Assembly: GCA_026929865.2 (NCBI GenBank)
Contig: CM049410.1
Location: forward strand, 12,042,501 to 12,106,500
DNA from: Hyperoplus lanceolatus
Lineage: Eukaryota; Chordata; Actinopteri; Uranoscopiformes; Ammodytidae
DNA length: 64,000 nt
Direction of reading: 5' to 3'
Part shown: piece after piece, positions 1 through 64,000 of the stretch
How positions within the stretch are numbered: the stretch's first letter is position 1
How the letters are laid out: the number at the start of each line of letters is the position of its first letter
The notes under the pieces: model-generated
What the model was told of the DNA's origin: nothing
The model's input: only the letters and a program-made list of their open reading frames with translations
Database searches by the model: none
Position numbers and translations under genes: made by a program

Positions 1-1439
1 ATCGGTCCCTCCTTTCCTTCTTACAAATTGGCAGCGTTGTCCAGAGGAATCCTTTACCCCAGTGAGTCCTTGACAGAAATGAGATTTTAACTGCAATGCG
101 GCTGGATTTCGGCGCACACTCCTAATGCATAATGTGTGTTAATGGTCCATACACTTAGGAGTGACTCTTAAAGTTACACTGTCCATAAAGAGCAAATAAA
201 GTCAGACATCTGCAGGATGAGAGTGCAGAGGAGGGGCTGTTCTCCCCGTGAACGCCCGCCTTCATGTCACTCTAATGTTTTAATAATGTGTGCAGCGCTT
301 AGTGGTATGGTGATAGCGAGTCGCCCTTGGATTAACAGAATGAACCGGAGTGGCAGGTCGGCCTTTGACAGACAGTTGTTGTTGGTTATTATCATAATGT
401 GCAGATGTTGCCGTGTGCTGTTCGTGCAATTCAAGCTTGAGCGGATTTAAGGCTTTTATAATCTTCAGAGATCTTCTTTTTTGATAGCCTGATACTACTG
501 AGTTGTTGGAATTCAATATACTTTGCTGCTCACACCCCACACATGCTGGAGTCATGCCATTTCCCTGTAAGGCCTAAACACTGATCTTCAAGGTCAAACA
601 CATTTTTGTTCTTTTTTAGAATATGCATGTACGTAGGCCTCTATACGTGCAAGACTTGCATACTAACATGCGTTGGACATTTTGTGTAGGAGTTTGCAAC
701 TGCGCATTGGTCAGTTACATGTAGCATGTGTGCTGAAGTGTGCGAGTGTGTGTTTGTGTATGTGGGTAAAGTAATATACACATTAATTTCATTCCCCTGA
801 GCTGCCATTTTTCATTAAATGCTTTTAATCTTTGTGCCAAAGGTATAGTAGACTGGAACATAAAACTTTCAAAATGTACTGCCATTTACTGATTAATGCA
901 ACATGCCTGCATGGCGGAATTCAGATCAATGCTATCCTCCCGTAGCAAACCGTATGATGGGCTATTTCACCCATAGCTCAAACATTGAGCCCCAATCCGT
1001 GACTTGTATATAGCAGTTTGTCTGCCCCACTGTCATATCTACTCCACAGAATTCATCTTGTGTTTGCAGCAACCATGACGTCCACAGTCCACGTTTGAAA
1101 AAATACATTTCCCCCATGGCCCCTCATAAACTTCCTTCACTTCAGCCAGCTTTCAAATCTTATCTTATCTCCAAGAAGCACTTTCCATTTCCTCCCATTA
1201 GAACAAAATACCAATTCAATTTGAGTAACTTCACCGCATATAAATTAACTGCAGAACATAAAACTAGTCAGCCAGAGATAAGGTTGCTGGCACGGCATTC
1301 AGATAATGTTTTGGAGATATTGGACACTAGCGACCGCAGACGCTTTATCCAGACCCTCATTTACTCAGTGGTAAGCCCCAGTCCACCACTACTTGTGTTT
1401 GGTCTCTATTTTGTCTCACATCTTTTATCCCCAAACATA

Positions 1440-1445
1440 TCTCTC

Positions 1446-1483
<38 letters not shown>
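1440..1483. repeat. (CT)n microsatellite
   Basis: About 22 CT units with one CG interruption. Confidence 0.95.
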
Positions 1484-1490
<7 letters not shown>

Positions 1491-2669
1491 CATGAACTCA
1501 ACATCCCTATTTCCACATATACAGTATATACCCCAACTCTACCCTTAAACATTTTTCTAAATCTTTTGTTCAAACTTTGTTGAAACTTGCTGACTCTTTC
1601 CGTTCCCCTGTCTTTAAATTCTCACCGACTCTCATATCACACTCCTTGAACTCATGTTGCTTCTCAAGTCAGCGTCAACTGTTCCAAGACACCTGTTGCC
1701 GGGGTTTCGCACTATTCTGCCATCCAAGGCACAAGATACTGTGTGAAACAATAACTCAAGAACCCCATCTCTCAAGTAGACCCTGCACACACTGTAGCCC
1801 TTATCAGCTTTCCTGGTGAATGTGTGACTGTCCAAGCACATTGCCACAACTATGTTTCATATTCATTGAATGCTGATTTTGTAGATGTGTTCATGTTACT
1901 CAGTATAAGTGTGTATTCATGTCATCATGAGAGTTTTTTTTTAAAAAGCTTTAGATCCCATTCTGATCTTATCTCTCCAGACAGAAATAATACACTATTT
2001 TTGCGATTCTTGTGACTTTGGAGTCTTTTCTTTTTGTGCCACCAGCAGGCCAAAGTTTCCAATTATCCTGTTGAATATCTCAACATCTATTAAATGGGTT
2101 GGTACAACATATTACAAAAAAAAAAATGTACAGACATTGGTGGTTCCCAGATGATGAATCTTACAGACCACATCACATTTGTGGTTTTGAGTGAAATAAA
2201 TATTATGCAGACATACAAGTCCCCCCTCTGGATGAATTGTAATACCTTTTGCGATCCCTTCACATTTCATGCAGTGCCATTATCAGCTCAAACATTATCA
2301 TCCGTCCAATACTTCATAGCTCATTACAAATGATTCACATTTTCAGTTGTCTCTGTTGTACAAATGAGCAAATGTTGGCATAGTTTACATTATACCTGCT
2401 TGACATGCTTATACAGACAGGTGCATATGTATTTTTGTCTTCCTAGCCTCTTGTTATCTCTGTTCTTCTGATAGAGTGTGTGCTCTGTCCAATATCTTCA
2501 GGCCCTGCAGCAAAGAGTGTTCTTTTGCATGAGAAGGATCTGGTTATACAGTGTGAGGGTGGGGGTGAAGGGATGGATTTGTCTCGTCTTAATATTTATG
2601 CAAAAGGAACTATGGTTAAGAAGGTGGATTGTGAATTAGGCAAACATACTGTATTGGACACACAAAAGC

Positions 2670-2823
<154 letters not shown>

Positions 2824-3775
2824 GTGACACTGACACCGTTTGCATTTTCCTTATATTCTCAAAATGTCTCTTTGTTTTTCCATCCATCTGAACCTTACAT
2901 GTTTCCCTCACCATTCTATAACACGATTTGTTTTCTCTATGCGTTGTTTCAGCCTAAGCGAGACAGAGATAAAATTTTTTAGAGTAATATAAAAGCGCAT
3001 GTGGAGGACAAAGATGATGAAATATAACAGCTCTTTTTTCTCCATCTGTCACTGTCACAGACTCGACATGCGTCTCTGTGTAATGATTCCTTTTTGAAAA
3101 ACGTGTGTTTTACCAGGGAAATTTCACTTATTTATGTATTCCCTCAACTGCCTTCATTTTTTATGCAATCGCTGATGCAATACACAGAGTTGTTGATGGT
3201 GCAATGTAAATTGTTTTATTTTCTCACATGGCTTACTGAAGCAAATGGCCAGTTCAATTATTTTACATAGCAACGACACACAAACTCCTAAAGCATGCTT
3301 TTACTGTAATCGGAATAATTTTTTGTTCTTAGGTTTATGGGTATTGTTTCTGTTAGATGCACCAAAGTAAACCTGTTCAGCATGTGTTCCGTGCAATCTT
3401 CTTCATTATCTTTTTTTTTGTCTTTGTTTATGCTATTTTATTTGTTTTTCTCATTCTTTTATGGCCGTGACTATCAAGCCTGTCACTTTGCCCAAACTTC
3501 AGCTCTCAATTGCCGCTCTGAACGAAATAAATCAGGAGTACTGACTTAATCTGAATGCAACACCTTGTCATAAAGACGCTGATGGTGCAACTTCGTTTTA
3601 AATTAGATCAGATGTTAAGGCAAAGTGTTCCTGCTGGTTGAAGACAATCTGACTGACACAAGTGAAGTCAAAGACCTGCAACTTCATATACTGTTTAGGC
3701 ATTAAGCAGTTGTTCCTCTGAAACAACAGTAAAATATGTAAATCTATTCGTTAACGGGACAAGTGGTCTGGTCAT

Positions 3776-4712
3776 TTAAAGCCACTATGAGTAACATGGC
3801 ACGTTGGCGTCCCCTTTGGACAAAAGCGGTAGTATTTTTACGACGCCCGTTGTCGCAAAGCTGTTTACTAGCGCGTGCCAGGCGCGTGAGTGTGAACTGA
3901 GAAGGGAGCAATATAGTGCATGTCCGTGTGTTGAAAGTGTGAGGACTCTTTTCGGCTCCGTGAGAGTGGTTTTGACACTGCATGAACTAATGCCAGTCAC
4001 TGCCACACGCACCTGATTGCAATGCTGATTGCTAACTACTCTCTCTCACAGAGCTGAAAGATTAGCCTACGTGTCCGACTCCTCACAGAAAGCGAATGAA
4101 CGATAGACGGCAGTTAGTATGGATCACGATGAGGTAATGTGTTTGTGTTGTTGATGTAAATAATGACTATTTCAGATAATGGTTATCTGATGATGGTGAA
4201 GCAAAGCAAACTTTGTGTTAGTACCAACCGCTCATTCATTTAGGAGTAAACACTGCAGTCTAGTTTCGCTCTTGTGAAATTGTATACACGTTGCTTGGCA
4301 ACACCCTCGTCCCCCCGTAGCCTATATCACTCTCCCTTTTAGCTTTTCTTCATTGCATTTTCTTTTTTTCTTTGATGGTTCAGCCCCGTTATCAGTCATT
4401 ATGACGACAAATAACTGTATCAAACAAGGCTCCCGCTCCCCTTCCCTCACCTGGAGTGATAGGCTTCTCAATTCACGTTGCTGCGCCACACTGAAATCTG
4501 CGACCAATACGGATATATGACCATAGAGCTTGCACGAGCGAACCGAAAATCGGACTGTGTGTGCGACCAGACCAAAAGCAGTAATAAAAACTATTTAAAA
4601 ACGTCTTTCTTTGCACTGATGGTCTCGTTTGCTGTTAAAGGTAATTTATGATTATCAGAGGAAACATGAGGCTGTTTAAAAGATATTTAAATGTTACTCG
4701 TAGCCGCTTTAA
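3776..4712 (+). mobile_element. TTAA-flanked 929-bp element, copy 1
   Basis: The body, 3780-4708, is bounded by TTAA at 3776-3779 and 4709-4712. Its ends are inverted repeats: AGCCACTATGAGTAACAT at the left and ATGTTACTCGTAGCCGCT at the right. TTAA target duplication is the hallmark of piggyBac-superfamily elements. No intact transposase is present (longest frame about 75 codons), so this looks like a non-autonomous derivative. A second copy lies in nptxr intron 4. Confidence 0.8.
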
Positions 4713-5995
4713 TGTGCTGCATGAACACAAGTGCAACAACAACAATAAGTCTGAATCAGCAGTCCAATGAATAACAACTGCCTCAGAAATGTATGTACAA
4801 GACAAGGAGCAAATACACAATGTTGAAACTGAAGCTATGTGGTAGAGCAATATCAGTGTTGTGAATTGTAGTCAAGGCAGGTTTATAAGTAAATTCCTTG
4901 ATATAAGGAATGGATCTGATTAGCTTTTCCACAGTAAAAGAGATGGTCTGCATCGATAAACTGCACTGATGAAAGAAACAAACTCTTCACAACTGTAATA
5001 AATCAGGACTTGAATAAATAGTGCATGCTGTATTTTGCAAGCTGATAAGGGTAAAATAGATATTTCAGTCAAGCATACCCAGACAGATGTTTGAACCTTT
5101 GTGTCAGGGACAGGTAGTAGGAGTATAACTGAATATCATCTGCATAGCAGGACAGCGGCTTGTCCTATCTATGAGAATATGGTCTACAAAGATGATCTTC
5201 AAAAGATGACCACAATGGTGGTAGGATTATTTCTTAGATGTGATATACAGTATAGGCCAAGGGACCTGGTGTTTAAAGGAACAGGGGTAGGTAACAGTTT
5301 AAACCCATCATTAAGAGCATATATAAAGAAGAGAATCACATCTTTATATAAAACAGATTGTAAAAGAACCACAAAAACATTTTCAAGAATGTTAATGCTT
5401 AATTATCGCTAGTTCTTTTCGTGAACAAAACTAAAAGAACTAGCGTTTTGTCACAAGACTTAAATACATAGTAATACAATATAAGTCCAAAAATATTTTG
5501 CTTCTTACACGTTTGTTCTGCACCACAGATATTATATTATTCATTTGACTGACAAGCTGAACTGAGATATTCCCTCAGGAGAATTTCAGAATAAGCAGTG
5601 CTTCTTAATGATTAACAATAGATCTGCTGATCATTAGCATGACTGCTGAGAAAACCCAAATGGCATATAACACAGAAACTAAATGAACCAATGAAAGAGG
5701 TTTTTGTCTTTCCCCATTAATAGTCAGTTAGCATACAACAAACATGCATTGCAACAATCTCTAACAAACCATTATAAATAGGAATTGCATAAGTAATCAC
5801 AAAAGCCAAAAGTTTTCAAAGACAGTCGTGTAGAGATAATTAAAGAATTTAAAGTATCAGGACAACTGGGAAATAAATTTGGATGCTGCTTAGATAAAAA
5901 CAAAAGCTTTGTGTTAATGATTAAGAATGCCATGGTGCAGACATTCGGTAAGATAAAAACCTTACCCATAAGTTCTATCTTCTCTTGGTTATTTA
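4713..5995. other. Intergenic, no gene recognised
   Basis: AT-rich. A small hairpin, GCTAGTTCTTTT at about 5408-5419 against AAAAGAACTAGC at about 5432-5443, is the only structure noticed. Confidence 0.5.
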
Positions 5996-7074
5996 CAGTT
6001 TTTCTCAGTCGCTTTGGTGCTTTTCTCACATCACTATTAACATTTGCACAGCAGTTAGTGCATTTCTCAAAACAATTAGTGCAAACTGCAAAACCTAGTG
6101 GATAACCTGCAAAAGTACGTCGCTTGCTCAAAATGGATAGTCTATTCCTCAAAAGCAAGAATTCATGTCAATGAAACTGCCAGTGTCATCAAAATAAGAA
6201 GTCTTGACACCATCGTTTATGAACAAGATAGTCAAATGGCTTTGTCATGTTTTCATTATGACAGTTTATTCTCTCAGTGTTTTCCAATGCAAAAAAAAAG
6301 GTCAGAACTCGGTGACACTACCTGAAAATGCTCAAGACAGCACTATACACTTTTATTTGTACAGCCATTTGAAAACTACTGTAAAGTTACACATTGCTGT
6401 AGTTAGGGGAGTAAGTGAGTACAAGACACTGAATACGTATGTTTCACATTTTTACTGTATATGCTCTTTGCAATTCTACAGCATTGTGCAAAAGAAAAAT
6501 ACACTTCAGTCACTTATTTAGAACAAACATAAAAAAAAAACTTTTGGTAGAGCTGTGCACAAATGTCAACAATATAACAGGACATATTGTAACTGAACAT
6601 ATATAGGTAAATCATTCTGGCAAATCCAGACATTCCTGTCTGTCTGGCCACATATTTTCATCTACATCACAACGGATATTATCCCTTGCAATGCAGCGAG
6701 GAAAGTATCTATGATAAAGAAAAGGTATAAAATTTGCTTGACAGAATTTGATAACTAGTTCAACAATTTTGTATGTAATGACTCAAGCAATGAAATGAAG
6801 ACTATTAGTTTTATTGGGAACGACTATTCAGCATCCATAAGTATAGTTCATTTTGACTGACATGACATAAGCAAATGACAATGTTATAAAACAGCAGGGA
6901 ATTGTATGAAAGCAACTGATACATGTCCAAAAGTGTTTGCAATGTGTTCAGAGGAAGGAGAAATTGCTACTACGATGTGCTCAAATGACTAAATGTTGCG
7001 GAGGTTGAACTAATAGTTATGAGAATTTTCATTCTGATCTGAGAAAAGCACCAAAGCAACTGAGAAAAACTGTA
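5994..7074. mobile_element. TA-flanked 1.08-kb inverted-repeat element
   Basis: The body, 5996-7072, begins CAGTTTTTCTCAGTCGCTTT and ends with its near-exact inverse (AAAGCAACTGAGAAAAACTG); the inverted repeat is about 35 bp. TA lies on both sides (5994-5995, 7073-7074), as in Tc1/mariner insertions. Interior frames are short and show no transposase I recognise; superfamily is inferred from the TA site and size only. Confidence 0.65.
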
Positions 7075-9690
7075 AAAAAAAATGTTTCTTCCCCATTCCT
7101 ACCTCAATCCTTGTATGCCTCATTTAACACATTTAACATTCCCTCTTGAGATCCATTGTCGACCTCAAGCCCTCTTCCACTTTATTGCCCTAATTCCTCA
7201 CTTTTTACTTATGTCTTCTGCTCTGACGGCAATCCACTTTTAACCGCCCCTTTGCTATTCCTCTTTAGATGTCTCCTCTTTCATCATCTACCTCTATCTC
7301 CCTCCCGGCTTCCCTTGTCACTACTCCATGGAGTCCCCCTCTGGTTAACTCTTTCCTCCTGTCCTCCTGCTGAGCCCCTTGTCAGCCCAAAGATAACTGC
7401 AAGAAAGTCCCTGGTACATCATTGGATTAAGGCCCTTTTTTGCTGCTCTGAGGGGGTTGGAGAAGTTGATTAATTAAGAGTGTGCTGAAAAAAAAGGAAA
7501 GGGTATGGAATATTTAAATAGATAGAGGTCTTTGAGGGGAACGTTTTGTGAAATGGACTGGAAGGGATGTCTCTGAGCAGTAATGCCAAGGGGAATACTG
7601 AGCAGAGGACTGAAAAAGAAAGGGTAAAAGTAAGTTCTAGGAAGCTATGCAGATCCACCAGACCCGAATGAAAAATGGTTCATGTGTCAGTGTCTGACAA
7701 AATGTCCCTGCAATTAAAACTACTTTGTAAGGGTTAATACATGATTATGGTTTGGGTGAAGTAAAGTAAACTTTTGGTGACTTTTGGGAGGACACAGACT
7801 GCAACTTGCCCAACCATCCACCCTGAGCTCCTCCCTCAGGCCATGCTTGATCAGACAACAGCACTGCGTAAAACTATAGATGCCTCCTAAATCTTTTAAA
7901 TGATGCAAAGGTCTTCAGCAAAAACGTACAGGGATAGTGTAAGTAAAAACTTTTTTGTAGCGCAATGCAACACCATCCAGTACGGAACTGTGTTGGCCAA
8001 TCAATTGTGTGCAAACACACATTCCGGATGGATCACAATACCTTAATAACTAAGGACTAAAGTTTCAAAATTAAATTGCAAAGATGATAAATCTCTGCCA
8101 CTTTCAAAATTATTCTGGGTTAGAAGAAGAAGACAAAAAAAATCTCCAACATCAATACAACTTCTATTATAATACCGGTAGCTGTCTCATAAATACAATA
8201 CCCTGACAGTAACCGAGATGATGCCACCTGTTGTCCAAAATTGTTCCACAGCAGAGCGCACCAGCCCCTCTTTGAGTGCCTCACACACACACCCACACAA
8301 ACATTCACAACACGCACACAGAGACTCAAGCACACATAAACCATCCCTTCCAAGAAAACTTTATGGCTTCCACGTACAGACAGAAGCCCTTAAGTCGTGT
8401 ATCGGCCTCTCCAAACCAAAGCTTTCCAAAGGTCACAGTGAGAGGTTCTTCAGTTATACCATTGGTGAAAACAGCTGATGTTTGCTGTGATCTATAATCA
8501 CTTCACATCTAAAAGTGAGCCCCAGGGAGGATTCCTGAGAAGGGAGTGCTGCAATGTCCCCAAGGGATGCATAGCCTGGCAAAGCCGGAGTGTTATATTG
8601 TTGCAATAGTGATGAACAGCAAGGGGGCCCTTTGAGGTTTCTTTCTTTGCAAAGTCATTATGGACAGCATAGTGGACCATGGAGGCTCTCTGGATACCTA
8701 TACATCTCTGTCTGGCTATTGCTCTCACATAATATCACAAAGCCCACAAATGATTTGTCAACCCCATGAAGCAAGATTATCCAAATAGAAACAAATCAAC
8801 ATCACATTAACATTATCCTTTAACATTATCGTTTGATTAGAATCAGTTAACATTTACCTCCCCTGAACAGAAGCCTTAAGGCATGGTGTGACTGTCAAGC
8901 AAGTGTCATGAATAGGGCATTAGCGCGAAGTGATACTATCACTCAAATAGTCTGATAATTGTGATTTTTTAACCTTTATGAAACCAAAAACTCAAGAGGC
9001 TTATTTTTTAGCCTAATGTTGTGTATGTAACCAACAAGTGCACATTTAGGACCCGCTTTAAATGTCATCACATCAGCTAGAAACACAAAAAAAATCAGGA
9101 CGCGTTTTCAACCAAATAATAAAGCCAATGTTAGCTTAATTTACCAGCTATCCACAGCTGATATAATCTACCAGAAACAATTGAAATGAGAAGGCTATTT
9201 TGGTCTAAATCTGTTTGAAATCCAGCAATTGTTTGAGAAATCGGCATATTCCTTCCTAAAAAGGAAAGCATGGTAAACTGACAGTAGGGCCTTATAATTT
9301 GTCACCAGATAGGCTATATGCCTTAAGGAGGAAATAGTAGATGAGAATTAAAAGTTAAAATTAAAACCAAAAGACAGAACGAGGCAGAGAGAAAGTAAAG
9401 GGGAGCGATCGGATCGTAGGGGTAGAGAACAGGGCAGAATGACTGAGGTCCCCCCGGGTGTGAGTTTGGTGAAAATGAGGTGATGAAATGAAATGACTGT
9501 TAGAGGGATGGAGGGAGAGAGGGGGAGAACGTTTGAGCATAAGAAAAGATTTTTGGCTGGCTGGTATGAGAGGTGGAGATTTATGATTATTAATAGTAAT
9601 GTTTGATTAGCATGAGTGCAGCCAGGGAAAGTGATACGGGCCAGCCTGGCAGCCCACTTTTCATCCCAAAATAGTTGGAGAAGACTAAGG
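7075..9690. other. Intergenic, no gene recognised
   Basis: No exon or clear transposon end was recognised. A short CA-rich part lies at about 8280-8335. Confidence 0.5.
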
Positions 9691-9792
9691 CTATAAAAAC
9701 TGAAAGAGCAGAGCCTCTGAACTTTTACTGGACGTCCCTCCTGCATCCACCTGGCTCTTTTCCCACCGCAACATCCGTCAGCCCGTAACTAG
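9691..9792 (+). promoter_or_regulatory. Candidate parvalbumin TATA promoter and non-coding exon 1
   Basis: A TATA-like CTATAAAAAC lies at 9691-9700. About 30 bp downstream begins a stretch of roughly 70 nt ending in ACTAG followed by a consensus donor GTAAGA at 9793. Parvalbumin genes have a non-coding first exon, and the coding start exon here needs an upstream partner because its acceptor is 6 nt before the ATG. No other + strand gene lies between the two. The assignment is inference; transcription start and splicing are unproven. Confidence 0.35.
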
Positions 9793-10392
9793 GTAAGAGA
9801 AAGAAATGACATAGGCCTACCTGAGATTTCATATAAGGCTTTGCCAGATACTTGAAACATATCGTTAACCTTGATGTTCTACCGACTGCGGCTGATCACA
9901 CGTTTAAAGAAGAGGAATTTTAACAAACAGAGGTTATCACAAGACACACATATGGATAGTGAATGGTTGATATTGGCACACAACAGTTCTGCAGTTCTCC
10001 TACTTTGTCATTAAATGCAGAGATAGAGGAAGCTGATAGGAAAGGTCATAGATAGACAAACTTGTGATGGCATGCAATTTACCTTCCTTCACAGGCTCCC
10101 TTATAGAATGAGATCACGTTTAGATACAGAGACAGTATATCTACAAGGTAATTACTTTCTGAAAGCTACAGTTTGCGGCCAAAGGCACAGGCGTGATTTT
10201 ATTGAAGTGCTTACTTGTGATATCTTTCAAGGTCAGATTTTTAATTACAATTAATAAGAGAGTCTCTGTCCGTGCTCCACATAACTTTTTCAAAATGCTG
10301 ATGTGGTGAAAGGCATGAAATTTCCTCTTGAGAATGTAACTATGTACTTCCGCTTTTATTTTTCATCACATACATTTAAAAAAATGTTGCAT

Positions 10393-10520
<128 letters not shown>

Positions 10521-10899
10521 TGTAAGGTCATCATGCTATGAATATGCATAGACAGAACGCGGTTGCGGCTTTCAGTTTATTAATGAAGAAGACTCATAAT
10601 ATTTTGTTTGGGTGTCACAATGATATATGTATGCTTTTGAACACCATGGCTGCTGCCTTCAATGGCAGATTAAATGGAATTTACATATTTAATTTGTTTG
10701 GTAATATTTTATGCAAATGTCTATCAAGTCTGTGTGCTTAAGATTGCTTATAGCATATGGGTTTAGCACAGTCATCTCATTAAAGTTTGCGATCCTATTA
10801 GATTATGAATCTGGTGCTTAAACTATGTTAGGTGGGAGAATGTAACCACAGGAGGGCTTTGACTATTGGATACATTTGCCAATACATTTCAGTTGATTA

Positions 10900-11045
10900 C
10901 AAACTTTCACGTTTCCCTCAGGATGAAAATGATGAACATTGTAGGCTTGATGCCTGCATAGCATCAACATTTTAGCACTGGCATTGTGAGCATGTTAGCT
11001 TGCTGATGATAGCATGCTAACATGCCAGACAAAAAATACTGAAAA
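10900..11045. repeat. Interspersed repeat with GCATGCTAACATGC motif
   Basis: The motif GCATGCTAACATGC and related GAGCATGTTAGC words recur here and at 25485-25550. This suggests two fragments of one dispersed fish repeat; class not identified. Confidence 0.4.
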
Positions 11046-11308
11046 TACAAATACATACAACATTCTAAAATCTCAAACTAACTCAGTCTATCAGGAAAAC
11101 AATGTAATACTGTACAGTTATGACAAACACATTCAGGAGAATTGAAGTTGCCAAGCTGTGACTGTGCTAGTCTGTCCGGAACCTGCCAGAGGATTAAACA
11201 GTGGACAGTGGTGATAACAGCCAGCTGATCCCCAGGCCTCTGCACTGCCATTATCAAATCCATTCTTCCATCGGTGTGTGCATTCCTGCACATGTGTATT
11301 TGTTTTAA

Positions 11309-11311
<3 letters not shown>

Positions 11312-11386
<75 letters not shown>
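11312..11386. repeat. (GT)n microsatellite
   Basis: About 37 GT units. Confidence 0.97.
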
Positions 11387-11389
<3 letters not shown>

Positions 11390-12255
11390 TTAATGAACTC
11401 CATTGTAGATTCTCTCTATCAGCAGCTCAGTAAGATCAATACACAATGTAATGCACACTGAAAAGATAGCTCTGGCTACATTCAACCGACAAGCTCATTT
11501 TCTAGGATCAACTGAACACATCAGGGGCAATTCAGATAAAAAGCTTTCTATGGACAGAGAAAATCACTAGGGCCCCTTTGATTCAGGGAAAATGACCTGT
11601 TATTCAGATTCTTCAGATCAATGGTGCCACTACACTACTATAGTAGCTGGGTCTCTTTGTTAAGGTCTGTCTTAGCATGTAGATCTGTTAACTTTTTTTC
11701 AGGTGTTTAGTTATTAGTTATTTAGATCTTCTCAGTTTTCCTCTCATTTTACAATTATTTGTATTGCAGAAACACAGTCTTCGGCCTCAGTCTTGTCCAT
11801 TACATAGTCACATTCTCTCTGCTTCTTACACACTCCTCCCACATGCACCAGTCAAAACAAGAAAATAAGGAGGTCAGGTTTCTCGAAATGCGAGTACATT
11901 CTTCTTTAAGCCTTCCACCTCTCCACCCTAGTCCGCTTGGCACCCTCTGTAACACACGTAAACACACACATATTCACACTTTCATGCAGCTGTCACGGTA
12001 CACTTTGGAGTTTGCAGCACTGCAGCAAGGTTAGGTTTCCCACACCTATGGAGACCATCAGGGTGATGGGACTTCCCATGAAGGAAACCCCACTCACATA
12101 CTATACTCTACTTCAAAAGGCTCACAGGTTGACCTCATGTAGGATAGATTCCATCAATAATCTTAAGATATTTTAAGCAAATTCCCCTGTTTTCCATTAG
12201 AAATGTGTACATTAAAGCTGTAATCCGGCATTTCTAGTGGCCGTAAATGTAATCA

Positions 12256-12345
12256 TTTTTCATTTTCATTTCATTTAACTTTTATTTATCCTCAAGAGAC
12301 CAATTGAGGGGTGACCCTCATTTACAATGATGTCGCGTAATCACA
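12256..12345 (-). mobile_element. LINE-type 3' tail, copy 1
   Basis: Reverse complement reads GAGGGTCACCCCTCAATTG..., a CTC-rich link and ATAAATAAAAG. The same tail occurs at 32330-32512, 34741-34815 and 59240-59572. Copies end at the same A-rich 3' end but differ in 5' extent, as expected of 5'-truncated LINEs. Confidence 0.5.
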
Positions 12346-12589
12346 GGCACTTCTAGACCAGAGATTCTCTCAAAACCAGACATTATTGACTGCATGAAGT
12401 CAGTAGATTGTCAGTTCTTACCTGAAGAATGATTTCTCTGGACAGAGAGATTCTGAATCACTACAGCAGTCGGCACCCCGCAGTGAGAACACTCGCCAAG
12501 GCATGCATCCTGCGTCTGAATGTACGTGGAAAGTCGGGAACTTCAGACACGTCAGCACCACAGTGTGCAGAAAAATCTTTTTATAAATT

Positions 12590-12780
12590 TTGAATATGTG
12601 GGACCTATAGGACCATGTCTTATACGAACCATAGACTGTATATAAAAGAAAAAAACTAAATAAAAAAACTAACACAGGTCTGAACTCAGTACTACTGAGT
12701 CTGAGGCTCCAATGTCCTGAGTCCAAGGACGCACCGCTGCAGCGCGGAAAATACGAGGTCGCCCCTCAGATATATAACTG
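12590..12780. repeat. Fragment with CCATAGACTGTATATAA motif
   Basis: Contains the word ACCATAGACTGTATATAA, which I know as common in dispersed repeats of many fish genomes. Boundaries are not visible. Confidence 0.35.
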
Positions 12781-13315
12781 GGCAAAGCAGCAAATACAAG
12801 AGCTTTCAAAGGTCATATGCTCAATAACCATTGTTTTAACTCACTATGATAGATAGGGACTTAACTGGCAGTTAACTAGATAAAGAATCTTACATAGTAT
12901 AACTTTAAGTTGAATAAAACAACACTGCTACCTGCTCATCAGACCGACAGTTGGCAACCACAGTATCTGGTGAACTTTAGCACAGCATTTAGGCTAGCAG
13001 ATGAAGCGCCAGATATCTCTCAGGAGTTGGCAGAGAACAAAAACAGAACTATAAGAGGTTGAATATTCAACTTAAATTGATCAAAGGGCGGACACACAAC
13101 TCCAGACTCATGATAATGTTGCTTTGTAAACACTGGATGTGTAGATAATTGACTATTTGCTACCAATTTGGTCATATCAAGGTGCAGATGCAATATGTCA
13201 GACTTGTGTTGTCTTAATTGCTGACAGAGAAGAAAGGGAGCATTTCAGATAACCTACTCAGATAGAAAAAAGTCTGCAGAGACAGAGTAGATCAGCAGAA
13301 CCAAAATTGATCTTT

Positions 13316-14299
13316 ATTGGCGCTTTTCCACCGCATGGTATCAGCTCGACTCGACTCGACTCGACTCGACTCGACTCTCATTTTTGGCTTTTCCACCGCA
13401 ATTTCATGGTACCTGGTACCACGTAGCGGCTGCTTTTTTGGTATCGCCCCGCTCTAGGTTCCAAGCGAGCTGAGCCGATGCTAAAAGGTGACATCGGCAG
13501 ACGGCCGGCCACTGACTATTGTCTGGCCAATTAGTGGCCAGAGACTACCGGCTTCATTCTGTTGTTTATTCTCCCCAACTCTCCGGGACTTTTGAGTGTA
13601 TTTATGCAGCGTGCAGCCTTCTCTGGCTCTCTTTCATTTGATTTGCATCACAAATCCGAATTTATTTTCCATATATTCGCTAAGCTCACCCAGTGTTGGT
13701 TGTTGGGGAAGTTACTTACATACGAGAGGAGACATGTAGGGCAGCTAGCAGCTAGGCTAAATAGTAGCCAGCTGGGACAGACATGATAGCGAGCGATTAC
13801 ATTACAAGCCTCGGACTGAACTGATTACCTCAATAAAATATTCAGGCTGAGACACGGCTTGCATTTGAAAACACGTATCCTGAAACAAGCACTAAACAGT
13901 CAACTTTATCATGCCCGTGTTTACGTGCATAGGGATGTACGTGACGCATCCCTACAGCTGACTGTGTGGCAGAGTCACACATCGGGACAACAACCATCCC
14001 TTTTAATGGCCCGTAGCAATATTCTTCTACTTCTTTTAGCAAACAGATACAAGTGGGTATTTCTTAAACATTTTTCATCCGTGTTTTTGGCGGTTGGTTC
14101 AGTTAATAGTGCAACAACTGCTCGTGATTTCTGCTTTGCTACTTTGCTCAGGAGTAGGCTTTCAGCCCCTTACGACGACCCCGCCCACATTCAGCAGGTA
14201 CTATTTGCGGTGGAAAACGACCCGTGCTGCTACCAAACCAAGTTGAGTCGAGTCGAGTTGAGTCGAGTCGAGCTACATGTGCGGTGGAAAAGCGCCATT
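13316..14299. mobile_element. Inverted-repeat element with GGCGCTTTTCCACCGCA ends and (TCGAC)n
   Basis: The body, 13319-14296, starts GGCGCTTTTCCACCGCA and ends TGCGGTGGAAAAGCGCC, an exact 17-bp inverse. A direct ATT flanks both ends. Just inside are a (TCGAC)n run at about 13347-13378 and its inverse-complement GAGTCGA run at about 14243-14271. The terminal word is repeated internally (TTTTCCACCGCA near 13389 and TGCGGTGGAAAA near 14208). No transposase was recognised; class unknown, probably a non-autonomous DNA element. Confidence 0.7.
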
Positions 14300-17060
14300 A
14301 ATCAATTTGGCATACCCTATACAGTGGAACTAGGGCCTGCATGACTGAGATATCTCAGTAAATCAATCCTATCCTCCTCATTTCATAGTGAATAGTTTCT
14401 TCTCCCACCGGACACCATTATGGTGAAGGTCAGGGAAGGAGATTGTGCTCTCATTATGATAAAAGATTGTACATTTGGCCACACAAGTTCAGCATTGATC
14501 AGTATTGATCCGTGGTTGCAGCAGTCTTACTGAAGGAAATAACACTGTACTGTGAAAGAAACTCATCACTGGCGCTGAATGTGACACAGATGGAACAAAT
14601 TGAAAAAAAAAATCTTCAAATAGTGGTTATTTACGACAATTATTCTGTACAGACACAACAAAAAAGCACTTGAAGGACATATTAATCAGCTCCTAAGATA
14701 TGTCTCCGCTCCTTTCTATTGACTTCGTAGCCAAGGCATAAGATATGATCATTTTCACTGAACAGATGGTTTCCCCAACACTGTGGTGAACATTTTACAC
14801 AGATTTGGGATTGAACATTATTTTTTTGGTTGTGGATATTAGTCTTTAATGCATCCAAATAAGACCACCGTCTGGCAGATTAGGAAGAAGATGACATTAG
14901 AACAGCTGGACTGCTTCAGGCTTGATACAGCAAAAAGAACACCCCAGCATGAGTGGCTTGTAACGGGTGGAAATGTCCGGGCAATATTGCATTTCCACTG
15001 AGAAGGACACAGTGAACACATTGTCCAGGTCAGCATTACACAGAGGGAAAATGGTGATGGTGAAGGTACAAGGGTGATGGTGATACAGTTTCAGTATTGT
15101 AATCTCTCTGCAGGACATTTCATTACTCCCTGCTTTGCACCAACAAAGGTCGAATTCTTTTTTTATATATATTGAACAACAGCATACAATAACCTGCAGG
15201 TTACAAGTGTATAGTATCTATTCTATGTGTGTCTGCGTATTTTGTAACTTGCTCCCGTGCTCAGTGCGAATAAACTCGGAACAATGTAGCTCACCAAGGG
15301 TTCTCCTTCACAGAAGTCAAGTAGCCAGACCACATCTCAAATGTTCAGTTTTTTTCAGCAGGCTAGTGCCTTCGCTCCAGGCCTGGTGATGCCAGTCTGT
15401 CGGTGCAGAGCTCTGTTTGATCTACTTAACAGTTATTTTTTATATTGAGTTCAAACAGCCTGAACAATGAGTTGGTGAATAATATAGCCTACCAGCTTGA
15501 AATTAGCTCTTTAGTTTTACTTGTGGCTGTAGACTTTAATGGTTCAATTCACACAGGAAGTGCATTTTACATACGCTAATTGTGTGAAAAAGTGTAGATA
15601 TATTATAGAGTGTTTCGACATCTCTAACTTGATCGAACCACAGAAAAAACATTTTTTATTTTATCCATAATAACACTGAGATATTTCTTTTGTCATCCCG
15701 TTGAGAGTTTAGCTGGCGGCTGTCCTCTGCTTACAGGACAGCTGGTTGTGAGGACGCCGATGGCAAAAAATTTAAGCTGCAGTCAGTTGAAAGAATTTGA
15801 TGCTTCGGCAGTTCTAACTGATGTCCCTTTTTTGATGTGGATTCCGACATGAGATTTTCCCACAGTCTTGTTGACGCTGAAAGATTTGTATGGAAAACAT
15901 CCAGTCTGGCAGCTGGAAGTTGATACTATTTGCATCAGCGTGACTCACTTCAGGTGCAACTCTGGAACCTGTAAAGCTTCTATTAAAAATACTATAGGCC
16001 TAGTGACTGAAGGGCTTAATTTTGAACTCCAATGCATTTATAAGATGATGTCTGTGGAAGCAACGGCCACTGACAGCTCAACAAGTTGTCTGTGAGCTCG
16101 GCAGGGTGGAGGCGGGGTTTGTGTGCGGACGACTAAGTGAAGTGTCAATCACCCTTCCTTACAGCCTATACTTGAAGTAATGTGTGTTCCAAGCGAATCC
16201 CTATTAAGGTTTGCCAGACCGCAATGAGCCGAGTGAAATCAGAGCGCTGCAGCCACTAATCCACATGTCACTCAGGACTGCGCTCTTCCTCCTCTGCTTG
16301 CTCAGAGATTCCGTATAGGTTTTCCTGTTCAGCTTCAAGTGTGTACCGGCTGCATGTGTGTCTGTCCTTGCAATAGCAACAGAGGAGAGAAGGGCTTCAG
16401 TCAAAGTCTGGTTGGGGATGTGGGGCCGGAGGGGGGTTGACAACTTCACACGCAGCCCTCAGGTTCAGTAGCACTCGTTGGGAGAAGGAAGCCCAAAGCT
16501 CTGTTGAGCGCCGGCTCACCTTTCATAGCGCTAGGTGCAAAAAGATTCTCCGTCTGTAACTGGGCCGACAAAGTGAATTCTCCTGTGGTATTTCAGAGAC
16601 AGCAAAATACTCAGATGGCCTGTTGAACCCCCTGCTGTCTCTGGCCTTGTGCCCTCCTCTCCCCCCCCGCTCATATCCTAAACAGCTCGATGATATTACA
16701 CGGATAAAAATGGAAAAACACTGATATCGACACCACACTTGGTTGTCCCGGCGCTCCTTTATTCTAATATTACCTATACGTCTTAACCTTGTCCTTCATT
16801 TCCAAGACCCTGGTACAATTGTATGTCAAGTGACACGATAACTTATCCTCCGTCCCTTCTTCTCTCAACACCGCCCTGCCACCACCGTATCTTTATCAAC
16901 CACAGAGACTGTCACTGATTCATTCTCTCACTCGTCACTTCCCCATCACATGTCCTGGTTTGCTGCTCCATTTCTAGAGAGTTAACAGTGTAATCCGAGA
17001 ATGTCTCTTAAGAGTTCTCTCTATGCTCTCTGGCGACCTTGTTTTTAACCTTGTCCATTC

Positions 17061-17204
17061 TCTGTCCTTCTCTCCCCTCCCCTCCCCTCTCCTTCCACTC
17101 CCTTCCCCTCTCCCACTGTCTTCTTCTTCTTCTTCTTCTTCTTCTTCTTCTTCTTCTTCTTCTTCTTCTTCTTCTTCTTCTTCCTCCTCTCTTTTCTCAA
17201 ACAG
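17061..17204 (+). repeat. Polypyrimidine stretch with (TTC)n at the parvalbumin start-exon acceptor
   Basis: About 140 nt of nearly pure C/T precede the AG at 17203-17204. The core, about 17119-17183, is roughly 21 TTC units. It serves as, or overlaps, the polypyrimidine tract for the exon that carries the parvalbumin start codon. Confidence 0.85.
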
Positions 17205-17209
17205 CAGAG

Positions 17210-19347
17210 ATGGCAATGTGCAGCATCCTCAACGCTGATGACATCAAGAAAGCACTAGATGCATTCGCAGGTAATGCACATGTTATTGATGAATAGTAGG
17301 GCTGTGAGGAAACCTATCTGGAGTCAAATGTGATCTAATGGATTGGGTTAAAATGTTTGGATGTCGATATTCCTACTACTCACTATTACTGCAACTACAT
17401 TGTTCTAGGGTTGTGTATTGGCCTTCATGACACAATATGCATCACGATGCAAGGGTCACAATATGATATATGATATATCACAATACATTGCAATACGATA
17501 TTCCAATATATTGCGATATTACGCTTTGTATTTTGTAGAGGCCAGCTTCCAGCTTCCTCTCTACAATACTATGGGGGATGGCACGTGGAAATTCAAGGCA
17601 ACTAGCCATACTGTGACATGAGTGAAGGCTATAGTTCATTACCTTTTTAAAAGGCTTTTTCTTTTTCGTTTTTTGGAGCTGGGAATGAAAACAGATATCA
17701 CAAAACAAATATCACAATATATTGCTGTATCGATTCTTTTTTTTATCTGTATTCCCATTTCAGAATGATATGCTGCTATTGAGAATAACATAGTGAGAGG
17801 CATAAATCAGAGAAGCTAATTCTAAATGCTTTGTTGTTGCAGTCAGGAATTAAACCCTGAGTCATAGTCACATTGGGATGAATGGGGACAATGAAATAGC
17901 CCTCGCCACTTTGCAAATCTATATCACTGTTGTATAAAGCCATTGGCTAAAACATTTTTTCATACTAAAAGTGATACGAATACTGAGTGAGTTTCTTTCA
18001 CATACAGTACTGTATGAAGCTCCATGACCTAGAACTGATGGGTCCTCTGGCAAACACATGTTCCCAATCTATAACCGTCTTGCTGCCTTATTACAATTAA
18101 AAGTTTTGCCTTTGGCCTTCATTACCCAGATCTACAAAGGATAATCCACATTCAGCAACGTATAGTTCCTTTTAGAATAGTTGCATCACATTCTTGCCCT
18201 GCTTACATTTATGAGCATACACACATAGCCATGTGTGTGTGCCTGCTATCTTTGTTGTCCAATTAAAAGAGACCTTCTGTCTTCTGATTTTAACATTACA
18301 AGACCCTTTAAGTCAATGTGTTTGTAAAAAAAGATTACGTGTTTTTTTTTGTGGTTTTAATGCCTTTTCTTTCTTGTTTGTATAGTTGCTGACTCCTTTG
18401 ACCATAAGAAGTTTTTCGAGATGGTGGGTCTGAAGGCCAAGTCTTTTGAAGACGTGAAGAAGGCCTTCTTGGTGATGGATGCCGACAACAGCGGCTATAT
18501 AGAGGAAGAGGAGCTCAAGTGAGACAAGCAGACACACTGATATATACACTATCACACATACCCACGTTAACCTAACAGGTTCAAACAATGATCTGACTTC
18601 TTCTCTATCTATAGGTACGTACTGAAGGGTTTCTCCAAAGATGGCAGGGACCTGACAGACAAAGAGACACAAGCATTTTTAAGAGCGGCCGACAAAGATG
18701 GAGATGGCAAAATTGGAGTCGACGGTAAACAATGCAATTCCATTAGTGGACGTGTCACAGTGATAACCGGCCACACAAATAGACACTGCAGGCTTATATG
18801 CTTAATTTGTTTATTGGTTATTCATTAAAACTGCTGTGTCACTCTGAGTATATGTTATTGTTTGGAAGTTTCATTAGTGAATTTAAGATAACGAAGTGTC
18901 TGTTTATGCCCAAACCTAAATCAATGGTGCGTCATTCTTCAACCGACAATTGTTAGAGACTAAATGAACTGTTATCACTACTGTCAATGAATAAGTTAAA
19001 CTCATGAGCTAATAAGGATCAAGCCCTTCTAAATTTAAAGATTGGTCCTTCTGTCTTTTAGGAACACAAAGACCTGAAGGAGAGACTTTTGTGTATTCGT
19101 TTTTGTACAGTCCCTCATTACAAAATGTGTGCACCGAATATTACACTGTTGAGCATTTTTCCAAAGAATGCCATGACTTTTTGATTGCTTTGAAGACTTG
19201 ACACGGTGGTGCTGACTTGGACTCCATGTATGTAACTGAAAGCTGACCAAACGTCGTGCTGTGATGAATCTTTAAATATAGATTTAAAACAACAATTTTT
19301 TTTCTATGTCTTCTCTTGCAGAGTTCGCCGAACTGGTTAAAGAATAG
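17210..19347 (+). CDS. pvalb: Alpha-type parvalbumin, four coding exons
   Basis: Small cytosolic EF-hand Ca2+ buffer of fast muscle and some neurons. Coding exons are 17210-17270, 18386-18518, 18615-18724 and 19322-19347. They join in frame to 330 nt, 109 aa plus TAG, the normal parvalbumin length. All introns are GT-AG. The start is [20 protein letters not shown]; the second ATG at 17216 would remove only two residues. The silent AB domain is followed by the CD loop D52-x-D54-x-S56-x-Y58-x-E60-x-x-E63 and the EF loop D91-x-D93-x-D95-x-K97-x-G99-x-x-E102, so all Ca2+ ligands are intact. The R76/E82 pair matches the conserved family salt bridge. [14 protein letters not shown] and [13 protein letters not shown] resemble human PVALB more than fish beta-parvalbumins, so this is the alpha (pvalb6/pvalb7-like) branch; which paralogue is not resolved. 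The coding start exon is probably preceded by a non-coding exon, since an AG acceptor lies at 17203-17204. Confidence 0.95.
17406..17738. repeat. Possible dispersed repeat rich in ATATCACAATAT words
   Basis: Within parvalbumin intron 1, clusters of CAATACGATATTCC-, ATATCACAATAT- and GTATCGATTCTT-type words occur at both ends. This resembles a common fish repeat, but no clean ends were found. Confidence 0.35.
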
Positions 19348-19568
19348 TCGCCCTACGGTGCCCTGCTAGCGCTCCGACATCACCACCTCTTCTTAGCATC
19401 TCTACATCTTGTGACACCCGCTGGCCCCCCTCCCCCCCAGCACCCACACCTCACCGGCCCCCCATCCCTAAGACCCTGATGCCCACCAGAATGCAGCTGA
19501 TTCCTGCTAAGCACACCCCCTTCCCCCCTGTCCCGCACAGCTGTCTTCACCCAAGAGCAATGCTGTAC

Positions 19569-19574
19569 AATAAA
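19569..19574 (+). terminator. Parvalbumin poly(A) signal candidate
   Basis: Canonical AATAAA, 222 nt after the stop codon, in a C-rich 3' UTR. Further AATAAA motifs near 20067-20075 could be alternatives. Confidence 0.6.
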
Positions 19575-19949
19575 GGAAGTAAGCAGCGGTGTGCCACACG
19601 CCCCTCTCAAATGTCCCTACAGCTATATCCTATTTATTTGATCCTTTTTATACAAACCGTTTTTTGTTTCTGTTTTTTGTGTAGATAGATGACATGCCTG
19701 CAGGAGTTAACCTCACATTTTGAAGCATAAAGTAGATATTCAAGCGATAAAAAAGAGATTATAAGAGAAAGACCCTCAAGTCCCTCTGCACTTCTTCTGA
19801 CTTTATCCTCTTTCCGATCTCGTCATTTTCTTAGCCAACACTCCCTCTCACTTCCCCTCTTTATTTCAGTCTTTTTCTCTCGCTCATCTCACTGTCGATT
19901 TCCCTTCTGACACTGTTTCCTTCCTGCGTTCCCTTCCCTCTCTCCACCC

Positions 19950-19994
19950 CATCTATCCATCCATCCATCCATCCATCTATCTATCTATCCATCC
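19950..19994. repeat. (ATCC)n/(ATCT)n microsatellite
   Basis: About eleven tetranucleotide units mixing ATCC and ATCT, downstream of parvalbumin. Confidence 0.9.
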
Positions 19995-20099
19995 CTTTCT
20001 CCTCTGGTAATGATCTGTTGTAAAACATACCAAAAGAAGAAAGAGGTCAAGCTGTGAAAGAATCAAATAAAAATAAAAAAAAACCTTGAGAACTCTGAC

Positions 20100-21487
20100 T
20101 CACTGAGACTCCTCTGTTAATTCCTTTGCTTTGATGTGACTTCTCTCTCTCTCTCCTTCCTTCCATCCTCTCCTCTTTTCGCCGTTACTTTGACTCTCAT
20201 CAAGCAGAGCGAATGAAGCGTATCTTAAAGTGCGCTTTGAGAAGCCTTTTGTCTTTAAGAAGGTCAAATTTACCCTTCGGGGTAGTTCGTTAGTATTCAT
20301 TTAGAATCGCGGCTGTGTCGTCTCCGCAGTGACAGGAGACGGAGGAGCCGCACTGAGACGAACCCTGTGCGAGAACAGATTTTCTTGCCAGTGTTTGCTT
20401 TTCGCAGTCCATACATCACATTATGAATGGAACTTCACTAGAAGAGAAAAATTAGCAGACAGGTGGAGACATTATTCCACTTTGTCGAAGAGTCTCCAGT
20501 CAGAAGTAGTACCGTGCTAGTTTAACAGACCCATGCTGTCAAGCGGAATTGGATTCAAGCTGAGGTTCAATTTGGGTTAAGTATCCCCAGCGGAGGACCC
20601 AAATCGGCAATGCGGGAATCTTGATCTCCTTTAGTAGGCCATTTTACTGCCCGAGCAAATAAACACACATAGGAAGCTTAGAGGATGTCACTTAAAACAT
20701 GACGGGTCAATTCTGTGTATCACAAGCCTTATAGCTCACCACTGTTCCAAAAAAAACTGTTAAAGAGTCAGTGTCATTCATAAGAAAAGATAATTTGTCA
20801 CTGGAGAGAGAGTTTGTGGGAAGTGGCATGTGGACACCTTGAACTCGAACTTTGCTTGTGGTTTATCTTATTGTCAGTATTTAATGTTATAGACAAATAC
20901 TAAAGATTTTAAATCAGGTTGTCAGATGCTTTAAATTATGATGATGATGACATCACTTTTTTATTATGTTATAACTTAGACTTTTATTCTTTTTAGTTAG
21001 GACTGCATATATTACACATTAGATCAATATTATCATTATGTCACGAGTAAGAAATTGCCACCGGCTAATACAGTGAATAAAACACATTGGTCAAAGTAAT
21101 TATATGATGCTATAAAGATGTTATTACATTATCCATCAATGCAATGCATTTTTCATTGAATTTCTGGCACAGACAATTTTATCTAATTTCTTTTTCTTTT
21201 TTTTCTTCTATTTTTAAATTTTTTATACAACATATTACATTATATTATCCATCAGAGGTTTCATTTTCTACGAGCCATTTTCCAGAGTAACTTAGCAATG
21301 CAGTGAATATTCATTACTGCACTCAATTCTGTAGGCCATGTAGAGGGAGATAAAAAGTTGGAGATGTTATATAGTGTCAATAAGAACATTAAGACATAAA
21401 ATAGCATATTAAAGAAGCTTCATACATTTCATGACATCATGCATCCATCCCTAAACCATGAGATTCAGATTTTACATAAAAAAGGTT
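20100..21487. other. Intergenic between parvalbumin and baiap2l2
   Basis: Both genes point into this interval. AT-rich, with no gene recognised. Confidence 0.5.
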
Positions 21488-21738
21488 GGTAACACTTTTC
21501 AATAAGGTACACAAAATTGTAGTAGCTACTACATACCTACTACATAGATATGTGTTACGTACTACATAGGTTTTTTTGTGTTACCTACTACATAGGGTTT
21601 TTTTGTGCTACTTATGTGTTAGGTAGCACAAAAAAAACCTATGTAGTAGGTAACACAAAAAAACCCTATGTGTTAGGTAGCACAAAAAAAACCTATGTAG
21701 TAGGTACAATTTTGTGTACCTTATTGTAAAGTGTTGCT
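21488..21738. mobile_element. Fold-back (hairpin) element
   Basis: Left end GGTAACACTTTTCAATAAGG and right end CCTTATTGTAAAGTGTTGCT are inverted. The interior is also almost wholly self-complementary, built from a unit of about 30 nt (CTACATAGG, then T-run, then GTGTTAC or GTGCTAC) that occurs inverted in both arms. Centre near 21610. It looks like a small non-autonomous DNA element; no target duplication was assigned. Confidence 0.65.
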
Positions 21739-21785
21739 GATTTCTCAACTTCAGCTGTACACTATATACAGATAGACGGTAATCA

Positions 21786-21791
21786 TTTATT
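21786..21791 (-). terminator. Possible baiap2l2 poly(A) signal
   Basis: AATAAA on the - strand about 445 nt beyond the baiap2l2 stop codon (22238-22236). Chosen by position only. Confidence 0.25.
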
Positions 21792-22235
21792 TCTGAATGG
21801 AAAATTACAAGTCATTAACACGTCAGAATTTCTGAGAGGGAATGATGATGATTGAAGACCACGTTAAAGGCTCAAATGACTTTACATAAACACATTTATA
21901 TTACATTGACTCACTCTTCCATTCTTATTTTACAAATCACAAAATCAGAGCAAATTATTCAAAAGGTCCAAAAGGGATGTTGGTTGTTGATTGAATAAGA
22001 TCTAGAAAGTATATATCTACTGTTCTCTCCTTCCAACTTTGTGTGAATTCATGCAGAAGAACATTATGGCAAATGGAGTATTGTCTGTAATACGTATGAC
22101 TAAGACTGAAACCCTTGTAGATTTAATAACCCTTCATTCAAGGAGAACTTTTTGACTTTGACCATACAAAGCTATTTTTGAGGTCAAGAATGAACTGTCA
22201 AACTCCGTGACAGCACTCGTTTCGGGGTCCAGGTG

Positions 22236-38181
<15,946 letters not shown>

Positions 38182-38545
38182 GTTTGTATCCGGAATAGTG
38201 CACCTGTCAATAAAGCTTTGTGAGGGTCTGCGGGTCTTAGATCATCCGGGAAATGTCCCCAAGGCCTCTGTGAGAAAAACAGAGTTAATCTTATGGAACT
38301 TGGACGTGGGTCTGGGCTGGGCGAGGAGGCAGCTCAGTGTGTCAGTAATCGACACCACTTTGGCCCTGCGAAAAAGACCGGAGTAAATAATTAAACGTGG
38401 CCGAACCATAAAACACATCGACACACATGCTGTAAAACCCTGGCTGGCTGGGCGTGTGTGTGTGTGTTGTGTGTGTGTCTACTTGCCAGTTGCCACAATG
38501 TTTTATTCAAGAGTAGTAACAGGGATCTATTTTCACTCTATTTAT

Positions 38546-38711
<166 letters not shown>

Positions 38712-39546
38712 TTCATTTTGATTTTGTAAATCAACCAAGTGCTCTAGTTGTTTTGCAGACATCACTCAGTGTTTTTGTCGAGGTCTATTTTCAAATGCGC
38801 ATGAATACACATTTGTTGCGCTTGTTATTATCAGGGTGGTGTAGTACCTTGTTAACACTTCCCATGTTCCCTAGTTAGTAGACTCTATTTATTGCGGCCA
38901 TTGCTCTTCTCATGGGAGGTTAAGCAACAGAACATCACAAGCCTTATCCTTTTAATATCTACTGTTCAGACACTGATTAACTATGAAGTCTTTCAAACGG
39001 CTTTCATTAATGCTACATTAGCAGTCTGTCCTCTTTTTTGTGGAATCCTGGGAGTTGTTTGACGTCTTCCTGGATTCATATTCTGACATATGTTAACAAT
39101 CTAGTGGCAAATGGGTGAATGAAGCCTATGTTAACAACACTGATTTGACTAAATATGGGAATGCACTCGTAGGTTATAATTCAAACATATTTTCAAATCT
39201 ATTAATTACTTAATCCAATAACATCACTAATTGTCCTAATCTCTGACTGGTTAAGTGGTCATATTTGCTAAAAAAAACAACAAAACAAAAAAAAAATCCT
39301 ACAATCCTTATACTTGAATCACTTCGGATGTTGCCAGCCATTCTGGTTTGAAATACAGAAAAGAGTTTTGCTCTGCTTTACTTGATAAAAGCCTCAGATG
39401 AGTGGAGAGACAGTTATTGATTTCTTTCCTTATACTTCAGCCATTATTTGTTGGCACCTGGGTCCCTTGGCCGACCCTGCTGTGAGCTGCACTCCACTCG
39501 CACCTCTGACAGATTTTTCATTATCAAACTGTAAGAAATGTTTTTT

Positions 39547-39549
<3 letters not shown>

Positions 39550-39586
<37 letters not shown>
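39550..39586. repeat. (CT)n microsatellite
   Basis: CT run with one TT interruption. Confidence 0.9.
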
Positions 39587-39591
<5 letters not shown>

Positions 39592-39812
39592 TCTGATATG
39601 TCAGAGTTGGTGAACTTCCCGTGAACTCCGGGAGAGAGAGGGATGCAGGAGCGACATGGGGGTTGTGATGTATTCCATTTGGTGACACATTTTGGATGGT
39701 GTGGTAAAAGAAATGTTGCTGTATTTCAATTCAATCAAGGCACAAAGTTGAGACGTAAACTTTGAAACCTTTAATTGTTTCCAGTGTAATAGATAACAGG
39801 CGCCTGATAGAT

Positions 39813-39814
<2 letters not shown>

Positions 39815-39851
<37 letters not shown>

Positions 39852-39854
39852 GAG
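39815..39854. repeat. (GA)n microsatellite
   Basis: GA run with one GATA interruption. Confidence 0.9.
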
Positions 39855-40079
39855 GCTTGCACACTAGATGGCACCATAAACTCACTGGAGACGTGACAGG
39901 AATTTTAAACAGCTTCATAAACCACACTTATTTAATCTCTTCCTTGTTCCCTCTTCTCCTCTGCTTTTTCTCTTATTGTCTTTACTCTAAATAAAGTAAT
40001 ACCGTTTGTTAATTTTTTCTCAGGTGTCAGCACAAACATCCACCCTGCATACTAACACTTCCGCACACAAGAAGCTTAA

Positions 40080-40860
40080 GTGCATAAGTATATCTACTTT
40101 TAACATTCCTAGTAGTGACATTTTAACAGTGCCGGTGGTATAAGTAAAAGTGCATTACCGCACAATGAAACTAAGTTATGAATCAAAGCATTGCCTAAGT
40201 GAAAGTGGGTAAGTATTAACAGAAGTAAATGCACATCCCACCACTGCTTATCAAACATTATCTGATCACAGACCATCTGTGGTGGAGGAGGTATTGTGGT
40301 GGAATAGCAAAAACAGCTTGTCCAGTGTTCGGGTGAGAGTTGGCAAAAATACCAGATGACACAATGTTTAGAGTATAATAAAGAAGATCTTTTAATTGTT
40401 TGCAAACAAGAATCAGCAACTACGACTCTCATAGGGAAAAGGCAGAAAACTGACTGAGGAAGAATCATTCTCTTCAGCCAGATATAGTGTTAGCTATCTT
40501 ACAGACATAGTTCTCCGGCGCCATCTGGGTCAAAAAATACATTCCTTACATATATTTCTTATTACGCAGTTTGAGTGTCTCAGCACATAACAACCTTCAT
40601 CATCAAGGTAAGGTCAGGATTTTTGTTGATGAGCTTACGTATATTTAGAAGTCAAGATGGCACAAGTCTAGACTGTAACGCAACATTCCACAACAGTATT
40701 CAGATCATTTGCTTGAATTAAAGCAGCAGTACTAAAATATAAAGAAATACTCCATTATAAGCTAAAGTAAAAGTGAATTGGAAAGATTAACTAAGTTAAA
40801 ATAAAAGGCCAATCAGGAAAGTGTAGGTATTGAAAGTCAAAGAATTATACACAGCAGAAA
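40080..40860. repeat. Possible dispersed repeat, two fragments
   Basis: 40130-40250 (AAGTAAATGCACATCCCACC then ACTGC) and 40720-40800 (CAGTACTAAAATATAAAGAA then ATACTCCATTA) resemble parts of the fish repeat built on CAGTGGTGGAAAGTAACT. The part between them looks unrelated. Confidence 0.35.
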
Positions 40861-41389
40861 GTAGACCGTAAGCTATATGATGTCCCTGTAGCAGAAGTCA
40901 GTCTTGTATTGTTTCAGAGGGGGCCATAAGAAAAACGTTTGTTTCTCCGCATATATAAATGTTAACTTAAAACCTAAGTATCCCTTCAATTGTGCGCTGA
41001 ACTGAGCTTTTATCCCACAGATTTAGTTTGCCGCCAGACAGACGTTTATTTTTTACAGCTGCTTGACTTAGAGCTTCTGCAAATATTTCCAGACACAAAA
41101 CAAAAACAAACAGCTGTCTGGCAGCAAACCAAAGCAGTGAAAAAAAATCGCAGTTTAGCGTTTAATGGAAGGGATATGTAGGTTTTAAGTCATCATTTAT
41201 ACTATATGTGGAGAAAAAAATGTTTAAGGACAGAGAGAAGGCAACACACTGCAAAATAACCGCGGGAACACAACAAACAAAAAGACAGTAAGAAAACAAA
41301 AAATAAAATCAGATAAAATGACTATAAAAATATGAATAAAAAAATAAAAATAGACGACACCACGAAAAAAGCCAGCCTTTAAAAATGGG

Positions 41390-41725
41390 TTTTAAGAAAT
41401 GTTTTAAAAGAAGATACTGATTGTGCAAGCCTTATCTTAGGTTGTTCCAAAGTTGGAGGGCCCTGATGGCAAAAGCACAATCACCTTTAGATTTTGGCCT
41501 GGACTGTCTTCGGAAGCCAAAAGGTCCCCCCCCCCCTCTCTCTCTGAGGATCTAAGTTCTGCGAACAGGCTCATATGGGGGTCAACATTTATTCTTTATA
41601 AGTTGGGGCCAGACCCAGTCATGCTTTAAAAGTAATCAGTAAAATCTTAAAATCAATTGTAAATCGTACAGGTAGCCAATGGAGAGTAGCAAGTATTGGG
41701 GTGATGTGAGCTCGTCTGTTAAACA
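41390..41725. repeat. Dispersed fish repeat
   Basis: Words such as GCCCTGATGGCAAAAGCACA, AAAAGTAATCAGTAAAATCT and ACAGGTAGCCAATGGAGAGT match a repeat I know from many fish genomes; I cannot name its class. No ends are visible. Confidence 0.45.
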
Positions 41726-42954
41726 TTACAATGACACTTAAGGGCTGTTGTCACTGTCACAACTCATCATTTTCTACGGCTTAGTGTTCACCCCTTCCAA
41801 AGAGCTATCAAGGTCAGTTACCAAAGACGCCAATAGACAGAGACAGGGAGGGCACTCTTCTTTAGTGGAAAAAGCAATATTTTTTTAGACCTTCTGAGAG
41901 ACTGAGCAGCTCTGACCAAATCCCACAGTATAGATTATGGATAAAAGCCTTTAGAAAAGGTACATTAAAAAAATTAGAAATTCCAAAAAGTGGAAACGAT
42001 AAACCGCCGACATCCCTGCAGCAGACAAAGTCAAGTTCAAAAGGTGACTTGGATGATGAATTGTGGTCAGACCTGCTTTGTGGCCACATGGGGCTTTTAT
42101 AGACATACTGCGTCAGCACTCTATCTCCATCATTAACAGAATGCTTCACCCAGACTGGCCTTTTTCTTTAATGCACTTGGACCTCTCACTGAAGTTATAT
42201 CAGACTCAGTGGACCGAAAATGGACTGTGCTGATTTGAACAATCATTTAGTTGATTTAGCCAAAAGAAAACGTGATTTTCATACTCGTACACTTAAATCC
42301 CTCAATGAATTCACGTGCAGTCAGAGCCAACCATTTTTTTTCAAAGCTAAAAAAAATGTGGCAAGCACTGGGGAGGAAATTACCAGCATAGGAACCCCAA
42401 ATCACTGCTGCAAAGCTATTTATTTACAGACCAAATACTCCACTAGTGAGTGTAAAGGCTGAATACAAATGTGTTTGGGCCAAGGCATCACTGGGTGAGG
42501 ACGGATGGTTTTTGTTTGTACTTTCCCCCCAGTAACTTGTCCTCATCTCACACAGGAATACGTTACGATCTACACATCACTGTTCGCAGTGTTCCGGCCG
42601 AAGCTATTTTCTGCTGCAGACACTTTGGGTCGTCTCACGCCTGTTCTGTTCCCTTTGAACATGTTATATATCAGAGCTGAGAAGTCTTAGATTAAATCCC
42701 CCTTAATGCTCGTGTGAGAACGTACATCGCACACTAGATTTACACAGACAAGAGCTACTTCCCTGACACCTGTCTTTTCTTTATCGTGTGTGTGTGTGTG
42801 TCCTTTTTCTCTATGTCACAGTATCACACATACACTACATTTACATTCTAATTTCATCTGTGTGCATATGCTTGGAAATGAGATTAACATGAGTTGTATA
42901 CTGGTAAGGATGGTTTAATGAGGCCCATAGCACAAGGTCTGTATCACGCTCTGC

Positions 42955-42955
<1 letters not shown>

Positions 42956-42994
<39 letters not shown>
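42956..42994. repeat. (CA)n microsatellite
   Basis: About 19 CA units upstream of nptxr. Confidence 0.95.
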
Positions 42995-42996
<2 letters not shown>

Positions 42997-43454
42997 AAAA
43001 CCCCACCAGGGCCATCATTCTGTCATCTTTGCTGCTGTAGAGCTGCTCCACAGGGAGCCTTGAGGCTGACTTATGGCCATCACCGCATTACTGTGGGCCT
43101 GTAATGTGTTGCTGAGCTAGAGAATATTAAGCCGAAGGGAAGGGGGAAAAACGAATCTTCTGTAACACTGATATGATTTTCATGCGTGCAGCAGCGAGGC
43201 AGTTTGAAAATTGCAATCTTGAATGAAAGCTGGATGAAAAGAAGAAATCTCACTCAAAATGCACCCTGTTGTTTGTGGTTGCATTGCAACACAAGCTTTT
43301 TGAACACACGCTTCAATGACTGAAAATGGGATGTGTTTTTGAGAATGAAGAAGAATGAGCCTAACATAGAGCCATTTAAAAGTGAGCTCTGGGCTACAGG
43401 AAGAAGACAAAAAATGGACAAAAACAAAGCTTGCTATCACACTGCATAGAGCAG

Positions 43455-43487
43455 CCTCTCTCTCTCTCTCCCTCTCTCTCTCGCTCT
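43455..43487. repeat. (CT)n microsatellite near the nptxr 5' end
   Basis: Imperfect CT run about 310 bp before the CTG start. Confidence 0.85.
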
Positions 43488-43538
43488 CCCCTCATTCTGC
43501 TTTAGTATCAGGCTGGATTCCGACTGAATAACGAGGAC

Positions 43539-43698
43539 ATGCGCGCTGGACAGGGAAAGGAGGTGTTACACCAACTGCCTGCTTCTGATGTTTTGACTCC
43601 ACGATCCCTCAAATATGGTCCTCCTTTTCTAATCGTCAGTTTTTGTGGAAAGGCTTAAAAGTGAGGACATTTTTATTTCTCTCATGACAAAAATTTGA
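43539..43698 (+). promoter_or_regulatory. Short upstream ORFs in the probable nptxr 5' UTR
   Basis: Three ATGs open tiny frames: 43588 (ATG TTT TGA), 43615 (five codons then TAA) and 43684 (four codons then TGA). A longer frame starts at ATG 43539 and ends at a TAA before 43660. All close before the CTG at 43793. The transcription start is unknown, so some may lie outside the mRNA. Confidence 0.4.
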
Positions 43699-43780
43699 CA
43701 CTTTTTTCTTTTTGTTTTGAAGCTTTTGCTTTCTCCTTCTTCTTCTTATCATTATTAGATTTTTCTAATAATCGAGCGCG

Positions 43781-43825
43781 CCCGCCGCCACCCTGAAGTT
43801 CATCGTTATTATCTTGGCCGCCGGG
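43781..43825 (+). promoter_or_regulatory. nptxr: Non-AUG (CUG) start of nptxr in an ideal Kozak context
   Basis: CTG at 43793-43795 is preceded by GCCGCCACC, the optimal initiation context, with A at -3 but A rather than G at +4. An in-frame TAA lies 24 nt upstream at 43769-43771, and no in-frame ATG lies between. The first in-frame ATG, 43826, is codon 12 and would cut off the first part of the membrane anchor. NPTXR of rat is reported to start at CUG, with the same proposed for mouse and human. Confidence 0.85.
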
Positions 43826-46800
43826 ATGGTGGCCTTCATTGGAGCGGTTATCTGCATCATTGCAGCCGTCCACACCGGATCCTCCAGGGCTGCCGCGGCA
43901 CACCAGCATCCAGCGACCGACAACCACTCGCTTTATCCGGACACTGCACCGCAAACCCCCGTGGCCGCAGGAGGAGGCTCCGTGGCCCGGGTCGGATCTC
44001 TGGGCGCTCTCCATGGTTCTGAAACGCCCGACTCGGAGGCGCCCACCTTCAATGTCGGGCTCGGCGGGCTGGACGGGGTCACCGGACTCGCCGGGCACGA
44101 CCCGACGGTCAGCAGGCTCATCTGCACGCCCATCCCCGCCGGCGAGTGCAACCCGAAAAACTTTCAGCAACAAGCGGATGACCCGTCGCTTTACGCGGGC
44201 GAGGACTGGGGCTACCTGCGCACTACCGCGGAGACACTCAGGCAGACTGTGCTGCAGCAGAAGGACCAGATATTAACAGACCAGCGGACCATCAGGGATC
44301 TGACGGGAAAACTAACCGAGTGTGAGAAGGGGCTGGACGGCAAGGGGGGCGCCGCGGGGCTGCTGGGGGGTAAAGAGGAGGAGGAGACGCACCTGGAGCG
44401 GATCATGGTGCGGGACAGCCCCGACAGTGTCCACGTGCTCACCGTCAGGGCCGTGGATGAGCTGGAGCAGGCTATCACACAGCTCAAAGACCGCATAGAG
44501 AAACTGGAGGTAGGTAGCCTACAGAGTGGGAAGAGGAAGAAAAAAAAACACCACTCCACATAAATCATATCTCCTGCAGCATGCAATAACAACTCTACTT
44601 TAGGAGGAATCCCAGAGAGCAGGCTCATGGGATAATAAAAGGACCTCTGTATTATAAGATTGACCGAGATTTGTGTTTCATTGGCCCGATTACAGCTTTG
44701 AATAAGAAGACAGTAACTCTTGGTTACCTGATCATAGTTGAAATCAATGTCTATATTTGTCTCTTCTTCTTTCTGTAGTCCCTTTTAAGGATTTCTGGGC
44801 ACGCATGGCTGGTTTATGCAAGAAAGAGCTTTGTAAATTTTGAATGAGAACAAATGAGATATCCAAAAGGCTTTATGGCTGATATTAGTATAAGACAGTT
44901 GGCCTTTCCCAGTAGCCTAATGGTGTCTAAAAGAAACAACAGAAGACCATCTTTCTTTTTTGTGTGTCTGCATACTTACAATAGGCTATGAGCAATTAAT
45001 GTGATTCAATTTCGAGATTTATAATATGATGCTAGCATCAAACACTTAGGGATCTTTGAAAAAAATAACCAGGACTTGGCATCAGTTCATTCCATTGATA
45101 ATACATACATGAATTGGTTGCTAGGTCTGCGACTGTAATGGCACCAAGATGACAGATTGAGTTTTAGAATGAAAATAAAGAAAGGTGAAAAGTGAGGTAG
45201 GGAAACAGAGAGGAACTGAGGGAGGGGGGGGGGGGTAAGGACACAGAGGTGGGGGAGGAGAAGAGAATATAGCCTACTACAGAGAAACACAAGTGCCCCT
45301 TTATCTGACCAGAATCCGATGATGTATAACCTGATTTTTGGCTGAAGAAATCCCATACATCATTTATGAGGTGCCCATATAGTATGTGTGGAAAGTAGAG
45401 CACCACTAAATGTGCCTCTCTCTGCGGTGATAGTATTCCTATTATCACTGGTTGGCAGTTTATGTAGGACATGTCTGCACGGGTCATTTTTTTTGTGCAG
45501 ATTCTGCATACTTTGTCTTTGTTCCAACAGTTGGCAGCGTCAAATGAAAAACACCAGAAAGCAGAGAATAACAGAATATGAGAAATCAATGTCAAAGCAA
45601 AAGCATAATCCTCATAGCGAGGGTGTTTTTTTCTCACCCCCCCCCACACACACACACACACACTCTCTCTCTTCTTCTTTTTACCATCCGTGTCATGCTT
45701 CCGTATACAGCAGGATCTTGGCCTACTTCAGTAGCGGCACAGTGTGGTGTTTACATCAGATCCTGTGTGCTGGCAATGGTGAAACTCTACAAGAAAGAGC
45801 ATTCATTTGGGGAATACTATAGGGTCAGGTAACAGTATTGAATTCTTTGCCTCTGTTGGCTGATCATGCATCACTTCACATCTGCTCAGGCATGCGAGGT
45901 AAACAATGTGATACGGTTGTTGCAAATGGTGTCGGCTGCTTGTGCGGTCACTGCAAAGTTGTTCACTTTCTATCTATAGTTGGTAATACTGCGATCTCTC
46001 AGCAGTTTGAGCAGTTGTGACTCTTTTTATTTGCAGCTATTACTTCCATTATAACTATAGAGGCTCAGTGAAAAGGAGCACTTTGCAATATCATGCTGAT
46101 CCAGGTCCAGTGTGGTGATCCTCGGCACTATGTTTTACCTTTAGTACAGGCTGAGTTTTATAATGGGAGTGCCACTGTCTTCTAACTTGTATGCTTTGTG
46201 TTTTTTTTAACCATTTCAGTATCATGTATTTCATTGATCAAATGAGAGAATAGAGGCATCCGTTGTCATGCAGTTTTCTTACTGAAGGGTGTAAACCAAC
46301 CATAGTATTTTTCATGTTCATATTGGCACTGAAATATTGACATTTATGAATCTTGAATTATTTATGGCGGAAAACAAACAAACAAATGCAGACATATCAA
46401 GTCATGAAGTTGTATGACTGGATATATTACTACCAAAGAGCAAACTAAATTCCACAAGATTACAGCCTAGTACATCAGGTACTGAAAGCCATGCTTGATT
46501 CTTATGTCAAAATGTAACTTCCTATATGTCCCTCGATTCAAAGTGATACTAGAAAAGGTACACAGAGGTTTACATTGTAATTCACTTCCCCTATTTGTAT
46601 CAATATACTATTATAGCATATAGAGTACAGTGCTGCACATTTGCTTCATGTATTTTTCATGTACTGTGTATGTTTCTTCTAGAATCTATATAACTCCTTC
46701 ATATTGTCTATGTATTTCTAATGCATACTGTTGAACAATATGCTTGGTGGATGTACTTGACCACACAGGTATTGGAAGTCTTGCAGAGTCAGAGTATTTC

Positions 46801-49800
46801 CTACATCTCTCCCCCTGTGGCATTGCTGTTTAATTCAGTGAACCTTAACACAGCTGTGCCGTACAATTGGTTGTTGACTGAAATAGTTTTTGTTCTCTTT
46901 GCTTCCTTGTCTGACTATATGATTTGTTGTGTAATCCCCTCCATAATTGGAACAAAGCCCCATAGACATGAACTGTTCATACCTAAATCAGACTTTTCTC
47001 TTCTCCTTTCTACCCTTGCATTAGTCATGCCACATTCACCCACCTTGCCTCGAGTGAACGTCGATAGTTAGCCTGCTATCGGTTTATGAATGTGTGTGTG
47101 AATGGTAACGTGGGAAAGGAAAACAGGTCTCCCTTGCAAAAGAGTCTTCGGTCTCAATGGGATTTACCTGTATAAATAAAGGTTAAAAAAAAATGTTGCA
47201 AAAGCATGCAAATGCTCTAAGGAGTAGCTACAGTGGGGTAATATTGAGTGAATATAAGGGCGAAAACCCAGCAACTTCAAAGGACAAGTTTGTACATTTT
47301 GAAATTATGAGTACCTGCTTACTAGGTGAGCATATTTATACCACTCCAATACCCGTCTGTTAAGTATGCAGCTATATCCAGTTTGTTTAGCTTAGCATTA
47401 AGACTGGAAAAAAGATTCCCTGGCTATGTTTAAAGGCATTACCAGCACGTATAGTGTTCACTTAAGATCCTGGTATATCTCGTTTGACTAATATGTAGAA
47501 ACAAAAAGTGTGTTAATGACAATAAGTTGGTTTTATGGACATTGATTTGTTGAAATACGACATTTTGTCGTTTCATGGTATTATTTCTTGGCTGCAAAGT
47601 CAAATATGTAACTATTCTTTAAAGGATGAAACATTACATTGTCTATGGCAAGATGGAACCTTATCCAATAATGTGTCCCTACTGTGTGATGTAATGCTTA
47701 ACACATATAAATGATTAAATGGGTATAATAACGTTACCTACATAAGCATGTATCAACCGACATAATGTTGAGAATCACTGCAGCTGGTGCGTACTTTCTC
47801 ACAAAGAAGAACATACAGTACACTATAACCTTAAAATGCAAGTCTGTAATACTCGCACTGTGAAATAGTGTTCAACCACCTCTCCCTCCTCCACAGTCAG
47901 ACATTGGGCCATTTCCTCACAACCAGACGGACAGCGGTGGTGCCTCAGGAGTACCAGGGGAAGGCGGCCCAGAAAGGTTAGCCGATCCTGGGCACAGGGC
48001 TGGTGCTGAGCGGCCCTGGAGGATGGAAGACTTGGAGGGGGAGCTGGAGAGGAAGGTGGAGCTGCTGGACAAAGAGAGAAAAGCCTTGAGGCTGGAAACA
48101 GAGAAACACAGACAGGAGATCGACCGGGGCATCAATAAACTACACCACAGAGTCTCAGGACTGGAGGAAGGTAGGGCATCAACACACAAGGCAGGAAAAT
48201 AAATACAGAGTGAGAAAGTGTGTGTGTGCATGTGTGGGCAAATCCTAATTTTATAAATGAATGAGAGAAATTATAAGTGACTGAATAATGGCTACAGATT
48301 GACGTCTCAAGTAGTCACTAATTACGAGACATAATCTGACATTAAAGTTACCTCAGATCTTTCATTTTTTGTACTGTGTTCATCACATCAAACCATGGAG
48401 GTACTTCAAGATGAATAAATAATGTTTAACTTATGTAAAAGGAAAAACATCAGAAAGACTATGAAATCCTCGCCTTGCTTCAAAAAACCTAGAAAAGCCT
48501 TGATCTGATTGTTTTGATGGGGGAAAAAAGTAGGGCTTGTTTTGATCCTCTTGCCAGATCCACCATATGATGTACAGTATATGCTTCATTCATTTGTCAT
48601 TGCATTCTCTATCACTTCTTTTCTCAGGCATCTCGGGGCATTCCTTCCCAGAGGGCTACAGGCTGTCATTCCCGACTCGGACCAACTACATGTACGCTGT
48701 GGTGAAGCATTCAGTCCCCACACTGCGGGCCTTCACCGTGTGCCTGTGGCTGAGGCCATCCGAGGGAGGGATCGGCACGCCCGTGTCCTACGCCGTTACC
48801 GAGCAACCCAACGAACTGGTGCTGATGCAAGGCCTGCACACCCCCACTGAGCTGCTCATCAATGACAAGGTGCTGTATCCGTCTACATATACAATGTACA
48901 TACTGTATGTCTCGGAGCTGTTGAGTACACCACCATGGAGGTGCAATTGATGTATGTAATGGGTCATATTTCAAACTGTTTATTGATTGGATTCTCAACA
49001 TGTGTTAAATTAGTGTCTCTTAAGAGTCTGTACCGAGTGAATCATTACGAACTGTTTTTGAATTGGTCAAGATGCTTCATACAATGTATGCAAATCTATT
49101 TATTTTTTCAGACATCTGCACCATAGTGGCATACATTCATATATTCATTAATATGCAGCATATCAAACACCATTTGGCAATTGCTCTATATGTGAATTAT
49201 TGCTTAAAGATGAAGATTTACTTGTAGTGTGGGAGTAATGAGTTTGGGGAGCCTGTCTATCTATGCAAATATATATATATATATCAGATAAATCAATGGG
49301 ATTTTTTTCAGCCTGTGTCAATATGTTTGTGTTATTGATGTGAAAAACAAAACAAAAACCTTGTAGAATCTGTTAATCATATGTAATTGTGCAGCCATAG
49401 CAAGCCGCTTTGTGTTCTCAAAATCCTTCAAAAGTTTTATTCAATAACATTGCAGTGCAGTTTAATTAAAACATGACAGGATGAAAAGGTTGCATCTCAA
49501 ATGCAGTGCTCACTCCCTCGCAACAATCTTGGAAAGACATACTGATGTGGGAGACTTGATGCAAAAGGGTGTCTTTGTTTCACCACTGCTTTCTGCCTGG
49601 CTGGCCTGCTTTTTGAAAATGATATCAGCATGACGTATAAGATCTATTACAGGAGAAATAGTCCACTGTATTTGCATACAAATAAGCAGAACACATCACA
49701 CGAGCCTTGACGACATTGCATGGCCTTGTAGTGAAGTGGAGTGACTTTGGGTATAATTCACTGAAGTCATTGCGGTAATAGATGCCTGCAGGGGAACGTT

Positions 49801-52312
49801 ATGTGTCCTTGGAGATAGCACAATGTCTTTGAGGCTGAATAAAAGACAGCTTTCGAACTCCTAAGACACAATAGAGACAGGAGATGTCAAATAGCTCGTC
49901 TTACCTTCAAGTGGCTGACACTCAAAAACATTGCAATAAAAACATTGTCTTCATTTGAACTGCCCTTTTGCTCTCCTGTGCTCTATAGGTGGCACAGTTG
50001 CCCCTAAACCTCTCCAGAGGCAGCTGGCAGCACATCTGTGTGAGCTGGAGCCAAAAAGGAGGAGCCTGGCAGGCCTATCAGGGGGGAAAGCTGAGGGGCG
50101 AGGGTCACGCATTGGCCACTGGACATCACGTCAGACCCGGAGGAGTGCTAGTACTGGGACAGGAGCAGGTAAATGCAGGAACCAAGGAATGAAAGACTGA
50201 ACCAATGAAGAGACTTAACTGATTAGTGGCAGGCATACGGCTGGCCTCTCAGACCAGTGCTGACTACAGTGCAGCAAGAAAATACTGTAGTAGTTCACCA
50301 CTCCAACTGTTGGCTTATTCATCTAATGACCGCTCCATGGGTGGAAAAAAAAAGTTTGGACATACTGTTAGCCAAAGTTTTGAAGTGGTGTGCTTTGTTG
50401 TTGTGCCGGTAGGATAAGATGTGTTGTGGGTTTGTTCGTGTGTGAAAATTCGGCACTCTTACCAAAGGCAGCAAAAAAAAAAGGAAGCTGAGCCGAGCTG
50501 GATGTGTACGAAAGTAAAATATACGGGCAGGCCAGAGTAATTCAAATATCTACTATTCGTTGATTATGTGCAGAAGCTTCCTTTTTTCTGCTCGGGGGAA
50601 AATGGCTGGATGGTAGACACTTTCCAGCGTTATTGGGTGTAATTATGCATTGGCACGAGACCAGCTGGGGATGAATAAAGTACTATATTTGCAAGATAAC
50701 CAGCTGCTACCTACAAGCCAACTCTGCATCATTAGGAGTGCTATACAGCACTTTGTGATCATCGCTTTTAGATCAGGACAGGAGCCCACCACGGAGCTCC
50801 GCGGAGTGAGACGCAGATTAGCTCCCATTAGCACTGATATTTAAAGCCACTACGAGTAACATGGCACGTTGGCGTCCCCTTTGGACAAAAGCGGTAGTAT
50901 TTTTACGACGTCCGCTGTCGCAAAGCTGTTTACTAGCGCGTGCCAGGCGCGTGAGTGTGAACTGAGAAGGGAGCAATATAGTGCATGTCCGTGTGTTGAA
51001 AGTGTGAGGACTCTTTTCGGCTCCGTGAGAGTGGTTTTGACACTGCATCAACTAATGCCAGTCACTGCCACACGCACCTGATTGCAATGCTGATTGCTAA
51101 CTACTCTCTCTCACAGAGCTGAAAGATTAGCCTACGTGTCCGACTCCTCACAGAAAGCGAATGAACGATAGACGGCAGTTAGTATGGATCACGATGAGGT
51201 AATGTGTTTGTGTTGTTGATGTAAATAATGACTATTTCAGATAATGGTTATCTGATGATGGTGAAGCAAAGCAAACTTTGTGTTAGTACCAACCGCTCAT
51301 TCATTTAGGAGTAAACACTGCAGTCTAGTTTCGCTCTCGTGAAATTGTATGCACGTTGCTTGGCAACTCCCTCGTCCCCCCGTAGCCTATATCACTCTCC
51401 CTTTTAGCTTTTCTTCATTGTATTTTCTTTTTTTTTCTTTGATGGTTCAGCCCCGTTATCAGTCATTATGATGACAAATAACTGTATCAAACAAGGCTCC
51501 CGCTCCCCTTCCCTCACCTGGAGGGATATGCTTCTCAATTCACGTTGCTGCGCCACACTGAAATCTGCGACCAATACGGTTATGTGACCATAGAGCTTGC
51601 ACGAGCAAACCGAAAATCGGACTGGGTGTGCGACCAGACCAAAAGCAGTAATAAAAACTATTTTAAAATGTCTTTCTTTGCACTGATGGTCTCGTTTGCT
51701 GTTAAAGGTAATTTAAGATTATCAGAGGAAACATGAGGCTGTTTAAAAGATATTTAAATGTTACTCATAGCCGCTTTAACTCTAGCATATCTCTAGTCGC
51801 TGTTCATCAAGCCACCTACTGGATCTATTTGGAACTGCAGAAAAACACAACTAATTCTTGCTTAACATTGGAATTAATAATGTGTTTTTTTTAAGTTAAA
51901 ACAACAAGTATTCAAATAATCGTTGGGAAAAACCAAGGAGTATTCTTAGCCTGTTGAATGGTATTCAGGACAACCCTAACAAGTGTTTTTTTTAGCTTTC
52001 AACCACGTCCACATGGCCCCTTTTCAAGCTTTTTATCTCCGTTAATCCATCTGACTTTAGTCCTTCTTTCTTTCTGTCTAGGATTCCCTTGGGGGAGGTT
52101 TTGACTCAACCCAGGCCCTTGTTGGAGAGTTGTCCCAGGTTGGTCTTTGGGAGCGGGTCCTGTCTGCTAGCCAGGTGGCTAGCCTGGCTCGCTGTGGCAA
52201 AGTCACCCAGGGCAGCGTGGCCCCCTGGACCGAGAACGGGGTTGACGTTTACGGTGGAGCCACCAAAGACCCCGGGGAGCCCTGTAGTAAACACAACAGG
52301 AATTCTCAGTGA
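43793..52312 (+). CDS. nptxr: Neuronal pentraxin receptor, five exons, CUG start
   Basis: Type II membrane pentraxin of neurons that clusters with secreted neuronal pentraxins and AMPA receptors at synapses. Coding exons are 43793-44509, 47897-48170, 48628-48869, 49989-50168 and 52082-52312; all introns are GT-AG and phases agree. The total is 1644 nt, 547 aa plus TGA, against 500 in human. The N-terminus, read from CTG 43793, gives a hydrophobic anchor at residues 3-26 (FIVIILAAGMVAFIGAVICI), nearly identical to the mammalian NPTXR anchor. NPTX1 and NPTX2 have cleaved signal peptides instead, which identifies the paralogue. Next come a linker with CTP, a coiled coil (LRQTVLQQKDQI, IRDLTGKLTECEKG) and a second helical part in exon 2. 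The pentraxin domain is about 338-545: cysteine pair C369/C428, signature HICVSW at 426-431, and the Ca2+ ligand set E470, Q471, D472, Q482 (GQEQ then D). The signature's last position is Q rather than S/T. GVDVYGGATK lies near the end. Confidence 0.95.
44510..47896 (+). other. nptxr intron 1
   Basis: Starts GTAGGT and ends CTCCTCCACAG. It holds short C/G and CA runs near 45228-45240 and 45645-45662 and a LINE-like tail at 47130-47192. No other exon was recognised. Confidence 0.7.
47130..47192 (+). mobile_element. LINE-type 3' tail of a second family
   Basis: CTCAATGGGATTTACCTGTA then TAAATAAAGGTT and an A run, a common 3' end of 5'-truncated fish LINEs, distinct from the tail at 12256, 32330, 34741 and 59240. 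Confidence 0.4.
50841..51779 (+). mobile_element. TTAA-flanked 931-bp element, copy 2 (nptxr intron 4)
   Basis: The body, 50845-51775, lies in the same orientation as the copy at 3780-4708 and differs by roughly 20 substitutions and small indels by eye (about 98% identical). TTAA is present at 50841-50844 and 51776-51779. The flanking sequences of the two copies are unrelated, so this is transposition rather than a segmental duplication. Confidence 0.82.
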
Positions 52313-52710
52313 CCGTTAGATGGGGGAGGGGGAGGCTTCAGGGAGAAAGAGGGGGGGGGGGAGCATCGCGACAGCTTTAGAGTTTGGGTAAGTCAAGGCA
52401 AGGTGATGAAAACTGTTTGGGAAATGTGGCGGGAATATTAAGCAGGAAATAGGAGCAAAGAGTGGATGATGAAAGAGAAATGAAAGAGGAAAGACAGGAG
52501 GAGGAAAAAAGACGAATCGGGCACTTTCAATGAGTGATGCTACATTGTTTTCACCTCTGCATGATGTGTTCATATATCTTTAATGTCTTTCCACTGCACT
52601 GTGCAGCTCAAAAGTCTCACACAAGAGGACAGCGCCTCCTGCATCCACAGCTGGCAGGTTGATGTCTTTGTGTCTGTCTCTCAAGGCCTGAGAGGCTCTT
52701 TGTTTCCATA

Positions 52711-52716
52711 AATAAA
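52711..52716 (+). terminator. Possible nptxr poly(A) signal
   Basis: AATAAA 399 nt after the nptxr stop. NPTXR mRNAs have long 3' UTRs in mammals, so a later signal such as ATTAAA near 54141 is equally possible. Confidence 0.3.
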
Positions 52717-53026
52717 GTTACAGAACAACTGTAAAGGGAAATGTCTTATTGCCTAAGGAAATAACCACCACTAGCAGAATGTTGATCTTGTTTTAGGTGC
52801 AATATAAATTATTATTGCTTTGTACAAGCTTTTGACCCCTTGATGTCATTCTGTGTAATTTTAGAACAATCTAGGTCAAAGTATTGTGCACTAATCAAAG
52901 ATAACCATCTCAGATGAACAATTTTCGGCTTAACGTTGTAGTGCACTTTCAATCCATGGTCTTGAATGCCACCTTCAAACACACACAGCACACATTAGCG
53001 TCTAGTTTACATAATTCTACATAAAT

Positions 53027-53298
53027 GGTAAATGGACTCCACTTATATAGCGCTTTTCCCTTGTTTTTCACATACTCAAAGCGCTTTACATTGTTTTGTA
53101 CACATTCACCCAATCACACACACATTCATACACCGATAGCAGCAGCTACCACCCAGGGTGCAAGCTAACTCTCGGGAGCAATTCGGGGTTCAATGTCTTG
53201 CCCAAGGACACTTCGACATGTGGCGGGTAGACGGGGGATCGAACCTCCGACCCTGCACTCCAGAGGCGACCTCCCTGCCCACTTCGCCACTGCCGCCC
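53027..53298. repeat. Dispersed fish repeat (TATATAGCGCTTTTC type)
   Basis: AATGGTAAATGGACTCCACT, TATATAGCGCTTTTC, CTCAAAGCGCTTTACATTG, TCTTGCCCAAGGACACTTCG and GGGGATCGAACC follow in the order found in a very common teleost repeat. The GGATCGAACC word imitates a tRNA T-loop, but no tRNA fold is present. Confidence 0.6.
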
Positions 53299-54149
53299 CA
53301 CATAACACTCACAGCAACAGTAAAAATCTTTGGACTGTGTTCTCTCTGTAATTGTATACATGCAATAACTCAATAACCTGCAACCTCCGACTTTTCCAAC
53401 CTTCCTACATTCCATGCATGAGTGGTTTGCCTCGATATGTTTCTGAAAATGATGTTTATTCTAAAACTGTTGGATGAGACATAAGGTAAATTGCTGATTG
53501 TTCATTTTCAAGATATCGAAAACACTGGCTCTCCCCATAGCATAAAAATAATCCTTAGTGCAAAGTGCCTGTCAGGGTGTTTGTACCCATATGAGCCAAT
53601 TTTAATTGAAATGTAATAACCTGATGGAAAAGTCGCAACGAGAGGTAATTTGAACTAATTAAGCATCAGTGTTTCTGCCAGTATTTTTTTTTTCTTTTTT
53701 TTTTCTGATGAAACATTTAAGAAGAGACAAAGGATTCCTGTTCAGTGCCACCAAACTGATGCTAAATCAGGTCAAGCTCATCTTGCTGTGCCTAATAGTG
53801 TCTTTGATGATGCCTCTCCATCTGCGGTGTTATTCTCAATATTATGCCTGGTGTCTGTACCGCTCATTTCAGAGCATTTGTTTGGGGCTTTTTTGATAGT
53901 GTTTTGGCATTATTCTGTTTACAGCTACTGGAATTGAAAGCTTTTGAACTCTGTTGGCAATGTCCGTCTTTTCGAACATTACAATTCAGTTTATTTTTTT
54001 TTCACCGTATGCATTGGTATCCTGTCTAGTTTCATGTTGTTGTTTGTATAAATGCTTAATGTCCATGTCTTGACTTGGTGTATGCTAATGTATTGTTCTG
54101 CACATGTGCCGTGTACTGTACAAAACCTCAAATCTTTATTATTAAAGTC

Positions 54150-57100
54150 CTAATTTTCAGATGTAAAGCATGTGATTCTTTTCTTCATATGTAATACTAT
54201 GTAAGCTTCAGAAAAAGGGCGTTGAATGAAGTCTAGAGGAGATTGTTGCGTTGAAGGACAATGGCACATGAAACTCATACTAAAAATAATTCAAGTGCAG
54301 CAAAGACAAAACCTGAAAGCCAACCCTCCTACAGTGGTAGTAATGTGCTGTAATACGGAAGCCCAGACGGGGCCATGCTTGCAATAATTTTGTATTGCAG
54401 TTATCTTATGGTAAAGAAAAAGCGGTTTTCTTAAATTGACAAGATAATTATGAGAGACTACGAATAACTGAATAAGTTATAATAGGACACATATATACTG
54501 TAGGAATAGGAAATAGGAAACTATATTTTAAACAAGCTTGTTTTTTCTTTAGATCACAAGGTACGTGCAATGCTCGTTTTCTCAGACAACTGGATAATAA
54601 ACTTGTAATAACATTATCTAATATTATGAGTCGTAATAGACAATCATCTTAGTTTTCTCACAATCATGAGATGATTAACTCATAATCACGATATAAAGAC
54701 ATTAAAAACAATGACTAGGATGACCTTCTTCTAATCCCGTACCCGCAGACTTCAAAAATTATTTTAATTCTTTTCATTGAAAGAAAAAAAGTATATTTCT
54801 TGGTTTTCTTGGCCCTCCATTCTTCTCCTTCCAAACAAATACAGGGGTAGGGTTCAGGGAGAAATAATACTTTAGCCTTCTCACTTGAGTGCGGCACATG
54901 TAGATGCTATAAAATTGAGGTTTGCTGAGTATGATCTCCTTTTTTAATCACCAAAATTTAGATTTTTTTTGTGTTTTTTTTAAACATAACAGACACAGGA
55001 ACATTTCAGGTCTATTTTGTATTGAGATTGTATGAAATTGTACATGTCTTCCCCTTATTGTATCTATTTTATATGCTATTACTGTCTAATCTCCATGTTG
55101 CCATTTGCATGTATATCAAAAGAGACACATTCAGTCATCACTGCATCCCTCTCTCTGCTGGCCTCCATTCTCACCCTCCTCTCATCATCCCCTCCCCCCC
55201 ACTAGCATTTTAATTCAGACCCAGTTTCCTCTCCTCCGCCCATTGTCAACTGTCACCTGGTCTCTCCTTATGCCAAATTTCTTCAGCCAAGACATGCTCA
55301 ACACGTCTATTGACAAAACCAAAGAAAAGGCATGCAACGTGTACTTTTTACAGACATTTTGTTTAAGATATCTAAGGGAGCTAGCACACCAAAGATTTGT
55401 ATAAAAACATAAATAAATAAAAAGTTAGGAGTGAAGATTTGAAAATGAAGCCATGTATCTGTCATTCTCTGCCTGAAGACATAAGTCCTGTAGCGTACAT
55501 TTTTTGAGTCTTGATTTTTTTTTCTCTTGGGCCTGTATGCCAACAAACTGCAGTGATGATTTGACAAGCCATGTGACTGACACGTCTGCCCAGTTGTTAC
55601 AGCAACTAACATCAATGCCTGTAATCCCCAATTAGCGTGAGTCAATCTGTCCGAGAGTGGATCAGACACGACTGAGCGCAGTTTGTTCACGCATTCCTTT
55701 CTCCGGTGATGGACTTACCACTTAAGTGCATCAGCGGCTCATGGTGCAGCCGTGCAAGACACAGTCCCAGTCAGCTGGCTGGTGTCACACCACTTAGATC
55801 TAAACTGAGTCAAAGTTGTGTTTACTGTCTGTCAGTAACTAGGTAAACCGGGTTATTTCCTGCACAGTAATTTACTGTGCTGGCTGTGTGTGTGTGTGAG
55901 GAACAGCTTATTCTGACTGATGTGTTTGGACAGTATATTAACCCCTTCAACACATTTTACTGAAGCCATGCCAAGAGGTTTTAAGGGATTCTTTTAGATG
56001 CTAGCTCATGTATAGATATCATCATGAAACATTGCCAGTTGATTACTCACATTAAAACAATTATTTTTTGTATTACAATTCTTTATAAATGTTTGAATGA
56101 ATAGCCTATATAAATGTGGCAAAACAAACTATTTGCATCTATTTAAAAAACACAAATCGAGGTGTGTGATAAAGTTAAAATCTTTTTTTTTCATTCTTAC
56201 AACATATTAGTGTCCAAAGTTTTTACAGAACAGATTTTGGATACAGCCTGTCTTTCATTTTATAAATCCAAAAACACTATATAGGCCTGCAGGTCTTTAA
56301 AAATGCATTTTCTGCATGTTTTGAAGACCAAAGTGTAACATAATTCAGACAATTAACAACATAGGAACAAATCATTCTGTGATACCCGTCAGAATTATTT
56401 TAAGAATGAGTATGGAAAGTTTAGTTGATGTATGTGCTTGAGTTATGAAAAAACATACAAGATAATGGCCCTTAATGATGCATTATAGGAAAGAGATACA
56501 GACGAAAACAGACATGATTTAGTAAAACAAACACCCAAATGTACATTTTGTACCTCTTATTCATTCTTGTATGAAAAAATAGCCAAACATCTCAAAATTG
56601 ACAAGTGCTTGAAAAAAAACAATGTTTTTGCCCGCCGTGTCTCGCCTTAAAATGTGCTGTTCCAATGCAAAGATTGTTGAAGTGTCAGGGCTGCACAGCA
56701 CCCTGCTAGGTTATAGACATACCGTTTCACATTTTACGCAATATGCAACAGGCTGACAGGCAGACTATTTTTTTCTTATTTTTTTCCCCCCTCAAACCTG
56801 CTTTGGTGCTTGTAGCTTTAACAAAATCGCCTGGCACAGCTAGTTTCTCAAAGTGCAGTGTCTGGCAGGCTGGCAGGTGATAATTTGTTTCCACTGCTGC
56901 ACTTTCAACACCTCTCAGAGGCATGCAGCGAACAGAGGAGTTGTAGGAGGAGACACAAATCCAATGTGCGGTTCTCACACATCCATTTAGAAAGGGCGGT
57001 TCTTTTTTCCCCCATTCTTTAGCACCTCCAAAAAAGCTATCACACTTAGGAATCGGTGTCTTCACTTTCGTCATGCTTTGAGTGGTAGATAATAAAGCAC

Positions 57101-58090
57101 AGGACGCTAAAACAGGAAAAGATTCACTGGCCACAGCAAAGGGGAATTATTCTTTAACCTTTCACTTCATTTAAAAACCTCAACCGCCCTTAACCATTCA
57201 CCACATGTCATCAAAGGCTAGAAGATGACACCCCCCCACACACATACACACAGTGTTGGATTACCAATCTCTTTCTAATCCATAATGTTCCACCGAGGAA
57301 TGGACAGATTGTAATCCCATATAATCCATGATATAGATGGACCAACAGACGGACAGTTTGCCTCTCAGGGGCCATGAATACAGTCCAAAACCAACTCAAG
57401 CTAAGAGATGAAATATGCCACAATTTAAAATGTCACTCCATATGCTACACTGCTTGTCTTTTGACTGTTGAAGTATGTTCAAGGTCCACCCTTCCCCCCA
57501 TCTGGATATGGAAGGGGATTTGGATATGTCTAATTCAGAGCTGTACAAGTGAAACAAGGGAATTTGGATGTAATAGCTCAGGCAGATATTTAGCCGCCCA
57601 CAGCTGTTTTGTTCCTTTTCTTTCCCACGTCAAATGAGCAGCTCCAGGAAACAGGAGTGTGTGGATCACAAGATGTGGTTCCTCTCCTGGGATTAAGTTG
57701 AGGGGGAAAACTCTGAATTTATTCATTTACAGCCCCATTAGCTATTTATTGAAATGTCCCATTGGAGAGGAAGTCATGTATATATTTTTTGATTCAGGCT
57801 GTGTTTGATCTTAAAGCAATTTTCAGCATTTCTAGTAGACACCAGAACTCCAAAACTCCTTCACATGTGAATTACTTCATACTGCAAGGGTGCAGCTGTG
57901 ATGAAACTAGTGGTTCCATGTTGGTAACATTAAGTGTGAGAATGTATGGATCCCTATAGGTAAGTCATTTGAAGCCTGTTTGGGAATGGAGGAATCCACC
58001 CACTTATTACTTTCCCTTTTTGAACCAGAGCGTAGGTAATCCACCCACTCAGCCTTCGCATGGCAGTATCCCAGAATCTTCTTCATCCAC
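54150..58090. other. Intergenic downstream of nptxr
   Basis: AT-rich. The longest open frame (about 135 codons, - strand, 56727-57134) shows no recognisable domain and no splice-supported context. Confidence 0.5.
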
Positions 58091-58096
58091 GCACAT

Positions 58097-58097
<1 letters not shown>

Positions 58098-58142
<45 letters not shown>
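58098..58142. repeat. (CA)n microsatellite
   Basis: About 22 CA units. Confidence 0.95.
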
Positions 58143-58145
<3 letters not shown>

Positions 58146-58478
58146 CCAAACTCCCCACAGAGGCTCCATCTGGACAGGAACACACTTTGCGCTTCCTCCG
58201 TCTTTTTGTCACCCACTTTGCGTCTCATATTTCTCTCTCTCTCTCTCTCTCGGTTATCCTCCCTGGATGATTGCATTATTCTATCAGGTAGGTAGCCTTG
58301 TATAAGTCTGTGATGAAATAAATCTCAAGTATGCAGACTTGACCAAACTGGAGCTGAATAACAATATTTGGTATTTTCTGAAGTATGAACAGAGGAGACC
58401 TTCAGTGATTAGAATCCATATATTGTACATGTAGAATCTTTGTGATCCAATGGCTGCCTTGATTCTATGGATGGTTGT

Positions 58479-58479
<1 letters not shown>

Positions 58480-58545
<66 letters not shown>
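58480..58545. repeat. (GA)n microsatellite
   Basis: About 33 GA units. Confidence 0.97.
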
Positions 58546-58551
<6 letters not shown>

Positions 58552-59081
58552 AGAGAGAAACCTTTATTCTGTTCAGGAGGTGTGCCAGTTTTTTTATGAT
58601 GTGATAAAACCTGACTGCGGTTGTGTGCATTTGGGCTGTATAAGCTTAATTTCCACGCCTCACAAAAGTCATATAGTATGTCCACGAGAAGCAGTCGTGT
58701 TTGTGGGGTCAGTTCTGCTGCTTGATTGAGCATTGTTGGCGTTACCAACTGCAATGTCATTGAAGCTGACCTAGGCACGTGCAATACCTGTTAAAAACTA
58801 CTTCTTCACATTATTCACAGTGCGTTTTAAGCCGACACCGCGAACCTTCCTGATAATTTTTTTTTTACAAATTTAAGTAATCTCCTCCTGATATTTCCCT
58901 GCAGATCTCCATCCCCCTCTCTCTTTCATTTTCTCCCTGGCTCTAATTACATCTCTGTAGTGCCTCCTCTTTTGCCAACCTTTCGTCTCTGACTTCTTCT
59001 GATTCCGTTGCAAAAGGGGGTGAGCCGATGAATAATAATTTCCTGAAGCATGTGATTCAATTCAGAAGGGCATTCCGTGTA

Positions 59082-59083
<2 letters not shown>

Positions 59084-59161
<78 letters not shown>
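59084..59161. repeat. (GT)n microsatellite
   Basis: About 38 GT units. Confidence 0.97.
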
Positions 59162-59163
<2 letters not shown>

Positions 59164-59239
59164 TGCCTTGTTTTTCTTATAAAACACATCCCCAATGATG
59201 CACTCTCTTCGTACTTTTAAAAGGTTTACTTAAATATGA

Positions 59240-59572
59240 GTAAATATGAGACAACTCGTGTTGTTCATGCTTGTCTCCGTTCTTCGGATTTTGGATATGA
59301 CAAAGGTGTTTGTGTCTCGAGGTGAAAATTTGTCAAGTATTTATTATTTATTAATTTATTTTACTTTGATTGTCTTCATAACAACAGCTCTTCTTGCAGT
59401 TTTTGGAGCTGATCTAGGTCTATGTTCTGAATGTTTTAATTGTTTTTGTCTCTTTGTAAGCTTGTTGTGTACTTTTTATTGTAAATTGTGTATTTGTAAA
59501 CTCGACGTCATTGTAAAAGAGGGTCACCCCTCAATTGATCTTTCGAGGTTGAATAAAGGAAAAATTTAAAAA
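59240..59572 (+). mobile_element. LINE-type 3' tail, copy 4 (longest)
   Basis: A T-rich stretch ends in CATTGTAAAAGAGGGTCACC then CCTCAATTGATCTTTCGAGG and GAATAAAGG, followed by an A run. It is the longest copy of the tail shared with 12256, 32330 and 34741. An open frame of 107 codons lies inside it, but its composition is that of T-rich non-coding DNA. Confidence 0.5.
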
Positions 59573-60063
59573 AATTAATTGTTTACAAATCTGTTAATTT
59601 CTTGGCATATCTAATCACCATCCACCTCCATTTTTTGGTAAAATCTGGATAATAAATGAAAGTCTGGTTTGGAGACAAATGAGTGTCAGATGACAGGAGG
59701 GGGAGTGAGTGGATGAGTGGAGTGTAAGAATAATGAAGGGTGAAAAATGCAGAACGGCAATGCAAGGGTCCAGTCTAATACGTAAAACTAATGAGGAGCA
59801 AAAAGGAAAATTCATACTAGTGACTGTGAAATAAATCAAATATGGTTTTGCTGGGGGCCTGTCTGTGTAATCCACATCAGACTTTACTGGGAGTACAATA
59901 AAATAAAATAAATGGAGCATATGTGCTTTCAACTTGTTTGCCCCCATGTGAGGAGCAGGACAGTGATCTACGTAAAAGCCAACGAGTCTATTTTATCACC
60001 TCAGCTAAAGTATTTATGTGTTGTGCCCTCAGTCAACCCTCTGATCGCGCTGCATTTCAACGA

Positions 60064-60065
<2 letters not shown>

Positions 60066-60108
<43 letters not shown>
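60066..60108. repeat. (GT)n microsatellite
   Basis: About 21 GT units. Confidence 0.95.
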
Positions 60109-60112
<4 letters not shown>

Positions 60113-60265
60113 TGTCGGAAGAGACCTTTTTAAAAATGCAACCGTGTCCATGTTTTGCCTTCCAAATATTCTCTAAGCGAGTGCACACTCATGTCCTCTG
60201 AGGGCTTTTCATGCCTTCTGCTGTGTGGAAAGAAAAAGCTACAAACACAGTTAGGCATGCGCTCG

Positions 60266-60267
<2 letters not shown>

Positions 60268-60302
<35 letters not shown>
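60268..60302. repeat. (CA)n microsatellite
   Basis: About 17 CA units. Confidence 0.95.
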
Positions 60303-60304
<2 letters not shown>

Positions 60305-60925
60305 AATTTGCAATCATGGATTTTTTGCTGACAACCTCATCATGAGAAAATTGAAAATGACTCTCTCTCCCCTTACAGTCAAGAAAAAATAAAAAAAATA
60401 AAAACTTAACCCACGTTATTTACGCTGACTTGATGAGTAATGGATCTCCCGAATCCACCACGCAATCCCTCTACATTAAACTCATCTATTAGGGAAACAC
60501 GAGCGTGTAATAACAGCACGACACAGATGCGGCACTCTGACTTATGAGCCGTGCGGCCAGTTACACGACACACACTGCAATCTTCTTACACTCCTCACTA
60601 CACTATATCTCTGCATTGCTGAGTCTGCTTGAAGATTCCATCACACATATCACAGCATCCCTGCGTTCCAAATCACATACTCTCTCTTCCTATTCTACAT
60701 ACTACAGCTGATCATGAAAAGAATGTAGTTTGCATGCAGTGGGTAGGAAAACAATTTGGGACTTATTTTTACTTATTTATTTTGTCATAAAATTCGACTT
60801 TGGACTTGCCTCTTGCTTATATACCAGTCGTATTGCTGGTTGTTTTCCCTCGGAGGCTCCGTTGATGTGATAGTGGATTGTGGGTCAGAATCGCCAAAAA
60901 AGCATGCTGAATTCCACACTTAAAA

Positions 60926-61609
60926 TATACTCAACAAAAATATAAACGCAACACTTTTGTTTTTGCTCCCATTTTTCATGAGATGGACTTAAAGATCTAA
61001 TATTCATTCCAGATACACAATTGTACCATTTCTCTCAAACATTGTTCACAAATCTGTCTAAATGTGTGTTAGTGAGAACTTCTGCTTTGCTGAGATAATC
61101 CATCCCACCTCACAGGTGTGCCACATCAAGATGCTGATCTGATCAGTGCAACACATCTTCTTCGCATAGAGTTTATCAGATTGTCAATTGTGGCCTGTGG
61201 AATGTTGTTCCACTCCTCTTGAATGGCTGTGCGAAGTTGCTGGAGACGGCTTATGGTGGAGAAATGAACATTCAATGCACGAGCAACAGATCTGGTTGAC
61301 ATTCCTGCTGTCAGCATGCCAATTGCACGCTCCCTCAATGCTTGTGGCATTTTGCTGTGAGTCTAAGGCACACCTGTGCACTAATCATGATGTCAGATCA
61401 GCATCTTGATGTGGCACACCTGTGAGGTGGGATGGATTATCTCAGCAAAGCAGAAGTGCTCACTATCACACATTTAGACAGATTTGTGAACAATGTTTGA
61501 GATAAATGGTACAATTGTGTATCTGGAATGAATTTTAGATCTTTAAGTCCATCTCATGAAAAATGGGAGCAAAAACAAAAGTGTTGCGTTTATATTTTTG
61601 TTGAGTGTA
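60926..61609 (-). mobile_element. Tc1/mariner-like element, 680 bp, internally deleted
   Basis: The body, 60928-61607, has inverted repeats of about 210 bp with outer ends (T/C)ACTCAACAAAAATATAAA and is flanked by TA on both sides. The ends and the fused transposase frame identify a Tc1-like family widespread in fish. Between the inverted repeats only the two ends of the transposase gene remain. Confidence 0.88.
61126..61350 (-). pseudogene. Tc1-like transposase remnant, N-terminus fused to C-terminus
   Basis: The 74-codon frame starts MPQALRERAIGMLTAGMSTR and SVARALNVHFSTISRLQ, the N-terminal helix-turn-helix of Tc1-like transposases. It then jumps to LRTAIQEEWNNIPQATIDNL and INSMRRRC, their C-terminal end. 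The DD(E/D) catalytic core, normally about 270 residues, is absent, so it cannot transpose itself. Confidence 0.85.
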
Positions 61610-63090
61610 GCTACCCGATAAAGTTGGCATCAGGGTATTTCTAAGGATCTACCATACTATAGCAGACCATTTTGGTGTATTGGATTGCAGCCCATTTTGC
61701 TTCAACTGAGGAATTCATTGAGTGTAAGTAATAATCACAGCTGACTACCGGGTGAAATCAAAGTCGGATAGGGTCGCCACCACCGTGAGATGCTAAGGGT
61801 CGATACCCTTGTAGTGACTGTGTCATGCTGCTGTTAGCAATCCACCTCAGAGGCCTATATTGATTTATCTCAGACCACATGAGGCTCTGTTTGCATACGC
61901 TTCATGACCTTTCACCTCCCCAACTGTGGAAATGATCTTGTTCTCTAACACAGTACCTATAGGGGGAAACTGAGAAGACAGGCCCCCAGGAGCAGTGCTT
62001 GGCTGTGCGTGATTCCACTTTGACACAAACCATTTAGCTCTAGTCAAGCATGGCATGGTTAACTTGTGAGCCGGTTAGCTGAGATAAAGTGTGCAGGCTG
62101 ATAACATTGAAAAGCACTTGCAAAGATTAAACAGCACAGATTTGAGATCTAGGTGCATTTAGTTTTTGATTGTGTTACCATACAGGTGCTGCTTGGTTTA
62201 CGTTTACTGTATTAACGCCATTCATCTTTTTTTCCATGTTTCTTTTACTCTAGGTCGGGAACTGAACTCCCAATGGCAGCTACAGGTACAATGTAATGAT
62301 TTTTTCTCACACCAGCACTAAAAATATATAAAAATAAAAACTTCAGAAAACAAAATACAGTATTTAAAAACTGAGAGCAAGACTTTAAAAAATGCAGAAT
62401 CGATAACGACCAACGCAACACAATAAAAAAGTATTTTTTCAATAACAATGAGTTTTCAGAAGCAATTATTTAACAATTCGTAGCGCTGCCTGCTGACCTG
62501 CAAGTTGTATTTGGAAATAAAGGCTCAGACTAGTACTGAAATTGGATAATACATGGCTCCGGAAGAAGCTCTGTCAGTTCTGTGAAAAACAACCCTGGTG
62601 GTGTCAAAAAGTGACGTGATCAGGGTTCATTTTTATTGTATTAAGGCTTCATATTGCTGACAGGAAGATCATAAAGGTCTCATCCAGTTACACACACTGG
62701 CTGTACATTGGTTGGGATATGTCAGCATTTATCAGGTTGAGTACATTGAAAATGCTTTCAAGTTAAGTTCTAGTTTGTTCGCCAACTTTACAAGACTAAA
62801 GCTAAATATCCCCTCTTATTAGCAGCATTTCAATGTGCCCTAACACTAGCATATTGGTTCATTCGCAATATGTCCTACTTTAAAGTTAAACTGGGGCTCT
62901 GCTCTGTTTCATTATTCCTTTTCCATCTTAATGTGTCGCCCCCTCTTTCTTCTCTTTCTCTCATAATTGCCCCCACACTTCCTCTCGCAGTAACGTGCAC
63001 ATACACATCCATCACAGATCCACATGACCGTTGACAGATTGTCCCCATGCTGGTTTAGATTATCCCACAATCTGTCACCTTGAAATGGAT
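61610..63090. other. Intergenic, no gene recognised
   Basis: No exon similarity or clear repeat ends were seen. Confidence 0.5.
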
Positions 63091-63099
63091 GAGAAGGAG

Positions 63100-63106
63100 A
63101 GATAGG

Positions 63107-63140
<34 letters not shown>

Positions 63141-63160
63141 GAGAGAGAAAGAGAAAGAGA
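63100..63160. repeat. (GA)n-rich microsatellite
   Basis: GA units with GGGA and GAAA interruptions. The next 800 bp is strongly purine/pyrimidine skewed (CT-rich 63360-63640, GA-rich 63735-63880). Confidence 0.85.
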
Positions 63161-63977
63161 GATGGATGGAGTGAATAATGGAAACGAAGACAAGTATTAC
63201 TCTACTGGGAGTAAAGGAAGGCTGGATTGCAGAGGTGTTATAGGGTTTTCCACCTGGACGTGTGTGCGTGCGTGCGTGGGAGTCGTAAATGTATTCTACC
63301 AAATAAACTGTGCGTATCGAACACAATGTTGCTCTACACACTAGTTGATATTCCACACGGGTTCCCTCCATCATGGTCTCACCCCTCCTTCATCATCTAT
63401 CTCCACTCTCCTCCCACTCCATACATCTCCCCACTTCTCTCTCTGTTATTCTGTCGTTTCTTTCTCTCTTTTCTGTTTGCACTTTTTTCCCCTCTTTGTC
63501 TTAAACTGTACCTGTTTCCCTCCATCACTTCAGTCTCTCCGTCTCAGTCTACTCCCTTTTCGTCTATTACTTCTATCAATCCCTCCCTCCCTCCGTTCCT
63601 CCCCCTCCCTCTCTCTCTCTCTCTCTCTCCTTCTCTCTCCAGATAAAATATTCATACTCATCCATATACTGGGAGTGTAGCAGCGAGCCACAGGAGTCAT
63701 TGCTTTCAAAGACTTGAGGCCCTTCTGAGTTTACAGAGAGAAAGAGAGAGAGAGAGAGTGGTGGGGGATGGAGAGAGACGGAGTAGGCGGAGAAAGGGAG
63801 GAGAGGTGAAGATGAGTGAGAGAAAGGAATGAAAAAGAAAAGCTCTGACAAAGTGAGGGAAAGGGAAGAGACAGAGTAAGAGCATGAGTGAAAGACCATG
63901 GAGCCCCACCATCACATCAAACACCATGCAGGCAACACATGATGAAACGCTTCTTTTGCATTTCACACACAGTGGTG

Positions 63978-64000
63978 CACACACACACACACACACACAC
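63978..64000. repeat. (CA)n microsatellite, cut by the window end
   Basis: CA run reaching the last base; its true length is unknown. Confidence 0.9.

Follow-up and report, generated by a model that had tools for sequence, protein, structure and literature searches.

The question that this locus raises is where the protein of a fish gene begins. The window (C16:12042501-12106500, the whole 64-kb stretch of DNA that was analysed, taken from an assembly of 807 Mb and 527 contigs) contains a gene for the neuronal pentraxin receptor (nptxr), and an ATG-based annotation would truncate its protein inside the membrane anchor. An earlier note on this DNA had proposed CUG initiation at a CTG codon at position 43793. 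Our analysis strongly supports this proposal, as a second nptxr copy of the same genome, on contig C5, has an ATG at the same codon and codons 2 to 11 are conserved between both copies. We estimate at roughly 0.86 the probability that nptxr of the window starts its protein at this CUG, with a probable leak to the AUG at codon 12 (AUG12). The second copy, with its plain ATG at the CUG codon, supports the CUG reading and at the same time limits the claim of conservation.

By its homologies, the window gene is the neuronal pentraxin receptor, and it is open in five exons (Table 1). The closest solved structures to the pentraxin part were NPTX2 (E value of 2.3e-74) and NPTX1 (2.5e-70), followed by a SAP-like pentraxin (4.3e-27) and PTX3, and the Pfam family Pentaxin was matched by both exon 4 and exon 5. 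These last two exons have clean acceptors and a frame without stop until the end of exon 5. For the homologous core of exon 2, tblastn gave matches at an E value below 0.05 in three of the five other neuronal pentraxin genes of the genome, and tblastn matches to exon 3 were found in all five. The N-terminal hydrophobic stretch comprises 24 residues, with a best 19-residue Kyte-Doolittle mean of 3.00, and the mammalian anchor motif, in the form quoted by the earlier note (KFxxxxLAAGMxAFxGAVICII), fits residues 2 to 23 of the window protein, as had been claimed. A search of PDB sequences with exon 1 gave no match at E values up to 1, and the whole window gave no Rfam match at the gathering score. 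Viral and prokaryote contigs yielded 117 and 597 pattern matches, respectively, with no confirmed relative of the window gene among them, as expected.

The end of the pentraxin domain was also matched elsewhere in the genome. The unplaced contig C68 has at least six matches that score near-identically and lie about 5.7 kb apart where they are neighbours, and three similar ones occur at C13:28.27-28.76 Mb, with one TAG inside each matched frame. They may represent CRP/SAP-type genes that were recently expanded in tandem. Within the window, two near-identical open frames on the minus strand (3747-3986 and 50818-51051, the second between nptxr exons 4 and 5) are probably copies of an interspersed repeat, and a transposase-like helix-turn-helix remnant (Pfam HTH_38, with a weak Sleeping Beauty HTH match) was found at 61129-61362, also on the minus strand.

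Table 1. Features of the nptxr locus, in positions of the window.
Feature	Positions	Strand	Remarks
AUG mini-ORF nearest to the CTG on its 5' side (ATG, three codons, stop)	43684..43698	+	Present only if the leader reaches so far
Strong acceptor-like AG	43721..43722	+	Score 10.8; candidate junction of a non-coding leader exon
TAA closing the frame upstream of the CTG	43769..43771	+	In-frame, 24 nt 5' of the CTG
GCCGCCACC, optimal upstream context of the CTG	43784..43792	+	Sole occurrence in the window
CTG, proposed codon 1	43793..43795	+	Read directly; ATG at the corresponding codon of the C5 paralog
Codons 2-11, initial segment of the membrane anchor	43796..43825	+	Coding only if initiation is upstream of ATG12; BLOSUM62 score of 34 against C5
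ATG, codon 12, first in-frame AUG, context GCCGGGATGG	43826..43828	+	Possible second start via leaky scanning
nptxr exon 1, coding part	43793..44509	+	Comprises the anchor, the linker and the first part of the coiled coil (239 codons); donor GAG|GTAGGT
nptxr exon 2, coiled-coil part; homologous core with approximate borders	47897..48169	+	tblastn; without stop
nptxr exon 3, where the pentraxin domain begins; homologous core with approximate 5' border	48636..48869	+	Without stop
nptxr exon 4 (pentraxin domain)	49989..50168	+	Acceptor AG|GTGGCA; Pfam Pentaxin; tblastn
nptxr exon 5 including stop codon (end of pentraxin domain)	52082..52312	+	Acceptor AG|GATTCC; Pfam Pentaxin, E value of 2.7e-11

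Direct reading confirmed the anatomy described in the earlier note, with the CTG (followed by AAG TTC ATC), the in-frame TAA 24 nt upstream and, at codon 12, the first ATG of the frame. The seven codons that separate the TAA from the CTG include no near-cognate of ATG, so the CTG is the first possible start of its frame. The TAA closes this frame with no in-frame AUG before the CUG, barring an exon spliced in after the TAA, and no ATG lies between the last upstream mini-ORF and the CTG.

Such an exon had been named in the earlier note as an alternative: spliced in upstream and bringing its own in-frame ATG, it would mean that the CTG was never a start. The region does contain acceptor-like sites, as the AG ending at 43722 scores above all 12 leave-one-out scores of real acceptors (-3.6 to 9.9) and another ending at 43758 reaches a fair 3.5. 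Going by their sequence, these two sites may serve to splice the nptxr leader. However, both lie 5' of the in-frame TAA and therefore cannot rescue the frame. The stretch from the TAA to ATG12 contains only two AGs, with their ends at 43776 and 43798, and their scores of -9.3 and -4.2 fall below those of all 12 real acceptors (the second only just), with a matrix made from these 12 acceptors of the genome that is a weak yardstick, as 41% of the 3,934 AGs in the window equal or exceed the lowest real one. Besides, ATG AAG TTC is uninterrupted in the C5 copy. We thus consider a coding exon farther upstream very improbable and return to the CTG as the start.

The sequence directly 5' of the CTG, GCCGCCACC, occurs once in the 64-kb window, counting both strands, where dinucleotide shuffles lead to an expectation of 0.05, and it was present at least once in 5 of 100 such shuffles, a rarity that is qualified by the G+C-rich nature of the first nptxr exon. 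Its placement is more striking than its count, and one sequence cannot prove selection, so the step from this context to selection for CUG initiation, taken in the earlier note, goes beyond the data. The description of the context as a perfect Kozak sequence is right for the upstream bases and wrong for position +4, which is A and not G. In the window copy, C at -4, A at -3 and A at +5 are favourable, and +6 is G; the A at +4 and the G at +6 both fall inside the codon of the conserved Lys2 (AAG).

In the accessible text of a review (PMC9082881), CUG is described as the most efficient of the near-cognate codons, C or A at -4 is said to favour non-AUG starts, and the best predicted site is given as (C/A)(A/G)(C/A)(A/C/G)CUGGAU, with which all four bases directly 5' of the CTG of the window agree. 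The same text states that a change from G to A at +4 may cut CUG initiation up to tenfold. The full favourable CUG context, including G at +4, is absent from the window copy, and this context is no strict criterion. As +4 is A, the CUG is probably leaky, and AUG12 would be expected to capture many of the ribosomes that pass it.

The best means of telling a used CTG from an accidental one is the comparison with the second nptxr copy. The full-length relative of exon 1 was found at C5 25719074-25719790 on the minus strand, covering residues 1-236 of the 236 in the query, with 51% identity (53% and 44% in alignments that count gaps differently), and the pentraxin exons of the two copies share 128 of 204 residues (63%). 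Four further neuronal pentraxin genes match the exon 1 query only within residues 99-216, and not in the anchor. At the codon where the window reads CTG AAG TTC, the C5 paralog reads ATG AAG TTC, in an ordinary context (ACAGTC) and with an in-frame TAG 111 nt 5' of its ATG. As the paralog has an ATG, nptxr as such can function without a CUG, which is a point against the CUG reading, and the idea of a CUG conserved in fish nptxr at large, put forward in the earlier note, cannot be maintained.

An ATG at codon 1 of the paralog, together with the textbook upstream context, could also be taken to mean that the CTG owes its C to a mistake of the assembly or to a rare allele, the species having an ATG in a near-complete Kozak context; the assembly contains a single match of 100% identity, hence no second haplotype to compare. 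A random error, though, must have struck exactly this base and yielded this letter. Moreover, human, mouse and rat NPTXR are given as CUG-initiated in the accessible part of PMC2396638, where this is attributed to Dodds et al. 1997. We give almost no credence to an error or a rare allele, and the CTG is taken as genuine in what follows.

The likeness between both copies extends through the codons that only an upstream start would translate. Residues 2 to 11 are KFIVIILAAG in the window and KFVVVLVGAG in C5, with K2 and F3 identical, and the differences fall on codon positions 1, 2 and 3 in 4, 1 and 7 of the 10 codons, respectively. The ungapped BLOSUM62 score of 34 for these codons was attained in 4 of 20,000 order shuffles. 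A score of at least 34 was found in 1 of 127,940 ten-codon stretches on both strands of the window, and its value of 45 marks this stretch as codons 2-11 themselves. In the same register, at offsets from -30 to -8, ungapped ten-codon scores ranged from -16 to -1, negative values that are partly due to stops in the window frame, and 7 to 12 of 30 nt were identical. With gapped alignments, evaluated against shuffles that preserve base content only, codons 1-11 of the two copies were equalled by none of 500 shuffles, and the 60 and 150 nt upstream of both starts by 107 and 193 of 500. A gap-rich alignment of 300 nt upstream (window 43497-43787 against C5) was equalled by 8 of 500 mononucleotide shuffles; some leader or promoter likeness may thus exist farther upstream, a point that would speak against the CUG reading and from which we draw no conclusion.

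As judged from these alignments of two copies of one genome, their protein likeness begins at codon 1. Because the likeness at the protein level spans codons 2-11, these codons can be regarded as coding, and, as the frame is closed upstream, the CTG is the start by elimination. Starting at one of the next near-cognates (AAG2, ATC4, ATT6, ATC7 or TTG8) would drop conserved residues, and the retention of Lys2 requires that the start be codon 1. In the mechanism that we propose, scanning ribosomes would initiate the long, membrane-anchored nptxr protein at CUG 43793, helped by the favourable C at -4 and A at -3, with the in-frame TAA shutting off anything farther 5'. The CUG would be read as an initiator methionine, giving a protein that begins M-K-F and carries the full anchor. 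Ribosomes that leak past the CUG, with its A at +4, would proceed to AUG12 and give a second product without the first 11 residues.

AUG12 could instead be the true and only start. The codons upstream of it would then be a relic, and the shortened hydrophobic segment would perhaps act as a signal peptide of a secreted protein, like NPTX1 and NPTX2, which are secreted. AUG12 is the first in-frame AUG, its context GCCGGGATGG is strong, with G at both -3 and +4, and the window copy evolves fast. A start at AUG12 drops 11 codons: besides the initiator and Lys2, the 24-residue hydrophobic stretch loses 9 residues. The resulting form has a best 19-residue Kyte-Doolittle mean of 2.08 versus 3.00 for the CUG form. 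The loss of half the anchor that the earlier note had foreseen for an ATG start is accurate in the 11 codons and overstated in its effect, as a hydrophobic segment would remain. Nevertheless, codons 2-11 still match those of an ATG-started paralog, with the 4/1/7 pattern of differences, where no likeness beyond that of shuffles is left in the 150 nt upstream of the start, and a relic of such age is expected to have decayed. Initiation at AUG12 alone appears improbable to us, and CUG initiation with AUG12 as an additional start is the reading that we retain.

The two copies differ at codon 12 as well: the C5 paralog has TCC (Ser) there and no further in-frame ATG until codon 78. Leaky scanning may therefore yield an additional N-terminus, in the CTG-bearing copy only. 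An internal AUG thus goes with the CUG start and is missing from the AUG-started copy, an association between two fish genes to which the Met of the mammalian motif, as cited by the earlier note, can be added; this is a lead and not a result. One could tentatively propose, as a rather unlikely scenario, that the start sites were split between the nptxr copies after the teleost genome duplication. The window copy, having retained the old CUG and its optimal upstream context together with a strong AUG12, would make, by leaky scanning, a fully anchored form and a shortened, perhaps released one, and the C5 copy, having changed CUG to AUG and lost Met12 and the special context, would make the anchored form alone. 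If this were true, start-codon stringency would govern, in the window copy only, how much of the receptor is anchored relative to the shortened form. Start-codon stringency is controlled by factors such as eIF1 and eIF5.

We do not claim a downstream RNA hairpin that aids the CUG, as the coding part folds no more strongly than its synonymous recodings. A 7-bp stem that overlaps AUG12 appears in short folds, and other pairings win in a 150-nt fold. This region folds better than most shuffles (z of -1.82, with 9 of 200 as good), and the fractions of synonymous recodings that fold as well as the coding sequence after the CUG were 0.10, 0.33 and 0.29 in three spans.

As to how the pair arose, a tree built on the pentraxin exons of the six neuronal-type genes found in this one genome, with a long row for the window gene, placed the window and C5 nptxr copies together with support values of 100/99. 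The CTG-bearing copy (C16:12086293) is the faster-evolving nptxr and the ATG copy (C5:25719790) the slower one, with branch lengths of 0.55 versus 0.11 changes per column in the pentraxin exons. As the pentraxin domain of the window copy evolves fast, relaxed constraint on this copy is possible, which counts against the CUG reading. The same tree paired the genes at C5:6.97 Mb and C16:14.1 Mb (100/99), again linking C5 to C16, and those at C16:6.24 Mb and C17:18.7 Mb (84/86), which provide no such link; in this tree, C16:6.24 Mb and C5:6.97 Mb are not an nptx pair. The nptxr pair was probably left by the teleost genome duplication, an origin that we can only infer because the pairing of C5 with C16 is not shared by all nptx genes. 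A zebrafish nptxrb exists according to the accessible part of PMC9227717, and its name implies an nptxra.

The neighbourhoods of the two copies also differ. For the C5 copy, a CBX7_C match lies 7 kb away (C5:25726778) and a SUN domain lies 0.23 Mb away (C5:25488707), which fits the gene order of human 22q13, which we take to be NPTXR-CBX6-SUN2. The window copy is without such a close neighbour: the nearest CBX7_C match lies about 0.6 Mb from it (C16:11468935), and C16 has a single SUN match, at 4.68 Mb. Within the window, an open frame at 25547-25912 on the minus strand contains a partial SH3 domain (SH3_2, E value of 3.5e-5) and is perhaps an exon of some gene. It had suggested a BAIAP2-type neighbour, a candidate that was dropped, as the IMD-domain matches listed for the genome (at least 24) all lie away from the window and its surroundings.

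The age of the CUG can be approached by parsimony. Mammals and the window copy have CTG and C5 has ATG, so an ancestral CTG requires one change and an ancestral ATG requires two to the same codon. This count uses only three states (mammals, window copy and C5 copy) and does not depend on which of the fish copies is the closer relative of mammalian NPTXR. On these sequences, we judge that the CTG is quite probably ancestral to fish and mammals. The earlier note had dated the CUG to at least the bony vertebrate ancestor, a date that the three states favour and that does not come from a survey of species. If the CUG is ancestral, a non-AUG start would have persisted from the last ancestor shared by fish and mammals, even though a change of one base gives AUG, and one may ask why it was kept. 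The fish pair offers a natural experiment, with CUG and AUG at the same codon in one animal, which lets the purpose of inefficient initiation be tested.

Conserved non-AUG starts have reportedly been treated by Ivanov and colleagues in 2011. In the accessible literature on NPTXR, teleost neuronal pentraxins and non-AUG starts, we found no statement on the start codon of fish nptxr, and NPTXR is not named in the accessible portions of PMC2447302 or PMC9789052. As CUG starts of mammalian NPTXR are already in print, the probable CUG start of the window gene adds another case. Among the systems that can be compared, the C5 paralog resembles the window gene in its identity (51% in exon 1 and 63% in the pentraxin exons) and in K2 and F3, and differs in its ATG start, its ordinary context (ACAGTC), the Ser that replaces Met at codon 12 and its shorter branch. 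Mammalian NPTXR shares with the window gene the gene family, the anchor motif in the form quoted by the earlier note and the CUG start, as far as the accessible part of PMC2396638 reports it; unlike it, the window gene is a fish copy, has A at +4 and coexists with a second, ATG-started copy. VANGL2-Long is likewise a case of a near-cognate start (AUA) reported from zebrafish to human, according to the accessible part of PMC11065751. There, however, the non-AUG start extends a complete AUG-started protein, whereas the CUG of the window would supply the beginning of the membrane anchor itself.
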